From NCBI GenBank assembly GCA_001899285.1, contig MKWA01000005.1:23788-87787 (forward strand): a stretch of 64,000 nucleotides of DNA. The letters are read 5' to 3'. This stretch comes from Rhizobiales bacterium 64-17. GTDB lineage: Bacteria > Pseudomonadota > Alphaproteobacteria > Rhizobiales > Xanthobacteraceae. Positions 1 to 64,000 of this stretch are shown piece after piece. Each line of letters opens with the position of its first letter. The stretch's first letter is position 1. The translations under genes and the position numbers were made by a program. The notes under the pieces are model-generated. The model was not told the origin of the DNA, made no database searches, and worked only from the letters and a program-made list of their open reading frames with translations.

Positions 1-1579
1 AGCCGAGCGCGCAGCCGTCCTTGCGGGATTCAGAACCGCCGATCAGCACGCCGCGATCCCAGTCGATCGCGATGATCTGCGCGCCACCCCACGGCGGCTT
101 CACATCGACCAGTGTATGACCGCGCGCGGTGAGGCCCTCGCGCGCCGCCACCGAAAACCCGCGCTCGACCGTGGTCCTGTCGCCGTCGAAGAACAGCCGC
201 GGCGTATCGATCGCCTGCTGCATGTCCATGCCGTAGTCGACGATGTTCTGGATCATCTGCGCGTGGCCGAGCGACTGGTAATGCCCGCCCATTACGCCGA
301 GCGACAGTTCGCAGCGGCCGTCGCGCAGACCGAGTGCCGGAATAATGGTGTGCAGCGGCCGCTTCGACGGCGCGAGCGCATTCGGATGGCCCGGCGTGAG
401 ATTGAAACACGCACCGCGATTGTTGAGCATGATGCCGGTCTTCTCGGTGCAGATGCCGACACCGAAACCGCTGTAGAGCGAATTGATGAACGAGACCACG
501 GTGCGGTCGCGATCGACGACGGTGAGATAGATCGTGTCGCTGCCCGGCGTCGGCAGCGTCGTGAGATCGGCGCGGCGATTGCGATCGATCTTTTGCGCCA
601 GCTTGCGGGCAAATCCCTTGTCGAGCAGATCGGGCACCTGCGTCCGCATCGTCTGCGGATCGGAGACATGCTGATCGCGCACCGCATAGGCGATGCGCGC
701 CGCCTCCGCCATCAGGTGGTAACGCTCCGCGCCCAACGGATCGAGCGCCTTGATGTCGAAGTTCTCGAGGATGTTGAGGATCAGCAGCGCGGTAATGCCC
801 TGCCCGTTCGGCGGAATTTCAACGAGATCGAGGCCACGATAATTTGTCGAGATCGGCGTCACCACATCGCCGCGATGCGCGGCGATGTCGGCCGCTGTCA
901 ACAGCGAGCCTTTCGCCGCGACAGTGGCGACGATGTCGTCGGCAATCTCGCCCTGATAGAACGCACGCGGTCCGTTCGCGGCGATGGCACGCAAGGTTTT
1001 CGCGAGCGCCGGCAGACGGATCACGTCGCCTTCCTTCGGCGCCGCGCCGTTGAACAGATAGTGCCGCGTCGCGCCCGCATCCTTCTTCAGCTTCGGCACC
1101 AGATCGGCCCAGTCCCACGCGACGCGCGCGGCGACCGGAAAGCCGTTCTCCGCATAGTCGATGGCGGTCTGCAGATTACGCGCGAGATCGAAACGGCCGT
1201 GCGTGCGCAGGATATTGCCCCACGCTTCGATGGCGCCGGGGACCGTCACCGCATGCGGCGAATCCGGCGCGATGCTGGTCAGCCCCTGCGCGCGCAGTTT
1301 TTCCGTGGTCGCGGCGGCTCCCGAACGGCCACAGCCATTATAGCCCCACACCGGCTCGCCCGGCTTCGCCACCAGCGTGAAGCAATCGCCGCCGATGCCG
1401 GTCATGTGCGGCTCGACCACGCACAGCACCGCGCAGGCCGCGACCGCCGCGTCAGCCGCGGTGCCACCGGCGCGCAGCGTGTCGACCGCCGCGAGCGAGG
1501 CGAGCGGATGCGAGGTCGCCGCCATGCCATGTCGGGCGATGACCGGCGAGCGGCCCGGAAAATGGAAGTCGCGGCTCAT
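1..1579 (-). CDS. Gamma-glutamyltransferase (YwrD-like), C-terminus cut by window edge
   Basis: Ntn-hydrolase of the gamma-glutamyltranspeptidase family, which cleaves gamma-glutamyl amides such as glutathione and transfers the glutamyl group to water or an acceptor. I translated the reverse strand from the ATG at 1577-1579. It reads MSRDFHFPGRSPVIARHGM, then GGTAADAAVAAC and EPHMTGIGGDCF, the classic N-terminal GGT signatures. The autoprocessing site lies near 525-545 as GSDTIYLTVVDRD; the Thr after Asp would be the catalytic nucleophile, in the form seen in Bacillus YwrD rather than the TTH form of E. coli Ggt. No signal peptide is visible, so a cytoplasmic enzyme is likely. The frame runs off base 1 after about 526 codons, so only the last residues should be missing. 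Confidence 0.9.
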   Translation of the reverse strand, partial: MSRDFHFPGRSPVIARHGMAATSHPLASLAAVDTLRAGGTAADAAVAACAVLCVVEPHMTGIGGDCFTLVAKPGEPVWGYNGCGRSGAAATTEKLRAQGLTSIAPDSPHAVTVPGAIEAWGNILRTHGRFDLARNLQTAIDYAENGFPVAARVAWDWADLVPKLKKDAGATRHYLFNGAAPKEGDVIRLPALAKTLRAIAANGPRAFYQGEIADDIVATVAAKGSLLTAADIAAHRGDVVTPISTNYRGLDLVEIPPNGQGITALLILNILENFDIKALDPLGAERYHLMAEAARIAYAVRDQHVSDPQTMRTQVPDLLDKGFARKLAQKIDRNRRADLTTLPTPGSDTIYLTVVDRDRTVVSFINSLYSGFGVGICTEKTGIMLNNRGACFNLTPGHPNALAPSKRPLHTIIPALGLRDGRCELSLGVMGGHYQSLGHAQMIQNIVDYGMDMQQAIDTPRLFFDGDRTTVERGFSVAAREGLTARGHTLVDVKPPWGGAQIIAIDWDRGVLIGGSESRKDGCALG

Positions 1580-1619
1580 GCTGGCCTCGTCGCAGGAAGG
1601 AGTCCGAAGATCGGCCCGC

Positions 1620-2309
1620 TCAAAGCGAACCGGACCGCGACGGATCGCGCGGCGCGCTATCGGACGATGCGGGCGCGGGCGCGTCAACCGCCGCCGGCGC
1701 ATCGGCCGGCTTCACATCTGCGGGCTTGATCTCGACCGGCTTGGCGTCGGCGGGCTTCAGTTCGGCAGGCTTGTCGGCAGGCGGCGCGGCCGGCTCCGGC
1801 AAGATCGTCGGCGGCGGCACGTCGATCACCGGCGGTGAGGTTTCGGGCGACATGGCCGGCGGGGGCGGCGGAGGCTCCGGCACAGCAGGCGTCACAGGCA
1901 CGACGGTCTCGACCGGCTCGGCCGCGACAGCCACCACGCGGCGGCGGCGCATCGCCACGACACCGCCGACCACATCGGCGAAGCTCGCCACCAGCATCAG
2001 AAAGAAGGTCGCAGTGGTCGCGCGCGGCACCAGATAGAATTCCACCGCCATGGCGACAAACAGCAGCGCCGACAGCAGATGGTCCATCACATAGCGGCCG
2101 CCGGTGCGGTACGCCTTGATGACCTCGACCAGCAGCAGCAGGATCGACAGCGCGACCAGTATGTCGCCGAGCGACATCGCCCATTCGCCGCCGGCCGGGA
2201 ACGACACGCGCGTGAGCGCATCCGTCCAGCCGACGCCGGGGATCAGGAAGGCGATGATGTTGTAAATCGCGAAGGGGATCAGCAGCAGCGGGAAGCCGAC
2301 CAGATACAT
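1620..2309 (-). CDS. Hypothetical four-helix membrane protein with Pro/Lys/Ala-rich tail
   Basis: Function unknown. The first ~118 residues hold four hydrophobic segments: the N-terminal helix MYLVGFPLLLIPFAIYNI, one around the LGDILVALSILLLL stretch, one around LLSALLFVAMAVEFYL, and one ending in FADVVGG. The last ~110 residues are low complexity, first VPEPPPPPP, then imperfect repeats of KPAD/KPVE such as KPAELKPADAKPVEIKPADV, typical of a flexible spacer. The ATG at 2307-2309 puts the first helix at the very N-terminus. It ends 40 bp before the GGT start on the same strand and could share its transcript. The sequence resembles proteins annotated only as hypothetical in Hyphomicrobiales. 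Confidence 0.75.
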   Translation of the reverse strand: MYLVGFPLLLIPFAIYNIIAFLIPGVGWTDALTRVSFPAGGEWAMSLGDILVALSILLLLVEVIKAYRTGGRYVMDHLLSALLFVAMAVEFYLVPRATTATFFLMLVASFADVVGGVVAMRRRRVVAVAAEPVETVVPVTPAVPEPPPPPPAMSPETSPPVIDVPPPTILPEPAAPPADKPAELKPADAKPVEIKPADVKPADAPAAVDAPAPASSDSAPRDPSRSGSL

Positions 2310-2363
2310 GAGAGGTCTTGCTCCCGCCGCGGCGATCCTGACGAAAGGGCTTACGCCTCTTTC

Positions 2364-2549
2364 TTATGCTTCTTTTTTGGTCTTGAGCACCTGCCGGCCG
2401 CGATACATGCCGGTCTTGAGGTCGATGTGATGCGGGCGGCGGAGCTCACCCGAATCCTTGTCCTCGACATAGGTCGGCTGCTTCAGCGCGTCGGCCGAGC
2501 GGCGCATGCCGCGCCGCGACGGCGAGGTCTTTCTTTTTGGCACCGCCAT
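2364..2549 (-). CDS. rpmF: Large-subunit ribosomal protein bL32
   Basis: 61-residue bL32, a late-assembling protein of the 50S subunit near the peptidyl-transferase region. [18 protein letters not shown] is the universal bL32 N-terminus. The protein has no cysteine, so this is the zinc-free C-minus type, as in most alphaproteobacteria. The start is supported by an AGGAG ribosome site about 8 nt before the ATG (reverse strand, near 2557-2561). A CATAAT -10-like hexamer on the reverse strand near 2577-2582 may be its promoter. mtgA lies upstream on the same strand, a neighbour pair I know from related genomes. Confidence 0.97.
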
Positions 2550-2629
2550 AGCGGAAACTCCTGCGAAATCTCGAAATTATGCGATGAAGCCGGGCTTATA
2601 GAGGAAGGCCGGACGGATTGCTAGGGGCT

Positions 2630-3364
<735 letters not shown>

Positions 3365-3473
3365 GGCAGGAGCCTAACCTATTTCGCGCGCGCTTGAAGG
3401 ACGCGCCAAAGCGGGCCAAACCCGGTAAAAGGAACACCGTTAATCCCGACCCGCACTATCCCGGACTTGAGCT

Positions 3474-4391
3474 GTGCACGATTTCACGTCCCGCCTTGAG
3501 ACCGTCGCCAGCGAAACCGAGGCGCTGCTCGCGCGACTTCTCGGCGACACGCCCGAAGCGGGCGAGATCGCGCGGCCGCCACGGCTGATGGCGGCGATGC
3601 GCCACGCCATGCTCGGCGGCGGCAAGCGGCTGCGGCCGTTCCTGACCGTCGAGACCGCGGCGCTGTTCGACGTTCCGCGCGCGCGGGCGCTGATGGCCGG
3701 CGCCGCGCTCGAATGCGTGCATGGCTATTCGCTGGTGCACGACGACTTGCCGGCGATGGACAACGACGACCTGCGGCGCGGCCGGCCGACCGTGCACAAG
3801 GCATTCGACGACGCCACCGCGATCCTCGCCGGCGATGCGCTGCTCACCTTCGCGTTCGATCTCGCCGCACGCGAGGCGACGCACCCCGATCCGGCGGTCC
3901 GCGTCGCGCTGGTCGCGGCGCTGGCGCGCGCCGCCGGTCTCGGCGGCATGGCTGGCGGGCAGATGCTCGACCTCGCCGCCGAAGGCCGTTTCAAAGGCGA
4001 TGCGCCGTTGCAGCCGGCCGATATCGAGCGACTGCAGGCGATGAAGACCGGCGCGCTGCTGGTTTATGCCTGCGACGCCGGCGCGATCCTCGGCGGTGGC
4101 GACGCCACGCAGCGCGCCGCGATCACCCGCTACGGCACGCTAATCGGCCGCGCCTTCCAGATCGCCGACGATCTGCTTGACGTCGAGGGCGATGCCGCGA
4201 CGCTCGGCAAGCAGACCGGCAAGGACGCCGCCGCCGGCAAGGCGACGCTGGTTGCGGCCCTCGGCGTCGACGGCGCGCGGCAACAGCTCGCGACGCTGGT
4301 GCGCGACGCGCAAGCCGCGCTCGACATGTTCGGATCGCGCGCGACCACCTTGCGCGAGGCCGCGCGCTTCATCGCGGAGCGCCGGCTATGA
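3474..4391 (+). CDS. ispA: Polyprenyl (farnesyl/geranylgeranyl) diphosphate synthase
   Basis: Condenses isopentenyl diphosphate with allylic diphosphates, supplying quinone, hopanoid, carotenoid or undecaprenyl precursors. Both Asp-rich motifs of trans-prenyltransferases are intact: DDLPAMDNDDLRRGRPTVHK (first) and FQIADDLLDVEGD (second). GGGKRLRPFL and the GQMLDL region are also conserved. The 305-residue length fits the short-chain IspA family. The GTG start (3474) gives MHDFTSRLETV. The stop overlaps the next start (ATGA at 4388-4391), so it is translationally coupled to the DUF1345 gene. The usual xseB and dxs neighbours are absent. FPP versus GGPP product length cannot be decided by eye. 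Confidence 0.93.
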   Translation: MHDFTSRLETVASETEALLARLLGDTPEAGEIARPPRLMAAMRHAMLGGGKRLRPFLTVETAALFDVPRARALMAGAALECVHGYSLVHDDLPAMDNDDLRRGRPTVHKAFDDATAILAGDALLTFAFDLAAREATHPDPAVRVALVAALARAAGLGGMAGGQMLDLAAEGRFKGDAPLQPADIERLQAMKTGALLVYACDAGAILGGGDATQRAAITRYGTLIGRAFQIADDLLDVEGDAATLGKQTGKDAAAGKATLVAALGVDGARQQLATLVRDAQAALDMFGSRATTLREAARFIAERRL

Positions 4392-5068
4392 CCCGAAAGA
4401 ATCCCGACGCCGGCTGGCTACCGGTGCGGATGTTGCGGCTGCATCTCAAGCTGTTCGCTTGCCTCGCGCTCGGCGCGCTGACGATCCCGCTGCTGCCGGC
4501 CTCATGGCCGCTGACCGCGCGGCTCATCGGTGGCTGGGATATTGCCGCCATTCTCTATCTGGCGGTGGTCTTTTTTCTCGTCGCGCCGTGTTCGATCGAC
4601 CAGATCAAGCGGCGCGCGGCGGTGCAGGACGAAGGTGCCGGCGCGATCCTGATCCTGACCATGCTCGCTGCGTTCGCGAGCCTCGCGGCGCTGGTTGCCC
4701 TGCTCGGCCACGGCAAGAACGAGCCCGACGCGCTCGGCACGCTGCGGCTCATCATGGGGACGGCGACGATCATCCTGTCGTGGATGTTCATGCACCTGGC
4801 TTTTACGCTGCACTACGCCCACGAATATTACGGCGACGGTCATGACGACCGCACCGGCGGCCTCAACTTTCCCGGCCGCGAGCGGCCCGACTACTGGGAC
4901 TTCCTGTACTTTTCCCTGGTCATCGCCATGACCTCGCAGGTGTCGGACGTGGCAATCACCAGCCGCGTGATCCGCCGCGTCGCGACATTCCATGGCGTCG
5001 TCTCGTTCTTCTTCAATCTCGGCATCCTGGCGCTGACGATCAACATGCTCGCCGGGGCGATCGGGTGA
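4388..5068 (+). CDS. DUF1345 integral membrane protein
   Basis: Inner-membrane protein of unknown function, DUF1345 family. I see about five hydrophobic segments and the family hallmark after the third to fourth helix: LSWMFMHLAFTLHYAHEYY, then GGLNFPGRERPDYWDFLYFS and VIAMTSQVSDVAITS. The ATG overlaps the ispA stop by 4 bp, and its own TGA overlaps the GTG of the downstream antiporter gene. It is therefore the middle gene of a three-gene coupled unit. The conserved acidic/aromatic loop suggests a structural or ion-related role, but no activity is known to me. Confidence 0.85.
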   Translation: MTRKNPDAGWLPVRMLRLHLKLFACLALGALTIPLLPASWPLTARLIGGWDIAAILYLAVVFFLVAPCSIDQIKRRAAVQDEGAGAILILTMLAAFASLAALVALLGHGKNEPDALGTLRLIMGTATIILSWMFMHLAFTLHYAHEYYGDGHDDRTGGLNFPGRERPDYWDFLYFSLVIAMTSQVSDVAITSRVIRRVATFHGVVSFFFNLGILALTINMLAGAIG

Positions 5069-6675
5069 CGAGTTCGATCCAGACCGTGTTCCTGCTGCTG
5101 GCGATCATCGCCAGCGTCGCGGTGCTGGCGCAACGACTCAACGTCGCGCCGTCGATCTTCCTGGTGATTGCCGGCATCGGTCTGGCATTCATCCCCGGTG
5201 TGCCGCCGATCGTGCTGCGGCCCGAGACCGTGCTGCTCGTGTTTCTGCCGCCGCTGATCTATTCCGCCGGTGTCGCCATGAGCTGGCGCGAATTCAAATC
5301 AAGCCTGCGGCCGATCGCCCTGCTCGCCGTCGGCTGCGTGATCTTCACGACCTGCGCCGTGGCAACAGCCGCGCATTATCTGCTCGGCATGGACTGGGCG
5401 GTCGGCTTCGTGCTCGGCGCCATCATCTCGCCGCCAGACGTGGTGGCACCGCTCGCGCTGGCGCGGCGGCTCGGCCTGCCGCGCCGTCTCCTCGTCATCC
5501 TCGAAGGCGAAGGCCTCGCCAACGACGCCACCGCGCTGATCCTCTATCGTTTCGCGGTGGCCGCGGTCGCGACCGGCGGCTTTTCGCTCGGTCAGGCGAG
5601 CGCGACCTTCGGTCTGATCGTCGTCGGCGAAATCGCGTTCGGCATCGGCGTCGGCTGGCTCAGTCTGCGGATGCGCTCATGGGCGCACAATCCGCGCATC
5701 GAAATCATCCTGTCGCTGCTGACGCCTTATGTCGCCTACTGGATTCCCGAACATGTCGGCGGCTCCGGCGTGCTCGCCACCGTCGCCTGCGGGCTCTATG
5801 TGAGCTGGATCGGCCCGACGCTCATCACAGCGGCAACGCGGCTGCAAGGCATCTTCTTCTGGGATCTGACGATCTATCTGATCGAGGGCTTTGTCTTCCT
5901 GCTGACCGGCCTGCAGGTCCGCACCCTGATCGAGCGCACCCACGGCTTCTCGCTGGAAGGACTGCTGCTGGCGACGGCGCTGATCACCGTGATCATCGTC
6001 CTCGCGCGATTCTTGTGGGTGTTTCCGGCGACTTACATCCCACGCTGGCTGTGGCCGCCGCTGGCACGGCGCGATCCTGCGCCGAACTGGAAATATCCGT
6101 TCGCGCTGGCGTTCACCGGCGTGCGCGGCGTGGTGTCGCTCGCCGCGGCGCTGGCGTTGCCTTACACGATGGCCGACGGCACACCGTTCATCCAGCGTGA
6201 AATCATCCTGTTCATTACTTTCGGCGTCATCGTCGCGACCCTGATCGGACAGGGGCTGATACTGCCGGCGGTGATGCGCTGGCTCGGCCTCGCCAAGGAA
6301 GGCCGTGCCGAACACCGGCGCGAGCGCATCGCCGAACTGAAAGCGCGGCACGACGCCGTCGACTACGCGCTCGAACAACTCCGTGCGATCGCCACCGAGC
6401 GGAGCCTGCCGCGCAACGTCGTCTCGCTGCTGCGCGAACGGCACCATCATCGCATGCGGCAACTGCCCGACAGCATCGAGAAGCCGGACGAACTGGAGCT
6501 GCACGGCCGCAACGCGGAGCTTCAGGTCGAACTGATCGCGGCCGAGCGAGAGTTTCTCTATCGGCTGCTGCGCAAAGGCAAGCTGACCGACGAGGCGCGG
6601 CGGCGCATCGAACGCGAGCTTGATCTCGAAGAGGCGATGATCGAAACCCGGCGCAGCGACAGCACGCCGTTGTAG
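5065..6675 (+). CDS. CPA1-family Na+/H+ (cation/proton) antiporter
   Basis: Secondary antiporter exchanging Na+ or K+ for protons across the inner membrane. The 536 residues comprise about 12 membrane helices and a soluble C-terminal tail of about 130 residues rich in Arg/Glu (from about residue 410). Core CPA1 motifs are visible: LVFLPPLIYSAGVAMSW, ISPPDVVAPLALARRL, LEGEGLANDATALILYRF with the ion-binding Asp after Asn, and FTGVRGVVSLAAALALP. SPPD and EGEGL replace the commoner SPTD and EGESL. The GTG start overlaps the preceding stop (GTGA). It ends 1 bp before the convergent transglutaminase-like gene. Confidence 0.92.
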   Translation: MTSSIQTVFLLLAIIASVAVLAQRLNVAPSIFLVIAGIGLAFIPGVPPIVLRPETVLLVFLPPLIYSAGVAMSWREFKSSLRPIALLAVGCVIFTTCAVATAAHYLLGMDWAVGFVLGAIISPPDVVAPLALARRLGLPRRLLVILEGEGLANDATALILYRFAVAAVATGGFSLGQASATFGLIVVGEIAFGIGVGWLSLRMRSWAHNPRIEIILSLLTPYVAYWIPEHVGGSGVLATVACGLYVSWIGPTLITAATRLQGIFFWDLTIYLIEGFVFLLTGLQVRTLIERTHGFSLEGLLLATALITVIIVLARFLWVFPATYIPRWLWPPLARRDPAPNWKYPFALAFTGVRGVVSLAAALALPYTMADGTPFIQREIILFITFGVIVATLIGQGLILPAVMRWLGLAKEGRAEHRRERIAELKARHDAVDYALEQLRAIATERSLPRNVVSLLRERHHHRMRQLPDSIEKPDELELHGRNAELQVELIAAEREFLYRLLRKGKLTDEARRRIERELDLEEAMIETRRSDSTPL

Positions 6676-6676
6676 T

Positions 6677-7375
6677 CTACGATGATGTCCGCCGGTACTG
6701 CTTCGGCAGCGGCAACCAGGTCTCGCGCCCCTTGTAGGCGAGCGGCTTGCGATCGTCATGCGCCTTGCGATACGCGGTGTACCATGCGCGCAGCTTGCGC
6801 ACGCGCACATCGGAATACGGCAGCGAGATCTGCTTCGCCGCCAGCAGATAACGCTCAACCGCCCAGACATTGCGATGCGCGAAGCGCCAGTCGACATCGC
6901 CGACCCCGCGCAGATCGACGAAGGCGTAGCCGGTCAGAGCGCCGGTGTAATCGACATAGGGCTCGACATAGCTCATCGCCAGCGCGCGCAAGGTCGCAAA
7001 CACCGCCTTGCGGCCGTGCAGCCCCGGATCGCGCGACCGGCCAACCGAGCCCCACCGGCCGTTGCGGCGATAGACGAAGATGACGTGATCGAGCCCGTCG
7101 ATCGAGCCGAGTTCGAGCGTCAGCGGCGGATAGCCGTGCTGCTCCAGCACCGCGGCGGCGAACAGAGCGGCTTCGAGACAATGCGCGGTGCGCCGCTCCA
7201 CCACCTCGCGGAAGCCGCGCAACGTGCCGCCTTTCTTCTCGTCGTTATAGGGCAGCGCGTTGAGCCACGCCTGCACCTGCGCCGGCGTGCGTAGGCGGCG
7301 GATCAGCCGGCGTTCGGCGGGCGTGAAAGCGGAGAGCGGCGGTGGCGCGGCGGGGCGGGATAACGGGCGGGACAT
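6677..7375 (-). CDS. Hypothetical protein with transglutaminase-like fold signature
   Basis: 232 residues with no membrane segment. A Cys in RRTAHCLEAALFAAAVLEQH (Cys66), a His in GLDHVIFVYRRNGRWGSV (His97) and an Asp in GRSRDPGLHGRK (Asp116) fall in the order and spacing of the Cys-His-Asp triad of transglutaminase-like cysteine proteases. The helix after Cys and the strand after His fit that fold. The C-terminal 80 residues (WAVERYLL..., KPLAYKGRETWLPLPKQY) are unfamiliar to me. It is convergent with the antiporter gene. The fold call comes from pattern only; the substrate is unknown. Confidence 0.6.
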   Translation of the reverse strand: MSRPLSRPAAPPPLSAFTPAERRLIRRLRTPAQVQAWLNALPYNDEKKGGTLRGFREVVERRTAHCLEAALFAAAVLEQHGYPPLTLELGSIDGLDHVIFVYRRNGRWGSVGRSRDPGLHGRKAVFATLRALAMSYVEPYVDYTGALTGYAFVDLRGVGDVDWRFAHRNVWAVERYLLAAKQISLPYSDVRVRKLRAWYTAYRKAHDDRKPLAYKGRETWLPLPKQYRRTSS

Positions 7376-7407
7376 GCGCGTGGAGGATACACCATTCCGC
7401 GTCGCGA

Positions 7408-7806
7408 TTATCCATAGGTAACGAAGGAAATCACGTTTCCATCGGGATCGCGCACATGGAAGTCGGTGCCGCCCCAGGGCTGGACGGTCAGCGGTTGCGC
7501 GATTTCCGCGCCGCGTTCCTTGAGTTCTTCGAATAACGGGCGAACATCGGACACTTCGATACTCGCCAGAATCAGCGACACTTCGCGCGCGGCCAGTTCG
7601 GTGAAATTCGGCCGGTGGACGCAGCGAAGATGCAGGCAGACGTTGCCGCGCGAGACAGCGCCATAGAACGGCGGCTCCCCGTGCAGAAAGTCGATGGCAA
7701 AGCCGAGCTTCTGCTGAAAATAAGCGGCACTCGCCGGGACATCCCGCACAAACAGGATCGGGATCACTGACGTCAGAGCGACATCAATCATCGCAGGCTC
7801 CGGCAC
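7408..7806 (-). CDS. VOC (glyoxalase / bleomycin-resistance) family protein
   Basis: 132-residue vicinal-oxygen-chelate protein, a single module of paired beta-alpha-beta-beta-beta units. Typical features are VIPILFVRDVPASAAYFQQK at the N-terminus, the central GNVCLHLRC strand and the C-terminal PWGGTDFHVRDPDGNVISFV, where the DPDGN turn and a metal-ligand-type Glu/His pattern are family hallmarks. The members include dioxygenases, glyoxalases, fosfomycin and bleomycin resistance proteins; nothing here fixes the substrate. It ends a minus-strand run after ispG, with 3 bp between the ispG stop and its start, so the two are probably co-transcribed. Confidence 0.85.
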   Translation of the reverse strand: MPEPAMIDVALTSVIPILFVRDVPASAAYFQQKLGFAIDFLHGEPPFYGAVSRGNVCLHLRCVHRPNFTELAAREVSLILASIEVSDVRPLFEELKERGAEIAQPLTVQPWGGTDFHVRDPDGNVISFVTYG

Positions 7807-7809
7807 GGA

Positions 7810-9057
7810 TCACTCCGCCGCACGGGCGCCGGCGCCGAAGCGGCGCTCGATGTAGTCGATCACCATCTGCTTGAAATCGGCGCTCAGGGTCGCGCCGCGC
7901 AGCGTTGCCGCCTTCTTGCCGTCGATGAACACCGGCGCGGTCGGCTGCTCGCCGGTGCCTGGCAGCGAGATGCCGATATCCGCATGCTTGCTCTCGCCGG
8001 GGCCGTTGACGATGCAGCCCATCACCGCGACGTTGAGCGTCTCGACGCCGGGATAGCGCGTCTTCCACGCTGGCATCGATTCCCGGATGAAGCCCTGAAT
8101 GTCGGCGGCCAGTTCCTGGAACGTGGTCGAGGTGGTGCGGCCGCAGCCGGGACACGCCGCGACCAGCGGCACGAAGGTACGCAGCCCCATGGTCTGCAGC
8201 AGTTCTTGCGCGACCTGCACCTCGCGGGTGCGGTCACCGCCCGGCTCCGGCGTCAGCGAGATGCGGATGGTGTCGCCGATGCCCTCCTGTAGCAGCACGC
8301 CCATGGATGCCGCCGAGGCGACGATCCCCTTGGTGCCCATGCCGGCTTCGGTGAGGCCGAGATGCAGCGCATAGTCGGAGCGTTTGCCGAGTTCGCGATA
8401 GACGGCGATCAAGTCCTGCACCGCCGAGACCTTGGCGGAGAGGATGATGCGGTTCTTGGCGAGGCCGATCTCCTCGGCGCGCGCCGCCGACAGCAGCGCC
8501 GACTGCACCATGGCCTCGTGCGTCACCGCGCGCGCGGAGAGCGGCGCGCCGGCGGCGTTGTTCTCGTCCATCAGCCGCGTCAGCAATTCCTGATCGAGCG
8601 AGCCCCAGTTGACGCCGATGCGCACCGGCTTGTCGTGGCGGATCGCCATCTCGACGATCTGGGTGAATTGCGGATCGCGCTTGTCGCGAAAGCCGACATT
8701 GCCCGGATTGATCCGGTATTTGTCGAGCGCCTCGGCGCAGGCCGGATGATCCGCCAGCAGCTTGTGGCCGATATAGTGGAAGTCGCCGACCAGCGGCACG
8801 CGCACATTCATTGCCAGCAGCCGGTCGCGGATATGCGGCACGGCGGCCGCCGCTTCGTCGCGATCGACGGTGATGCGCACCAGTTCCGAACCCGCGCGCG
8901 CCAGCGCCGCCACCTGCCGCGCGGTCCCTTCCACATCGGCGGTGTCGGTATTGGTCATCGACTGCACGACGATCGGCGCGTCCGCGCCCACGGTCACGCC
9001 GCCGACATCGACGGCGACCGAACGCCGCCGGTTTGCGATCAAGCCCTCTGTCACCAT
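7810..9057 (-). CDS. ispG: 4-hydroxy-3-methylbut-2-enyl diphosphate synthase
   Basis: Penultimate enzyme of the MEP isoprenoid pathway; reductively opens MEcPP to HMBPP using a [4Fe-4S] cluster. The barrel starts with [29 protein letters not shown], which in shortened form ([12 protein letters not shown]) is the family signature. The cluster ligands are the CPGCGRT pair (about residue 302) and the Cys of [10 protein letters not shown] (about residue 348), whose Glu is the fourth conserved residue. At 415 residues it is the bacterial direct-type enzyme without the plant insert. ispA earlier in the window uses its downstream product. Confidence 0.97.
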
Positions 9058-9095
9058 GATCTCATCGTATCATTCACCCCGGTCCGCCGAAAGCA

Positions 9096-10013
9096 TCAGC
9101 GCGCCCGGTTGACGAGAATAAGACCGACCGTCACCAGAGCGACCGCCAGCAGGAAACTCGGCGTTAGCGGATCGCCTAACACGAAATAGCCGGCAGCCAC
9201 GCCGAACAACGGCGTCAGGAAGGTGAACGCCGACAGCCGCCCCGCCGAATAGCGCACAATCAGCGCGAACCAGATGACGAATGTCACGGGAACAACATAG
9301 AGCGCCTGGTAAGCCACGGCGGCGATGGCCAACGCCGACGGCGCCGGATTGAGGCTCATATGCTCCCCGGCGATCAGCGCGCCGACAGCCAGCAGCGGCA
9401 CCGACCCCGCGAGCTGATACATCATCGCCTTTTCCGACGAGACGTGGCGGATGGCGGTCCCTTTGATCAGCAGCGTTGTCATACCCCAAAAGAACGCCGC
9501 CGCGACCATCATGATGTCGCCGATCACCTGCCGCGCATCGACCGCGGGTGTCGGCGCGCCGAAAGCGACCAGCATGCCGACAAAGGACAGCAGCAGACCA
9601 AACCATTGCTGCCGGCTGAACGTATCGGCCGGTACCACCCAGCGCGAACCGAGCACGACGAAAAACGGCGCAAGATAGATGAACAGGATCGCGCGGCTCG
9701 CGGTGGTGTAGTTCAGTCCCTGATAGATCATCACGAACTCCAGACCGAAGCAGACACCGCAGAGGATGCCCGGCCAGAGCGTGCCATCGCGCGCGAACAG
9801 CGGCAGGCCGCGAAACCACATCCACGCCCAGACGATGACGCCGGCAACGAGGGAGCGGACGGTCGCCTGCGTCAGTGGCGGAATGTCATGGATCGCGAGC
9901 TTGACCGAGACCTGATTGAAGCCCCACGACAGGCACAGACCAATCACCACCAGCGTCGCCAGTGCATCGAGCGGACGGGTGGCGGCATTCGGTGCGGCAG
10001 GCGTGGTCGACAT
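9096..10013 (-). CDS. DMT-superfamily (EamA) transporter
   Basis: Ten-helix drug/metabolite transporter, 305 residues, made of two tandem EamA repeats of about 145 residues. The first repeat has LCLSWGFNQVSVKLAI and ATVRSLVAGVIVWAW, the second FFWGMTTLLIKGTAI and SAFTFLTPLFGVAAGYFVLG, the canonical repeat end. Members export amino acids or metabolites by proton antiport. It lies 38 bp upstream of the ispG start on the same strand. The substrate cannot be assigned. Confidence 0.9.
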   Translation of the reverse strand: MSTTPAAPNAATRPLDALATLVVIGLCLSWGFNQVSVKLAIHDIPPLTQATVRSLVAGVIVWAWMWFRGLPLFARDGTLWPGILCGVCFGLEFVMIYQGLNYTTASRAILFIYLAPFFVVLGSRWVVPADTFSRQQWFGLLLSFVGMLVAFGAPTPAVDARQVIGDIMMVAAAFFWGMTTLLIKGTAIRHVSSEKAMMYQLAGSVPLLAVGALIAGEHMSLNPAPSALAIAAVAYQALYVVPVTFVIWFALIVRYSAGRLSAFTFLTPLFGVAAGYFVLGDPLTPSFLLAVALVTVGLILVNRAR

Positions 10014-10085
10014 GATGATCCCGGCGAGGCCCTCGCCTTCTAGCGGAAGCCGCCCGGTGGCGCTACGCGAGGCGCTGAATAGCCG

Positions 10086-10574
10086 TCATGCCTCGCGGCA
10101 ATGCGCGCAGACGCCGGCGATCTCGATCACGGGCGTCTTTGGCGTGAAACCGGCGGTGCGCGCGGCCGCTTTCACCGCGCCGGCGAGCTGTTCGGACCCT
10201 GCTTCACCGACCGCGCCGCACTGGTCGCACAGCAGGAACACCACCGGGTCGCCGGCATCGTGACGATGGATACAGGCGATGAACGCGTTGCGACTTTCGA
10301 TGCGATGGACCAGTCCCTGCTCGCGCAGGAAATCCAGCGTGCGATAAACCGTGATTGCCGGCGTCGCGACGTCGTCGCTTTTCAGCCGGTCAATGATCTC
10401 GTAGGCGCCGAGGGGACGATGGCTCGACAACAACGTCTGGAGGATGTGGCGCCGGATCGGCGTCAGCCGTTGCGCCCGCGCCGCGCACAACGCTTCCGCA
10501 TGCGACAGGGCATCGGCCGCGCAACGGTCATGATCGTGGTTGGGAGCGGGAAAAACCGCCGTTTTCCGGGACAC
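10086..10574 (-). CDS. zur: Fur-family transcriptional regulator, probably Zur
   Basis: Zinc- or iron-responsive repressor. A winged helix (RLTPIRRHILQTLLS through TPAITVYRTLDFLREQGLVH) is followed by a metal-binding dimer domain with CIHRHDAGDP, the structural zinc pair CDQCG and a C-terminal CAHC. The His/Asp-rich start PNHDHDRC and the dimer-domain pattern favour Zur over Fur. I chose the GTG at 10572-10574 (MSRKTAVFP) because a GAGG ribosome site precedes it; an in-frame TTG at 10604 has none. Zur classically controls zinc uptake genes, none of which are adjacent. The gene is divergent from bdhA. Confidence 0.85.
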   Translation of the reverse strand: MSRKTAVFPAPNHDHDRCAADALSHAEALCAARAQRLTPIRRHILQTLLSSHRPLGAYEIIDRLKSDDVATPAITVYRTLDFLREQGLVHRIESRNAFIACIHRHDAGDPVVFLLCDQCGAVGEAGSEQLAGAVKAAARTAGFTPKTPVIEIAGVCAHCREA

Positions 10575-10618
10575 GGAACCTCGCTTTCCGGCCGACCCTA
10601 TCAATTTTTAGTGCCGGG

Positions 10619-10647
10619 CTGACGAAACCTTTCTGCAAAGGTATATG
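10619..10647 (+). promoter_or_regulatory. Candidate sigma-70 promoter of bdhA
   Basis: CTGACG at 10619-10624 and TATATG at 10642-10647 are separated by exactly 17 bp, close to the housekeeping consensus. They lie 75 bp before the bdhA start in the zur-bdhA divergent region. Inferred by eye only. Confidence 0.4.
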
Positions 10648-10722
10648 TTGCGCTGCAATATCCAAGCCCCAATATCCATCCCTGAGAAGACTGCGGGCGA
10701 CTCCACACGACGAGGAACCATC

Positions 10723-11505
10723 ATGCTCAAAGGCAAAACCGCGCTGGTCACCGGCTCCACCTCCGGCATCGGACTAGCCATCGCCCGCGCCATGGCGAAG
10801 GACGGCGCCAATCTGGTCATCAACGGCTTCGGAGACGCCGCCGCGATCGAAAAGGAACGCGCCGGGCTCGAGACGGAATTCGGCATCAAGGCGATCTATT
10901 CCGGCGCCGACATGACCAAGCCGGCCGAAATCGACGCGATGATCGCGCAGGCGGAAAAGCAGTTCGGCTCGGTCGACGTGCTGGTCAACAATGCCGGTAT
11001 CCAGCACGTGGCGAACATTGAGGATTTCCCGACCGACAAATGGGATGCGATCATCGCCATCAACCTGTCGTCGTCGTTCCACACCATCCGCGCCGCGATC
11101 CCCGGCATGAAGAAGCGCAAATGGGGCCGCATCATCAACATCGCCTCGGCGCACGGACTTGTCGCCAGCGGGCAGAAGGTCGCTTATGTCGCGGCCAAGC
11201 ACGGTCTTGTCGGGCTGACCAAAACGGTCGCGATCGAAGCGGCCAATAACGGCGTCACCTGCAATGCGATCTGCCCCGGCTGGGTGCTCACCCCGCTGGT
11301 GCAGAAGCAGATCGAGGCACGCGCCAAGGCGTCGGGCCAGAGCATCGAGGAGGCCAAGGTCGCGCTGTTGTCGGAAAAGCAGCCGATGCACCAGTTCACC
11401 ACGCCGGAGAATATCGGCGCGCTCGCCGTGTTCCTGGCGAGCGACGCGGCGCAATCGATCACCGGCTCTGCGTACTCCATCGACGGCGGCTGGGTCGCGC
11501 AATAA
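10723..11505 (+). CDS. bdhA: D-3-hydroxybutyrate dehydrogenase (SDR family)
   Basis: NAD-dependent oxidation of D-3-hydroxybutyrate to acetoacetate, the step after polyhydroxybutyrate is depolymerised. Rossmann TGSTSGIG glycine motif (residues 10-17), NNAG in the middle, catalytic Ser in IASAHG, YVAAK as Tyr-x3-Lys, CPGWVLTPLV after strand six, and the C-terminal DGGW seal of classical SDRs. VNNAGIQHVA, QKVAYVAAKHGL and the QPMHQF segment are typical of 3-hydroxybutyrate dehydrogenases. I chose ATG 10723 (MLKGKTALVTG, 260 residues) because GAGGAA precedes it and family members begin here. A patatin-like gene follows 18 bp later. Confidence 0.93.
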   Translation: MLKGKTALVTGSTSGIGLAIARAMAKDGANLVINGFGDAAAIEKERAGLETEFGIKAIYSGADMTKPAEIDAMIAQAEKQFGSVDVLVNNAGIQHVANIEDFPTDKWDAIIAINLSSSFHTIRAAIPGMKKRKWGRIINIASAHGLVASGQKVAYVAAKHGLVGLTKTVAIEAANNGVTCNAICPGWVLTPLVQKQIEARAKASGQSIEEAKVALLSEKQPMHQFTTPENIGALAVFLASDAAQSITGSAYSIDGGWVAQ

Positions 11506-11523
11506 TCGCGCGGACCAACGACG

Positions 11524-12609
11524 ATGAACCTGTTCTCGCGAAAGCCGGTGAATCCGCTGCCGAAGAATGGCGGCGGCCGCAAGCGTATCAACCTTGCTTT
11601 GCAGGGCGGCGGTGCACACGGCGCGTTCACCTGGGGCGTGCTCGACCATCTGCTCGAGGACGGGCGGCTCGACATCGAAGGCATCAGCGGCGCCTCAGCC
11701 GGCGCCGTCAATGCCATCATGCTGGCTGACGGTCTCGCGCGCGGCGGACCGAAGGAAGCGCAGAAGCGGCTCGCCGATTTCTGGCGCGCAGCAAGCCTTG
11801 GCGGCGATCTGCCGGACCTGCAACGGCGTGCCGTCGACCGGTTGTTCTCGTTCATGCCGCTGGAAGACACACCAATCGGCATCTGGTTCAACGCGCTGTC
11901 GCGCTATCTGTCGCCCTACGACGTCAATCCGCTCAACATCAATCCGCTGAAGGATCTGATCGAGCGGTTCGTCGACTTCGAGGCGATCCGCAACTGCGAC
12001 AAGCTGCAGCTCTTCATCTCCGCCACCAATGTGGAGACCGGACGGCTGCGCGTCTTCCATCGCGCGGAGATGACGGCGGACATGGTGCTCGCCTCGGCGT
12101 GTCTGCCGCTGTTGTTCCGCGCGGTGGAGATCGAGGGCGCGCCGTATTGGGATGGCGGCTATGTCGGCAATCCGCCGCTCTATCCGCTGTTCGCCCCGAC
12201 CCACACCGAGGACTTGCTGCTGGTGCAGATCAATCCCGTCGTTCGGCGCGGCACGCCGAAGACCAAGGACGAGATCATCGCGCGGATCAACGAGATCACC
12301 TTCAACTCGTCGCTGATGGCGGAATTGCACGGCCTCGCTTTCGTCGGCCAGTTGATCGACGACGGCAAATTGCCGCGCGGCACCGGCCCCGGACAGTACC
12401 GCCGCATCAACATTCATCGCATCGTGCTCGACAGTTCCGGCAAGGAGTTCGACTCGTCCAGCAAGATGAACACCGACTTCGATTTCTTCGAGATGCTGCG
12501 CACCAGCGGCAAGCGCGCGCTGCGCCGCTTCCTCGATGCGCATTACGACGATATCGGCGTGCGCAGCACCGCAGATATCGATACCGGACTGAATCCGGAG
12601 CGGGTTTGA
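11524..12609 (+). CDS. Patatin-like phospholipase
   Basis: Lipid acyl hydrolase with a Ser-Asp dyad. The oxyanion loop is LALQGGGAHGAFTWG, the nucleophile elbow ISGASAGAVNAIML has Ser58 in GASAG, and the Asp lies in YWDGGYVGNPP (about residue 210). No signal peptide, so cytosolic or membrane-peripheral. The 361-residue length fits bacterial patatins that follow bdhA in related genomes, which suggests a role in storage-granule or membrane lipid turnover (inference from neighbourhood). It probably shares the bdhA transcript. Confidence 0.92.
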   Translation: MNLFSRKPVNPLPKNGGGRKRINLALQGGGAHGAFTWGVLDHLLEDGRLDIEGISGASAGAVNAIMLADGLARGGPKEAQKRLADFWRAASLGGDLPDLQRRAVDRLFSFMPLEDTPIGIWFNALSRYLSPYDVNPLNINPLKDLIERFVDFEAIRNCDKLQLFISATNVETGRLRVFHRAEMTADMVLASACLPLLFRAVEIEGAPYWDGGYVGNPPLYPLFAPTHTEDLLLVQINPVVRRGTPKTKDEIIARINEITFNSSLMAELHGLAFVGQLIDDGKLPRGTGPGQYRRINIHRIVLDSSGKEFDSSSKMNTDFDFFEMLRTSGKRALRRFLDAHYDDIGVRSTADIDTGLNPERV

Positions 12610-12653
12610 AGTCACGATGCGGGATGGCCGCCCCGACCCGGCCATGACGAAGC

Positions 12654-13205
12654 ATGAAAGACATCGCCAGCATTTCGTTCGGTCCGGTTCGTCTCTCGGT
12701 GATCGTCGCCGACATCACCACGCTTGCGGTCGACGCGATCGTGAACGCGGCGAACACATCTTTGCTCGGCGGCGGCGGGGTCGACGGCGCGATTCACCGT
12801 GCGGCGGGGCCGGATCTGCTCGCGGCATGCCGCACGCTCGGCGGTTGCGATACCGGCGACGCGAAAATCACACCCGGATTTCGGCTGCCCGCAGGTCATG
12901 TCATCCATACCGTCGGGCCGGTGTGGAACGGCGAAGCAGCGGCGTGCGATCCGCTGCTGACATCCTGTTATCAGCGGTCGCTTGTGCTGGCTGCGGCGCA
13001 CGGTCTGCGCTCGGTCGCGTTCCCGGCGATCTCCACCGGCGTTTATCGCTTTCCGGCGGATCGGGCCGCGCGCATCGCGGTGGCCACCGTACGGGACATG
13101 GCGCTGCGTGAAACCGGGTGCCCGCACGCGATCACGTTCTGCTGCTTCTCGGACGAGAGCGCCGCCCATCACACGGCGGCATTTAAAAGCATCGCCACCG
13201 GCTGA
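12654..13205 (+). CDS. Macro-domain protein, O-acetyl-ADP-ribose deacetylase type
   Basis: Binds ADP-ribose and probably hydrolyses O-acetyl-ADP-ribose or reverses ADP-ribosylation, as YmdB/MacroD proteins do. [20 protein letters not shown] carries the catalytic Asn and the glycine-rich diphosphate loop, followed by [30 protein letters not shown] and [12 protein letters not shown], the second phosphate loop. At 183 residues it is a stand-alone macro domain. It starts 44 bp after the patatin gene on the same strand. Confidence 0.93.
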
Positions 13206-13271
13206 AGGGCTTCCAAAGTTCCAGCGCATCCCTGACGGGCCAGCCATGCGGTTTTGGCATTAGAGCTTATT

Positions 13272-13285
13272 ATAAGCATGCTTAT
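13272..13285. promoter_or_regulatory. Palindromic operator candidate for the MarR-emrAB operon
   Basis: ATAAGCATGCTTAT is a perfect 14-bp palindrome inside an AT-rich patch, ending 9 bp before the MarR start codon. MarR proteins typically bind such short palindromes over their own promoters, so self-repression of the efflux operon is likely (inference). Confidence 0.6.
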
Positions 13286-13294
13286 TATCAGCGC

Positions 13295-13843
13295 ATGCCA
13301 TCGCAACCCGTCACGCCCAAATCCCTGCGCTCCAAACCGCTGTCGTCCGACCCTCCGTCGGGAGCGGTCGCTGCCCCGCGCCGGATCGGCCGGGAACTGG
13401 CTTTCGCCATCAAGGATGTCGGCCGGATGCTGCAGACCTACGCCGATCAGGAGGTGCGCCGGCTCGACATGACCCATTCGCAATGGGCCGTGCTGTCGCG
13501 CATCGAACGCCACGAGGGCCTGAAGCAGTCGGAGATCGCCGACATGCTCGATCTGCAGCCGATCACCCTGACCCGGCTGCTCGACCGGCTATGCGACAAC
13601 GGCCTGATCGAACGCCGACCCGACCCGCAAGACCGGCGCGCGTGGCGACTCTTCCTAAAGCCAGCGGCCCGCCCGTTGATGGAACGTCTCGACACGCTCG
13701 GGCGCGAAATCTCGGGAAAAGTGCTCGACGGCATCTCCACCGACCAGATCGAAACCATGCTGCGAGACCTCGGCGCGATCCGCGACAACCTGCGGAGCCT
13801 GCTGACCGACCGCCCTTCCGAAACGAGCAAACGCTATGGCTGA
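13295..13843 (+). CDS. MarR-family repressor of the efflux operon
   Basis: Winged-helix repressor, 182 residues. DNA-binding segment LKQSEIADMLDLQPITLTRL, then GLIERRPDPQDRRAWRLFL, the MarR wing with the conserved DxRxxR pattern. A charged 30-residue N-terminal extension precedes the first dimer helix. It probably senses a hydrophobic drug or phenolic and releases the operator just upstream. The gene overlaps emrA by 8 bp, so regulator and pump are made together, as in emrRAB. Confidence 0.92.
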   Translation: MPSQPVTPKSLRSKPLSSDPPSGAVAAPRRIGRELAFAIKDVGRMLQTYADQEVRRLDMTHSQWAVLSRIERHEGLKQSEIADMLDLQPITLTRLLDRLCDNGLIERRPDPQDRRAWRLFLKPAARPLMERLDTLGREISGKVLDGISTDQIETMLRDLGAIRDNLRSLLTDRPSETSKRYG

Positions 13844-15008
13844 TCACAATCTCAAAGTCGTTCCCGCGGCTGAAGCAAAACCGACCGAAGCGAAAGCCGC
13901 GCCCGAAAACAAACCCGCCGATGCCGCCACGCCGAAAGCGCGCGCAGGATTCCTGCAGGGCAGGCGCCGCATGCTGCTGGTTGTCGGGCCGCTCATCGTC
14001 GCGGTGATCGGCGCCGTCGTCTATTTCACCGGCGGGCGCTATATCGGTACCGACAACGCCTATATCGGCGCGCAGAAAGTGCTGATCACGCCGGACATCT
14101 CCGGCAAGGTCGTGCATGTGGCCGTGCGCGAGGGCCAGCACGTCAAGGCCGGCGACGAACTGTTCTCGCTCGATCCCGAGCCGTTCCGGCTCGCGCGCGA
14201 TCAGGCCGAGGCGAAGCTCGCAACCGCGCAGACCGACTACAACAACCTGAAAACCAATCTCACCTCGCTGTCGTCACTCGCCGAGCTTGCGCAGAAGAAT
14301 GTCGAGCTGAAACAGCACGACGTGGAGCGCAAGACCCGGCTGCTGTCGAGCCAGGCGACCGCGCAGGCCGATGTCGACACGGCGGCAGCGGCTCTCGTCA
14401 CCGCACAACTGCAGGCGCAATACACCGCGCAGCAGCGCGACAACGCACTGAACCAGTTGCTTGGCAACCGCGACCTGCCGCTCGCGAAATTCCCGGCCTA
14501 TGTGCAGGCGAAAGCCGCGCTCGACGAAGCGCAGCGCAATCTCGACCATGCGGTCCTGAAAGCGCCAATCGACGGCGTAGCGACACAGGTGGACAACATC
14601 CAGCTCGGCCGCTTCGTTGCTGCCGGCTCGCCGGTGTTGAGCGTGATCGACGACGCCAATCCGTGGGTCGATGCCAACCCGAAGGAAACCGACATTACCT
14701 ATCTGCGCCCCGGCCAGAAGGTGACCATCGATGTCGATACGTTCCCGGATCACACCTTCAAGGGCACCGTGCAGTCGGTCAGTCCCGGCACCGGCTCGCA
14801 GTTCTCGATCCTGCCGGCGCAGAACGCCAGTGGCAACTGGGTCAAGGTGGTCCAGCGCGTGCCGGTGCGGATCGTGTTCGACAAGGATGAGAACACCCAT
14901 CTGCTGCGCAGCGGCATGAGCGTGAACGTGTCGATCGACACTGGCCACAGCCGCATCCCGTTCATGTCGACGGCGCAGGCTCGCACCGCCGAGAAAGAAG
15001 CGCGCTGA
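13836..15008 (+). CDS. emrA: HlyD/EmrA-type membrane fusion protein
   Basis: Periplasmic adaptor joining the inner-membrane pump EmrB to an outer-membrane channel. A Lys/Ala/Pro-rich cytosolic tail of about 45 residues, one membrane helix (MLLVVGPLIVAVIGAVVYF), then GGRYIGTDNAYIGAQKVLIT, the first biotinyl-lipoyl half DISGKVVHVAVREGQHVKAG, a coiled-coil hairpin with repeated Lys/Gln/Leu (about residues 120-215), the second half LKAPIDGVATQVDNIQLGRF and beta-barrel domains. 390 residues is the EmrA length. It is coupled to emrB by a TGATG overlap. No tolC-like gene is nearby. Confidence 0.94.
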   Translation: MADHNLKVVPAAEAKPTEAKAAPENKPADAATPKARAGFLQGRRRMLLVVGPLIVAVIGAVVYFTGGRYIGTDNAYIGAQKVLITPDISGKVVHVAVREGQHVKAGDELFSLDPEPFRLARDQAEAKLATAQTDYNNLKTNLTSLSSLAELAQKNVELKQHDVERKTRLLSSQATAQADVDTAAAALVTAQLQAQYTAQQRDNALNQLLGNRDLPLAKFPAYVQAKAALDEAQRNLDHAVLKAPIDGVATQVDNIQLGRFVAAGSPVLSVIDDANPWVDANPKETDITYLRPGQKVTIDVDTFPDHTFKGTVQSVSPGTGSQFSILPAQNASGNWVKVVQRVPVRIVFDKDENTHLLRSGMSVNVSIDTGHSRIPFMSTAQARTAEKEAR

Positions 15009-16561
15009 TGCGCACGCTGCACATCGCCGACATGCCCGACGGTCTGCGTCGGGCACTGGTCACGGTGTGCGCCATGACCGCGACCATCATGCAGGCGCTG
15101 GATACGACCATCGCCAATGTGGCGCTGCCGTATATGCAGGGTTCGCTGTCAGCCTCGCTCGATCAGGTCAACTGGGTACTGACCTCGTACATCGTCGCCG
15201 CCGCGATCATGACCGCGCCGATCGGCTGGCTCGCCGACCGGTTCGGCCGCAAGACGCTGTTCGTGATCTGCGCCGCCGGCTTCACCGCCGCCTCGCTGCT
15301 GTGCGCCATCGCGCAGAACATCGAGCAGATGGTGCTCTACCGCCTGCTGCAGGGCATGGCCGGCGCGGCGCTGGTGCCGCTGTCGCAATCGGTGATGCTC
15401 GACGCCTATCCGCCGGCCGAGCGCGGCAAGGCCATGGCGATCTGGGGCATGGGCGTGATGCTCGGCCCGATCATGGGTCCGACGCTCGGCGGCTGGCTCA
15501 CCGAGAATTATTCCTGGCACTGGGTGTTTCTCGTCAATCTTCCCGTCGGCATCGCGACCGTGCTCGGTCTGATGCTGTTCATGAAGGAGACTCAGAAGCA
15601 GGAGGCCATGACCTTCGACTGGTTTGGCTTTGCCGCGCTGGCCGTCGGCATCGGCTCGCTGCAACTGATGCTCGACCGTGGCGAACAGGTCGGCTGGTTC
15701 GATGCCCGCGAGATCTGGGTCGAGGCGATCGTCTCGGCCGTGGGCTTCTATTATTTTTTCGCGCATTCGCTGACCACGCAGCGCCCGTTCATCAATTTCG
15801 AGCTGTTCAAGGACCGCAACTTCATCAGCGGCTGTCTGTTCATGGTGGTGATCGGCGTCGTCCTGTTCGGCACCATGGCGTTGGTGACACCGTTCATGCA
15901 GAACCTGCTCGGCTATCCGATCCTGACCGCCGGCTTCCTGCTCGGTTCGCGGGGGCTCGGCACGCTGTTCACGATGATGGTGGCGCCGTGGCTGATGGCG
16001 CGCATCGAAGCGCGCACGCTGATCGCCGCCGGCTTCGGCCTCACCGCCGCGACGCTGTATTCGATGTCCGGCTTCACCGACAACACCGGCGCGCAAACCA
16101 TCATCGTGGTGAGCATCGTTCAGGGCGTCGGTCTCGGCCTTGTCTTCGTTCCGCTGACAGCCGTGGCGTTCCTGACCTTGCCGAACCATCTGCGCACGGC
16201 CGGCACGTCGATCACCACGCTGGTGCGCAATATCGGCTCGTCGATCGGCATCTCCATGGTGATCGCCAATCTCACCAGCAAGACGACTTACATGCACGCA
16301 AGGCTGGCCGAGAGCGTGACGCCGTTCAACGACGCGCTGCAGATGCCGGACGTAGCCTCGACCCTCAATCTGGCGACCGATACCGGCCGCGCTATGCTCG
16401 ACGGCATCGTCACCCAGCAGGCGAACATCATCGCCTATCAGAACGACTACTGGCTGCTGATGTGGCTGACCCTGGCGGTGCTGCCGCTGACCCTGATCGT
16501 CGGTTCGTCGAAGGCGCTGCGCCAGCCTTCCGCCAAGATCGAGGCGCACGCGCTCGAATAG
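15008..16561 (+). CDS. emrB: DHA2-family drug:H+ antiporter, EmrB type
   Basis: 14-helix major facilitator that exports drugs through the EmrA adaptor. Motif D1 LDTTIANVALPYMQGSLSAS in the first helix, motif A GWLADRFGRKTLF between helices 2 and 3, motif C GVMLGPIMGPTLGGWL in helix 5, and SWHWVFLVNLPVG after helix 5 are all visible. 517 residues is typical. It is the last gene of the operon and converges with a MaoC-type gene 3 bp beyond its stop. Confidence 0.95.
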   Translation: MRTLHIADMPDGLRRALVTVCAMTATIMQALDTTIANVALPYMQGSLSASLDQVNWVLTSYIVAAAIMTAPIGWLADRFGRKTLFVICAAGFTAASLLCAIAQNIEQMVLYRLLQGMAGAALVPLSQSVMLDAYPPAERGKAMAIWGMGVMLGPIMGPTLGGWLTENYSWHWVFLVNLPVGIATVLGLMLFMKETQKQEAMTFDWFGFAALAVGIGSLQLMLDRGEQVGWFDAREIWVEAIVSAVGFYYFFAHSLTTQRPFINFELFKDRNFISGCLFMVVIGVVLFGTMALVTPFMQNLLGYPILTAGFLLGSRGLGTLFTMMVAPWLMARIEARTLIAAGFGLTAATLYSMSGFTDNTGAQTIIVVSIVQGVGLGLVFVPLTAVAFLTLPNHLRTAGTSITTLVRNIGSSIGISMVIANLTSKTTYMHARLAESVTPFNDALQMPDVASTLNLATDTGRAMLDGIVTQQANIIAYQNDYWLLMWLTLAVLPLTLIVGSSKALRQPSAKIEAHALE

Positions 16562-16564
16562 CAA

Positions 16565-17437
16565 TCAACGTTTGATCGTCGCAACGCCGTTGCTGATGAC
16601 GGCTACATCGCGTTCCGGGACGCGGCAGCGGAACGTCACATCATCGCCCGTCAACCACATCTCGGTGCGGATCGTCTCACCGGGATAAACCGGCGCCGAA
16701 AACCGCCCGCCGATAGACGCAAGCCGCGCGGGATCGTAGCCGCACAGCGTTTTCAACAGCGCATGACCGGCGACACCGAAGCTGGCGAGGCCGTGCAGGA
16801 TCGGCCGCGGATAACCGGCGACGCGCGCCGCGACCGGGTCCACATGCAACGGATTGCGGTCGCCTGACAGCCGATAGATCAGCGCCGCCTCCGGCCGAGT
16901 CGGCAGATCGCAGACATGGTCCGGTGCCCGCTCCGGAATCGCTGACGTCACGCCGAGCTTGGCCGACGACTGCGGCGCACCGCTGAAACCACCGTCCCCA
17001 CGACAGAAGATCGTCTGTGTCGTCGTGTTCAACACCGCCCCCGAGGCAATGTCAGTCAAAACATGTTCGACGACCAGCAGCGCGCCCTTCTCCGCGCCCT
17101 TGTCGATCACGTCGCGGATGCGCAGCGTGCCGCGCACAGCCGCAGCCGGCGACAGCGGCCGGACAAGCCGCATGTGCTGCTCGCCATGCACCGCCTTGCG
17201 CCAGTCAATGCCGGTGGTTTCGGTCGTCATCCAGTCGCGCGGATAGGCGAGCACGCTGGCAAAGGTCGGAAGCACCTTCAGATTCCGCTCATAGACGAAC
17301 CGTAGTGGCGCGGGATCGAGCGGATCGTGACCGAGCCCGACCCCGAGCGCGTAGAGAATGCAATCCTTCGCCTCGTAGCGCTGCTCTACCGGCGCAATGG
17401 TGAGCGCGAGAAGCTTCTCGGGATTGATCGGTATCAT
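16565..17437 (-). CDS. MaoC-type double-hotdog enoyl-CoA hydratase
   Basis: Probably hydrates trans-2-enoyl-CoA to R-3-hydroxyacyl-CoA. The C-terminal hotdog has the hydratase-2 motif YRLSGDRNPLHVDPVAARVA followed by GYPRPILHGLASFG, with the catalytic Asp, Asn and His. The N-terminal half is a degenerate hotdog of about 140 residues, as in the two-domain hydratase of peroxisomal multifunctional enzyme 2. R-hydroxyacyl-CoA can feed polyhydroxyalkanoate synthesis, which fits other genes here, but the gene stands alone between efflux and binding-protein genes. A role in aromatic side-chain beta-oxidation is an alternative. Confidence 0.88.
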   Translation of the reverse strand: MIPINPEKLLALTIAPVEQRYEAKDCILYALGVGLGHDPLDPAPLRFVYERNLKVLPTFASVLAYPRDWMTTETTGIDWRKAVHGEQHMRLVRPLSPAAAVRGTLRIRDVIDKGAEKGALLVVEHVLTDIASGAVLNTTTQTIFCRGDGGFSGAPQSSAKLGVTSAIPERAPDHVCDLPTRPEAALIYRLSGDRNPLHVDPVAARVAGYPRPILHGLASFGVAGHALLKTLCGYDPARLASIGGRFSAPVYPGETIRTEMWLTGDDVTFRCRVPERDVAVISNGVATIKR

Positions 17438-17472
17438 CCGGTTTCATCATGTCGACATGCAAAAGACAACGA

Positions 17473-17491
17473 CCGGCGCTTGTGGCGCCGG
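17473..17491 (-). terminator. Probable terminator after the binding-protein gene
   Basis: CCGGCGC and GCGCCGG form a 7-bp perfect stem with a 5-nt loop. On the minus strand it is followed by a T-rich run (TCGTTGTCTTTT). It lies between the stop of the binding-protein gene (17521) and the start of the MaoC gene (17437). Confidence 0.55.
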
Positions 17492-17520
17492 CCGCTCTTC
17501 TCAACCCGTCGATAAAGCGA

Positions 17521-18789
17521 TTATTTGGCCTTCTCGTAGGGATAGATCACGTTGCCGCTCTTGTATTCCGGCGGATAGATGATCGGCAGCGTATCGAGCT
17601 TGCGGAATTCCTCAATGCTGTTGCTCTTGATGTTCTGGAACTGAGCCGCCATCACGCGCTCGTTGGCCCACTCGCCGTTCTTGCCGAATTTCACGTCGCC
17701 GACCGTGGTCTTGAACGTCGTTTTGCGAATGTATTCGGCGATCTTGCCGTCGTCGAGCGACTTGGTGGCGTTGACCGCATCACCCAGCACCTGCAGATAG
17801 GCATAAGCCCACACCGGCATGTAGTAGCCGAGAGGATCGACGCCTTCCGCCGCCGCACGGGCCTGATACTTCTTGATCAGGTCCATCGAGCCGGGGAATT
17901 CCATGGTCTTTGCCGGCAGCCAGGTTTCAAAGTTGACGAGACCGTTGAGAAGCGGCCCGAGCTGCGTCTTGAACACGGTCGCCTGCAGGCCGACCATCGC
18001 GCCGCCCCACATCTTCGGCTTGAAGCCGATCTCGTTCATGGCCTTGACCATGCCGACGCTATCGAGCGGATAGGAGCAGACCACGAACAGGTCCGGATTG
18101 GTGGCCTGCACCGCGCGCACGATCGGCGCGAAGTCGGTGGTGGCCGGCGGATAGCGGCGCTCGTAGACGATCTTGAAGCCGGCCGCCTTGGCGTTCTCCA
18201 CCGCGCCTTCGCAAGCGTTGCGACCGAACTCGGCGTCCGCCATGGCGATGGCGATGGTTTGCGGCTTCGGATTCTGCGCTTCCGCCACCTTGAAGAAGCC
18301 GCGGGTGAACGCCGGCTTCGGCGTCGGCCCGTTCGGGATCATCGAGAAGTAGCGGTCGTATTTGAACTCGTCGTTGATGCCGGTGCCGAACAGGCTGATG
18401 AACACCTTCTTCTTCGACATGGCGATCGGCATCGCCGGCGCGATCTGGCCCGAGGCATAACCCGAGACGATCAGGTCGACTTTGTCGACGTCGAGCAGCT
18501 TCGTATAGATGCCCGGCACGGTCGACGGATTGCTCTGGTCGTCGAAGTAGACGAGCTTCACCGGCCGGCCCATCAGGCCGCCCTTGGCGTTGGTGTCCTC
18601 TTCCCAGATCTTCATCGCCAGCAGCGACGACTTGCCGTTCGCCGACAACGGTCCGGTCAGCGACATGCCGAAGCCGATCTTGACCGGCTCGCCCTTCGGC
18701 GTCTGCGCCGAGGCCGTGCCGGCGATGAGCGCCAGCGCAGCAGCCGACAGCGTCAGGCTGCCCAGCGCGCGTTTGAGATGTTGCAGCAT
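17521..18789 (-). CDS. ABC-transporter periplasmic binding protein, branched-chain amino acid/aromatic acid type
   Basis: LivJ/LivK-like type I periplasmic binding protein. From the ATG at 18787-18789 there is a clear signal peptide (MLQHLKRALGS, a hydrophobic SLTLSAAALALIAG core, and cleavage after TASA), then EPVKIGFGMSLTGPLSANGK and VKLVYFDDQSNPSTV. GGAGAA precedes this ATG. An upstream in-frame start at 18894 would bury the signal peptide. No permease or ATPase gene is adjacent, so the partners must be elsewhere. Its place beside aromatic catabolism genes suggests an aromatic or phenylpropanoid ligand, as for similar proteins in Rhodopseudomonas (inference). Confidence 0.9.
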   Translation of the reverse strand: MLQHLKRALGSLTLSAAALALIAGTASAQTPKGEPVKIGFGMSLTGPLSANGKSSLLAMKIWEEDTNAKGGLMGRPVKLVYFDDQSNPSTVPGIYTKLLDVDKVDLIVSGYASGQIAPAMPIAMSKKKVFISLFGTGINDEFKYDRYFSMIPNGPTPKPAFTRGFFKVAEAQNPKPQTIAIAMADAEFGRNACEGAVENAKAAGFKIVYERRYPPATTDFAPIVRAVQATNPDLFVVCSYPLDSVGMVKAMNEIGFKPKMWGGAMVGLQATVFKTQLGPLLNGLVNFETWLPAKTMEFPGSMDLIKKYQARAAAEGVDPLGYYMPVWAYAYLQVLGDAVNATKSLDDGKIAEYIRKTTFKTTVGDVKFGKNGEWANERVMAAQFQNIKSNSIEEFRKLDTLPIIYPPEYKSGNVIYPYEKAK

Positions 18790-18873
18790 TCGTTTCTCCT
18801 CCCGTGTTACGCGCCGGCGCAAGTCCGGCGGCTTCCTTGCAATAGCGTTGGAGCGCCTTGGTGATGCGCCCGT

Positions 18874-18885
18874 GCAATCGATTGC
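18874..18885. promoter_or_regulatory. Palindrome upstream of the binding-protein gene
   Basis: GCAATCGATTGC is a perfect 12-bp palindrome, followed after 4 bp by another GCAATC half-copy. It lies 85 bp before the binding-protein start and 89 bp downstream of the MetE-like stop. A regulator site is plausible; the regulator is unknown. Confidence 0.35.
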
Positions 18886-18973
18886 TTCATGCAATCTTTG
18901 CCGATTGGACGCGCCGAGGCAACTGTCATGCTTGTCGCGGCACGCCCGGCGATCCGGCTGACGCGACGCCGCG

Positions 18974-20083
18974 CTATTTCCCCCAGACTTCCTTGCTGAG
19001 ATCGACGATCATCTTCAGTTTGGCCCACTGTTCATCCTCGGCGAGCACATTGCCCTCCTCGGTCGAAGCAAAACCGCACTGCGGCGACAGGCACAGCTGA
19101 TCGAGCGCGACATATTTGGTCGCCTCGTCGATCCGGCGCTTGAGATCGTCCTTCGGCTCCAGCCGCCCGGATTTGGAGGTGACGAGGCCAAGCACCATCT
19201 GCTTGTTCCCTTTCGGGAAGAACCGCAGCGGCTCAAACCCGCCGGCGCGGTCGGTGTCATATTCGAGGAAGTAGCCGTCGAGCGGCGTGTCGTTGAACAT
19301 CACCTCGGCGACCGGCTCGTAGCCACCCTCGGCGATCCAGGTGGAGCGGAAATTGCCACGGCAGGAGTGCATGGTGACCACCATGTCCTTCGGCCGGTCG
19401 CGGATCGCGATGTCGATCATCTTCGCATAAATCTTCGGCAGCGTGTCCGGATCGTCACCGCGCTCGCGCGAATGCGCGCGTTCCTTGGCGTCGCACATCA
19501 TCGCCCAGGTGGTGTCGTCGAGCTGGAGATAGCGGCAGCCAGCGTCATAGAACGCGCGCACCGCCTTCTTGTAGGTCTGCGCCAGATCCTCGAAGAAATT
19601 GTCGAGGTTCGGATAGGCTTCCTTGCTCACCGACACCCGGCCCTGCCGGAAGTGCAGCACGCCCGGCGCGGGAATGGTCATTTTCGGCGTGACCTTGCAG
19701 TGCGCCTTGAGGAATTTGAAATCCTCGATGTGCGGATGGCCGGAGAAGCCGAGCTTGCCCGACGTGCGCACGCTCTCCATCTTGGTGTCGACCCCGTGGA
19801 ATTTGATGCCCTTGTCGGTCTGAACCATCTCCACGCCATCGAGGCCGCGGAAGAAGTCGAACTGCCACCACGAGCGGCGCAGTTCGCCGTCGGTCGCAAG
19901 CTGCAGGCCGACCTCCTCCTGCTTCCGGATCACGCCTTCGATGGCGCGGTCCTCGATCTCGCGCAGTTGTGCTGCGCTGATCTCGCCGCGCGCGCGCTTC
20001 GCCCGCGCATCGCGCACGGATGCGGGCCGCAGCAAACTGCCGACATGATCGGCGCGGAACGGGGCGGTGGTGCGTTGGGTCAT
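18974..20083 (-). CDS. Core-MetE-like zinc methyltransferase, downstream tandem copy
   Basis: Homologue of the C-terminal catalytic half of cobalamin-independent methionine synthase (COG0620, YxjG-like); the N-terminal MetE barrel is absent, giving 369 residues. The zinc ligands of MetE are matched in order: His239 and Cys241 in VVTMHSCRGNF, Glu274 in YFLEYDTDRAGGFE, Cys336 in LSPQCGFAST. FRADHVGSLLRP at the N-terminus and YLQLDDTTWA are also family hallmarks. It should move a methyl group from a folate or other donor to a thiol. Start MTQRTTAPF (ATG 20081-20083). The upstream paralogue lies 119 bp away; the last ~97 residues of the two are almost identical. Confidence 0.85.
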   Translation of the reverse strand: MTQRTTAPFRADHVGSLLRPASVRDARAKRARGEISAAQLREIEDRAIEGVIRKQEEVGLQLATDGELRRSWWQFDFFRGLDGVEMVQTDKGIKFHGVDTKMESVRTSGKLGFSGHPHIEDFKFLKAHCKVTPKMTIPAPGVLHFRQGRVSVSKEAYPNLDNFFEDLAQTYKKAVRAFYDAGCRYLQLDDTTWAMMCDAKERAHSRERGDDPDTLPKIYAKMIDIAIRDRPKDMVVTMHSCRGNFRSTWIAEGGYEPVAEVMFNDTPLDGYFLEYDTDRAGGFEPLRFFPKGNKQMVLGLVTSKSGRLEPKDDLKRRIDEATKYVALDQLCLSPQCGFASTEEGNVLAEDEQWAKLKMIVDLSKEVWGK

Positions 20084-20167
20084 CGGAAGTGTCCTGTATC
20101 GCCACGGACTTAAACGATGGTGCGGTCCGGGTGAGGGGCGATTGTCTCAAGCTGCCCCTCACCCCGA

Positions 20168-20193
20168 CCCTCTCCCCGCATGCGGGGAGAGGG
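20168..20193. repeat. 26-bp perfect palindromic repeat between the tandem MetE-like genes
   Basis: CCCTCTCCCCGCA is followed directly by its exact reverse complement, in the context CCCCTCACCCCGA. This is a widespread family of interspersed palindromes in proteobacteria. It sits 10 bp beyond the stop of the upstream MetE-like gene and may end or stabilise its transcript. A shorter relative is at 45266-45293. Confidence 0.8.
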
Positions 20194-20202
20194 AGAAAGG
20201 CT

Positions 20203-21306
20203 TTAGCCCCAGACTTCCTTGCTGAGATCGACGATCATCTTCAGCTTGGCCCACTGTTCGTCCTCGGCGAGCACGTTGCCCTCCTCGGTCGAGGCAAAGC
20301 CGCATTGCGGCGACAGGCAAAGCTGGTCGAGCGCGATATACTTCGTCGCCTCGTCGATGCGACGCTTGATGTCGTCCTTCGGTTCGAGCCGGCCCTGCTT
20401 GGAGGTGACGAGACCGAGCACCACCATCTTGTTGCCCTTCGGCAGGAAACGCAGCGGCTCGAAACCGCCGGCGCGGTCGGTGTCGTATTCGAGGAAATAG
20501 CCGTCGTAGTTGCACTTCTCGAGCAGGCTCTTGCCGACCGGCTCGTAGCCGCCCGACGAAATGAACGTGGAGCGGAAGTTGCCGCGACACACATGCGTCG
20601 TGATGGTCATGTCGGCGGGCTTGGCGTCCAGCGCCTTATTGAGCATCGCAGTATAGCTGTCCTGCAGATGATCAACGTCGAGACCGCGATCCTTGGCCTT
20701 CTTCATCTCTTCCTGCGAGCACAGATAGGCCCAGGCGGTGTCGTCGAACTGCAGATAGCGGCAGCCGGCGTCATAAAATGCCTTGATCGCCTTCTGATAC
20801 GCCACCGCGAGATCGTCGAAGATCGCGTCGCGGTTGGCATAGGCGCTCTTGTTCACCGAGCCGGGCTCAAGCCGGAAGTGCATCACCGTCGGCGCCGGGA
20901 TGCACATCTTCGGCATCACCTTGGTGTGCGCCTTGAGGAATTTGAAGTGCTCCAGCATCGGATGGTTGGAGAAACCGATCTTGCTGTCGACGCGCAGCAC
21001 CTGCATCTTGGTCTGCATGCCCTGGAACTGGATGCCGTGGTCGGACGCTTCCAGCCGCACGCCGTCGAGCATGCTGAAGAAATCGTAGTGCCACCACGAG
21101 CGGCGGAATTCGCCGTCGGTCGCGAGTTGCAGGCCGATCTCTTCCTGCTTCTTGATGATCTTCTCGATCTCGCGATCCTCGACCGCCTTGAGCTGCGCGT
21201 CGGTGATTTCCTTTTTCTCGTGCTTGGCGCGGGCGTCCTTGATCGCCGCGGTGCGCAGGATCGAACCGACATGGTCGGCGCGGAAGGGTGGCTTGGTCCG
21301 TTGCAT
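20203..21306 (-). CDS. Core-MetE-like zinc methyltransferase, upstream tandem copy
   Basis: 367-residue paralogue of the preceding gene. Ligands: His238 and Cys240 in TITTHVCRGNF, Glu273 in YFLEYDTDRAGGFE, Cys335 in LSPQCGFAST. N-terminal PPFRADHVGSILRT and WWHYDFFSMLDGV match the downstream copy, while the middle (about residues 85-265) has diverged and could set a different substrate. It lies 33 bp after the MetF-like gene on the same strand, so methyltransferase, reductase and this gene form a probable operon. Known relatives act as methionine synthase or as methyltransferases with unusual donors; which applies here is open. Confidence 0.85.
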   Translation of the reverse strand: MQRTKPPFRADHVGSILRTAAIKDARAKHEKKEITDAQLKAVEDREIEKIIKKQEEIGLQLATDGEFRRSWWHYDFFSMLDGVRLEASDHGIQFQGMQTKMQVLRVDSKIGFSNHPMLEHFKFLKAHTKVMPKMCIPAPTVMHFRLEPGSVNKSAYANRDAIFDDLAVAYQKAIKAFYDAGCRYLQFDDTAWAYLCSQEEMKKAKDRGLDVDHLQDSYTAMLNKALDAKPADMTITTHVCRGNFRSTFISSGGYEPVGKSLLEKCNYDGYFLEYDTDRAGGFEPLRFLPKGNKMVVLGLVTSKQGRLEPKDDIKRRIDEATKYIALDQLCLSPQCGFASTEEGNVLAEDEQWAKLKMIVDLSKEVWG

Positions 21307-21339
21307 GGTCGAATGTTCCTCCTGAGAACGGCGGACCCG

Positions 21340-22233
21340 CTATGACACGGGTTCTTGATTGGGAAGCGTTGGGTCGGCGAATTCCTGTTCGGGGGGAGTG
21401 ATAGCACGTCCGGGAACGATTGGTGCTACGACTGACGCATAACGCGCCGTCTCGATCAGCCCGCCGAAGGAAAAATAATGCGGCGCGATATTGCCGAGCG
21501 CCGGGGCCGCGACGCGCAACGCATCGAGGATCGCATCGGGGCCGACCCGGCCGCCAAATGCCAGGGCCGTGGCAGCGCCCGACATCAAACCTTGCGCGGA
21601 GGCGGCGACGCCGCAGCGCGCCGCATAGCGCAACAGCGCCGTCAGTTTGGTCGGCCCGGCGAGGCCGATCCGCACCGGCGCGGTCACGCCGGCGGCGCGC
21701 AGATCACGCACGTAAGTCATGATCGGCGCGGCGGAAAACACGAACTGCGTGACGATATGCGCGTGCAGTCCCGCATCGCGGGCCGCCGCAAGTTTGTCGG
21801 TCAAAGCCCGCGTCATCATATCGGCAGCGATGGCCGGATGGCCCTGCGGATGACCGGCGATACCGATCTCCTCGATTCCGAGGGCGCGCCAATCCATCGC
21901 CCGGATCAACGCAAGCGCATCGGCATAAGGCCCGAGCGGCTTGGGAATGTCGCCACCGATCACCAGCACGCGGCGCATCCCGCCCTCGCCGCAGGCGCGC
22001 TTGAGGCATTCCGTCAGATCGTCCGCCGACGCGATCCGCCGCGCCGCGAGATGCAGCACCGGATCGAGCCCGGCGCGCTGCACGGCCATGGCAAGATCGG
22101 CCATCTCGCGCAAACCCTGCGACGGGACGTGGCTCAAATAGAGCGGCTGCCCCGGCGGCACCAGCGCGGCGAGCCGCACCAGCTCGTCCGCCGTGGGCCG
22201 CGTCGCCTCGAGAGTGAACGCGGACACGCTCAC
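21340..22233 (-). CDS. MetF-family methylenetetrahydrofolate reductase-like protein
   Basis: TIM-barrel flavoprotein family that reduces 5,10-methylene-tetrahydrofolate to 5-methyl-tetrahydrofolate, or runs in reverse during demethylation. Conserved points are the early Glu in FTLEATRPTADEL, the Arg-rich HLAARRIAS strand, Asp in VIGGDIPKPLGPY (the folate-protonating position of MetF), GIAGHPQGHP and TQFVFSA. The GTG at 22231-22233 overlaps the upstream stop (GTGA), giving 297 residues. An upstream ATG (22275) would lie inside the neighbouring gene. The enzyme is divergent from housekeeping MetF, so a specialised one-carbon role is likely. Confidence 0.8.
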   Translation of the reverse strand: MSVSAFTLEATRPTADELVRLAALVPPGQPLYLSHVPSQGLREMADLAMAVQRAGLDPVLHLAARRIASADDLTECLKRACGEGGMRRVLVIGGDIPKPLGPYADALALIRAMDWRALGIEEIGIAGHPQGHPAIAADMMTRALTDKLAAARDAGLHAHIVTQFVFSAAPIMTYVRDLRAAGVTAPVRIGLAGPTKLTALLRYAARCGVAASAQGLMSGAATALAFGGRVGPDAILDALRVAAPALGNIAPHYFSFGGLIETARYASVVAPIVPGRAITPPEQEFADPTLPNQEPVS

Positions 22234-23699
22234 TCCCGGCGGCGGGAGATGACGAACGACTCGTCGTAGAACCACAGCCCGCCGTGCTGCTGCAATACTT
22301 CGCGCGTCGCCTCGATGTAGCGGCGGTCGGCGTTGACGTCAGCGAGCCGGTCGTCCTCCACCTGCGCCACATAGATTGCCGCGTTCCACGCCGCGAGCAG
22401 GGTCGACGTACCGATCGACGCGGAGATTTCCGACGGCAGCGTGTGCATGTCGTAGCGGAACAACGACCGCTGATCGGAATAGGCGTTGAAATTGAGATCG
22501 CGCGCGGCGCCACCCAATTCGTTCTTCACCGCCTTGAGCAGATCGTGGCGGCTGTGCGCGAACGGATTATCGTCCGGCCAGACCTTGTGAATGAGATCCA
22601 TGCCCGGATCGTGGCCATAGGAATGGATCGCGATCATCCGGCCACCCGGCCCGAGCGCACGCGCCAGCGGCGCCAGCACGCGCTTCGCCTTGAAATCGAG
22701 CGACGCGCGCGCCCGATAGGGTTGCGAGGCGATGACCAGATCGTAGTCGGCGGTGGTGCCGCCGGGCTTGGGAATGATCGGATCGAGCAGGAAGCGATGA
22801 TCCTCGCGATAGAGCACCAGGATCACCGGCCGCTCATAGACCGGATTGCCGCTTTTCTGCGACACCTTCGCCTTCCAGTTCTCGGCGAGGAACGGTTCGA
22901 GCGCGGTGATCTGCTCCTCGAAACCGTGCGACGAGGTGCCGGAGAGCGGCACTTCCTTCCACACGGTGCTCGCGGCGGCAGTCAACGACTTCACCGCGAG
23001 CCACGGCGCTTCGGCGTAAGCGAGATTGGTCAGCACCAGCACCGTTGAGGGATGCTCGTGGAAGCGGTCCGCCATCTTCTGCATGGTCAGGCGGATGTCT
23101 TCGAGGCTGATCTCCTTGCCGACGATATAGAACGGCGTGTGCGGAAACTTGTCGTGCATCTGCCGCATCACCCGCGACAGCACGGTGCCGTCGCCGACGC
23201 CGGCATCAAATACGCGCAGCGCCGGCGGCCGCGGATGCAGGCTGCCGAGTTCGAGGCCGATGCGGTTCGCGATCTCCCACTTCTCCGAGCAGGTGTTCAC
23301 GAACAGCAGGTATTTCTGCCGGTTGTCGAAGAAGCGGAAATTGCGCTGCGGATCGTCCTTGTCCACCGGCGGCGCGCCGGGCGGCACCATGGTCTGACGC
23401 GGCGGCTCCGGCGGTCGTACCGGGATGGCTGCGGACAGCGGCGCCACACGGCGCAAACCATCGTCTCCGCTGCTGTCGCCGCTTTCCGCCATGAACGAGC
23501 GGATGCGCTCCAGCGTGTCAGTGGTGATGCGCCCGCCGTTACGCAGCCGCGCGGCAAGCTTGCCGTCATTGACGGCGCGGCGACCGAAAGTGGATTCCGC
23601 GAGCCCGCGCTGACGGCAGAAGCTGGCGATCTCCTGAAGGAGAACTTCGTTCACAGACGCCTCCCTGGACGTGTCCCTGCTGCCGGTCTTGTGAGCCAT
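22230..23699 (-). CDS. HTH-fused SAM-dependent methyltransferase-like protein
   Basis: 489 residues in two parts. Residues ~17-70 (IASFCRQRGLAESTFGRRAV, then RITTDTLERIRSFM) look like a small helix-turn-helix found in alphaproteobacterial proteins. A Pro-rich linker (about 90-115) leads to a Rossmann methyltransferase domain with the SAM loop VFDAGVGDGTVLSRV (residues 163-177) and YDLVIASQPYRA at the motif IV position. The substrate is unknown. It heads the MetF / MetE-like run, coupled to the MetF-like gene by a 4-bp overlap, so it may donate or receive methyl groups in the same route, or act as a sensor. I do not know a characterised homologue. Confidence 0.65.
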   Translation of the reverse strand: MAHKTGSRDTSREASVNEVLLQEIASFCRQRGLAESTFGRRAVNDGKLAARLRNGGRITTDTLERIRSFMAESGDSSGDDGLRRVAPLSAAIPVRPPEPPRQTMVPPGAPPVDKDDPQRNFRFFDNRQKYLLFVNTCSEKWEIANRIGLELGSLHPRPPALRVFDAGVGDGTVLSRVMRQMHDKFPHTPFYIVGKEISLEDIRLTMQKMADRFHEHPSTVLVLTNLAYAEAPWLAVKSLTAAASTVWKEVPLSGTSSHGFEEQITALEPFLAENWKAKVSQKSGNPVYERPVILVLYREDHRFLLDPIIPKPGGTTADYDLVIASQPYRARASLDFKAKRVLAPLARALGPGGRMIAIHSYGHDPGMDLIHKVWPDDNPFAHSRHDLLKAVKNELGGAARDLNFNAYSDQRSLFRYDMHTLPSEISASIGTSTLLAAWNAAIYVAQVEDDRLADVNADRRYIEATREVLQQHGGLWFYDESFVISRRRE

Positions 23700-23828
23700 T
23701 TGCGTGCTTGCCGGTTCGAGTCAGGCTGTTGAGCCCGGCGCAAATCGAACCTCCGCCCGCGCGCATCGTCAACCACAAAACTTGCCCACGAAAGTTGGGA
23801 GATAAGAATGGGCAACGCCCAATGCAAG

Positions 23829-23861
23829 AAAAACCCGCCAGACAGGGCCTAGCGGGTTTTT
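23829..23861. terminator. Bidirectional Rho-independent terminator after pcaG
   Basis: AAAAACCCGC and GCGGGTTTTT form a 10-bp perfect stem around a 13-nt loop, giving a U-run in either direction. It lies 83 bp beyond the pcaG stop on the minus strand and insulates the pca operon from the methyltransferase operon. Confidence 0.85.
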
Positions 23862-23888
23862 GCGATCGTTTGCGGAAGGCCCGGGTTG

Positions 23889-23940
23889 GGAATCACCTGC
23901 CCTATGCCAGGCGCAGCCCACTCCAGGTGGGCAGTATTCC
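23889..23940. repeat. Long imperfect inverted repeat next to the pcaG stop
   Basis: GGAATCACCTGCCC (23889-23902) pairs with GGGCAGTATTCC (23929-23940), with a small bulge; inner CAGG/CCTG segments could pair too. It begins 4 bp beyond the pcaG stop and would fold at the end of the pca mRNA, perhaps protecting its 3' end. Confidence 0.5.
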
Positions 23941-23943
23941 GGA

Positions 23944-24546
23944 TCAGATTTCGAAGAACACGGTCTCGTCGTCTCCCTGCACCTTGATGTCAAAGCGATA
24001 GACGCCGTCCTTCTCCTTCCTGGCGATCAGGGTGTGGCGGCGGTCTTCCGGCACCAGCGCGAGAATCTGGTCGGTGGCGTTGGCAGCCTCGTCCGGGAAA
24101 TACAGGCGCGTATAGACCTGCCGCAGCATGCCGCGCGAGAAGATGCAGACCACCACATGCGGCGCCTGCAACTTGCCGTTCGGGCCGGGCACCTGACCGG
24201 GCTTGATGGTGTCGAAGCCGAACTCGCCCTGCTTGTTGCAGGCCGAGCGGCCGAAACCCTTGAAGCTGGCATTGGGCGCACGCGGATCGCGCGGATGCGC
24301 GTAGCGGCCTTGCGAATCCGCTTGCCAGATTTCCAGCATCGCGTCCGGGATCGGCACGCCATCGCCGTCGCGGATGACGCCGGTGATGTGGATCTTCTGG
24401 CCGGACGCATCGGGCGTGATCAGATTGTCGCCGACAGTTTCCTTCCAGCTATAGGTGCCGTCCGGATCCCAGTGCGCGCGGCCCTTCGGCGTCAGGCCAT
24501 AGGCATAAAACGGGCCGACGGTTTGCGAGGGGGTCAGGTCGGACAT
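23944..24546 (-). CDS. pcaG: Protocatechuate 3,4-dioxygenase alpha subunit
   Basis: Structural subunit of the Fe(III) intradiol dioxygenase that cleaves protocatechuate to 3-carboxy-cis,cis-muconate. TPSQTVGPFYAYGLTP at the N-terminus, the ITGVIRDGDGVPIPDAMLEI strand, FGRSACNKQGEFGFDTIKPG and PHVVVCIFSRGMLRQVYTRL follow the PcaG pattern; as expected, the iron-binding Tyr/His set is not complete in this subunit. 200 residues is normal. It begins 2 bp after the pcaH stop and is the last gene of pcaIJFHG. Confidence 0.96.
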   Translation of the reverse strand: MSDLTPSQTVGPFYAYGLTPKGRAHWDPDGTYSWKETVGDNLITPDASGQKIHITGVIRDGDGVPIPDAMLEIWQADSQGRYAHPRDPRAPNASFKGFGRSACNKQGEFGFDTIKPGQVPGPNGKLQAPHVVVCIFSRGMLRQVYTRLYFPDEAANATDQILALVPEDRRHTLIARKEKDGVYRFDIKVQGDDETVFFEI

Positions 24547-24548
24547 GA

Positions 24549-25256
24549 TCAGTGCTTCTCCTCATCCATCGGCGTACCTTCGCGGCCGCGCAGCACGATA
24601 TCGAACCGGAACGCCAGCGCCCATTCCGGCACGGTGTTCTCGAGATCGAACGTCGCGATCATGCGGTTGCGCGCCTTCTCGTCGGGGACCGAATTGAAGA
24701 TCGGGTCGAACGGGAACAAATAGTCGCCGGGGAAATACATCTGCGTCACGAGCCGCGACAGGAACGAGTGACCGAACAGCGAAAAGTGGATGTGGTTCGG
24801 CCGCCACGCATTGTGGTGGTTGCCCCACGGATAGGCGCCGGGCTTGATGGTGACGAACTTGTAGTAGCCGTTCTTGTCGGTGAGCGTGCGGCCCGCACCG
24901 GTGAAATTCGGATCGAGTGGCGCCGGATGCTGATCGACGATGTGCACGTAGCGGCCGCAGGCATTGGCCTGCCACAGCTCCACCAGAACCTCCGGCACCG
25001 GGCGCTTGTCCTCATCGAGGATCTGCCCGTGGACGATGATGCGCTCGCCGAGCGGTTCGCCCTTGTGCATCTTGGTCAGGTCGTTGTCGCCCTCTTCGAT
25101 GGCATTGTGACCGTAGACCGGGCCGGTCAGCTCCGACAGTGTGTGCGGCACGACGATCAGCGGCTTCGACGGCGACCGCTTGATGGTGCTCTTGTATCCG
25201 GGGCTCAGATGCTTCGGATAATCGATCAGCCCCTTGGTCGGATAGATCAGCGACAT
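24549..25256 (-). CDS. pcaH: Protocatechuate 3,4-dioxygenase beta subunit
   Basis: Catalytic subunit binding the non-haem ferric ion. The intradiol signature VHGQILDEDKRPVPEVLVEL is followed by the ligands: Tyr in ACGRYVHI, Tyr in KPGAYPWGN, and both His in RPNHIHFSLFG. 235 residues matches the family. An N-terminal arm with LSELTGPVYG contributes to the active-site entrance. It follows pcaF by 15 bp. Oxygen and protocatechuate are the substrates in the cytoplasm; the product needs PcaB, PcaC and PcaD, which are not in this window. Confidence 0.97.
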   Translation of the reverse strand: MSLIYPTKGLIDYPKHLSPGYKSTIKRSPSKPLIVVPHTLSELTGPVYGHNAIEEGDNDLTKMHKGEPLGERIIVHGQILDEDKRPVPEVLVELWQANACGRYVHIVDQHPAPLDPNFTGAGRTLTDKNGYYKFVTIKPGAYPWGNHHNAWRPNHIHFSLFGHSFLSRLVTQMYFPGDYLFPFDPIFNSVPDEKARNRMIATFDLENTVPEWALAFRFDIVLRGREGTPMDEEKH

Positions 25257-25271
25257 CGACTTCTGCTCCCC

Positions 25272-26483
25272 TCAGACGCGCGCAAGCGCCATCGATACAC
25301 CTTGTCCGACGCCGACACACATGGTGGCAAGGCCGATCTTGCCTTGCCGCGCCTGCAGGCCGTGCGCCACCGTCATCGCCAGCCGCGCGCCCGACATGCC
25401 GAGCGGATGGCCAAGCGCGATCGCACCGCCGTGCGGATTGACGTGTTCGGCATCGTCGGCGAGTCCAAGCTGGCGCATGCAGGCTAGGCCCTGCGACGCG
25501 AACGCCTCATTGAGTTCGATCAAATCGAAGTCGCCGATCTTCATACCGAGCCGCGCCATCAGCTTCTGCGTCGAGGGCACAGGGCCGATGCCCATGATGC
25601 GGGGCGGCACGCCGGCCGAGGCAACGCCGAGCACGCGGGCGCGGGGCGTCAGCCCATATGTCTTCACCGCGTCTTCCGAGGCGAGGATCATCGCCGCCGC
25701 GCCATCGTTGACGCCCGACGCATTGCCAGCGGTCACCGTGCCGGGATTGCGGAACGGAGTCTTGAGCTTGGCAAGTTGCTCCATCGTCGTCTCGGGGCGC
25801 GGATGCTCGTCCGCCGACACTTCGACGGTCTCGCCCTTGCGGCCGGCGATGCTGACCGGAACGATCTCGGCCTTGAAATACCCGGCGGCGATCGCCTTGC
25901 CGGCGCGTTGCTGCGAGCGCAGCGCGAAGGCGTCCTGATCGGCGCGCGTCACCTGGAATTCAGCGGCGACGTTCTCGCCGGTCTCCGGCATGGAATCGAT
26001 GCCGTATTGCTGCTTCATCAGCGGATTGACGAAACGCCAGCCGATCGTCGTGTCGTAAATCTCGGCGCTGCGCGAGAACGCCTCGGTCGCCTTGCCCTGC
26101 ACGAACGGCGCGCGGGTCATCGACTCGACACCGCCGGCGATGCCGATCTCGATCTCGCCGGCACGGATCGCGCGCGCGACCGTGCCGACCGCATCGAGGC
26201 CGGACGCGCACAGGCGGTTGAGCGTGATGCCCGGCACCGCTACCGGCAGGCCAGCGAGCAGCGCCGCCATGCGCGCGACGTTGCGGTTGTCCTCGCCCGC
26301 CTGATTGGCGCAGCCGAGCACGACCTCATCGATCGCTTCCCAGTCCACCTTCGGATTGCGCGCGATCAGCGCCCTGATCGGCACCGCGGCGAGATCGTCG
26401 GTACGCACCTTGGCAAGCGAGCCACCGTAGCGGCCGATCGGCGTGCGGGCCGCATCGCAGAGGAAAACGTCGCGTGTCGCCAT
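25272..26483 (-). CDS. pcaF: Beta-ketoadipyl-CoA thiolase
   Basis: Cleaves 3-oxoadipyl-CoA to acetyl-CoA and succinyl-CoA, the last step of the beta-ketoadipate pathway. Thiolase landmarks: nucleophilic Cys in [14 protein letters not shown] (about residue 90), [43 protein letters not shown] (catalytic His) and CVGVGQG with the second Cys. 403 residues. [20 protein letters not shown] is typical of PcaF. Its place between pcaJ and pcaH supports PcaF over a general acetoacetyl-CoA thiolase. Confidence 0.95.
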
Positions 26484-26509
26484 CTCAGATCACTCCAATA
26501 ATCGATTGC

Positions 26510-27283
26510 TCACGCCGCCGCGTGGGCGCGCGCGGTGCGGGCCTGCAACTCGCGCAGGATGTCCAGTTCTTGCGCCGTCGGCACCGGCGTTTCGGCGACC
26601 TGCGCCGCGTAGCGCACGGTCCAGCCGGTGTTCTCCTGAATCTGCTCGCGGGTGACGCCGGGATGGATCGACGTGACGATCATTTCCTTCGTCTCCGGGT
26701 CCGGCTGATAGATCGCCAGATCGGTGATCAGCCGCGTCGGCCCCTTGGTCTTGATGCCGAGCTTCTGGCGGCTGTCGCCACCGCTGCCGTGGCCGATCGA
26801 GGTGAAGAAATCGATCTTCTCCACGAACGAGCGCTTGCCCTGCGCCATGATGATGAAAATCTCGCCGCACGAAGTGGCGATCTCCGGCGCGCCGCCGCCG
26901 CCCGGCAACCGCACCTTCGGCTTGTTGTAGTCGCCGACCACGGTGGTGTTGAGATTGGCGTATTTGTCGATCTGCGCGCCGCCGAGGAAGCCGACCGAGA
27001 TACGCCCGCCCTGCAGCCAGTAGCGGAACATCTCCGGCACCGACACCGTGGTCAGCGCGGTCTCGCACAACTCGCCATCGCCGATCGAGAGCGGCAGCAC
27101 GGTCGGCTTGGTGCCGAGCGTGCCGGACTCGTAGATCAGCGTCACATTGGGCGCATGCGACAGCCGCGCCAGATTGGCGGCGGCCGACGGCTGGCCGATG
27201 CCGACGAAGCAAACGTCTTCGTTCCTGAGTGCTCGCGCCGCGGCGACGGTCATCATCTCGTTGGGCTTGTAATTGGCCATCAT
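26510..27283 (-). CDS. pcaJ: 3-oxoadipate CoA-transferase subunit B
   Basis: Beta subunit of the family I CoA-transferase that moves CoA from succinyl-CoA to 3-oxoadipate. The catalytic Glu is in LIYESGTLGTKP; FVGIGQPSAAANLA and GGRISVGFLGGAQIDKYANL are the CoA-site strands. I chose ATG 27281-27283 (MMANYKPNEM), 2 bp after the pcaI stop; a longer upstream frame runs through pcaI and is not real. 257 residues. Sequence style (also in its partner) is closer to the GctAB-like group than to the short Pseudomonas PcaIJ, so related 3-oxoacids could also be accepted. Confidence 0.9.
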   Translation of the reverse strand: MMANYKPNEMMTVAAARALRNEDVCFVGIGQPSAAANLARLSHAPNVTLIYESGTLGTKPTVLPLSIGDGELCETALTTVSVPEMFRYWLQGGRISVGFLGGAQIDKYANLNTTVVGDYNKPKVRLPGGGGAPEIATSCGEIFIIMAQGKRSFVEKIDFFTSIGHGSGGDSRQKLGIKTKGPTRLITDLAIYQPDPETKEMIVTSIHPGVTREQIQENTGWTVRYAAQVAETPVPTAQELDILRELQARTARAHAAA

Positions 27284-27285
27284 CG

Positions 27286-28146
27286 TCACTCCGCCGCTGC
27301 CGCGCGCTTGCGCGCATGCTGGGCGAAAGCCTCGGGGCCTTTCTCCAGCACGTTCTCTTTCATCCAGGCGAGGAAGGTGTCGCGCTCGCGCGCGATATTG
27401 TCCCATGCCTTGTAGAAGCTGTTGTTGCGCGCGTAATAGCCCTGCGCATAGGACGGGAACGCGCCGCCCGGCACTTCCGACACGTAACCGATGGTCCAGG
27501 CCGGCAGCACCACCGCGTTGAGGCTGCGCGGGCCGAGATCGTCGACCACTTCCTCGACCGTGACGATCGAGCGCTTCGCCGCCAGCACCGCTTCCTTCTG
27601 CACGCCGAGCACGCCTTCCAGCAGCACGTTGCCGGCCTTGTCGGCGCGCAGCGCGTGGATGATCGCGACGTCCGGCCGATGCGCCGGCACCGCGGCAAGC
27701 TCTTCGCCGGTGAACGGGCAGGTGACGCGCTTGATGTTCTTGTTCACCTTCGGCAGATCGCTGCCGAGATAGCCGCGGAACACCGCGAGCGGCAGACCCG
27801 CCGCGCCGGCCTCATAGGCGTTGGCCATGGCCGCGTGGGAATGTTCTTCGATCTCCAGCGCGTTGGGCCAGCCCTGCTCCACCGCGTCGCGCAGCCGATG
27901 CAGCGAGCCGACGCCGGGATTGCCGCCCCACGAGAACACCAGCTTCTTCGCGCAACCCATGCCGATCATCTGGTCGTAGATCAGGTCCGGCGTCATGCGG
28001 ATCAGGGTCAGATTTTTTCGCTTCTGACGGATGATCTCGTGGCCCGCCGCATGCGGGATGAGGTGGGTGAAGCCTTCCATCGCCACCGTGTCGCCGTCGT
28101 GGACGGCTGCCTGCACGGCTTCCGCGAGTGAAGTGATACGCGCCAT
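27286..28146 (-). CDS. pcaI: 3-oxoadipate CoA-transferase subunit A
   Basis: Alpha subunit, 286 residues, longer than the ~230 of Pseudomonas PcaI. VHDGDTVAMEGFTHLIPHAA corresponds to the subunit-A GGF-type signature, and FSWGGNPGVGSLHRL and ADKAGNVLLEGVLGVQKEAV are CoA-transferase strands. First gene of pcaIJFHG. Start MARITSLAEAVQ. The upstream region up to the divergent DUF3237 gene carries a 14-bp inverted repeat (28179-28192), a possible control site. Confidence 0.9.
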   Translation of the reverse strand: MARITSLAEAVQAAVHDGDTVAMEGFTHLIPHAAGHEIIRQKRKNLTLIRMTPDLIYDQMIGMGCAKKLVFSWGGNPGVGSLHRLRDAVEQGWPNALEIEEHSHAAMANAYEAGAAGLPLAVFRGYLGSDLPKVNKNIKRVTCPFTGEELAAVPAHRPDVAIIHALRADKAGNVLLEGVLGVQKEAVLAAKRSIVTVEEVVDDLGPRSLNAVVLPAWTIGYVSEVPGGAFPSYAQGYYARNNSFYKAWDNIARERDTFLAWMKENVLEKGPEAFAQHARKRAAAAE

Positions 28147-28178
28147 GTTCGATCCTGTGGCGAAAGTTCAAGAGCGGA

Positions 28179-28192
28179 CCCGTATTTACGGG
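28179..28192. promoter_or_regulatory. Inverted repeat in the pcaI-DUF3237 divergent region
   Basis: CCCGTA-TT-TACGGG, 6-bp perfect arms. It lies 33 bp before pcaI and 30 bp before the DUF3237 gene, so a bound regulator could affect both. No pca regulator gene is adjacent. Confidence 0.4.
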
Positions 28193-28221
28193 CGTCCCTG
28201 GAACGGGTCAAATGCGACATC

Positions 28222-28674
28222 ATGCTGTCACCGCAACCCATCTTCACCATTCGCGCCGATCTCGCTCCCATCCTGCCGTTCGGCGCGACGCCTTACGGCG
28301 AGCGCCGCGTGATCGACATCATCGGCGGAACCGTGAGCGGGCCGAAGCTGACCGGACGCATTCTGCGCGGCGGCGCCGACTGGCAACTGATCCGCGCCGA
28401 CGGCACCGCGGACATTCAGGCGCGCTACACCATCGCCGCCGACAACGGCGCACACATTCTGGTGTCGAGCGAGGGATTGCGGCACGGCCCACCGGACGTG
28501 CTCGCCGCCCTGGCGCGCGGCGAGCCGGTCGATCCGGCGCGCTATTATTTCCGTACCGTGATGCGGTTCGAGACCGCCGACAAAGCCCACGGCTGGCTGA
28601 ACAATATTCTCGCGATCGCCAGCGGCGCGCGGCTGGCGCAGGCGGTCGAACTGAACGTGTACGAGGTGCTCTGA
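28222..28674 (+). CDS. DUF3237 domain protein
   Basis: 150-residue protein of the DUF3237 family, a small beta-barrel of unknown activity often found in aromatic-degradation clusters. Visible family strands: LAPILPFGATPYGERRVIDI, GGTVSGPKLTGRILRGGADW, DIQARYTIAADNGAHILVSS and the C-terminal VELNVYEVL. It is divergent from pcaI. The position suggests a role with CoA esters or aromatic acids (inference). Confidence 0.85.
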   Translation: MLSPQPIFTIRADLAPILPFGATPYGERRVIDIIGGTVSGPKLTGRILRGGADWQLIRADGTADIQARYTIAADNGAHILVSSEGLRHGPPDVLAALARGEPVDPARYYFRTVMRFETADKAHGWLNNILAIASGARLAQAVELNVYEVL

Positions 28675-28750
28675 ACCCGCTGGCGGACCGGCTCGGACTG
28701 GCGGGCCCATTGGCCCCCACGAGGTCTTGACGGCAGGGCGGACACGGCAG

Positions 28751-28771
28751 ATTGTTGTCAACAACAACAAT
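28751..28771. promoter_or_regulatory. Inverted repeat upstream of the acyl-CoA synthetase gene
   Basis: ATTGTTGT and ACAACAAT are perfect 8-bp arms separated by CAACA, 42 bp before the synthetase start. Its sequence differs from the MarR operator at 32485-32504, so a different or unlinked regulator may bind. Probable operator. Confidence 0.5.
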
Positions 28772-28813
28772 ATCCGGACCACGCAGCCGGCGAGGGAATG
28801 AAACGCAAAGCAG

Positions 28814-30694
28814 ATGGCACAGAATAGCACCCTCAGGCAGGACAGCCGGGCCCCTTTGCGACCGGTTCGGGTCGGCTCCCTCAAACCGGAGATGACACGG
28901 CGCGCCGACGGCACGACGCTGGTGCGCTGCACCGATCCATTGCCGGCTTATCCTGACAAGATCACGCTGCATCTCGAACGCTGGGCGCGAGAAGCCCCGG
29001 ATCGCGTCTATCTGGCCCAGCGGAACACCCAGGGCAGCGAAGTCAGCTGGCGCACGCTGACCTATCGCGACACATTCACCCAGGTCCGCGCCATTGCCCA
29101 GGGTCTGCTGGATCGCGATCTCTCGGTCGAGCGACCCGTCGTCATCCTGTCCGGCAACGACATCGAGCAGGCGCTGCTGTCGCTCGCCTGCATGATGATC
29201 GGTGTGCCTTACGCGCCGATCTCGCCGGGCTATTCGCTGCTGTCCACGGACTTCGGCAAGCTGCGATATGTCTTTGACTTGCTGACGCCCGGACTTGTCT
29301 ATGCGGGCAACGCGACGGCGTTCGTACGCGCGCTTGACGCCGTGCCCGACGGCGTGGAACGGGTCGTGCCGCAGCCGCCAGCGGCGGCGAACGCCACTCC
29401 GTTTGCCGCGCTGGCCACCACCGTACGCGGTGATGCGGTCGACCGCGCCCATGCAGCGGTCGGACCAGACACCATCGCCAAGTTCCTGTTCACGTCCGGC
29501 TCGACCGGCCAGCCCAAGGGCGTGATCAACACCCAGCGCATGATGTGCGCCAATCAATCCATGCTGCAGGTCGGTTTTGGTTTCCTGACCGATGCACCGC
29601 CCGTGGTCGTGGACTGGCTGCCGTGGAGCCACACCTTCGGCAGCAACCACAACTTCAACATGGTGCTGACCAACGGCGGGTCGCTGTATATCGACGATGG
29701 CAATCCGACGCCCGCCGGCGCGCCAAAAACAGCGCGCAATCTGCGGGAGATCGCGCCGACAATCTATTTCAATGTGCCGAAAGGCTATGAGGCGCTCCTG
29801 CCCCATTTGCGCGCGGACCGGCAGCTTCGCGAAAACTTCTTCAGCCGGTTGAAGCTGCTGTTTTACGCCGGCGCCGGACTCAACAAAGCCATTGCCGACG
29901 AATATGCCGCGCTGTCTGCCGAAGTGACCGGCGAACGCATCCTGTCTGTAACATCGCTCGGCTCGACCGAGACCGCGCCAGCGTCGCTGCTGCGCACGTT
30001 CGAGTCCGCGATGCCCGACAATATGGGCGTGCCGATGCCCGGCGTCGAACTCAAGCTGGTGCCGTTCGAAGACAAACTGGAAGCGCGGCTGCGCGGCCCA
30101 CACATCACGCCCGGCTACTGGCGGCAGGACGAACTCACCCGCGGCGCGTTCGACGACGAAGGCTTCTACAACCTCGGCGACGCCCTCAAATTCGTCGATC
30201 CCAACGACGCCGGCAAAGGCTTTCTGTTCGACGGGCGGCTCGCGGAGGACTTCAAGCTCGCCACCGGCACCTGGGTCAGCGTCGGCCCGCTGCGCGTCGG
30301 CTTCATCGAGCATTTCACGCCGCTGGCGCGCGACGTCGTGCTGGCTGGCATCAATCAGGACGATATCACCGCGTTGATCTTCCCCGATGTCGAAGCCTGC
30401 CGGGCACTATGCAACGGCCTTGCCGCCGATGCTCCGCCGGCGCAAGTGCTGGTCGATCCGCGCGTGCGGGACCGGTTTCGCGCCCTGCTGATGGCACTCG
30501 CGGCCCGCAGCACCGGCTCATCGACGCGCATCTGCCGCGCGATCCTGCTTGAAACGCCGGCCTCGCTCGATATCGGCGAGGCGACCGACAAGGGCTCGAT
30601 CAACCAGCGCGCGGTGCTGCGGCATCGCGCCGAACTGGTCGAAGACCTTTACCGCGCGCCGCGACCGGCGCATGTCATTTCCATCGACGACTGA
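28814..30694 (+). CDS. fcs: Feruloyl-CoA synthetase-like acyl-CoA ligase
   Basis: ANL-family ligase forming the CoA thioester of ferulate, p-coumarate or a similar aromatic acid with ATP. Core motif [18 protein letters not shown] (about residue 226), then [41 protein letters not shown] (A5) and [20 protein letters not shown] (A7/A8 region). The C-terminal lid lacks the plain PKTxxGK ending and finishes with [19 protein letters not shown], as in bacterial feruloyl-CoA synthetases of about 620 residues. It starts an apparent operon with the SDR gene 15 bp later. Substrate is inferred from the family and the pca neighbourhood. Confidence 0.85.
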
Positions 30695-30709
30695 CACGGA
30701 CACAGCATC

Positions 30710-31468
30710 ATGCAGATCACCGGACATGCAGCGATCGTCACCGGCGGCGGCTCGGGCCTCGGTGCTGCGACCGCAGAACGGCTGGCGAAAGCCGGCGCGC
30801 GCGTAGCGGTTCTCGACGTCAACAAGGACGCCGCCACCGCCGTGGCGAAGAAGATCGGCGGCATTGCTGTCCATTGCGACGTGACCGATGCGAAGAGCGG
30901 CGAGGAAGCCATCGCCGAAGCGGCGGCCTCCCACAACACCGCGCGCATCCTGATCAACTGCGCCGGTGTCGGTCCCGCCAAGCGCATCGTCGGCAAGGAG
31001 GGGCCACAGCCGCTCACCGATTTCGAGAGAGTCGTGAAGATCAACCTGATCGGCACCTTCAACATGCTACGGCTTACTGCCGCTGCAATGCAGACGCTCG
31101 AGCCGGTCGATGGCGAGCGCGGCGTGATTATCAACACCGCCTCGGTCGCAGCTTATGAAGGCCAGATCGGACAGGCGGCCTATGCCTCGTCCAAGGGCGG
31201 CGTCGCGGCACTGACATTACCGGCGGCGCGCGAGCTGGCGCAATTCGGCATCCGCGTACTGGCCATCGCCCCCGGCATCTTCGGCACGCCGATGCTGCGC
31301 GCGTTGCCGCAGGAAGCACAGGATTCACTCGGCGCGTCGGTGCCGTTTCCGAAGCGGCTCGGCGAGCCGTCAGAATATGCCGCGCTGGCGCAGCACATGA
31401 TCGAGAACGGCTATCTCAACGGCGAAAATATCCGCATTGACGGCGCGCTGCGCATGGCGCCTCGTTAG
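30710..31468 (+). CDS. SDR dehydrogenase, 3-hydroxyacyl-CoA dehydrogenase type
   Basis: NAD-dependent short-chain dehydrogenase, 252 residues, close in style to type II 3-hydroxyacyl-CoA dehydrogenase (HSD10 / HadH2). TGGGSGLGAATAERLAKAGA, LDVN after strand two (NAD preference), NCAGVGPAKRIVGKEGPQPL with the long insert typical of HSD10, Ser in NTASVAAYEGQIGQ, YASSKGG, and IAPGIFGTPMLRALPQE. It should oxidise a 3-hydroxyacyl-CoA. Beside the aromatic CoA ligase and a thioesterase it fits a CoA-dependent beta-oxidation of a phenylpropanoid side chain (inference). Confidence 0.88.
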   Translation: MQITGHAAIVTGGGSGLGAATAERLAKAGARVAVLDVNKDAATAVAKKIGGIAVHCDVTDAKSGEEAIAEAAASHNTARILINCAGVGPAKRIVGKEGPQPLTDFERVVKINLIGTFNMLRLTAAAMQTLEPVDGERGVIINTASVAAYEGQIGQAAYASSKGGVAALTLPAARELAQFGIRVLAIAPGIFGTPMLRALPQEAQDSLGASVPFPKRLGEPSEYAALAQHMIENGYLNGENIRIDGALRMAPR

Positions 31469-31537
31469 CGGCGCCACCCCTGTTGCCGGCGCGCAAGGCC
31501 GCTATAGTGACGGCATTCGCCGCTAAGGACTATCCGC

Positions 31538-31963
31538 ATGCTCAAGAATTCCCGCACCTTCATCATCGAATGGGGCGACTGCGATCCCGCGCAGATCGTG
31601 TTCTATCCGCGCTACTTCGCGATGTTCGATCATTCAACGACCATGCTGATCTCGGCGGCGAGCAAGCTCACCAAGTATCAGCTCTTCCAGGCTTATGATG
31701 TGGCCGGCTATCCGATGGTGGATACGCAGGGCAAATTCCATAGTCCCAACCGGTTCGGCGACACGGTGACGATCGAATCCGAATTCACACGTGTTGGCAC
31801 GTCGAGCTTCGATATCACCCACCGCATCGTCAAGGACGGCAAGGTGACGGTGGAAGGTTTCGAGAAGCGCGTCTGGGTCGGGCGCGATCCGAACGATCCG
31901 TCGAAGATCAAGTCGAAACCGATTCCGGACAATCTGGCGAAGCTGTTTCGCGGCGAAGCCTGA
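31538..31963 (+). CDS. 4-hydroxybenzoyl-CoA-type hotdog thioesterase
   Basis: 141-residue acyl-CoA thioesterase. IIEWGDCDPAQIVFYPRYFA carries the catalytic Asp and the helix start of the 4HBT family, followed by the GDTVTIESEFTRVGTSSFDI strand. It probably releases an aromatic acid from its CoA ester. It is the last gene of the plus-strand set fcs / SDR / thioesterase and converges with the MarR gene (7 bp apart). Starting at ATG 31538, 69 bp after the SDR stop. Confidence 0.9.
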   Translation: MLKNSRTFIIEWGDCDPAQIVFYPRYFAMFDHSTTMLISAASKLTKYQLFQAYDVAGYPMVDTQGKFHSPNRFGDTVTIESEFTRVGTSSFDITHRIVKDGKVTVEGFEKRVWVGRDPNDPSKIKSKPIPDNLAKLFRGEA

Positions 31964-31970
31964 GACCGCT

Positions 31971-32471
31971 TTAGCTGCCGAGCGTCTCGACGATGCGTTT
32001 GAGCGCGCGCAGCACGGCAGGCCGCTGCCGCCCGACAATCGCATCGAGATCTCGGTCATGCGCCTGGGCGCAAGCCGTCAGTTCCCGCAAAATCCCCTCG
32101 CCCGCCGCGGTCAGCCGCAACCGGTAAGCCCTCTTGTCGGCGGCGGTGCGGGTGCGCCGCACCAGACCGCGCCGCGCCAGACCGTCGATCGCCGGCGTGA
32201 GCGACGACTTGTCGAGGCCGATCGCCTGACTGAGCACGGTCTGGCTGATGTCCGGATTCTTGCCGATCACCATCAGCGCCGCAAAGCGGCCGGGATTGAG
32301 ATCGTGCTCACGCGTGCGGCGCGCAAATGCCTGAAACGACGCGATCTGCGCCATCCGCAGATAGAACCCGATCCAGCCGCCGAGCGGGCCGAGGTCCGGC
32401 TCGGCAGCAGGCTTTTTCTTCTGCGCCGCAGCATCGGGTTTTCGTCTTGCAGCAGAAACCTTGCGTGCCAC
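31971..32471 (-). CDS. MarR-family regulator divergent from the TRAP operon
   Basis: 166-residue winged-helix regulator with a Lys/Ala-rich N-terminal tail. ISQTVLSQAIGLDKSSLTPA is the recognition region and GLVRRTRTAADKRAYRLRLT the wing with the Asp-Lys-Arg pattern. GTG start (VARKVSAARR, 32469-32471). A 20-bp inverted repeat (32485-32504) lies 13 bp upstream. Synteny with a TRAP transporter and an aromatic CoA ligase resembles CouR of Rhodopseudomonas palustris, which senses p-coumaroyl-CoA; that identity is inferred. Confidence 0.88.
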   Translation of the reverse strand: MARKVSAARRKPDAAAQKKKPAAEPDLGPLGGWIGFYLRMAQIASFQAFARRTREHDLNPGRFAALMVIGKNPDISQTVLSQAIGLDKSSLTPAIDGLARRGLVRRTRTAADKRAYRLRLTAAGEGILRELTACAQAHDRDLDAIVGRQRPAVLRALKRIVETLGS

Positions 32472-32484
32472 GGCTGATCCGAAA

Positions 32485-32504
32485 ATAGTTTGATATCCAA
32501 CTAT
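32485..32504. promoter_or_regulatory. MarR operator candidate in the MarR-TRAP divergent region
   Basis: ATAGTTTGATATCCAACTAT is a 20-bp inverted repeat with one mismatched pair (9 of 10 pairs match). It is 13 bp before the MarR start and 79 bp before dctP, where it could repress both promoters. Confidence 0.65.
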
Positions 32505-32583
32505 CCCGGACTACACTGACCGCTGCTATCGGCTGAATCAAGGTCAACTTGGTCAACAACGATAACGTCCGGGGAGGACATTC

Positions 32584-33642
32584 ATGCAGGTTAGCCGTCA
32601 CCTGACGCGCCGCCATCTGGCGGGCGCAGTTTCCGCCGCCGCTGTCGCGCTGATGCTCGCCGCCATGCCGCAAGCAAACGCGCAGGACAAGACCTTTGAA
32701 TTGAAGCTCGCGCACTGGGTGCCGCCGTCGCATCCACTCCAGAAAGCGTTGGAGGACTGGGGCGCGTCGGTCGAGAAAGCCTCGAACGGCACGATCAAGT
32801 ACAAGGTCTATCCGTCGCAGCAGCTCGGCAAGGCATTCGACCATTACGACATGGCGCGCGATGGCATCGCCGATCTCACTTACGTCAATCCCGGCTATCA
32901 GCCCGGCCGCTTTCCGATCATCGGCGCCGGCGAACTGCCGTTCCTGTTCGCCAATGCCAAGGGCGGCTCGCAAGCGATCGATGCATGGTATCGCAAATAC
33001 GCCGCGCGCGAGATGAAGGACGTGAAGTTCTGCCTCGCCTTCATTCACGATCCCGGCTCGTTCCATTCCAAGACCAAGAAGATCATGGTGCCGGCCGACA
33101 TCAAGGGCATGAAAATCCGCCCGGCGCACGCCACCATGGCAACCTTCGTCACCTCGCTCGGCGGCACCAATGTGCAGTCGAGCGCGCCGGAGGTGCGCGA
33201 CATTCTCGAGAAGGGCGTCGCCGACGCGGTGACTTTCCCGTGGGGTTCGGTGCCTCTGTTCGGCATCGACAAGGTCACGAAGTACCACATGGACGTGCCG
33301 CTTTACGCAACAACCTTCGTGTTCGTGTTCAACAAGGACAAATACGCCGCCATGTCGGCTTCGCAGAAGAAGGTGATCGACGACCACTGCACCAACGACT
33401 GGGCGCTGAAGGTCGCAGCACCGTGGGCGGACTTCGAGCATGCCGGCATCGCCAAGCTTAAGGCCGATTCCGCTCACGAAGTCTATCCGATCACCCCGGC
33501 GCAGCTTGCCGAGTGGAAGAAGGCGGCCGAACCGCTGGAAAAGACCTGGGCCAACAATGTCCGCAAGACCGGTGGCAATCCGGATGCGATCATGAAGGAG
33601 TTGAAGGCCGAACTGGTGAAGTTCAAGTCGGCCGCGAACTGA
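32584..33642 (+). CDS. dctP: TRAP transporter periplasmic binding protein
   Basis: Captures an organic acid in the periplasm for the DctQM permease. Signal peptide MQVSRHLTRRHLAGAVSAAA with cleavage near ANAQ; the twin Arg could allow Tat export. The mature part begins FELKLAHWVPPSHPLQKALE, then KYKVYPSQQLGKAFDHYDM, and MKIRPAHATMATFVTSLGG, whose Arg is the carboxylate-binding Arg of DctP proteins. GGGGAGGA precedes the ATG. Coupled to dctQ by a TGATG overlap. The ligand is probably an aromatic or aryl-pyruvate acid from context. Confidence 0.92.
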   Translation: MQVSRHLTRRHLAGAVSAAAVALMLAAMPQANAQDKTFELKLAHWVPPSHPLQKALEDWGASVEKASNGTIKYKVYPSQQLGKAFDHYDMARDGIADLTYVNPGYQPGRFPIIGAGELPFLFANAKGGSQAIDAWYRKYAAREMKDVKFCLAFIHDPGSFHSKTKKIMVPADIKGMKIRPAHATMATFVTSLGGTNVQSSAPEVRDILEKGVADAVTFPWGSVPLFGIDKVTKYHMDVPLYATTFVFVFNKDKYAAMSASQKKVIDDHCTNDWALKVAAPWADFEHAGIAKLKADSAHEVYPITPAQLAEWKKAAEPLEKTWANNVRKTGGNPDAIMKELKAELVKFKSAAN

Positions 33643-34166
33643 TGACTTCCGAGGCTGTCGCCCGCGGACCGGTCGACCGGTTCATCGCAGCGATCGAATT
33701 GACGGCGGCGGGATTCCTCGCCGTCGTCACCGCTATCACTTTTGTTTCCGTTTTCCTGCGCTACCTGTTCGCCTGGTCGATTCCGGACGCCTACGATGTG
33801 TCGAGTCTGCTGCTCGGCATCCTGATCTTCTGGGGCATTGCCGCCGCGAGCTACCGCGGCGACCACATCACCGTCGATCTCCTGTGGTCGGCGATCCCGC
33901 CGCGCGCACAACGGGCGATGGACGTCTTCGCCAGCCTGCTCACCCTGTTTGCGCTGGTGATCTTCACCTGGATGGTCGGCCTCAAGGTCATCAATACCCA
34001 TGCCGACCAGGTTGCGACGTTCGATCTGCGCCAGCCGGTCTGGATCTATTATTTCGTTGCCTGGGTCGGCCTCGCTGCTGCAATCCTGATGCTGCTGGCC
34101 CGCACGGTGCGGCTACTGATTGCGCCGGAGCGTCTGGCCACCGGCGAAATGCGGCCGGTCGAATGA
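33642..34166 (+). CDS. dctQ: TRAP transporter small permease subunit
   Basis: Four-helix DctQ subunit, 174 residues. Helix 1 ELTAAGFLAVVTAITFVSVF, helix 2 from SSLLLGILIFWGIAAA, then RGDHITVDLLWSAIP, the conserved Q-subunit motif, and the C-terminal helices. I chose ATG 33642, which overlaps the dctP stop; a longer upstream frame lies inside dctP. It stabilises the large subunit DctM. Confidence 0.9.
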   Translation: MTSEAVARGPVDRFIAAIELTAAGFLAVVTAITFVSVFLRYLFAWSIPDAYDVSSLLLGILIFWGIAAASYRGDHITVDLLWSAIPPRAQRAMDVFASLLTLFALVIFTWMVGLKVINTHADQVATFDLRQPVWIYYFVAWVGLAAAILMLLARTVRLLIAPERLATGEMRPVE

Positions 34167-34203
34167 GGCGCTCCGCCCATCCGCTACCCGTGGATCAACG
34201 CTG

Positions 34204-35502
34204 ATGAGCAGCGATCTCGTCGCCATTCTCGGCTTCGTCGCCCTGTTCGCGCTGATGCTGTTGCGCGTTCCGGTCGGTATCGCCATGGGATTCGTTGGCG
34301 TGGTCGGTTTCGGCTATTCCGCCGACTGGTGGCCGGCGCTGAAACTGCTCGCGCAATCGCCGATGCGGACCGCCACATCCGCAGAATTCGCGGTGATCCC
34401 GCTGTTCCTGCTGATGGGTGCGCTCGCTTCTACCTCCGGGATGAGCCGCGAACTGTTTCGCGCATCCAACACGTTCCTCGGCCATCTGCGCGGCGGGCTC
34501 GGCATCGCCACCATCGCAGCGTGCGGTGGCTTCGCCGCGATCTGCGGCTCCTCCGTTGCGACCGCCGCAACGTTCTCCACGGTCGCCTATCCGGAGATGC
34601 GCCGGCACGGCTATCCGCAAAGCTTCGCCACCGGCGTGATCGCCGCCGGCGGATCGCTCGGCATCATGATTCCGCCATCCACGGTGCTCGCCGTCTATGG
34701 CCTGATCACCGAACAGGACATCGGCAAGCTGTTCATCGCCGGCATTGTGCCGGGATTGCTCGCGGTGGCGATGTACATCATCACCATCAACATCATCGGC
34801 ATGGTCCGGCCCGGCTTCCTGCCGGCGACACCGCGTCACTCCTGGAAAGAGCGGCTCGATTCGCTGCGCGATGTCTGGGCGGTGATGCTGCTGTTCATTT
34901 TCATTCTCGGCGGCCTCTACGGTGGCATTTTCACCGCTACCGAGGCCGGCGGCGCGGGCGCGGGTGGCGCCTTCATCATCGCCGTGCTGCGACGGCGGTT
35001 AACCGCAAAAGCGTTCTGGCAAAGCTGCATCGAGACAGTCCGAACCACCGCCGCCGTGTTCACGATCCTGATCGGCGCGCTGATCTTCGGTTATTTCCTG
35101 ACGATCACCCAGACGCCGCAGAAGGTCACCGAATTCCTCACCAGCCTCGGTCTCGGCCCTTACGGCGTCCTGACCATCATCATGCTGATGTATCTCGTCC
35201 TCGGCTGCGTGATGGACGCCATGGCGATGATCATCCTCACGGTTCCGATCGTGTTCCCGGTGATCAAGCAACTTGGCTTCGATCCGATCTGGTTTGGCGT
35301 CATCATCGTGATGACGGTGGAACTCGGCCTGATCCATCCGCCGGTCGGCATGAATGTGTTTGTCATCAAGAGTGTGGTGAAGGACGTAAAACTATCCACC
35401 GTGTTCTATGGCGTGATGCCGTTTGTCATCACCGATATCCTGCGCCTGATCATCCTGATCGCGTTCCCGATCCTGGCGCTCTGGCTGCCATCGCATATGT
35501 AA
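34204..35502 (+). CDS. dctM: TRAP transporter large permease subunit
   Basis: Sodium-driven transport subunit, 432 residues, about 12 helices. LRVPVGIAMGFVGVVGF near the start, FGAI-type helical hairpins represented by CGGFAAICGSSVATAATFST and GGSLGIMIPPSTVLAVYGLI, and a second repeat with MDAMAMIILTVPIVFPVIKQ. I chose ATG 34204 (MSSDLVAILGF), 37 bp after dctQ, since the upstream in-frame start at 34120 falls in dctQ. The iorA gene follows by 19 bp, so transport and oxidation may be co-expressed. Confidence 0.92.
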   Translation: MSSDLVAILGFVALFALMLLRVPVGIAMGFVGVVGFGYSADWWPALKLLAQSPMRTATSAEFAVIPLFLLMGALASTSGMSRELFRASNTFLGHLRGGLGIATIAACGGFAAICGSSVATAATFSTVAYPEMRRHGYPQSFATGVIAAGGSLGIMIPPSTVLAVYGLITEQDIGKLFIAGIVPGLLAVAMYIITINIIGMVRPGFLPATPRHSWKERLDSLRDVWAVMLLFIFILGGLYGGIFTATEAGGAGAGGAFIIAVLRRRLTAKAFWQSCIETVRTTAAVFTILIGALIFGYFLTITQTPQKVTEFLTSLGLGPYGVLTIIMLMYLVLGCVMDAMAMIILTVPIVFPVIKQLGFDPIWFGVIIVMTVELGLIHPPVGMNVFVIKSVVKDVKLSTVFYGVMPFVITDILRLIILIAFPILALWLPSHM

Positions 35503-35521
35503 GACTTGAAACGAGGCTGTC

Positions 35522-37735
35522 ATGGCAGAGCGTTCATTCAGCAAGGAAGTCGAGGCGCTGAAACTCGGCGACGGCGAAACCTTCGAAGGCGAAGGCATTC
35601 TCGCCGTCACCAAGGCGCTGCTGCAATCCGGCGTCTCCTATGTCGGCGGCTATCAAGGCGCGCCGGTGTCGCATCTGATCGACGTCATGGTGGACGCCGG
35701 CGATCTGCTCGACGATCTCGGCGTGCATCTGGAAACCTGCACCAACGAAGCCTCCGCCGCAGCGATGCTCGGTGCCTCCATCAACTATCCGCTGCGCGGC
35801 GCGGTGACGTGGAAATCCGTGGTCGGCACCAATGTCGCCGCCGACGCGCTATCGAACCTTGCCTCGCCCGGTGTGATTGGCGGCGCGATGATCGTCATCG
35901 GCGAGGATTACGGCGAAGGCGCGAGCGTGATCCAGGAACGCTCCTATGCCTATGCGATGAAGTGCGGTATCTGGCTGCTCGATCCGCGGCCCGATCTGCC
36001 GACCATCGTCAACACCGTCGAACAGGGCTTCGCGTTGTCGGAGGCGACCCACGCGCCGGTGATGCTCGAATTGCGCATCCGCGCCTGCCACGTCACCGGT
36101 GAGTTCACCACCAAGGACAACCGGCGCGGGCAATTCTCAGGCCGCAACAAACTCTCCGGTCCGCCGAAATTCGACTACATGCGGCTGGCGCATCCGCCGG
36201 TCACCTTCGTGCACGAGAAGCTGAAAGCCGAGCATCGACTGCCGGCCGCGCAGGCGTTCGCCCGGGAGCAGAAGCTCAACGAGGTGTTCGACGGCGACGT
36301 GAGCGAGATCGGCATCGTCGTGCTCGGCGGACTCTACAACAGCGTCGTGCGCACGCTCGGCCGCATCGGCCTCGCCGATCTGTTCGGCGCCGCACGCATT
36401 CCGATCTATGTGCTCAACCTCGCCTATCCGCTGGTGCCCGACGAAGTGGCGCAGTTCTGCGCCGGCAAGCGCGCCGTGCTGATCGTCGAGGAAGGCAACC
36501 CGGATTACATCGAGCAGCAGATCAACACGCAGTTGCGCCGCGCCGACATCCAGACGCAGATCCACGGCAAGGACTGCCTGCCCGCCGCCGGCGAATATAC
36601 GCAGGACGTGCTGCTGCGTGGTCTCGCCGCTTTCCTGACGAAAACGCGGCCGGCCGGCGTCGACGCCGACGCCATCGCCGCGCGGGTCGAGACCATGCTG
36701 GCGCACCGGCCGGCCGCGACGAAATCCACCGGCGAGATTCCGCCGCGCCCGCCCGGCTTCTGCACCGGCTGCCCGGAACGCCCGGTGTTCTCCGCCGTCA
36801 AGCTGATGCAGCGAGAGCTTGGTCCGACGCATATCTCCACCGATATCGGCTGCCATTCGTTCGCGACCCTGCCGCCGTTCTCCATGGGCAATTCGATTCT
36901 CGGTTACGGCATGTCGCTCGCCGCTGCCGCGGCGGTCGGACCGAACATGGAGCGGCGGCCGATCACGGTGATGGGTGACGGCGGATTCTGGCACAACGGT
37001 TTGATCACCGGCGTCGCGTCGAACCTGTTCAACAAGGGCGACGGTGTGCTGATCGTGATGCAGAATGGCTACACGTCAGCGACCGGCCAGCAGTTCATGC
37101 CGTCGAGCAAGGACAGCTACGCCGCGTCAGGCCAGACGATGGACATCGAGCAGACGCTGCGCACCTTCGGCGTCAAATGGCTGCGCAAGGTCCGGACCTA
37201 TAACGTCGCGACCATGCTGAAGACCTTGAAGGAAGCGATGCAGACTGCCGAACGCGGTCTCAAGGTCATCATCGCCGACGGCGAATGCCAACTAGCACGG
37301 CAGCGGCGCGTGCGCGTGGAGGACGCCGAGAAACTCAAGCGCGGCGAGCGCGTCACCCGCGCGCGTTATGGCGTCGACGACGAAATCTGCACCGGCGATC
37401 ATTCCTGCATGCGGCTCTCCGGCTGCCCGTCACTGACGGTGAAGCCGTCGCCCGACCCGCTGCGCACCGATCCGGTCGCGACCGTGATCGAGAGCTGCGT
37501 TGGCTGCGGGCTGTGCGGCGAGGTCGCGCACGCCGCCGTGTTATGCCCGTCGTTCTATCGCGCCGAAATCATCCGCAACGCCACCGCATGGGACCGTTTC
37601 CTGTTCGCGATGCGGCGTGGATTCCTCGGCCTGTTCGGCATCCGCCTCCCGCAAGCCGAGCCGGCGCTGGCGCCGATCCCCGCGCTGGCGCGCGCCAACA
37701 CCACCCTTGATGCCCGCACCACGACACCGACATGA
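35522..37735 (+). CDS. iorA: Indolepyruvate ferredoxin oxidoreductase alpha subunit
   Basis: TPP- and Fe-S-dependent subunit that oxidatively decarboxylates arylpyruvates to aryl-acetyl-CoA, reducing ferredoxin. N-terminal pyrimidine-binding domain (GGYQGAPVSHLIDVM, ETCTNEASAAAMLGAS), transketolase C domain, a TPP domain with CTGCPERP (about residue 415) and MGDGGFWHNG then NGYTSATGQQ, and a C-terminal ferredoxin region with CTGDHSCMRLSGCP and CVGCGLCGEVAHAAVLCP. 737 residues. The first cluster spacing differs from the usual CxxCxxC. Overlaps iorB by 4 bp (ATGA). Oxygen-sensitive in archaea, but related genes occur in aerobic alphaproteobacteria. Confidence 0.93.
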   Translation: MAERSFSKEVEALKLGDGETFEGEGILAVTKALLQSGVSYVGGYQGAPVSHLIDVMVDAGDLLDDLGVHLETCTNEASAAAMLGASINYPLRGAVTWKSVVGTNVAADALSNLASPGVIGGAMIVIGEDYGEGASVIQERSYAYAMKCGIWLLDPRPDLPTIVNTVEQGFALSEATHAPVMLELRIRACHVTGEFTTKDNRRGQFSGRNKLSGPPKFDYMRLAHPPVTFVHEKLKAEHRLPAAQAFAREQKLNEVFDGDVSEIGIVVLGGLYNSVVRTLGRIGLADLFGAARIPIYVLNLAYPLVPDEVAQFCAGKRAVLIVEEGNPDYIEQQINTQLRRADIQTQIHGKDCLPAAGEYTQDVLLRGLAAFLTKTRPAGVDADAIAARVETMLAHRPAATKSTGEIPPRPPGFCTGCPERPVFSAVKLMQRELGPTHISTDIGCHSFATLPPFSMGNSILGYGMSLAAAAAVGPNMERRPITVMGDGGFWHNGLITGVASNLFNKGDGVLIVMQNGYTSATGQQFMPSSKDSYAASGQTMDIEQTLRTFGVKWLRKVRTYNVATMLKTLKEAMQTAERGLKVIIADGECQLARQRRVRVEDAEKLKRGERVTRARYGVDDEICTGDHSCMRLSGCPSLTVKPSPDPLRTDPVATVIESCVGCGLCGEVAHAAVLCPSFYRAEIIRNATAWDRFLFAMRRGFLGLFGIRLPQAEPALAPIPALARANTTLDARTTTPT

Positions 37736-39249
37736 GCGCCGCCCCGGACCGCCCCATTACCCTGCTGATCGCCGCGCTCGGCGGCGAAGGCGGCGGCGTG
37801 CTCACCGACTGGATCGTCAAGGCCGCCACCCATGCCGGCTATCCGGTGCAGAGCACGTCGATCCCCGGCGTCGCGCAGCGCACCGGCGCCACCACTTACT
37901 ATATCGAGGTCGTGCCCGCGACCTGGCGCGCGCTCAACGGCCGCCGGCCGGTGCTGTCGCTCACCCCCGGCGTCGGCGACATTGACATCATGGCCGCGAC
38001 CGAACTCCTCGAAGCGGGTCGCGCCATCGCCAACGGCTTCGTCACTCGCGACCGCACCCTGATGATCGGCGCGACCGGCCGCTCCTATCTCACAACCGAA
38101 AAGATGGCGATGGGCGACGGCCGCTACGATCGCGATCTGCTGATCCAGGCGATCAACGACAATGCGCGCGACAATCTGCTGATCGACATGGAGACCCTGG
38201 CGAAGGCCAACGGCACCATGATCAGTTCCGTGATGCTCGGCGCGCTCGCCGGCAGCGGCGTGATGCCGATGACCGCGGATGATTTCGAGGCGGCGATCCG
38301 TGCCGAGGGTAAGGCGGCCGACGCCAACCTGCGCGGCTTCCGCGCCGGGCTCGACGCGGCAAAAGCGCGGCTGCCGGTCGCCACGCCCGAGGAGATCAAG
38401 AAGCGCAGCCGCGAGACGCTGGACGATCTCGAACGCGCGGCAACGGCGTTTCCCGACGCCGCGCGCGAGATCGTGCTCGAAGGCGTGCGCCGTCTGGTCG
38501 CCTATCAGAGCGCGCGCTATGCGCGGCTTTATCTCGACCGGCTCGCTCCGTTCGCCGGCGGCGACCCGATCCTGCTGCGCGAGACAGCGCGGCATCTCGC
38601 GGTGCGCATGTCGTTCGAGGATGTGATCCGCGTCGCGCAGGCGAAGATCGCGCCGGAGCGGTTCGCGCGCATCGCCCGCGAGGAACTGAAAGCATCCGGC
38701 GAACCTTTCGTCATCACGGATTTCCTCAAGCCCGGCATCGACGAATTCTGCCAGATCCTGCCGCCGCGCCTGGCGCGCGCGATTCTTAATCTATCGGCGC
38801 GGCGCGGCTGGCTCGGCCGCGTCTATTTCGGCATGGAGGTGAACACGACCTCCATCACCGGCTTCCTGCGGTTCTGGCTGCTGGCCAAGCTGCGCGGCTG
38901 GCGGCCGCATTGCCACCGCTACCATGAAGAGCAGAAAGCTATCGAAGGCTGGCTCGGCCTCATTCGCGACGCCGCGGCCCGCTCACCGGAGCTGGCGCGC
39001 GAGATCGCCGAATGCGCGCGTCTCATCAAAGGCTATGGCGACACCCATGCCCGCGGCACCGCGAATTTCGCCAGCATCGAGACGCAGGTGATCCGGCCAG
39101 CGCTGGCGGGCACGATCCCGCTGCCGCTCGCGGTCGATGCCGTTGCCAGCGCCCGCGCCGCGGCCCTGGCCGATCCGGAAGGCGAGAGCCTGACGCGTTG
39201 CCTCGCCGCCATCGCCGCACAGACGGCGCTGCCCACCGCCGCCGAATGA
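37732..39249 (+). CDS. iorB: Indolepyruvate oxidoreductase beta subunit with C-terminal DUF6537-like domain
   Basis: Gamma/beta-type POR subunit. The N-terminal ~200 residues are the archaeal-sized IorB core (IAALGGEGGGVLTDWIVKAA, then SIPGVAQRTGATTYYIEVVP). About 300 further residues follow, with VAYQSARYARLYLDRLAPF and FGMEVNTTSITGFLRFWLLA, resembling the DUF6537 extension found in proteobacterial IorB and in fused IorAB proteins. The extension's job is unknown. 505 residues in total, coupled to iorA by overlap. Confidence 0.9.
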   Translation: MSAAPDRPITLLIAALGGEGGGVLTDWIVKAATHAGYPVQSTSIPGVAQRTGATTYYIEVVPATWRALNGRRPVLSLTPGVGDIDIMAATELLEAGRAIANGFVTRDRTLMIGATGRSYLTTEKMAMGDGRYDRDLLIQAINDNARDNLLIDMETLAKANGTMISSVMLGALAGSGVMPMTADDFEAAIRAEGKAADANLRGFRAGLDAAKARLPVATPEEIKKRSRETLDDLERAATAFPDAAREIVLEGVRRLVAYQSARYARLYLDRLAPFAGGDPILLRETARHLAVRMSFEDVIRVAQAKIAPERFARIAREELKASGEPFVITDFLKPGIDEFCQILPPRLARAILNLSARRGWLGRVYFGMEVNTTSITGFLRFWLLAKLRGWRPHCHRYHEEQKAIEGWLGLIRDAAARSPELAREIAECARLIKGYGDTHARGTANFASIETQVIRPALAGTIPLPLAVDAVASARAAALADPEGESLTRCLAAIAAQTALPTAAE

Positions 39250-39327
39250 CCGCACCTTGATGCCGCAGCGCGGCAGGAATCCAAGGGCGCAGCGTGGCTG
39301 CCATGCGCCCCTCCATCTTCGCGGTGC

Positions 39328-39357
39328 TTGCACAACCGCGCCTTAACACCGCATAAA
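39328..39357 (+). promoter_or_regulatory. Candidate sigma-70 promoter before the amidohydrolase gene
   Basis: TTGCAC at 39328-39333 and CATAAA at 39352-39357 with 18-bp spacing, 23 bp before the start codon. The 131-bp gap after iorB suggests a separate transcript for the next two genes. Confidence 0.4.
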
Positions 39358-39380
39358 TTGCTACCACATCGAGGGCCACC

Positions 39381-40391
39381 ATGCGGATCGACGCCTATAC
39401 CCATTTCATCCCGCCGAAATTCTTCGAGAAGCTGGTGGACAGCGGTTTCGCCGACATCGGCAAACGCATGCGCAGCGTCCCCTCGATCCACGACATGGAC
39501 ATCCGCAACCGCGTGGTCGACAGCTTCGAGAATTACGCGCAGATCCTGTCCTATCCGATGCCGCCACTCGAATATCTGGCCGCGCCGGATCAGGTCGAGG
39601 ACTACGCCAAGATCGTCAACGACGGCTTCGCTGAGATTTGTGCGCGCGATCCGAAGCGCTATCCCGGCTGGGTCGCGCAGGCGCCGATGGGTGCGCCGGA
39701 CGCGGGCGTGCGCGAGGCCGAACGCGCGCTGAAGAACGGTGCGCTCGGCGTGCAGATCTACACCAACGTGCTTGGCAAACCGATCGACCGGCCGGAGTTT
39801 GAGCCGTTCTTCGCGGCGATGAACGGCAACAAGAAGCCGGTCTGGCTGCATCCGGCACGCAACGCCAAGCACCCGGACTACATGGACGAGCCGAAATCGA
39901 AGTATGAAATCTGGTGGGCGCTCGGCTGGTCGTATGAGACGGCAGCGGCGATGTCGCGTCTCGTCTTCTCCAAGACCCTCGACAAATATCCGGACCTCAA
40001 GCTGATCGTCCACCATTTCGGCGGCATCGTGCCGATGCTCGAAGGCCGCATCGGCCCCGGCTGGGACCAGATCGGCGCGCGGACGTCTGATGAAGATCTC
40101 GACGCTCTGCGCCGCAGCCTGAAGAAACGCCCGCTCGACTACTTCAAGCAGAACTTTCATGCCGACACCGCCACCTTCGGCGGACGTGGCGCCGCGCTCT
40201 GCGGCTTCGACTTCTACGCCATGGACCACATCATCTTCGCGTCAGACTGCCCGTTCGATCCGGAGAAAGGCCCCGGCTATATCCGCGACACCATGAAGAT
40301 CATCGACTCGATGAACTTCTCGCAAGCCGATCTCGACCGGCTGTATCGTGGCAACCTCGAAGCGCTCACCGGCATCAAGTTTTTCCGTTAG
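39381..40391 (+). CDS. Amidohydrolase_2 (ACMSD-like) metal-dependent hydrolase/decarboxylase
   Basis: TIM-barrel enzyme of the family of aminocarboxymuconate-semialdehyde decarboxylase, 5-carboxyvanillate decarboxylase and related aromatic decarboxylases, 336 residues. N-terminal MRIDAYTHFIPPKFFE has Tyr-Thr-His where most members have HxH, so one metal ligand appears replaced. Later landmarks are present: PVWLHPARNA (His on strand), LIVHHFGGIVPM (His) and IIFASDCPFDPEKGP (catalytic Asp). It is followed 3 bp later by a flavin monooxygenase, so both probably act on one aromatic intermediate. Confidence 0.87.
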   Translation: MRIDAYTHFIPPKFFEKLVDSGFADIGKRMRSVPSIHDMDIRNRVVDSFENYAQILSYPMPPLEYLAAPDQVEDYAKIVNDGFAEICARDPKRYPGWVAQAPMGAPDAGVREAERALKNGALGVQIYTNVLGKPIDRPEFEPFFAAMNGNKKPVWLHPARNAKHPDYMDEPKSKYEIWWALGWSYETAAAMSRLVFSKTLDKYPDLKLIVHHFGGIVPMLEGRIGPGWDQIGARTSDEDLDALRRSLKKRPLDYFKQNFHADTATFGGRGAALCGFDFYAMDHIIFASDCPFDPEKGPGYIRDTMKIIDSMNFSQADLDRLYRGNLEALTGIKFFR

Positions 40392-40394
40392 TCC

Positions 40395-41606
40395 ATGAAC
40401 TCGAAAACGTCCAAACCCGTCGTCATCGCCGGCGCCGGTCCCACCGGCTTGATGTGCGCAATCGCGCTCGCCAGGCAGAACATTCCTGTCATCGTGTTCG
40501 AGGCCGAACCCGCGCTTACCCACGATCTGCGCGCCGGCTCCTATCACCCGCCAACGCTGGAGATGATGGCGCCTTATGGCATCACCGACCGGATGCACGA
40601 CACCGGACTGCAGGTGCGCGAATGGCAGATTCGCGACAAGCGTGGCGAATATATTGCACAGTTCGATCTCGGCCTCCTGGCTGATGTCACGCCGTATCCC
40701 TATCGGCTGCATCTCGAGCAACACCGGCTAACCCCGATCCAGCTCGACATCCTGCGGACGATTCCCGGCACGGAAGTGCATTTCAATCATCGCGTCGCCG
40801 ACTACACGCAGGATGGCGACGGCGTGCGCGTCACCGTGGAGACGAACGGCGAGACGCGCGTCATCGAAGCATCATGGCTGATCGGCGCCGACGGTTCGCG
40901 CAGCGTCGTGCGCAAAGGCACCGGCATTGAATTTGAAGGCTTCACCTGGCCGGAATTTTTCGTCGTCGCCAGCACGCCCTATGATCTCGGCCAGCACGGC
41001 TTCACGATGAATGCCTATGTGTCAGACCCGATCGAATGGGCCGCCGTGTTCAAGGTGCCGGACGACGGCCCGCCCGGCCTGTGGCGCGCCGCGTTCTACG
41101 GCGACCCGCAGAAATCCGATGCCGAACTGCTCGACCCGGCGAATATCGAGCGCGCCATGCAACTGCTGGTGCCGCGCGACCAGCCTTACGAGATCCGCTA
41201 CAAGAGCATCTATCGCGTGCATCAGCGCGTCGCGCAGACCTTCATCCACGGCCGTGCGCTGCTTGCCGGCGATGCCGCACATCTCAACAATCCGCTCGGC
41301 GGCTTCGGCCTCAACAGTGGCATCCATGACGCGATCAATCTCGCCGACAAGCTCGGCCGCGTCTGGCATGGCGAGAACGAAACCCTGCTCGGCGTTTATG
41401 ACCGGCAGCGCCGCGCCGCGACTGTCGAGCAGGTGCAAAAGATGTCGATCCGCAACAAGCAATTGTTGCAGGAGCGCGATCCCGCCGTGCAACGCCAGCA
41501 TCTCACCGAGCTGATGGCCGTCGCCGCCGACCCGCAACGAGCCAGGGCGCACGTCCTGGAATCCTCCATGCTCGGCGGGCTGCGCCGCGCCAATGCGGTG
41601 ACATAA
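40395..41606 (+). CDS. FAD-dependent aromatic monooxygenase (PheA/TfdB group)
   Basis: Class A flavoprotein hydroxylase, 403 residues. VVIAGAGPTGLMCAIALARQ is the Rossmann GxGxxG, LIGADGSRSVVRKGTGIEFE holds the DG motif, and LLAGDAAHLNNPLGGFGLNS is the GD motif with the FAD ribityl contact. It uses NAD(P)H and oxygen to hydroxylate a phenolic or ring-activated substrate. Starting 3 bp after the amidohydrolase gene. The substrate is not identifiable; a hydroxylated aromatic acid for the ring-cleavage step is likely. Confidence 0.88.
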   Translation: MNSKTSKPVVIAGAGPTGLMCAIALARQNIPVIVFEAEPALTHDLRAGSYHPPTLEMMAPYGITDRMHDTGLQVREWQIRDKRGEYIAQFDLGLLADVTPYPYRLHLEQHRLTPIQLDILRTIPGTEVHFNHRVADYTQDGDGVRVTVETNGETRVIEASWLIGADGSRSVVRKGTGIEFEGFTWPEFFVVASTPYDLGQHGFTMNAYVSDPIEWAAVFKVPDDGPPGLWRAAFYGDPQKSDAELLDPANIERAMQLLVPRDQPYEIRYKSIYRVHQRVAQTFIHGRALLAGDAAHLNNPLGGFGLNSGIHDAINLADKLGRVWHGENETLLGVYDRQRRAATVEQVQKMSIRNKQLLQERDPAVQRQHLTELMAVAADPQRARAHVLESSMLGGLRRANAVT

Positions 41607-41708
41607 GGCTTTTCCGGCTTTTTCGTGCGAGTCCGGCCCGTGAAAACCGGGGGTTCTGGGGCGCGCGACCGTGAAACCCCGGCGCGCTTCTGCTAGCGTC
41701 CGCCGGTC

Positions 41709-44456
41709 ATGACCGCCGCCCGCGCCCTCCGTTCCGAACTCGACGACGATCCGCCGTCCGCGGAGCCGATCAAGGCACCGGACGACGTCGCGCGTCCGAC
41801 GCCGATGATGGAACAGTATATCGAGATCAAGACTGCCAATCCGGACTGCCTGCTGTTCTACCGGATGGGCGACTTCTACGAACTGTTCTTCGAGGATGCC
41901 GAGGTGGCGTCGCGCGCGCTCGGCATCATGCTGACCAAACGCGGCAAATATCTCGGCAAGGACGTGCCGCTGTGCGGCGTGCCGATCCACCGCTCCGATG
42001 AATATCTGCACAGGCTGATCGGGCTCGGCCACCGCGTCGCCGTCTGCGAACAGATGGAAGACCCGGCCGAGGCGAAGAAGCGCGGCTCCAAAGCCGTGGT
42101 CCGCCGCGACGTGGTGCGTCTCGTCACGCCCGGCACCTTGACCGAGGACACGCTGCTCGACGCGCGGCGCAATAATTATCTACTCGCCGTGGCGCGCGCC
42201 CGCGCCGGCGAGACCGACAGCCGCTTCGGCCTCGCCTGGATCGATATCTCCACCGGCGAATTCCGCATCGCCGAATGCGAGCGCGGCGCGCTGGCGGCGG
42301 AGATCGCGCGTGTCGATCCCGGCGAAATCCTCGTCTCCGACGCGCTCTATTCCGACACCGACCTCGCCGCGTTCTGGCGCGAGTTTCCTGCCGTGGTGCC
42401 GCTGGCGCGCGACGTGTTTGACGGCGCCAGCGCCGAGCGACGGCTTACGGATTTCTTCGCGGTCGCGACCAGCGCCGCGTTCGGCGATCTGACGCGGCTC
42501 GAACTCACCGCGGCCGCCGCCTGCATCAGCTATGTCGAGCGCACGCAGATCGGCAAGCGTCCGCCGCTGTCGCCGCCGCTGCGTGAACAGGCCGGCGCCA
42601 CCATGGCGATCGATCAAGCCACCCGCGCCAATCTCGAACTGATGCGCACCATGGGTGGCGAACGCGCGGGTTCGCTGCTCGCTTCCGTCGACCGCACCGT
42701 GACCTCGGCTGGCTCGCGGCTGCTGGCACAGCGGCTTGCCGCACCACTGACCGATGTCGAGGTGATCCGCCGCCGGCACGACGCCGTGGAATTTCTGGTC
42801 GCGCAGGCCACCTTGCGCTCTGACCTGCGCGCGACGCTCAACCGTGCGCCCGATCTCGCCCGTGCGTTGGCGCGCATCGTGCTTGGCCGCGCCGGCCCGC
42901 GCGACCTTGCGGCGATCCGCGACGGTCTGACTGCCGCCGCCGATCTTGCCGGCCGCCTGTCATCGCTCGCAGATGCGCCCGTCGATCTTGCGGATGCCGC
43001 CGCTGCGTGCGCCGGCGTTGACAAGGCCATCGCCGGTGAACTTGCCGCCGCACTCGACGACGAGCTGCCGGTGTTCAAGCGTGACGGCGGCTTCATCCGG
43101 CCCGCCTACAGCACGACGCTCGACGAAACGCGCGCACTGCGCGACGAGGCACGCCGCGTCATCGCCGCGCTGCAGGCGCGCTACGCCGACGAAACCGGCA
43201 TCAAGATTTTGAAGATCCGGCACAACAATGTGCTCGGGTATTTCGTCGAGGTGACGGCGCAGCACGGCGACAAGCTGATGGCCGCGCCGCTCAATCAGAC
43301 CTTCATCCATCGTCAGACGCTCGCCGGGCAGGTGCGGTTCACCACCACCGAGCTTGGCGAGCTTGAAGCCAAGATCGCCAGTGCCGGCGACCGCGCGCTC
43401 GGTCTCGAACTGGAGATGTTTGAGCGTCTCGCCGCGAGCATCACCGCCACGAGCGAGCCGATCAAGGCAGCGGCGCAGGCGCTCGCCGCGCTCGATGTGA
43501 CCGCCGCGCTGGCGACGCTCGCCGCCGAGCGCGATTATGTGCGGCCGCAAATCGACGCAACACTCGCCTTCGAGATCGAGGGTGGCCGCCATCCGGTCGT
43601 GGAACAGGCACTGGCGCGCGACGGCGGCGCGTTCGTCGCCAACAACTGCGACCTGTCGCCGCCGGGCGGACATGAGGCCGGCCGCATTTGGCTGCTCACC
43701 GGCCCAAACATGGCCGGCAAATCGACGTTCCTGCGGCAGAACGCGTTGATCGCTTTGCTCGCGCAGATGGGCAGTTTCGTGCCGGCAAAGCGCGCATATC
43801 TCGGTGTGGTCGATCGCCTGTTCTCGCGCGTCGGCGCCGCCGACGATCTTGCGCGCGGTCGTTCGACCTTCATGGTCGAAATGGTGGAGACCGCGGCGAT
43901 CCTCAATCAGGCCGGAGCGCGGGCGCTCGTCATTCTCGACGAGATCGGCCGTGGCACCGCGACCTTTGACGGGTTGTCGATTGCCTGGGCATCGATCGAA
44001 CATCTGCACGACCAGAACCGCTGCCGCTCGCTGTTCGCCACGCATTATCACGAGCTGACCGCGCTCGCGGCACGACTGCCGCGCCTGCAGAACGCGACGG
44101 TAAAGGTGAAGGAGTGGCAGGGCGAGGTCGTGTTCCTGCACGAAGTCGGCCCCGGCGCCGCCGACCGCTCTTACGGCATTCAAGTCGCCAAACTCGCGGG
44201 CCTGCCGCCGGCGGTGATCGCGCGCGCGCAGGACGTGCTGTCGACACTGGAAGCGGAAGACCGCGCCACGCCGAAAGGCTTCGACGATCTGCCGCTGTTC
44301 GCCGCGACGCCGCGCGCGCAGCCGATGCCGGAAGCCGATCCCGCCGCCGCCGCGGTCAAGACCGCGCTTGAGGCATTGTCGCCTGACGATCTCTCGCCGC
44401 GCGAGGCGCTGGAGGCGCTCTATCGTCTCAAGGGTACGCTGACGCGCCGGGATTGA
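41709..44456 (+). CDS. mutS: DNA mismatch repair protein MutS
   Basis: Mismatch recognition ATPase, 915 residues. Domain I has the mismatch-stacking motif [20 protein letters not shown] (Phe-Tyr-Glu at about residue 55). The connector, lever and clamp domains follow, then the ATPase with Walker [15 protein letters not shown] (about residue 663), [14 protein letters not shown], Walker [17 protein letters not shown] and the FATHYHEL switch His. The C-terminal ~100 residues include the tetramerisation region ([13 protein letters not shown]). No Shine-Dalgarno is obvious before the ATG. It ends 1 bp before a convergent membrane-protein gene. Confidence 0.98.
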
Positions 44457-44457
44457 T

Positions 44458-45255
44458 TTACCGTCTTCGCTGCCGCCAGCGCTGCACGCCGATCACGAGG
44501 AAGCTCCAGCCGAGCGACACGCAAAACCCGAGCAACAGCGCGACCACCGGACCGAACGGCACCACCGTCACCGCCAGTGTCCACAGCGCGCCGCCGAACC
44601 CGACAAAGCCGAGAATGGTGTTGGCGAACACGGTCGCGACCGCCGGGCCGCCAACCCGCGAATGCAGGATCACCGCGACGCTGCTCAACACAATCGGAAA
44701 CACCGCCAACGGGCCGGTCCAGCGCGGACCGATAGTGAAACTGAGACCGACCACCACAGCAACGAGCAGCGCGACCGAGCCGGCGCGTAACGCCATGTCG
44801 TACCAATAGGTGCGCACGCGCGGCATCGGAACGACGGGCAACTGCCGCGCCAGGGAGAAGCAAACCAGAATGGCGACGGCGTTGAGCAGGAATACGCTGC
44901 CGGGCGTCCACACCACGGCCTGCAACACGGTGATCAGCCCGAACCAGACCGCGAGCGCGATGCCGAGGCTGACCAATAGTCCGCAGCGGCGGGCCAGCAC
45001 AGCATAGACCAACGAGAACACGGCAAGCGCCGCCGTGGTTGCCGTGCTCATCAACGCGCTGGTCGCGAGAAACGACGTATCGTGGTCGAGCGCCAGGAAC
45101 ACATAGGTCGGCCCCGTCGAGACCGGCAACGTCGCCACCATGGCGCCGATCAACGGCCCCATCCGCTCGGCGGCGATGGTCGCGCCCAGCACGAAGCCGG
45201 CGGTGACCGCCATCTTCAGGATCAGCGCGAGCCAGAACAGTTGATCGGGGGACAT
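44458..45255 (-). CDS. Hypothetical multi-spanning membrane protein
   Basis: 265 residues with eight or nine hydrophobic helices and few charges; the C-terminus is a basic tail (RWRQRRR). GPLIGAMVATLPVSTGPTYV near helix 2 is a distinctive conserved-looking loop, with a second similar glycine-rich loop later (GPRWTGPLAVFPIVLSSVAV), which suggests an internal repeat of transporter type. I do not recognise the family. It is downstream of an OsmC-type gene, separated by a hairpin repeat. Confidence 0.7.
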   Translation of the reverse strand: MSPDQLFWLALILKMAVTAGFVLGATIAAERMGPLIGAMVATLPVSTGPTYVFLALDHDTSFLATSALMSTATTAALAVFSLVYAVLARRCGLLVSLGIALAVWFGLITVLQAVVWTPGSVFLLNAVAILVCFSLARQLPVVPMPRVRTYWYDMALRAGSVALLVAVVVGLSFTIGPRWTGPLAVFPIVLSSVAVILHSRVGGPAVATVFANTILGFVGFGGALWTLAVTVVPFGPVVALLLGFCVSLGWSFLVIGVQRWRQRRR

Positions 45256-45265
45256 GGGGTCGTCT

Positions 45266-45293
45266 TCTCTCCCTCCCCGCAGGCAGGGAGAGA
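45266..45293. repeat. Hairpin repeat downstream of the OsmC-type gene
   Basis: TCTCTCCCT and AGGGAGAGA form a 9-bp perfect stem around CCCCGCAGGC... loop bases. It resembles the 20168-20193 palindrome and may be a shortened member. It begins 5 bp beyond the OsmC-type stop on the minus strand and can act as a transcription-end hairpin. Confidence 0.65.
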
Positions 45294-45298
45294 TGAAA

Positions 45299-45808
45299 TC
45301 AGGCGCGCTTCATCGACACATCGACCGGTGGACCGCTCTTGATCGTCTGGTAGACGACGCAATAGCGCTCGGTGAGCTTGAGCAGTTGATCGAGCTTGTC
45401 CTGCGGCGCGTCGGTATCGAGTTCGAACCGCAGACGGATCTGCGCGAAGCCGACCGGCGCATCCTTGGCGACGCCGAGCGTGCCGCGGAAATCGAGATCG
45501 CCCTCGGCGAACACATGGCCGGCGCGTAGCGGAATCTCCAGCGCGGTCGCCACAGCCTTCACCGTCACGCCGGCGCAGGCCACCAGCGCCTCCAGCAGCA
45601 TGTCGCCGGAGCACAGTTCGAGACCGGAGCCGCCGGTCGCCGGATGCAGGCCCGCGACCGCGAGCGCGCGGCCGGTTTCGACCTTGCAGGCGATGTTGGT
45701 GTCGTCGAGCGCGCCCTTGGCCTTGAGCGTGATGAACGCGGCCTTGGCGTCGGTCTTGTACTTGTCCTTGATCGGCGCCTGCATCGCGCGCAGCCCGGCA
45801 GCGTCCAT
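45299..45808 (-). CDS. OsmC-family protein
   Basis: Peroxide-detoxifying or related OsmC/YhfA fold, 169 residues. GLHPATGGSGLELCSGDMLL has the first reactive Cys position and LVACAGVTVKAVATAL the second, on the central helix as in OsmC. The final RYCVVYQTIKSGPPVDV is the C-terminal strand. I chose ATG 45806-45808 because AAGGAG lies directly before it; an upstream in-frame GTG (45823) would overlap this ribosome site. Thiol-dependent reduction of organic hydroperoxides is likely. Confidence 0.88.
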   Translation of the reverse strand: MDAAGLRAMQAPIKDKYKTDAKAAFITLKAKGALDDTNIACKVETGRALAVAGLHPATGGSGLELCSGDMLLEALVACAGVTVKAVATALEIPLRAGHVFAEGDLDFRGTLGVAKDAPVGFAQIRLRFELDTDAPQDKLDQLLKLTERYCVVYQTIKSGPPVDVSMKRA

Positions 45809-45856
45809 CGTCTTCTCCTTCACATTATCGATTGTGGCCGTGATGGCCGGAATACC

Positions 45857-46912
45857 TCATGGCGTCAACACCACGCGGCCAACAACCTTCCCAGCCTTGA
45901 GCGCCATCAGCGCATCATTGGCTTCATCCAGCGGCCGAGTCTTGACCGGGAACGAGAGCGCGCCGGTGCGGCCAACGAGATCGAGCAATTCCCGCAACTC
46001 CGGATGGCTGCCGACATAGGAGCCCTGAATGGTCATCGCCCGCATCGGGAAATAGGGCGTCGGGATCGTCAGCTCACCGCCGAAGAAGCCAACCACGACG
46101 ATCTTACCGGCTTTCGGAATGAGCGCGTCGACCGCGAGCCACACCGTGTCCCCGGCGCCGACGAAATCCACCACCGCCGCCGCGCCGCCATTGGTCGCGG
46201 CGATGATCTGCTGCGCGGCATCGGGCGCGCGCGCATCGATGGCCGCGAGCGCGCCGGCGTCGAGCGCCGCCTGACGCTTGTTCGGATCGATATCGACCAC
46301 CACAGCGCCTTTGCCACCCATGGCCTTGACCAGCAGCAGACCCATCAGGCCGACGCCGCCCGCACCCATGATGACGATGGGATGATCGGCCATCACCGAG
46401 GCGACTTTCTTCAGCGCGCCATAAGCTGTGAGGCCGGAGCACGCGAGCGGCGCGGCCTGCTCCGGCGTCAGCGCACCGATGCCGAACAGATGCCGCGGAT
46501 TCGGCACCACCAGATAGTCGGCGTAGCCGCCATTGGAGAACACGCCGAGATTGCGCGGCGTGCGGCAGAGATTGTCCTCGCCCCGCTGGCAGGCAGCGCA
46601 GGTGCCGCATCCAATCCACGGATTGACGAGCACCGTGTCACCGATCGTAACGCCCTTCGCATCCGGGCCAGCGGCGACGATCTCACCGACATTCTCGTGG
46701 CCGAGCGTCAGCGGCAGCTTGATGCCGCGGTCGAGCAGTTGCAGGCGCTTGCCGCCACCGAGTTCGTAATAGCCATCCCAGATATGCAGGTCGCTGTGGC
46801 AGACGCCGGACGCCTTGACCTTGAGCAGCACCTGCGTGCCGACCGGCTGCGGCGTCGGTTCCTCCACCAGCGTGAGCGGCGCGCCGCACTGGCAAACCTT
46901 GTAACTGCGCAT
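45857..46912 (-). CDS. Zinc-dependent alcohol dehydrogenase (MDR family)
   Basis: NAD(P)-dependent oxidoreductase, 351 residues. Catalytic zinc ligands Cys and neighbours in GVCHSDLHIWDG, His and Glu in LTLGHENVGEIV; structural zinc site CGTCAACQRGEDNLC; cofactor fold GAGGVGLMGLLLVKAMG followed by VVVDID, whose Asp suggests NAD. GGKRLQLLDRGIKLPLTLGH has a loop insertion between the ligands. Substrate unknown; aromatic or aliphatic alcohol/aldehyde. It precedes the OsmC-type gene on the same strand by 48 bp. Confidence 0.9.
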   Translation of the reverse strand: MRSYKVCQCGAPLTLVEEPTPQPVGTQVLLKVKASGVCHSDLHIWDGYYELGGGKRLQLLDRGIKLPLTLGHENVGEIVAAGPDAKGVTIGDTVLVNPWIGCGTCAACQRGEDNLCRTPRNLGVFSNGGYADYLVVPNPRHLFGIGALTPEQAAPLACSGLTAYGALKKVASVMADHPIVIMGAGGVGLMGLLLVKAMGGKGAVVVDIDPNKRQAALDAGALAAIDARAPDAAQQIIAATNGGAAAVVDFVGAGDTVWLAVDALIPKAGKIVVVGFFGGELTIPTPYFPMRAMTIQGSYVGSHPELRELLDLVGRTGALSFPVKTRPLDEANDALMALKAGKVVGRVVLTP

Positions 46913-47036
46913 GATGACCTCGGCGTGCTGCGCCGGTCCGGAACGCCGGCTGGATTTTGGATGGTCGCGTTTTCTTCACGCGAACCGGTGGCCACTTCGC
47001 TTGAAAACGCTCTACTCTAACGACCGCTGCGGCCCA

Positions 47037-47843
47037 CTACCACCACATCGCCGCGCCGGGATCGGCCTTGGTCTCGGCATGGTCCTGCGACTTTCGATCG
47101 AGCGAACGGTCGAGCGCCGCGAGCACCCGCCGCTTGGCGAAGTCGAACGCCGCCGACTGGCGGTCGCGCGGCCGCGGCAGATCGCAGTCGATCGCCTCGA
47201 AAATCCGGCCTGGGCGCGGCCGCATCACCAGCACGCGATCGGCGAGCACCACCGCCTCATCGACATCGTGGGTGACGAGCAGCAGCGTCGGCCGCGAATC
47301 CGCCCACAGGTCGAGCAGATGGTCCTGCAGATCGGCGCGAGTGAAAGCGTCAAGCGCCGAGAATGGCTCGTCGAGCAGCAGCACCTCCGGGCGCGGCACC
47401 AGCGCCCGCGCCAAAGCGACACGCTGCGCCTGCCCGCCGGAGAGTTCGCGCGGCCAGACGCTGGCCTTGTCGGCAAGCCCGACGCGCGCGAGCGCCGCGC
47501 GCACGCGCGTCTCACGCTCCGCCGACGACAGATCCTCAAGCCCGAAGCCGACATTGTCGGCGACGGTGAGCCATGGTAGCAGGCGCGGCTCCTGGAACAC
47601 GATGCCAATCTTCTCATGCGGCGCATGGATGGTGACGCCGCCCAGCGTCACGTCGCCACTCGATGCAACGTCGAGGCCAGACACCGCGCGCAGCAAGGTC
47701 GACTTGCCGCAGCCGGAGCCGCCGACGATGGCGAGAATCTCGCCGGGCTTCACCGTAACGCTGACGGTTTCGAGCGCGTGCACGCCGTTCGGATAGACCT
47801 TGGAGACGTGGTCCAACACCAGCATGTCGCGCTGCTCGCTCAT
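47037..47843 (-). CDS. ssuB: ABC transporter ATPase, nitrate/sulfonate/taurine type
   Basis: Cytoplasmic ATPase of an SsuABC/TauABC importer. Walker A AIVGGSGCGKSTLLRAVSG, Q-loop VFQEPRLLPWLTVADN, signature ELSGGQAQRVALARAL, Walker B VLLLDEPFSALDAF and switch LLVTHDVDEAVVLADRV. I chose ATG 47841-47843 (MSEQRDMLVLDHV, 268 residues), which overlaps the permease stop by 4 bp; the longer frame upstream runs antiparallel through the permease gene. The name follows the family; nitrate, taurine or an aliphatic sulfonate are all possible. Confidence 0.9.
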   Translation of the reverse strand: MSEQRDMLVLDHVSKVYPNGVHALETVSVTVKPGEILAIVGGSGCGKSTLLRAVSGLDVASSGDVTLGGVTIHAPHEKIGIVFQEPRLLPWLTVADNVGFGLEDLSSAERETRVRAALARVGLADKASVWPRELSGGQAQRVALARALVPRPEVLLLDEPFSALDAFTRADLQDHLLDLWADSRPTLLLVTHDVDEAVVLADRVLVMRPRPGRIFEAIDCDLPRPRDRQSAAFDFAKRRVLAALDRSLDRKSQDHAETKADPGAAMWW

Positions 47844-48697
47844 GCGGGTTCTCCGCGCGCGCCGAACCGGTCTTCCCAGCGCAAGAATGGTGTCGCGGTG
47901 GCGACGATCAGACCATCGGCGATCTTGCCGAGAATGGCGAAGGTGATGATGGCGGCGACGATCTGCGCCGGTTTGCCGAGCTGCTGGCCGTCGATCAGCA
48001 GATAACCGAGACCTTCCGACGCGCCGAGGAATTCCGCGGCGACGACGAACATCCAGCCGAGCCCGAGACCGGAGCGCAGCGCGACGATGTAGGACGGCAG
48101 CACCGCCGGCAGCAGAATGCGCCGCACCAGCGCGAAGCCCGACAGCCGGAACGCGCGGCCGACCTCGACGATCTTGCGATCCACCGACATGATCGCGCCC
48201 ATCACGCCGAGATAGACCGGAAAGAACACGCCGACCGCGATCAGCGTCACTTTCGATGCCTCGAAAATGCCGAGCCAGAGAATGAACAGCGGCACCCAGG
48301 CGATCGACGGGATCGCGCGCAGCGCCTGCAGCGTCGGATCGAGCAATCGCCGCGTCAGCGCGGAATAGCCGGCAAGCGCGCCCAGCAGCGTCCCGGCGAC
48401 GACGCCGATCCCGAAGCCAACCGCGACACGGAGCACGGTGGCCACGCTGTGGCGCCACAACTCGCCGCTCTGCGCGAGGTCGTACAATGTCTGGAGAATG
48501 ACCGACGGTGGCGGCATCAGCCGGCCGTTGGAGAATCCGGCGCGCACCGCCAGCTCCCAACCGACCGCCAGCACCAGCGGCACCAGCAGGCCGAGCAACG
48601 GCCGCGACCAACGGCCGAAGCGCCGCGTGCGCGCCACCTGCGGCCGCGCGGTCGTCTCGCTGTCGGAAGTCACCCCGGTCATCAGCGCAAATGACAT
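47840..48697 (-). CDS. ssuC: ABC transporter permease, nitrate/sulfonate/taurine type
   Basis: Inner-membrane permease with six hydrophobic helices, 285 residues. FGIGVVAGTLLGALAGYSAL, then the EAA loop region VGRAFRLSGFALVRRILLPA that contacts the ATPase, and the final helix AAIITFAILGKIADGLIVA. N-terminal ~30 residues are cytosolic. It follows the binding-protein gene with a strong hairpin between them and is coupled to the ATPase gene. Confidence 0.92.
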   Translation of the reverse strand: MSFALMTGVTSDSETTARPQVARTRRFGRWSRPLLGLLVPLVLAVGWELAVRAGFSNGRLMPPPSVILQTLYDLAQSGELWRHSVATVLRVAVGFGIGVVAGTLLGALAGYSALTRRLLDPTLQALRAIPSIAWVPLFILWLGIFEASKVTLIAVGVFFPVYLGVMGAIMSVDRKIVEVGRAFRLSGFALVRRILLPAVLPSYIVALRSGLGLGWMFVVAAEFLGASEGLGYLLIDGQQLGKPAQIVAAIITFAILGKIADGLIVATATPFLRWEDRFGARGEPA

Positions 48698-48741
48698 GAC
48701 ACGCGACCGAAACGCAATCGTGAAACGACTATCGAAAAGAA

Positions 48742-48776
48742 GGCCGGCGGCTACCGTTCGCGGACAGCCGCCGGCC
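48742..48776 (-). terminator. Intercistronic hairpin between ssuA and ssuC
   Basis: GGCCGGCGGCT and AGCCGCCGGCC form an 11-bp perfect stem with a 13-nt loop. On the minus strand a TTCTTTT run follows, so it may terminate part of transcription after ssuA, or shield its mRNA, raising the binding protein above the permease. Confidence 0.65.
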
Positions 48777-48787
48777 CAGGGGGGAGA

Positions 48788-49765
48788 TCAGTTGGTGACA
48801 GCGACGAAGCTGTCGTCGACCAGATCGTCGAGCGCCTTCTTGACGTCCACCGAGGCCGGGATCACGCCGGCCTTCTGCAGTGCGATGCCGGCCTGCAGGA
48901 TCGAGTCGCGTTGCTCGGCACCGATCTTGTTGAAGGTCAGCTTGGTGCGTTCCTTAAGCTGCTTGTCGACCACCGCGTCCGGCAGCTTGGTGACGGCGAT
49001 GAACACCTTCTTCTCTTCGTCGTAATTCGCCAGCGTGAACTTGCGCGCCTGCTCATAGACCGCGAGCACACGGCGGACGATGTCCGGATGGTTCTTGGCG
49101 AACTCCTCACGGACATTGAGGATGCCCCAGGTATTCGCCGCCGCATTGCGATAGAACAGCCGCGCGCCGTCCTCGACTTCCGCCGCCGCCATCATCGGAT
49201 CGAGACCGGCCCAGGCGTCCACGTCGCCGCGAATGAGCGCGGTCTTGCCATCCGGATGCTGCAGCAGCACTGGCGTGATGTCCTTCTCGGTCAGCCCGGC
49301 ATCGAGCAGCGCGCGCACCAGGAAGATGTGCGGATCGGTGCCGCGCGTCACCGCGACGCGTTTGCCCTTGAGATCGGCCACCTTGTTGATGGTCGTGTCC
49401 TTGCGCGTGACCAACGCGGTCCATTCCGGCTGCGAATAGACATAGATCGACTTGATCGGATTACCGTTGATGCGCGCGACCAATGCGGCCGAGCCCGCCG
49501 TCGAGCCGAAATCGATCGAGCCGGCGTTGAGGAATTCCAGCGCCTTGTTGGAGCCGAGCGTCTGCACCCAGCGCACGGTGATGCCGTCCTTGGCGAATTC
49601 CTTTTCCAGCAGGCCCTGCTGCTTGAGCACCATCGACACCGGATTGTAGGTGGCCCAGTCGATGCTGATGGTCTTCACCGGATCGGCGGCGAACAGGGGC
49701 GCCGACGGCAGCAGGCCGGCGAGCAGAACCGAGGCGAAGATGGAGCGGCGGGAGAACACGGTCAT
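48788..49765 (-). CDS. ssuA: ABC transporter binding protein, nitrate/sulfonate/taurine type
   Basis: Periplasmic component. Signal peptide MTVFSRRSIFASVLLAGLLP ending at LFAA, mature part from DPVKTISIDWATYNPVSMVL. TVRWVQTLGSNKALEFLNAG, AGSAALVARINGNPIKSIYV and LKGKRVAVTRGTDPHIFLVR are SsuA/TauA landmarks. I chose ATG 49763-49765 because GGAGG precedes it at good distance; the upstream ATG (49777) would contain that ribosome site within the coding sequence. 325 residues. First gene of ssuACB. Confidence 0.92.
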   Translation of the reverse strand: MTVFSRRSIFASVLLAGLLPSAPLFAADPVKTISIDWATYNPVSMVLKQQGLLEKEFAKDGITVRWVQTLGSNKALEFLNAGSIDFGSTAGSAALVARINGNPIKSIYVYSQPEWTALVTRKDTTINKVADLKGKRVAVTRGTDPHIFLVRALLDAGLTEKDITPVLLQHPDGKTALIRGDVDAWAGLDPMMAAAEVEDGARLFYRNAAANTWGILNVREEFAKNHPDIVRRVLAVYEQARKFTLANYDEEKKVFIAVTKLPDAVVDKQLKERTKLTFNKIGAEQRDSILQAGIALQKAGVIPASVDVKKALDDLVDDSFVAVTN

Positions 49766-50086
49766 AACGACCTCCATGCGTTGCGCTCACGCCACCAGTC
49801 CCGACCAGCGGCGCAGCAAGAGAATGGAGGCGGGAAAAACGATCCCGCCCTCAGCTCGGCGAGGGCGGATGCCCCGCTTTAGCTGCATTTGTTGAGCGCC
49901 CGCAAGCTGATTGCTCAAATCGGCGCTATGATTATTCTATAAAAGCGCCAAATTTTTCCGTCAACAGTAGTAATTTTTCATTTTATCCGTTTATGTAGAT
50001 GTTTCTTTTAATTCCCCTAAGCTCGACAGAGCGTTGTTTCTCGCGGAGGTCGTGACAGCCGCCGCGCGCTCCGATATCCGATAGGC
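49766..50086. other. AT-rich intergenic region between ssuA and glnD
   Basis: About 320 bp with no gene. The half near glnD (about 49880-50040) is strikingly AT-rich against a GC-rich surround, with many TTTT/AAAA runs. GGCGCT (49922-49927) and AGCGCC (49944-49949) form a 6-bp stem with 16-nt loop, followed by AAATTTTT. This is the divergent promoter region for ssuA and glnD; no exact promoter could be fixed. Confidence 0.6.
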
Positions 50087-52909
50087 ATGTCCGCCACGAC
50101 TGTTCCGCTCGCCGATCCGCCGTCCCGCACCGAGGCGCGCGCCGGCGCCACGCTGGTCGATCCCGCCCGGTTGGCCGCCGCGTTGGACGCCCTCGCGGCC
50201 GGCCATAACGGCACGCCGATCGAGTTGCGCGCGGCGGTGGCGCAGCATCTGAAAGCCGTGATTGCCGCCGGTCACGCGGAAGCCGAACGGCTGCTGCTGG
50301 AGGATCGTCACGGCCGCCGCTGCGCCGAACGCATCTGCGGCATGGAAGACGACATCATCCGCGCGGTCTACGACTTCACGCAGAAATATCTCTATCCGTC
50401 GGAGAATCCCTCCGAGAGCGAACGCATGGCGGTGATCGCCACCGGCGGCTACGGCCGCGGATTGCAGGCGCCGGACTCCGATCTCGATCTGCTGTTCCTG
50501 CTACCTTACAAACAGACGGCGTGGGGCGAATCCGTCGCCGAGACGATCCTCTATATTCTCTGGGACACCGGACTGAAGGTCGGCCACGCCACGCGCTCGA
50601 TCGACGAATGTATCCGCCAGTCCAAGGCGGACATGACGATCCGCACCGCGATCCTCGAAGCGCGCTTCCTGCTCGGCGACCGCAACCTGTTCGATGACCT
50701 GATCGCACGTTTCGACCGGCAGGTGGTGCAAGGCACCGCCGCCGAATTCGTCGCCGCCAAACTCGCCGAGCGCGAGGAGCGGCATCGCCGCGCCGGCCAG
50801 TCGCGCTATCTGGTCGAGCCGAACGTCAAGGATGGCAAGGGCGGCCTGCGCGATCTGCACACGCTGTTCTGGATCGCCAAATATGTCTACCGCGTGCGCG
50901 AGCCGCATGAACTGATCGACCACGGCGTGTTCGACAAGACCGAATACCGGCTGTTCCTGCGCTGCGAGGATTTCCTCTGGTCGGTGCGCTGTCACATGCA
51001 CTTCGTCACCGGCCGCGCCGAGGAACGCCTGTCGTTCGAAATCCAGCGCGCGATCGCGGTGCGGCTCGGCTACACCGAACATCCGGGCATGCAGGATGTC
51101 GAACGCTTCATGAAGCACTACTTCCTGGTGGCGAAAGACGTCGGCGACCTCACCGCCATCCTGTGCTCGGAGCTGGAAGACCAGGAAGCGAAGCCGCTGC
51201 CGGCGCTGAGCCGGATGATGGCGCGCTTCCGACCCTCCGCGGTGCGCAAGCTGAAAGAGACCAAGGACTTCATCGTCGACAACAACCGCATCACGGTAGC
51301 GAGCGACGACGTTTTCACCAAAGATCCGGTCAACCTGATCCGCATCTTCCGCCTCGCGCAGCAGCACAATCTCGCGTTCCATCCGGATGCAATGCGAACC
51401 ATCACTCGCTCGCTCAAACTGATCGACGCTGAACTGCGCAACGATCCGCAGGCCAACGCACTGTTCATCGAGATTCTGACCTCCGATACCGACCCGGAAA
51501 CGGTGCTGCGGCGCATGAACGAGGCCGGCGTGCTCGGCAAGTTCGTGCAGCAGTTCGGCAAGATCGTCGCGATGATGCAATTCAACATGTATCATCACTA
51601 CACCGTCGACGAGCATCTGATCCGCTGCATCGGCGTGCTGCAGGACATCGAGCGCGGCGACAACGACGAATTGCGGCTAGCGCACGAGCTGATGCAGTCA
51701 ATCCGGCCGCAGCATCGCACGGTGCTGTACATCACTGTGTTCCTGCACGACATCGCCAAGGGCCAGCCGGAGGATCATTCCATCGCCGGCGCGAAGATCG
51801 CGCGGCGGCTCGGCCCGCGCTTCGGTCTGTCGAGCGCGGATACCGAATTGTGCGCGTGGCTGATCGAACAGCACCTCATCATGTCGACGGTAGCGCAGTC
51901 GCGCGATTTGTCGGACCGGCGCACCATCGAGAACTTCGCCGCAGTCGCGCAGTCAGTGGAGCGGCTGAAGCTTCTGACGATCCTTACCACCGCCGATATC
52001 CGCGCGGTCGGTCCCGGCGTCTGGAATAGCTGGAAGGCGCAACTACTGCGCACGCTCTACTACGAAACCGAACCGGTGCTGACCGGCGGCTTCTCCGAGG
52101 TCAATCGCGCGCAGCGTGTCGCCACCGCGCAGGCGGAATTCCGCGCCGCGCTCAAGGACTGGCCGGCTGCTGCGCTCGACGCGCATGTGGCGCGGCTTTA
52201 TCCGGCCTATTGGCTGAAGGTCGATCTGCCGCGCAAGATCGAACAGGCGCATTTTCTGCGTGAGGCCGAAGCCAAAGGCAAGACGCTGGCGACCTCGATC
52301 CGTGTCGATGCCGAGCGCGGCATCACCGAGCTGACGGTGCTCGCGCCGGACCATCCCTGGCTGCTGTCGATCATCGCCGGCGCGTGTGCGCTGGCCGGCG
52401 CCAACATCGTCGATGCGCAGATCTATACGACCACCGACGGCCTCGCCCTCGACACCATCGCGGTGTCGCGCGAATTCGATCGCGACGAGGACGAGATGCG
52501 CCGCGCGCAGCGCATCGCCGACTCCATCGAGCAGGCCCTGCGCGGCGACTTGCGGCTGCCCGATAACGTCGCCAAACGCGCCGGCAAGCGCTCGCGCACG
52601 TTCGCGTTGACGCCGGTGGTGGACATCAACAATCAGTGGTCGCACCGCTACACCATGGTCGAGGTGGTCGGCCTCGACCGGCCGGGCCTGCTCTACGAAC
52701 TCACCGCGGCACTGTCGAAGCTCAACCTCAACATCGTCTCGGCCCACGTCGCGACGTTCGGTGAGCGCGTGGTCGACGTGTTCTATGTCACCGACCTGAT
52801 GGGTGCGCAGATCACCTCGCCGATGCGGCAGGCCGCCATCAAGCGCGCGCTGCTCGCTCTGTTCGCCAAGGAAAACGAGCCGCGGGCAAAGGCGACGGTG
52901 GCCGGATAA
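50087..52909 (+). CDS. glnD: Bifunctional [protein-PII] uridylyltransferase / uridylyl-removing enzyme
   Basis: Senses glutamine and uridylylates or deuridylylates PII proteins, the central nitrogen control. Nucleotidyltransferase domain: GGYGRGLQAPDSDLDLLFLL with the catalytic Gly-Gly and DxD at residues 120-134. A helical linker follows. HD domain: HYTVDEHLIRCIGVL (about 500) and FLHDIAKGQPEDHS (about 553). Two ACT domains (about 745 and 855): LTVLAPDHPWLLSIIAGACA and VEVVGLDRPGLLYELTAALS. 940 residues is typical for alphaproteobacteria. The usual mviN neighbour is not downstream. Confidence 0.97.
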   Translation: MSATTVPLADPPSRTEARAGATLVDPARLAAALDALAAGHNGTPIELRAAVAQHLKAVIAAGHAEAERLLLEDRHGRRCAERICGMEDDIIRAVYDFTQKYLYPSENPSESERMAVIATGGYGRGLQAPDSDLDLLFLLPYKQTAWGESVAETILYILWDTGLKVGHATRSIDECIRQSKADMTIRTAILEARFLLGDRNLFDDLIARFDRQVVQGTAAEFVAAKLAEREERHRRAGQSRYLVEPNVKDGKGGLRDLHTLFWIAKYVYRVREPHELIDHGVFDKTEYRLFLRCEDFLWSVRCHMHFVTGRAEERLSFEIQRAIAVRLGYTEHPGMQDVERFMKHYFLVAKDVGDLTAILCSELEDQEAKPLPALSRMMARFRPSAVRKLKETKDFIVDNNRITVASDDVFTKDPVNLIRIFRLAQQHNLAFHPDAMRTITRSLKLIDAELRNDPQANALFIEILTSDTDPETVLRRMNEAGVLGKFVQQFGKIVAMMQFNMYHHYTVDEHLIRCIGVLQDIERGDNDELRLAHELMQSIRPQHRTVLYITVFLHDIAKGQPEDHSIAGAKIARRLGPRFGLSSADTELCAWLIEQHLIMSTVAQSRDLSDRRTIENFAAVAQSVERLKLLTILTTADIRAVGPGVWNSWKAQLLRTLYYETEPVLTGGFSEVNRAQRVATAQAEFRAALKDWPAAALDAHVARLYPAYWLKVDLPRKIEQAHFLREAEAKGKTLATSIRVDAERGITELTVLAPDHPWLLSIIAGACALAGANIVDAQIYTTTDGLALDTIAVSREFDRDEDEMRRAQRIADSIEQALRGDLRLPDNVAKRAGKRSRTFALTPVVDINNQWSHRYTMVEVVGLDRPGLLYELTAALSKLNLNIVSAHVATFGERVVDVFYVTDLMGAQITSPMRQAAIKRALLALFAKENEPRAKATVAG

Positions 52910-53063
52910 TTTGGCCCGTCCGCCGGCGATTTCCATACGAAAATCTCCTGTAAAATCAACGCTTAATACCCCCTTAAACCCCCGCCTCTAGCCTCCCGGC
53001 GGGGATGCCGCCTGCCGGGTGCCGGCTGCGCGGTCGTTGCGTGTGGATCGAGGCGTGCGGACC

Positions 53064-55109
53064 ATGGGGACTGGGGGACGAAAGGGCGGCGCGCGACGCG
53101 AGCCCAATTTCGATTCCGGTCCGGCGGCCGCGCCGGCGGTGCAAGTCGAGCCGCGCCAGCGCCCTGCCGGCGATACGCCACGCCGCAAATCCAAGCGCAA
53201 GAAAACGACCAAGAAAGCGCGGCGCGCGTGGTTCAGCCTCGCGCGCATTCGTCCCGGCCGCTTCGCTTACTGGATGCTGGTGCTCGCTTTGTGGGGTGTG
53301 ATCGCCGGCATCGGTGGCGTGTTCTGGCTCGGTGCGCATCTGCCGCCGATCCAGTCGCTGGAAATTCCGAAGCGCCCGCCGTCGATCAAGATCGTTGATG
53401 TCAATCAGCAGGTGCTGGTGGTGCGCGGCGATATGGGCGGCGTGCCGCTGACCCTGAAAGAACTGCCGCCCTATGTGCCGGAAGCCTTCATCGCCATCGA
53501 GGACCGGCGCTTCTACTCGCATCTCGGAGTCGATCCGCTCGGCATCGCACGCGCCGCGGTCGCCAATCTTCTGCATCGCGGCGTCGCGCAAGGCGGCTCA
53601 ACGCTGACGCAGCAACTCGCCAAGAACCTGTTCCTGACGCAGGAACGCACCCTGCAGCGCAAAGCGCAGGAGGTCGCGCTCGCACTGTGGCTCGAGTGGA
53701 AATACAGCAAGCGGCAGATCCTCGAACTTTATCTCAACCGCGTGTATTTCGGCGCCGGTGCCTGGGGGATCGAACAAGCCGCACAGCGCTATTTCGGCAA
53801 ATCCGCGCGCGAGATTTCGCTCGCCGAAGCGGCGATGCTCGCTGGTCTCGTCAAGTCACCGTCGCGGCTCGCACCGACGCACAACTATTCCGCCGCACTC
53901 AAACGCGAGCAGATCGTGCTCGCGGCGATGCAGGACGCCGGATTCGAAAGCGCCGCGTCGATCAAGATTGCACAGGGCCAGCGGCCGCGAGTCGTCACCA
54001 CCGCCAATACCGGCTCGGTGAACTATGTCGCCGACTGGATTCTCGACGCACTGAGCGACCTGATCGGCACCGTCGACGACGACATCGTCGTGCAAACTAC
54101 CATCGATCCGGTGCTGCAGGCCGCCGCCGAAAAGGCGCTGACCGAGGAACTGGCGCAGAAGGGCGACAAATACAATGTCGCGCAAGGCGCGCTGGTGTCG
54201 ATGACGCCGGAGGGCGCCGTGCGCGCGCTGGTCGGCGGCCGCAACTATGCCGACAGCCAGTTCAACCGCGCCGTAGTCGCCAAACGTCAGCCCGGCTCGG
54301 CATTCAAGCCGTTCGTCTATCTCACCGCACTGGAACGCGGGCTGACGCCGGATACCTTGCGCGAGGACCGGCCAGTCAAAATCAAGGGCTGGCAGCCGGA
54401 GAACTACACGCGCGAATATTTCGGTCAGGTGACACTGACCAAGGCGCTGGCGATGTCGCTCAACACCGTGTCGGTGCGACTGACGCAGGAGTTCGGCCCG
54501 ACCGCGGTGGTGCGCACCGCGCACCGGCTCGGCATCGCTTCCAAGCTCGAACCGAATGCCTCGATCGCGCTCGGCACGTCGGAAGTGTCGGTGATCGAAC
54601 TGACCGCGGCCTATGCGCCGTTCGCCAATGGCGGCATGGCGGTGACGCCCTATGTGGTGCAGCGCATCAGCGACCCCAAGGGCAAGACGCTCTATGCGCA
54701 TGATGGACAAAGCCTCGGCCGCATCATCGAGCCACGCTATGTCGGCATGATGAACACGATGCTTCAGGAGACATTGAAAACCGGCACAGGCCATAACGCG
54801 GTGATCCCCGGCTGGCCGGCGGGCGGCAAAACCGGCACCAGTCAGGATTTCCGCGACGCCTGGTTCATCGGTTACACCTCGAAGCTGGTCACTGGCGTCT
54901 GGCTCGGCAACGACGACGGCACGCCGATGAAGAAAGTGACCGGCGGCGGACTGCCGGTCGAGGTATGGACGCGTTATATGCGGCCGGTGCATCAGGGCGT
55001 GCCGGTGGCGGCGCTGCCCGGCAAGCCTGTCGCATCGCCCGCAACATCCCCGGCCGTGTCCGACAGCCTCGATACCTGGTTGATCGACCGGCTGTTCAGC
55101 AGCCGCTGA
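53064..55109 (+). CDS. Class A penicillin-binding protein (PBP1A family)
   Basis: Bifunctional glycosyltransferase / transpeptidase for periplasmic peptidoglycan. Basic cytosolic tail (RRKSKRKKTTKKARRAW), membrane helix about 68-92, GT51 domain with AIEDRRFYSHLGVDPLG, QGGSTLTQQLAKNLF and YFGAGAWGIEQAAQRYF, then transpeptidase domain with the nucleophile in GSAFKPF (about residue 411), SLN (about 465) and KTGTSQDF (about 588). I chose ATG 53064 (MGTGGRKGG, 681 residues), preceded by GAGG; an in-frame GTG lies at 53019. Short compared with E. coli PBP1A, as in PBP1C/2D-like alphaproteobacterial proteins. Confidence 0.9.
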   Translation: MGTGGRKGGARREPNFDSGPAAAPAVQVEPRQRPAGDTPRRKSKRKKTTKKARRAWFSLARIRPGRFAYWMLVLALWGVIAGIGGVFWLGAHLPPIQSLEIPKRPPSIKIVDVNQQVLVVRGDMGGVPLTLKELPPYVPEAFIAIEDRRFYSHLGVDPLGIARAAVANLLHRGVAQGGSTLTQQLAKNLFLTQERTLQRKAQEVALALWLEWKYSKRQILELYLNRVYFGAGAWGIEQAAQRYFGKSAREISLAEAAMLAGLVKSPSRLAPTHNYSAALKREQIVLAAMQDAGFESAASIKIAQGQRPRVVTTANTGSVNYVADWILDALSDLIGTVDDDIVVQTTIDPVLQAAAEKALTEELAQKGDKYNVAQGALVSMTPEGAVRALVGGRNYADSQFNRAVVAKRQPGSAFKPFVYLTALERGLTPDTLREDRPVKIKGWQPENYTREYFGQVTLTKALAMSLNTVSVRLTQEFGPTAVVRTAHRLGIASKLEPNASIALGTSEVSVIELTAAYAPFANGGMAVTPYVVQRISDPKGKTLYAHDGQSLGRIIEPRYVGMMNTMLQETLKTGTGHNAVIPGWPAGGKTGTSQDFRDAWFIGYTSKLVTGVWLGNDDGTPMKKVTGGGLPVEVWTRYMRPVHQGVPVAALPGKPVASPATSPAVSDSLDTWLIDRLFSSR

Positions 55110-55124
55110 TCGCCCATCGGCAGT

Positions 55125-56345
55125 TCAGTGACGCAGCGTCGCGCGCGCGCGACGCGTCATGAACCAGCACAACAGCGTCGCGACACCGGCCAGCGCCATC
55201 GGCACCGCGATCGGCCACGCGCTGACGCCGAGATAATGCCCGACCAGCGCGCCGCTGGCCGACGCGGCTGACTGTTGAATGAAGCCGACCAGTGACGATG
55301 CCGCGCCGGCGCGTTCCGGAAACGGGCTGATCGAGGCCGCGGTCGCCTGCGGCAGCACCAGGCCGAGGCCACAAATATAGACCGCCGCCGACGCCACAAG
55401 CGCGAACGGATGATCGAGCCGCAACGCGAGCACGACGATCATCATCACCCCGCCCAGCGCGAGCAGGGTGCTGCCCGCGCCGATGATCGCATTGATCCCG
55501 TAGCGCATCACCAGTTTCGCGGCGAGCGAAGTACCGAGCAGGAAGCAAGCCGACGCGGCGGTGAACGCCAACGCGAAGCCGAACGGCGTGAATTGATAGA
55601 TGTCCTGCAACACGAAGGTGGCACCGGAAATCCACGCAAACAGTCCGGCATACGGCAACGTCACCAACAGCAGATGCGCGACGAACGACGGCTCACGCAA
55701 AACGATGCGATACGAACGCAGGATCGACGCCGGCGTGACCATCTCGGTAGCACGCAACTTCAACGTTTCCGGCAGATACCACCAGACCAGTGCCAGCGCC
55801 TCGAGACCGACGATCGCCATGACGACGAAATTGGAGCGCCAGCCGAACCATGTTTGCAGCACACCGCCAAGGATCGGACCGATCAGCGGGGCGAGCCCCA
55901 TCACCATGGCGATCACCGCCATTTCGCGGCCGGCACGCGCACCACTGTAGAGATCGCGGACGATGGCACGCGACAGCACAATGGCGCCGCAGCCGCCGAT
56001 CGCCTGCAACAGCCGCGAGGCGATCAGAAGCTCGATCGACGTCGCGGCAATGCAGGAGATCGTCGCGACGCAATAGATCACCACCGCAGTCAGCAGGACC
56101 GGCTTGCGGCCGTAGCGATCCGACACGGGGCCGTAGATCACCTGACCGACCGCGAAACCGATCAGATAGAACGAGATCGTCAGTTGCACCTGCGCCGGAG
56201 CGGCCCGCAGACTCGCGCCGATGTCCGGCATCGACGCGAGATAGAGATCGGTCGAGAACGGCCCAAGCCCGCTCAACAGGCCGAGGATCAGCGTCATCGC
56301 CAGCGGGCTGATGCTGCTCACGGGATCAGTATTCCGGGGCGTCAT
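55125..56345 (-). CDS. Bcr/CflA-family MFS drug exporter
   Basis: 12-helix DHA1 drug:H+ antiporter. LGLLSGLGPFSTDLYLASMP is the Bcr/CflA start, QVIYGPVSDRYGRKPVLLTA is motif A, and GLAPLIGPILGGVLQTWFGW motif C. I chose ATG 56343-56345 (MTPRNTDPVSS, 406 residues); an upstream frame lacks membrane sequence and lies in the neighbouring gene. The start overlaps the YgjP-type gene by 20 bp, so they are translated together. Exports chloramphenicol, bicyclomycin or similar in relatives. Confidence 0.9.
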   Translation of the reverse strand: MTPRNTDPVSSISPLAMTLILGLLSGLGPFSTDLYLASMPDIGASLRAAPAQVQLTISFYLIGFAVGQVIYGPVSDRYGRKPVLLTAVVIYCVATISCIAATSIELLIASRLLQAIGGCGAIVLSRAIVRDLYSGARAGREMAVIAMVMGLAPLIGPILGGVLQTWFGWRSNFVVMAIVGLEALALVWWYLPETLKLRATEMVTPASILRSYRIVLREPSFVAHLLLVTLPYAGLFAWISGATFVLQDIYQFTPFGFALAFTAASACFLLGTSLAAKLVMRYGINAIIGAGSTLLALGGVMMIVVLALRLDHPFALVASAAVYICGLGLVLPQATAASISPFPERAGAASSLVGFIQQSAASASGALVGHYLGVSAWPIAVPMALAGVATLLCWFMTRRARATLRH

Positions 56346-57087
56346 ACCGATGCAGCGTCGCGCCCTGCGTGTCGAGCCAGGTCTTGGCCCGGTCCGCGTC
56401 CGGGCAGACGCGCCGCACTGTTGCCCAGAACCGCGGCGAATGATTGAGCTCGACCAGATGCGCCACTTCGTGCGCGGCAAGATAATCGAGCACGAACGGC
56501 GGCGCCATGATCAGCCGCCACGAATAGCACAGGCGTCCCGTGCTTGAGCACGAGCCCCAGCGGCTCGACTGGTCGCGCAGCGAAATGCGGCTGACAGCAA
56601 CATTCAACAGCGCCGCGTAGCGGCGGCTGGCAGCGTCGAGATCGCGCGCCGCCTCCTTCTTCAGAAAATCGCGCACGCGGCGGCCGAGATGCGGCGCCTG
56701 CCCCGGCACATGCAGCTCAGGCTCGCCATTGGCGCCGGCCGCGATAAAAGCGACGCCGCGCCGGTCGGGCCGATGCACGATACGGTGCTCGATGCCGCGC
56801 AACGGCACGCGCGCATCCGGTGCGAACACGATCTCGTCCGGCAGACGATCGAGCCGCGTCGCGATCCAGGCGGCGTGCTGCTGCGCGAAGGCGCGCGCAT
56901 CGGCGATGCTGCCCCGCTGCGGCATGGTCAGGACGACCTCGCGCGTCGCCGTCTGGATGCGCAGCGTATAGCGGCGTGCCTGCCGGTTGCGCCGCAGCCG
57001 CACCGGATAGATCGCATTATCCAGCGTCACGTCGATATTCTGCGGTTCGCGCGACGGCCGGCGGAACAGGAGAGCAAGATTCGGCAT
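56326..57087 (-). CDS. YgjP-type M48-like metallopeptidase (DUF45)
   Basis: 253-residue zinc peptidase of the YgjP/SprT-like group. RWGSCSSTGRLCYSWRLIMA precedes the active site AAHEVAHLVELNHSPRFW, where HEVAH is the zinc site and the following His-Ser-Pro-Arg-Phe-Trp is the family signature. The N-terminal half is a beta-rich domain (IYPVRLRRNRQARRYTLRIQ). Starting at ATG 57085-57087 (MPNLALLFRRPS). The physiological substrate is unknown. The 3' end overlaps the Bcr/CflA start. Confidence 0.88.
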   Translation of the reverse strand: MPNLALLFRRPSREPQNIDVTLDNAIYPVRLRRNRQARRYTLRIQTATREVVLTMPQRGSIADARAFAQQHAAWIATRLDRLPDEIVFAPDARVPLRGIEHRIVHRPDRRGVAFIAAGANGEPELHVPGQAPHLGRRVRDFLKKEAARDLDAASRRYAALLNVAVSRISLRDQSSRWGSCSSTGRLCYSWRLIMAPPFVLDYLAAHEVAHLVELNHSPRFWATVRRVCPDADRAKTWLDTQGATLHRYDAPEY

Positions 57088-57170
57088 CGAATCATCCGGC
57101 GGATGGCGCGCCACCCTGCCACTGCCCGGAAACCCGCTCAAGTCGGGGCTGTTCCGGGACCACACCGCGA

Positions 57171-58499
57171 TCAGGCGGCGGACGCGGATTTGCGCGATTT
57201 CATCCGGCCGTTCGACAGCATGAAATCCGACATGCGCGGCGCGATCTCGGCGCGGAAGCGCGAGCCATTGAACACGCCGTAGTGGCCGACACTCGGCTGC
57301 ATGTAATGGACTTTCTTGTCGGCCGGGATATTCACGCACAGATCGTGTGCCGCCTGGGTCTGGCCGAGACCGGAAATATCGTCGTTCTCGCCCTCGATGG
57401 TCATCAGCGCGACGCGGGTGATCGCCGACGGATCGATGGCGCGACCACGATGCGTCATCTCGCCTTTCGGCAGGGCGTGCTTGATAAACACGGTATCGAC
57501 CGTCTGCAGATAGAACTCGGCGGTGAGGTCCATCACCGCGAGATACTCGTCGTAGAACTCGCGATGCTTCTGCGCGGAATCGCCGTCGCCCTTCACCAGA
57601 TGCTGGAAGAGGTTGTAGTGCGCATCGAGGTGCCGGTCGAGATTCATGCTCATGAAGCCGTGCAGCTGCAGAAAGCCCGGGTAGACATCGCGCATGAAGC
57701 CAGGATGCGGGAACGGCACCTTGGTAATGACATGCGTGCGAAACCAGTCGAGGCCACGCTCCTGCGCCAGATTGTTCACCGCGGTCGGATTGCGCCGCGT
57801 GTCGATCGGCCCGCCCATCAGCATCATTGAATTCGGAACGTTCGGATCCTTGTCCGCTTCCATCAGCGACACAGCGGCCAGCACCGGCACCGACGGCTGG
57901 CAGACGCCGACCACATGCACATCGCCGCCGAGCGCATGCAGCATCGCGATCACGTAATCGATGTAGGTATCGAGATCGAACGCACCCGCCGAAACCGGCA
58001 CCAGACGCGCATCGGTCCAGTCGGTGATGTAGACCTCGTGATTGGGCAGGAACGCTTCGACCGTGCCGCGCAGCAGCGTGGCGAAGTGGCCCGACATCGG
58101 CGCCACCAGCAGCACCTTCGGCTGCGGCCGGCGCGGCGCGTGCGGCATCAAACGCTGGAAGTGCAGCAGCCGGCAGAACGGCCGCTCCCACACCGGCACG
58201 ACGGCGACCGGAACGCGCTCGCCTTCCACCAGCGTCGAAGCGATGTCCCAGGCCGGCTTCTTGTAACGGCGGGTCGAGCGTTCGAACAATTCCGCGCCCG
58301 CCGCCATGCTCTTGCCGTAGAGCGTGTGCGCGAAAGGATTGGCCGGATTCTTGAAAAACAGTTTGGTGGCGTCGGCGACAACCCGCGACGGATTGAGCGC
58401 GGCGTGACCGAGTTCATAGAGCCAGTACATCGGTGTCGATGGGATGAAGCTATCGGTCGCGGGAAGCGCGGCCGCGCCCCCGAATTCGCCTATCGCCAT
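57171..58499 (-). CDS. phaZ: Intracellular polyhydroxybutyrate depolymerase
   Basis: Degrades native intracellular PHB granules to hydroxybutyrate, which BdhA (10.7 kb) oxidises. Alpha/beta hydrolase with Cys instead of Ser as nucleophile: VHVVGVCQPSVPVLAAVSL (Cys200), as in Ralstonia PhaZa1. Other landmarks are VLLVAPMSGHFATLLRGTVE, the DWTDARLVPVSAGAFDLDTY segment, EGENDDISGLGQT with the Asp and SVGHYGVFNG with the His. I chose ATG 58497-58499 (MAIGEFGG, 442 residues); an in-frame GTG at 58538 is possible. A 16-bp inverted repeat lies upstream at 58552-58567. Confidence 0.93.
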   Translation of the reverse strand: MAIGEFGGAAALPATDSFIPSTPMYWLYELGHAALNPSRVVADATKLFFKNPANPFAHTLYGKSMAAGAELFERSTRRYKKPAWDIASTLVEGERVPVAVVPVWERPFCRLLHFQRLMPHAPRRPQPKVLLVAPMSGHFATLLRGTVEAFLPNHEVYITDWTDARLVPVSAGAFDLDTYIDYVIAMLHALGGDVHVVGVCQPSVPVLAAVSLMEADKDPNVPNSMMLMGGPIDTRRNPTAVNNLAQERGLDWFRTHVITKVPFPHPGFMRDVYPGFLQLHGFMSMNLDRHLDAHYNLFQHLVKGDGDSAQKHREFYDEYLAVMDLTAEFYLQTVDTVFIKHALPKGEMTHRGRAIDPSAITRVALMTIEGENDDISGLGQTQAAHDLCVNIPADKKVHYMQPSVGHYGVFNGSRFRAEIAPRMSDFMLSNGRMKSRKSASAA

Positions 58500-58551
58500 C
58501 TCGTTTGTCCCCGGCCCGCTCTGACGTGATTGCTGCACTGCGAAAGCATGA

Positions 58552-58567
58552 CTGTTTTTTGAAACAG
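58552..58567. promoter_or_regulatory. Inverted repeat upstream of phaZ
   Basis: CTGTTT and AAACAG arms with a 4-nt centre, 53 bp before the phaZ start and in the gap after the ABC-2 permease stop. It could be an operator for phaZ or part of an end-of-transcript hairpin. Low certainty. Confidence 0.35.
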
Positions 58568-58641
58568 CGTCAATCTAACGCATCAGACCTTTTCACCACC
58601 TTTACGTGAGAAATTATCCCAAAGTATCAAGGTCTTGGGCG

Positions 58642-59451
58642 TTACTCGCCGGTTTGCAGCAAGGTTCCATGGCGGCGGGCGCTGCCCAGCAGCAGGCCAA
58701 ACGCAACGCAACCGGCGGAAAACAGCACCGCATTGAGCGCCAGTGCCTGCAGCATCAGGTCGGCCCGGAACGTGTGGTGGATCAGCAATTCGCGCATGCC
58801 CTCGAACACATAGGTCGGCGGCAGCGCCCACGCGATCCATTGCAGCCACACCGGCAGGACCGACACCGGATAATAAACGCAGCACAGCGGCAGCAGCAGG
58901 AACATGAAGGTCCAGGCCAGTGTCTCGGCGCCGAGCCCATTCCGCAGCAGCAGCCCCGCGACCAGGATACCGATCGCCCAGCTCGTCAGCATGAGGTTGG
59001 CGAAAAACGCGCCGAGCGCGAGACCGAGCCCCCACAGATTGAAGCCGAAAAACCATATCGCCAGCAGCGTCACCGGGATCATACCGATCGCGAGCCGAAT
59101 GAGACTCATGATGATCAGCGACAGGATGAATTCAGCCGGGCGCAGCGGCGACATCATGATGTTGCCGAGGTTGCGCGCGTACATCTCTTCGAGGAACGAG
59201 ATCGAGAAGCCAAGCTGACCACGGAACAGGATATCCCACAGCAACACCGAGCCGATGAACACGCCACCGGCCTGCACGAAGAAGCCAGCGTTCTGCTGGA
59301 TGTAGGTCTGCAGGAAACCCCACATCAGCATCTGCACCATCGGCCAGTAGATCAGGTCGAGGATGCGCGGCCACGACGAGCGCAGCAGATACCAGTAGCG
59401 CCGCACCATGGCGGCGACGCGATGCGGCGAAAATTCCATCGAGATTTCCAT
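58642..59451 (-). CDS. ABC-2 type exporter permease
   Basis: Six-helix exporter permease, 269 residues. MEISMEFSPHRVAAMVRRYW leads to helix one; the MSPLRPAEFILSLIIMSLIR segment and the VYYPVSVLPVWLQWIAWALP region are typical of ABC-2 (YadH/NodJ-like) proteins. The ATG (59449-59451) shares bases with the ATPase stop (TGATG), so the two subunits are coupled; a GTG 3 bp earlier is equally possible. Cargo unknown: polysaccharide, drug or lipid in relatives. Confidence 0.88.
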   Translation of the reverse strand: MEISMEFSPHRVAAMVRRYWYLLRSSWPRILDLIYWPMVQMLMWGFLQTYIQQNAGFFVQAGGVFIGSVLLWDILFRGQLGFSISFLEEMYARNLGNIMMSPLRPAEFILSLIIMSLIRLAIGMIPVTLLAIWFFGFNLWGLGLALGAFFANLMLTSWAIGILVAGLLLRNGLGAETLAWTFMFLLLPLCCVYYPVSVLPVWLQWIAWALPPTYVFEGMRELLIHHTFRADLMLQALALNAVLFSAGCVAFGLLLGSARRHGTLLQTGE

Positions 59452-60212
59452 CACGACACCCTCTGCTGCGCGTCGCCCCGGCCGCGCGCGATATCGAGGA
59501 ACACGTCCTCCAGCGTTTCGCGGCCATAGCGCGCCAGCAACTGTTGCGGCGTGTCGTCGTCGACGATCTCGCCCTTCTTCATCATGATGACCCGCTCGCA
59601 CAATCGCTCGACCTCGGCCATGTTGTGCGAGGCGAGCAGCACCGTGGCGTTGTGCGCGCGGCAATAGCGTTCGAGATGGCCGCGCACCCAGTCCGCCGTA
59701 TCCGGATCGAGCGAGGCCGTCGGCTCGTCGAGCAGCAGCACCTCGGGATTGTTGAGCAGCGACTTCGCCACCGACACTCGCGTCTTCTGCCCCGCCGAAA
59801 GCTTGCCCGACGGCCGGTCGAGGATTTCGCGCAGATCGAGGTCGCTGGCGAGTTGATCGATGCGGCCGGCGATATCCGGCACCGCGTAAAGATCGCCGAA
59901 CACGCGCAGGTTCTGCCGGACGGTCAGCCGCATCGGCATGTCCACATAAGGCGACTGGAAATTCATCCGGTGCAGGACACGATAACGCTGCCGCGGCATG
60001 TCCGCGCCGAGCACGCGCACGGTCCCCGAGGTCGGCGTCAGCAACCCCATGATCGTGGCGATGGTGGTGCTCTTGCCCGCGCCGTTGCCGCCGAGCAGCC
60101 CGGTCATCGTCCCCGGCATCAGGCTGAACGAAATGCCCTTGACCGCCGTGGTGGTGGCATAGGTCTTCACCAGGCGATCGACAGCAATGGCAGATTTGAC
60201 GGCTGCGTCCAT
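59451..60212 (-). CDS. ABC exporter ATPase
   Basis: Cytoplasmic ATPase partner of the ABC-2 permease. Walker A LLGGNGAGKSTTIATIMG, Q-loop MNFQSPYVDMPMRLTV, signature GKLSAGQKTRVSVAKSLL with LSAGQ in place of LSGGQ, Walker B VLLLDEPTASLDPDTADW and the His switch LLASHNMAEVERLC. I chose ATG 60210-60212 (MDAAVKSAIAVDRLV, 253 residues), since the family begins with this strand. It is divergent from regS. Confidence 0.88.
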   Translation of the reverse strand: MDAAVKSAIAVDRLVKTYATTTAVKGISFSLMPGTMTGLLGGNGAGKSTTIATIMGLLTPTSGTVRVLGADMPRQRYRVLHRMNFQSPYVDMPMRLTVRQNLRVFGDLYAVPDIAGRIDQLASDLDLREILDRPSGKLSAGQKTRVSVAKSLLNNPEVLLLDEPTASLDPDTADWVRGHLERYCRAHNATVLLASHNMAEVERLCERVIMMKKGEIVDDDTPQQLLARYGRETLEDVFLDIARGRGDAQQRVS

Positions 60213-60367
60213 GACCAAACCGGCGGATGGGCAAACAAACGGGATCGAGCGTGGCGAAAGATGTGGCGAGATGCCGCTGACTTGTCCAGCGTCGAATGGG
60301 CGTTTCTGGCATGCGCCGCGCCTCGTGACCGTTTCCGACCCCGCCAATCGCGCCTAGAATAAGCACC

Positions 60368-61678
60368 ATGCCCTTGCTCGATCTCGCCGCCTCGCATCCG
60401 CGCCGCAATGTCCGCCTCGATACGCTGGTCCGCCTGCGCTGGCTGGCGATCGCCGGCCAGACCTCGGCGGTGCTCGGCGTCTATTTCGGTCTCGAATTCA
60501 CGCTGCCGCTGTGGTCGTGCCTCACCGTCATCGCCCTGTCGGCGCTGCTCAACATCGCGCTGCGCGTGCGCTTCCACGCGACGCAGCGGCTCGAACCGGA
60601 GCGCGCGGCCTGGCTGCTCGCCTTCGATATTGCCGAACTCGCGGTGCTGCTGTTCCTCACCGGTGGATTGCAGAACCCGTTCGCGTTCCTGTTCCTCGGC
60701 CCGGTGCTGTTCTCGGCGACCGCGCTGCCGCCGCGCTACACCTTGATGCTCGGCGGCTTCGCGGTGCTGTGCGCCACCGTGCTAGTGTTCGCGCATTTCC
60801 CGCTGCCGTGGGACAGCAGCGATCCGCTGGAGTTGCCGCCGATCTACATGGTCGGCGTCTGGCTCTCGATCCTCCTGTCGATGGGCTTCATCGGCGTGCA
60901 TGCGTGGCAGATCACCGAAGAGGCACGCCAGCTCACCGACGCGCTCGCCGCAACCGAGCTGGTGCTGGCGCATGAGCAGCATCTCTCGCAGCTCGACGGC
61001 CTCGCCGCCGCCGCCGCGCACGAACTCGGCACGCCGCTCGCCACCATCACCGTGATCGCCAAAGAACTTGAACGCGCGATCTCCAGCAACTCGCCGCATC
61101 GCGACGACATCCGGCTGCTGCGCGAACAGGCGCTGCGCTGCCGCGAAATCCTGGCGAAGATCACCGAACTCTCCACCAGCAACGAGCCGATCGACCGTTT
61201 GCCGCTGTCGGCGCTGATCGACGAAGTGGTCAATCCGCATCGCGATTTCGGCGTGGCGATCGACGTGCCGAAGCCGGACCCGGACGAGCCGCTGGCGTCG
61301 CGCAATCCGGCGATCCTTTACGGCCTCGGCAACATCGTCGAAAACGCCGTCGATTTCGCGCGCGAGCGCGTCACCGTGAAAACCGAGTGGACCGAGGACG
61401 AGGTGGCGATCACCGTCAGCGACGACGGACCGGGCTTTGCCCCGGAAATCCTGGCGCGCATCGGCGAGCCCTACGTCACCAGCAAGCGCGGCCGGCGGAT
61501 CGGCGACAAGTCGGAGACCGCCGGCCTCGGCCTCGGCTTCTTCATCGCCAAGACCCTGCTGGAGCGCTCCGGCGCCATCGTCGCGTTCCAGAACCGGCCG
61601 CTGCCGCAGCGCGGCGCGATCATCCATATCCGCTGGAACCGCGACGATTTCGCGCGCCCCCTCGGCCTTGCTGCCTGA
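60368..61678 (+). CDS. regB: Redox-sensing histidine kinase RegB/RegS/ActS type
   Basis: Membrane sensor of respiratory redox state. Five or six helices in the first ~170 residues contain the quinone-site heptapeptide GGLQNPF (about residue 98). DHp domain with phospho-His in AAAAHELGTPLATITV (about residue 217), redox-active Cys in ALRCREILAKI (about residue 257), and ATPase motifs NIVENAVDFA, DDGPGFAPE and GLGLGFFIAKTLL. 436 residues. No clear ribosome site; a TAGAAT hexamer at 60355-60360 is 8 bp before the ATG, so the mRNA may be leaderless. Pairs with the regulator downstream. Named RegS in Bradyrhizobium, ActS in Sinorhizobium. Confidence 0.93.
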   Translation: MPLLDLAASHPRRNVRLDTLVRLRWLAIAGQTSAVLGVYFGLEFTLPLWSCLTVIALSALLNIALRVRFHATQRLEPERAAWLLAFDIAELAVLLFLTGGLQNPFAFLFLGPVLFSATALPPRYTLMLGGFAVLCATVLVFAHFPLPWDSSDPLELPPIYMVGVWLSILLSMGFIGVHAWQITEEARQLTDALAATELVLAHEQHLSQLDGLAAAAAHELGTPLATITVIAKELERAISSNSPHRDDIRLLREQALRCREILAKITELSTSNEPIDRLPLSALIDEVVNPHRDFGVAIDVPKPDPDEPLASRNPAILYGLGNIVENAVDFARERVTVKTEWTEDEVAITVSDDGPGFAPEILARIGEPYVTSKRGRRIGDKSETAGLGLGFFIAKTLLERSGAIVAFQNRPLPQRGAIIHIRWNRDDFARPLGLAA

Positions 61679-61769
61679 TTTTCCGCGTGTTTCGGCCCGC
61701 CGGGCGCAGGCGCCGTAATTGTGCCACGGTGCCTTTCCACGCTAGATTGTTGTCAATTCGAGCTTTTCG

Positions 61770-61793
61770 CACCCTTTCGATCACCCTTTCTAT
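61770..61793 (+). repeat. Tandem 12-bp repeat in the regA leader
   Basis: CACCCTTTCGAT followed directly by CACCCTTTCTAT, then CACC. Two copies with one mismatch, 19 bp before the regA start; possibly a regulator site or a slipped repeat. Confidence 0.5.
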
Positions 61794-61811
61794 CACCTGG
61801 AGGAATGAAAC

Positions 61812-62390
61812 GTGTCACTGACTGTCGCTGAAAGCGCCGCCGCCACCCCGCGCGAGCAGGTTCCGGCGGAACGCTCGCTGCTGATTGTCGAGGATGACAA
61901 GTCATTCCTGCAGCGACTCGCCAAGGCGCTGGAGTCGCGCGGCTTCACCGTGACCACCGCCGAATCCGTCGCCGAAGGTTTGCTGCAGCTCGAACAGTCG
62001 CCGCCGGCCTTCGCCGTGGTCGACATGCGCCTGCAGGACGGCAACGGTCTCGAAGTGATCTCGGCGCTCAAGCGCCGCCGTCCCGATGCACGTGGCATCG
62101 TTCTCACCGGCTATGGCAACATCGCCACCGCGGTGAACGCGATCAAGCTCGGCGCCGTCGACTATCTCGCCAAGCCGGTCGATGCCGACGATGTGCTCGC
62201 GGCCCTGCTCGCGCTCGATCACAAGTCGGTCGAACTGCCGGAAAATCCGATGTCGGCGGATCGCGTGCGCTGGGAGCACATCCAGCGCGTCTACGAGATG
62301 TGCGGACGCAACGTGTCGGAGACGGCGCGGCGTCTCAGCATGCACCGGCGCACCTTGCAGCGCATCCTCGCCAAGCGCGCGCCGCGCTGA
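61812..62390 (+). CDS. regA: Response regulator RegA/RegR/ActR type
   Basis: Partner of the redox kinase; controls respiration, nitrogen and carbon fixation genes in relatives. Receiver domain with the acidic pair in VEDDKSFLQRL, phospho-Asp in VVDMRLQDGNGLEV (about residue 72), TGYGN and the Lys in DYLAKPVDADD. After a proline-containing linker, a Fis-type helix-turn-helix ends the protein: RNVSETARRLSMHRRTLQRI, nearly invariant in this family. 192 residues. GTG start (61812) with GGAGGA upstream. 133 bp lie between kinase and regulator, so it may have its own promoter. Confidence 0.96.
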   Translation: MSLTVAESAAATPREQVPAERSLLIVEDDKSFLQRLAKALESRGFTVTTAESVAEGLLQLEQSPPAFAVVDMRLQDGNGLEVISALKRRRPDARGIVLTGYGNIATAVNAIKLGAVDYLAKPVDADDVLAALLALDHKSVELPENPMSADRVRWEHIQRVYEMCGRNVSETARRLSMHRRTLQRILAKRAPR

Positions 62391-62410
62391 CGTTTCGCTT
62401 TTCAAAAGGT

Positions 62411-62495
62411 GTCATGGCCGGGCTTGTCCCGGCCATCCACGTCTTTGGTATGCGAAAAGCAAGGCGTGGATGCCCGCGACAAGCGCGGGCATGAC
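62411..62495. repeat. RIME/BIME-type intergenic repeat element
   Basis: Two hairpins in mirrored order: ATGGCCGGG / CCCGGCCAT (62414-62436) and ATGCCCGCG / CGCGGGCAT (62470-62492). The segments between them, ATCCACGTCTT and AAGGCGTGGAT, also pair apart from one mismatch, giving a cruciform. This sequence style is the widespread interspersed repeat of rhizobial and related genomes. It lies between regA and mmcB, where the convergent transcripts would end. Confidence 0.85.
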
Positions 62496-62510
62496 GAGTT
62501 CTCAGTAAAT

Positions 62511-62993
62511 CTAAAACCCTTCGCCATAGGGTCCGGTCGGATCGATCAGCGACTGCAACCGTAAGGTCGCCGCGCGCGCAATCGTCAGCAGCATCGCTTT
62601 GCGCACGGTTGCGCTCAGGCGATGCTCCGGCGCCTCGCATTTGATCTCGGCGCCGAACGCATCGGCAACGATCAATCCGGTATCCGGCGGAAAGATCTCG
62701 CATGGCACGGCTTGCGTGGTCGCGAAGAACAGCCGGTCGCAGTGCTGGCGATAGTCCATCCATTTGTGATCGGCACGGAAATCCGCGACTGACGACTTGA
62801 TCTCGACGATCCAGATCGCGCCCTTGCGGTCCACCGCCGCGAGATCGGCGCGCCGGCCCGACGCCAGCGGCAATTCACTGACACAGGAAAACCCATGCGC
62901 GGCGAGGAGCCGCGCGGTGCCGCGCGCCACCGCCAGCGCCGTTTCCGACTGGCGGCCATCGACCGGAGCTTCGATGCGCTGCGACAGGCTCAT
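62511..62993 (-). CDS. mmcB: MmcB-type DNA repair nuclease-like protein
   Basis: PD-(D/E)xK-fold protein needed for resistance to alkylation and crosslinks in Caulobacter. SGRRADLAAVDRKGAIWIVE has the metal-binding Asp and then the ExK Glu, followed by IKSSVADFRADHKW; RLFFATTQAVPCEIFPPDTG is also conserved. ATG 62991-62993 gives [10 protein letters not shown] (160 residues); a GTG 3 bp upstream is possible. The start overlaps the mtnA stop, so the two are coupled. Confidence 0.9.
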   Translation of the reverse strand: MSLSQRIEAPVDGRQSETALAVARGTARLLAAHGFSCVSELPLASGRRADLAAVDRKGAIWIVEIKSSVADFRADHKWMDYRQHCDRLFFATTQAVPCEIFPPDTGLIVADAFGAEIKCEAPEHRLSATVRKAMLLTIARAATLRLQSLIDPTGPYGEGF

Positions 62994-64000
62994 CACCGAC
63001 GCTCCGCTTGAGCCGGATTCGTTGAGATTGAATCATCTGTGGCCCGCTTCTTTTCGCTTGGGGCGTGATCTCGCCGGAAAACCGGCTCCCACTTTTCCGG
63101 ATCACGCCCTGCACGTTCCGGAAAGGCCGCTGCCAGCCCTTCGCGCGTCGCGGGCAAAATCCCGCGCTCGGTGATAAGCCCCGTCACGAGCCGCGCCGGC
63201 GTCACGTCGAACGCATAGTTCGCAACCGGCGAACCGTCCGGCACAATCCGCACCGCCTCGATGCGGCCATCACTGGTACGGCCCGACATGACCGCCACCT
63301 CGTCGGCAGCGCGCTGCTCGATCGGAATTTCGGCAACGCCATCGCCCACAGTGAAGTCGATGGTCGGCGACGGCAGCGCCACATAGAACGGCACATCGTT
63401 ATCTTTCGCCGCCAGCGCCTTGAGATAGGTGCCGATCTTATTGCACACATCGCCACGCGCGGTGACACGGTCTGTGCCGACGATCACCATATCGACGAGG
63501 CCGTGCTGCATCAGATGGCCGCCGGTGTTGTCCGGGATCACCGTGTGTGGAACACCGTGCCGGCCAAGCTCCCATGCGGTGAGCGACGCGCCCTGATTGC
63601 GCGGCCGCGTCTCGTCGGCATAGACGTGCAGCGCGATGCCCTTGTCATGCGCAAGATAGATGGGCGCCGTCGCCGTGCCCCAGTCCACCGTGGCGAGCCA
63701 GCCGGCGTTGCAATGCGTCAGCACATTGACGCGTTCGCCCGGTTTCTTGCGCGCGGCGATCGCCTCGATCAGCCGCAGGCCGTGTTCGCCAATGGCGCGG
63801 TTGATGGCAACGTCCTCATCGCAAATCTCGGCCGCGCGTTTTTCGGCAACGGCCAGACGCTCTCCGCGCGGCCGGTTGCGCACCGCCGCCATCATCTCGT
63901 CGAGCGCCCATTTCAGATTGATGGCCGTCGGCCGCGTCGCCAGCAGCGTGCGGTAAGCCGTTTCGAGCGCTTCGTCGGAGGCATCCGCGCGCAAGGCGAG
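62993..64000 (-). CDS. mtnA: S-methyl-5-thioribose-1-phosphate isomerase, N-terminus cut by window edge
   Basis: Methionine salvage isomerase converting methylthioribose-1-phosphate to the ribulose form. Visible motifs are [19 protein letters not shown] (active-site Cys), [20 protein letters not shown] and [20 protein letters not shown] (catalytic Asp), all in the correct order. The frame stays open to base 64000; the missing part should be roughly the first 70 to 80 residues, including an RGAP-type motif. The C-terminus after DPEKWEPVF carries a charged extension of about 25 residues. Confidence 0.95.

Follow-up and report, generated by a model that had tools for sequence, protein, structure and literature searches.

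In the window, i.e., the whole 64,000-nucleotide stretch of DNA that was analysed, a protein with an N-terminal HTH and a methyltransferase-like (MT) domain, here called HTHMT, is encoded together with a MetF-like reductase (METF) and two core-MetE-like proteins (METE1 and METE2). The HTHMT family escaped our Pfam and NCBIfam searches, and its gene company across Alphaproteobacteria suggests that it may move methyl groups from SAM into the folate pool. We tentatively regard the operon as a methyl-handling module which passes methyl from SAM to THF and on to METF, a reading that we hold to be possible rather than probable.

The initial annotation had listed HTH-methyltransferase, MetF-like and MetE-like genes and a palindrome, all of which we found (Table 1). 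Transcription of the minus strand runs through HTHMT, METF, METE1, the palindrome, METE2, a substrate-binding protein and a MaoC-like hydratase. The GTG start of METF overlaps the HTHMT stop codon as GTGA (the longest METF ORF begins at 22275), and 79 bp lie between METE2 and the substrate-binding protein gene. A stem-loop with a U run behind it separates pcaG from HTHMT (RNA folding of a 144-nt stretch, z -2.84). This hairpin also turns up, in a weak form, when the whole region is scanned for terminator patterns, but that scan gives 9 sites where 6.0 are expected, which is not above chance. Since the hairpin and U run stand between them, the pca genes and the HTHMT operon are likely two transcription units. 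The palindrome CTCTCCCCGCATGCGGGGAGAG is perfect and is the pattern's sole copy in the window; it could serve as an operator or belong to a repeat element. Elsewhere in the window, a large TPP enzyme gene (PF02775) and a second gene (35522–39249) look by eye like an indolepyruvate ferredoxin oxidoreductase.

Table 1. Features of the HTHMT operon and its surroundings in the window.
Feature	Position	Strand	Basis or remark
HTHMT, HTH + methyltransferase-like protein, 489 aa	22230..23699	-	80 best of 429 relatives
N-terminal HTH domain of HTHMT, about residues 14–76	23472..23660	-	
Methyltransferase-like domain of HTHMT, about residues 121–489	22233..23339	-	Invariant columns, putative fold
METF, MetF-like reductase, SYK-6 type, 297 aa from GTG at 22233	21340..22233	-	
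METE1, core-MetE-like (PRK06520), 367 aa	20203..21306	-	
Palindrome CTCTCCCCGCATGCGGGGAGAG, METE1/METE2 intergenic	20170..20191	.	
METE2, 369 aa, METE1 paralogue (67% identical)	18974..20083	-	
Substrate-binding protein, ABC type (Peripla_BP_6), start uncertain	17521..18894	-	
MaoC-like hydratase, next in same-strand run, putative operon member	16565..17437	-	
Terminator-type hairpin with U tail, pcaG/HTHMT intergenic	23826..23861	-	RNA folding
pcaG, pcaH, pcaF (context), upstream of HTHMT	23944..26483	-	

HTHMT has no Pfam match at E<=10 and no NCBIfam match at E<=0.001, and no family name was found. The closest among the best 80 of 429 relatives is 99% identical and comes from a MAG named Pseudolabrys, which marks the window genome as Pseudolabrys-like. 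For one relative, UPF0020 came up at E 0.17, which does not reach that family's cut-off. In the predicted structure strands and helices alternate, but the pLDDT is only 65.5, and fold comparison gave no clear methyltransferase match among the fold rows (inputs to prediction were the window protein plus 36 of 80 HTHMT sequences and, for METF, the window protein plus 28 of 65). The MT domain carries the motifs FDAGVGDG (164–171), KEIS (195–198) and SQPY (325–328). Over 31 MT sequences, HTH-bearing and HTH-less alike, 45 columns are invariant; the SAM-type loop and acidic residues are kept in 31 of 31, and both groups share many invariant polar residues outside the loop. The 44 sites checked for invariance were chosen from conserved columns and are no independent test.

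Class-wide, 17 of 35 MT frames contain the HTH and 18 do not (L123, where the frame finder fell outside the gene, is left out of the count); none of these 18 has an HTH within 1.5 kb upstream. On a midpoint-rooted tree of 43 MT domains, drawn from 30 of 36 regions, 12 of 80 close loci and the window (L123 and the near-copies L153–L155, L157 and L159 are left out), the HTH-less forms are deep. The HTH label changes three times, two of the changes being forced by well-supported branches, and a long branch within the HTH group leads to the MT of the G582 operon, which has no HTH. The HTH-less state thus looks older, the root being a midpoint, and the HTH is apparently a later addition. HTH-less forms, together with columns invariant across both groups, argue that the MT domain acts independently of DNA, either as a catalyst or by binding a partner, which is also compatible with a regulator. 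HTH-like stretches without an MT were seen in nine further frames (L163–L171), one of them sharing its frame with a fumarase-like sequence; the HTH of HTHMT seems to be a loose module.

When 385 alphaproteobacterial genomes were searched with a profile, 43 showed some MT match and 25 a match of >100 bits, our own cut. SYK-type METF (>100 bits) is present in 70 of the 385 genomes and another MTHFR, type n1 (E <= 1e-40), in 46. Among the 25 MT genomes, n1 occurs in 16 (3.0 expected), METF in 11 (4.5 expected) and one or the other in 22 (7.1 expected, p 1.7e-10; 15 of 16 families). Neither was found at the thresholds used in G065, G326 and G361. The main Fisher test leaves out G127, a contig-edge fragment, with which the count is 12/26 (p 0.0006). 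As the genomes are related, the p values overstate independence and serve as guides. Because 59 of the 70 METF genomes lack an MT, METF also has other uses.

The association extends to direct neighbours. In 10 of the 20 regions of the first class-wide set, the MT adjoins an MTHFR: METF in L117 and n1 in L118, L121, L122 and L124–L129 (five n1 genes were named by Pfam, the others by homology). In L126–L129, HTH-less MTs are divergent from n1. The MT's neighbours are METE and metK in L120 and, in L133, a PF02574 homocysteine methyltransferase, and in L130 (G028) a second, divergent MetK-like protein (35–37% identity) is encoded 3 kb away. No methyl-cycle gene was found beside the MT in 7 of these 20 regions (L119, L123, L131, L132, L134, L135 and the short contig L136) or in 3 of the 16 of the second set (L151, L156 and L162), as judged by tblastn with METE, METF, n1, MetK, AhcY, PurU and BHMT and, for some ORFs, Pfam. 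The HTH-less MTs of L131, L132 and L134 have genes for a phosphodiesterase, an aldehyde dehydrogenase or a sugar-type ABC importer nearby, some of them assigned by eye; these surroundings seem to have nothing to do with the methyl cycle.

In other operons the MT is joined to the SAM cycle. In G582 (L150), one strand reads MT, MetK, AhcY, METF, PurU, with MetK, AhcY and PurU above curated NCBIfam cut-offs; the combination of divergent MetF and PurU was not seen in the window's operon. Ten MT genomes of the window's family (6.1–8.8 Mb), most of which we take to be Bradyrhizobium, all share the order METE, HTHMT, MetK, AhcY, where MetK is the genome's only one. Genes of a branched-chain-amino-acid-type importer precede this set in all ten, and PurU in nine (it was not seen in G646). 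G361 possesses the METE-metK-ahcY-purU set, yet neither METF nor n1 was detected there. In three genomes of 1.4–1.6 Mb, METF lies apart from the MT: its neighbour is a GcvT/sarcosine-oxidase-like protein below cut-offs in G259, the same by eye in G337, and a formate-THF ligase in G161. The metK of the window genome is on another contig, preceded by an XRE-like protein that by eye is unlike the HTH of HTHMT (L193).

Closer to the window, we surveyed the best 80 of 429 HTHMT relatives. METF adjoins HTHMT in 63 of the 73 loci with >=1.3 kb downstream, whereas METE lies within 9 kb in only 26 of the 57 with >=5 kb of flank; the proposed co-occurrence of all four genes therefore stands for METF and, for METE, in part of the loci. 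A window-type binding protein is found downstream in 5 of 57. The pca genes are upstream in 28 of the 67 loci with >=2.5 kb of flank. Of the 51 loci in which both flanks are known, 23 combine pca with METE, 27 lack both and one has METE only. In a tree of the 80 and the window, all 29 pca rows fall into one set of 31 rows (SH-aLRT 99). These counts and the tree make the HTHMT-METF pair the core, and METE with pca the arrangement of one group. L037 carries an importer, HTHMT, three METE genes and an SDR gene (importer and SDR by eye and family).

METE1 and METE2 lack the N-terminal folate-binding domain of canonical MetE: against T. maritima MetE they align best with the C-terminal half, starting at residue 434 or 436. 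Their nearest structure is Listeria 1ypx (425 and 433 bits); with 20.6 bits to the MesD structure 3rpd, METE1 is not a close relative of MesD. Four zinc ligands and three homocysteine-binding residues are listed for core MetE (PMC7857596). We used motifs to locate them in METE1, and all 85 near-full-length METE-like proteins (short fragments left out) keep every one of them. Because all seven positions are invariant, METE1 and METE2 are most likely homocysteine methyltransferases. Tandem METE copies, up to five in a row, occur in L026 (9451–16910) and other pca-linked loci, which suggests different methyl donors. METF is closest in sequence and fold to the MTHFR of SYK-6 and stands apart from canonical MetF. 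The SYK-6 enzyme, S6MTHFR, is reported to oxidise CH3-THF (PMC12585457, PMC13001107), and METF, as a member of this family, would likewise convert CH3-THF to CH2-THF. The specialised methyl-transfer route put forward in the initial annotation is thus supported: METF groups with a reverse-running MTHFR, METE keeps homocysteine-methyltransferase residues, and class-wide the MT family keeps company with genes of the methyl cycle.

In the module we propose, METE1 and METE2 would make methionine by methylating homocysteine from a donor that may be imported; a PF02574 enzyme could charge homocysteine in their place. Few close loci have the window-type binding protein, which leaves little to support import of the donor. 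MetK, encoded elsewhere in the window genome, would make SAM, and the MT domain would take its methyl group. We propose THF as the acceptor, because the module's two halves would be connected by a transfer from SAM to THF; HTHMT would then be a SAM:THF N5-methyltransferase, a role that we infer from gene company. We know of no SAM:THF methyltransferase. METF would oxidise the resulting CH3-THF, while AhcY would regenerate homocysteine and PurU release formate, both being encoded beside the MT in other lineages. The HTH may let HTHMT regulate its own operon. A wider version, in which the MT acts as such an enzyme across Alphaproteobacteria, including genomes of 1.4–1.6 Mb, in a catabolic cycle with MetE-like or PF02574 enzymes, MetK, AhcY, a reverse MTHFR and PurU, with SAM as the intermediate, appears doubtful to us.

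Methyl-cycle regulators, too, would be found beside these genes, which speaks against the SAM:THF proposal. So do the place of the window genome's metK on another contig, the three MT genomes with neither METF nor n1 (G361 among them), the MT loci with no methyl-cycle neighbour and the 59 METF genomes that lack an MT. HTHMT could be a SAM/SAH-sensing regulator whose MT-like domain binds the ligand and whose HTH controls methyl-cycle genes, as the ArsR-type SahR is reported to do in rhizobia; HTH-less forms would then bind the reductase and so play, in bacteria, the part of the regulatory domain with which human MTHFR binds SAM. This would explain much of the same gene company, including HTHMT directly before metK in ten genomes and the HTH-less MTs divergent from n1, and the reported SahR regulon comprises ahcY, metH, metF and metK (PMC4239095, PMC8877191). 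HTHMT is also far more conserved than METF (67–82% versus 35–52% identity to the window protein). We nevertheless find a sensor somewhat unlikely, given that about half of the class-wide members have no HTH in or near the gene, that the HTH-less state looks older, though by a midpoint root, and that both groups share invariant polar residues well beyond the SAM-type loop. That HTHMT methylates another acceptor (a small molecule, protein or lipid), with methyl-cycle genes supplying SAM and removing SAH, seems unlikely. It accounts for metK and ahcY and suits the MTs of L131, L132, L134, L156 and L162, which sit beside seemingly unrelated transport or catabolic genes (partly by eye), but leaves unexplained two different MTHFR partners and the PurU of the L150 operon.

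The window's cluster might instead serve methoxylated aromatics, METE helping to demethylate them and METF burning the methyl, much as LigM and MTHFR do in SYK-6. METF is of the SYK-6 type, and METE is present in all 23 pcaFGH-linked loci with enough downstream flank. However, pca adjacency is confined to one group, a hairpin with a U run stands between the two units, and METE keeps its homocysteine-binding residues. METE also accompanies HTHMT without pca in L037 and in ten other genomes, where pca was not noted (these widened regions lay outside the pca search). We therefore judge this quite unlikely. The tie to methoxylated aromatics that had been suspected found no general support: class-wide, the MT sits with metK, ahcY, purU or an MTHFR instead, and a link to wood-derived aromatics is suggested in the window's own lineage alone. 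The window genome (G000, 4.6 Mb) has two GCV_T matches, one full-length (270 bits), taken for gcvT, and one partial (51 bits), so, as far as GCV_T matches tell, no LigM or DesA is obvious there; Rieske VanA_C matches number four. It also encodes a third MTHFR, an n1 type, at a distance from HTHMT (L191, G000:C22:93933), near a gene product that by eye resembles BoxB.

If the SAM:THF proposal is true, SAM would be a way station for methyl catabolism, beyond its part as a donor for biosynthesis, and HTHMT a candidate for an enzyme that links SAM directly to the folate C1 pool. It would suggest a way in which bacteria that park methyl groups on homocysteine get rid of the surplus, and would provide a function for core-MetE proteins, whose role in aerobic marine bacteria has been called questionable (PMC12478193).

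Several known systems resemble parts of this module. Like the core methionine synthases MesA-D (PMC7857596), METE has no folate domain and the same zinc and homocysteine residues, but METE1 resembles Listeria 1ypx and barely MesD, and METE paralogues stand in tandem. SahR, reported as an SAH-responsive ArsR-type regulator in rhizobia (PMC8877191, PMC4239095, PMC5343134), is likewise an HTH protein tied to metF, metK and ahcY, whereas HTHMT matches neither ArsR nor any other Pfam family and its MT domain often stands without an HTH. In marine glycine betaine demethylation, a second MetF, MetF2, has been suggested to oxidise CH3-THF (PMC12478193), a role that METF may share; methyl is reportedly delivered there by MtgBCD rather than by a SAM methyltransferase, as proposed here. 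In the chloromethane pathway (CmuA/CmuB-MetF2-FolD-PurU), methyl is described as entering THF, a divergent MetF oxidises it and PurU frees formate (PMC3621897). The proposed steps are alike, with the difference that the carrier before THF would be SAM here; corrinoid enzymes were not noted in the MT operons. The nearest parallel to METF is the LigM-S6MTHFR pathway of Sphingobium lignivorans SYK-6, as reported in PMC12585457 and PMC13001107: METF is nearest to S6MTHFR and would likewise work as an oxidase of CH3-THF rather than as a reductase. No LigM-type demethylase was seen here, as judged from the two GCV_T matches, and METF is instead accompanied by METE, HTHMT and, in relatives, SAM-cycle genes.
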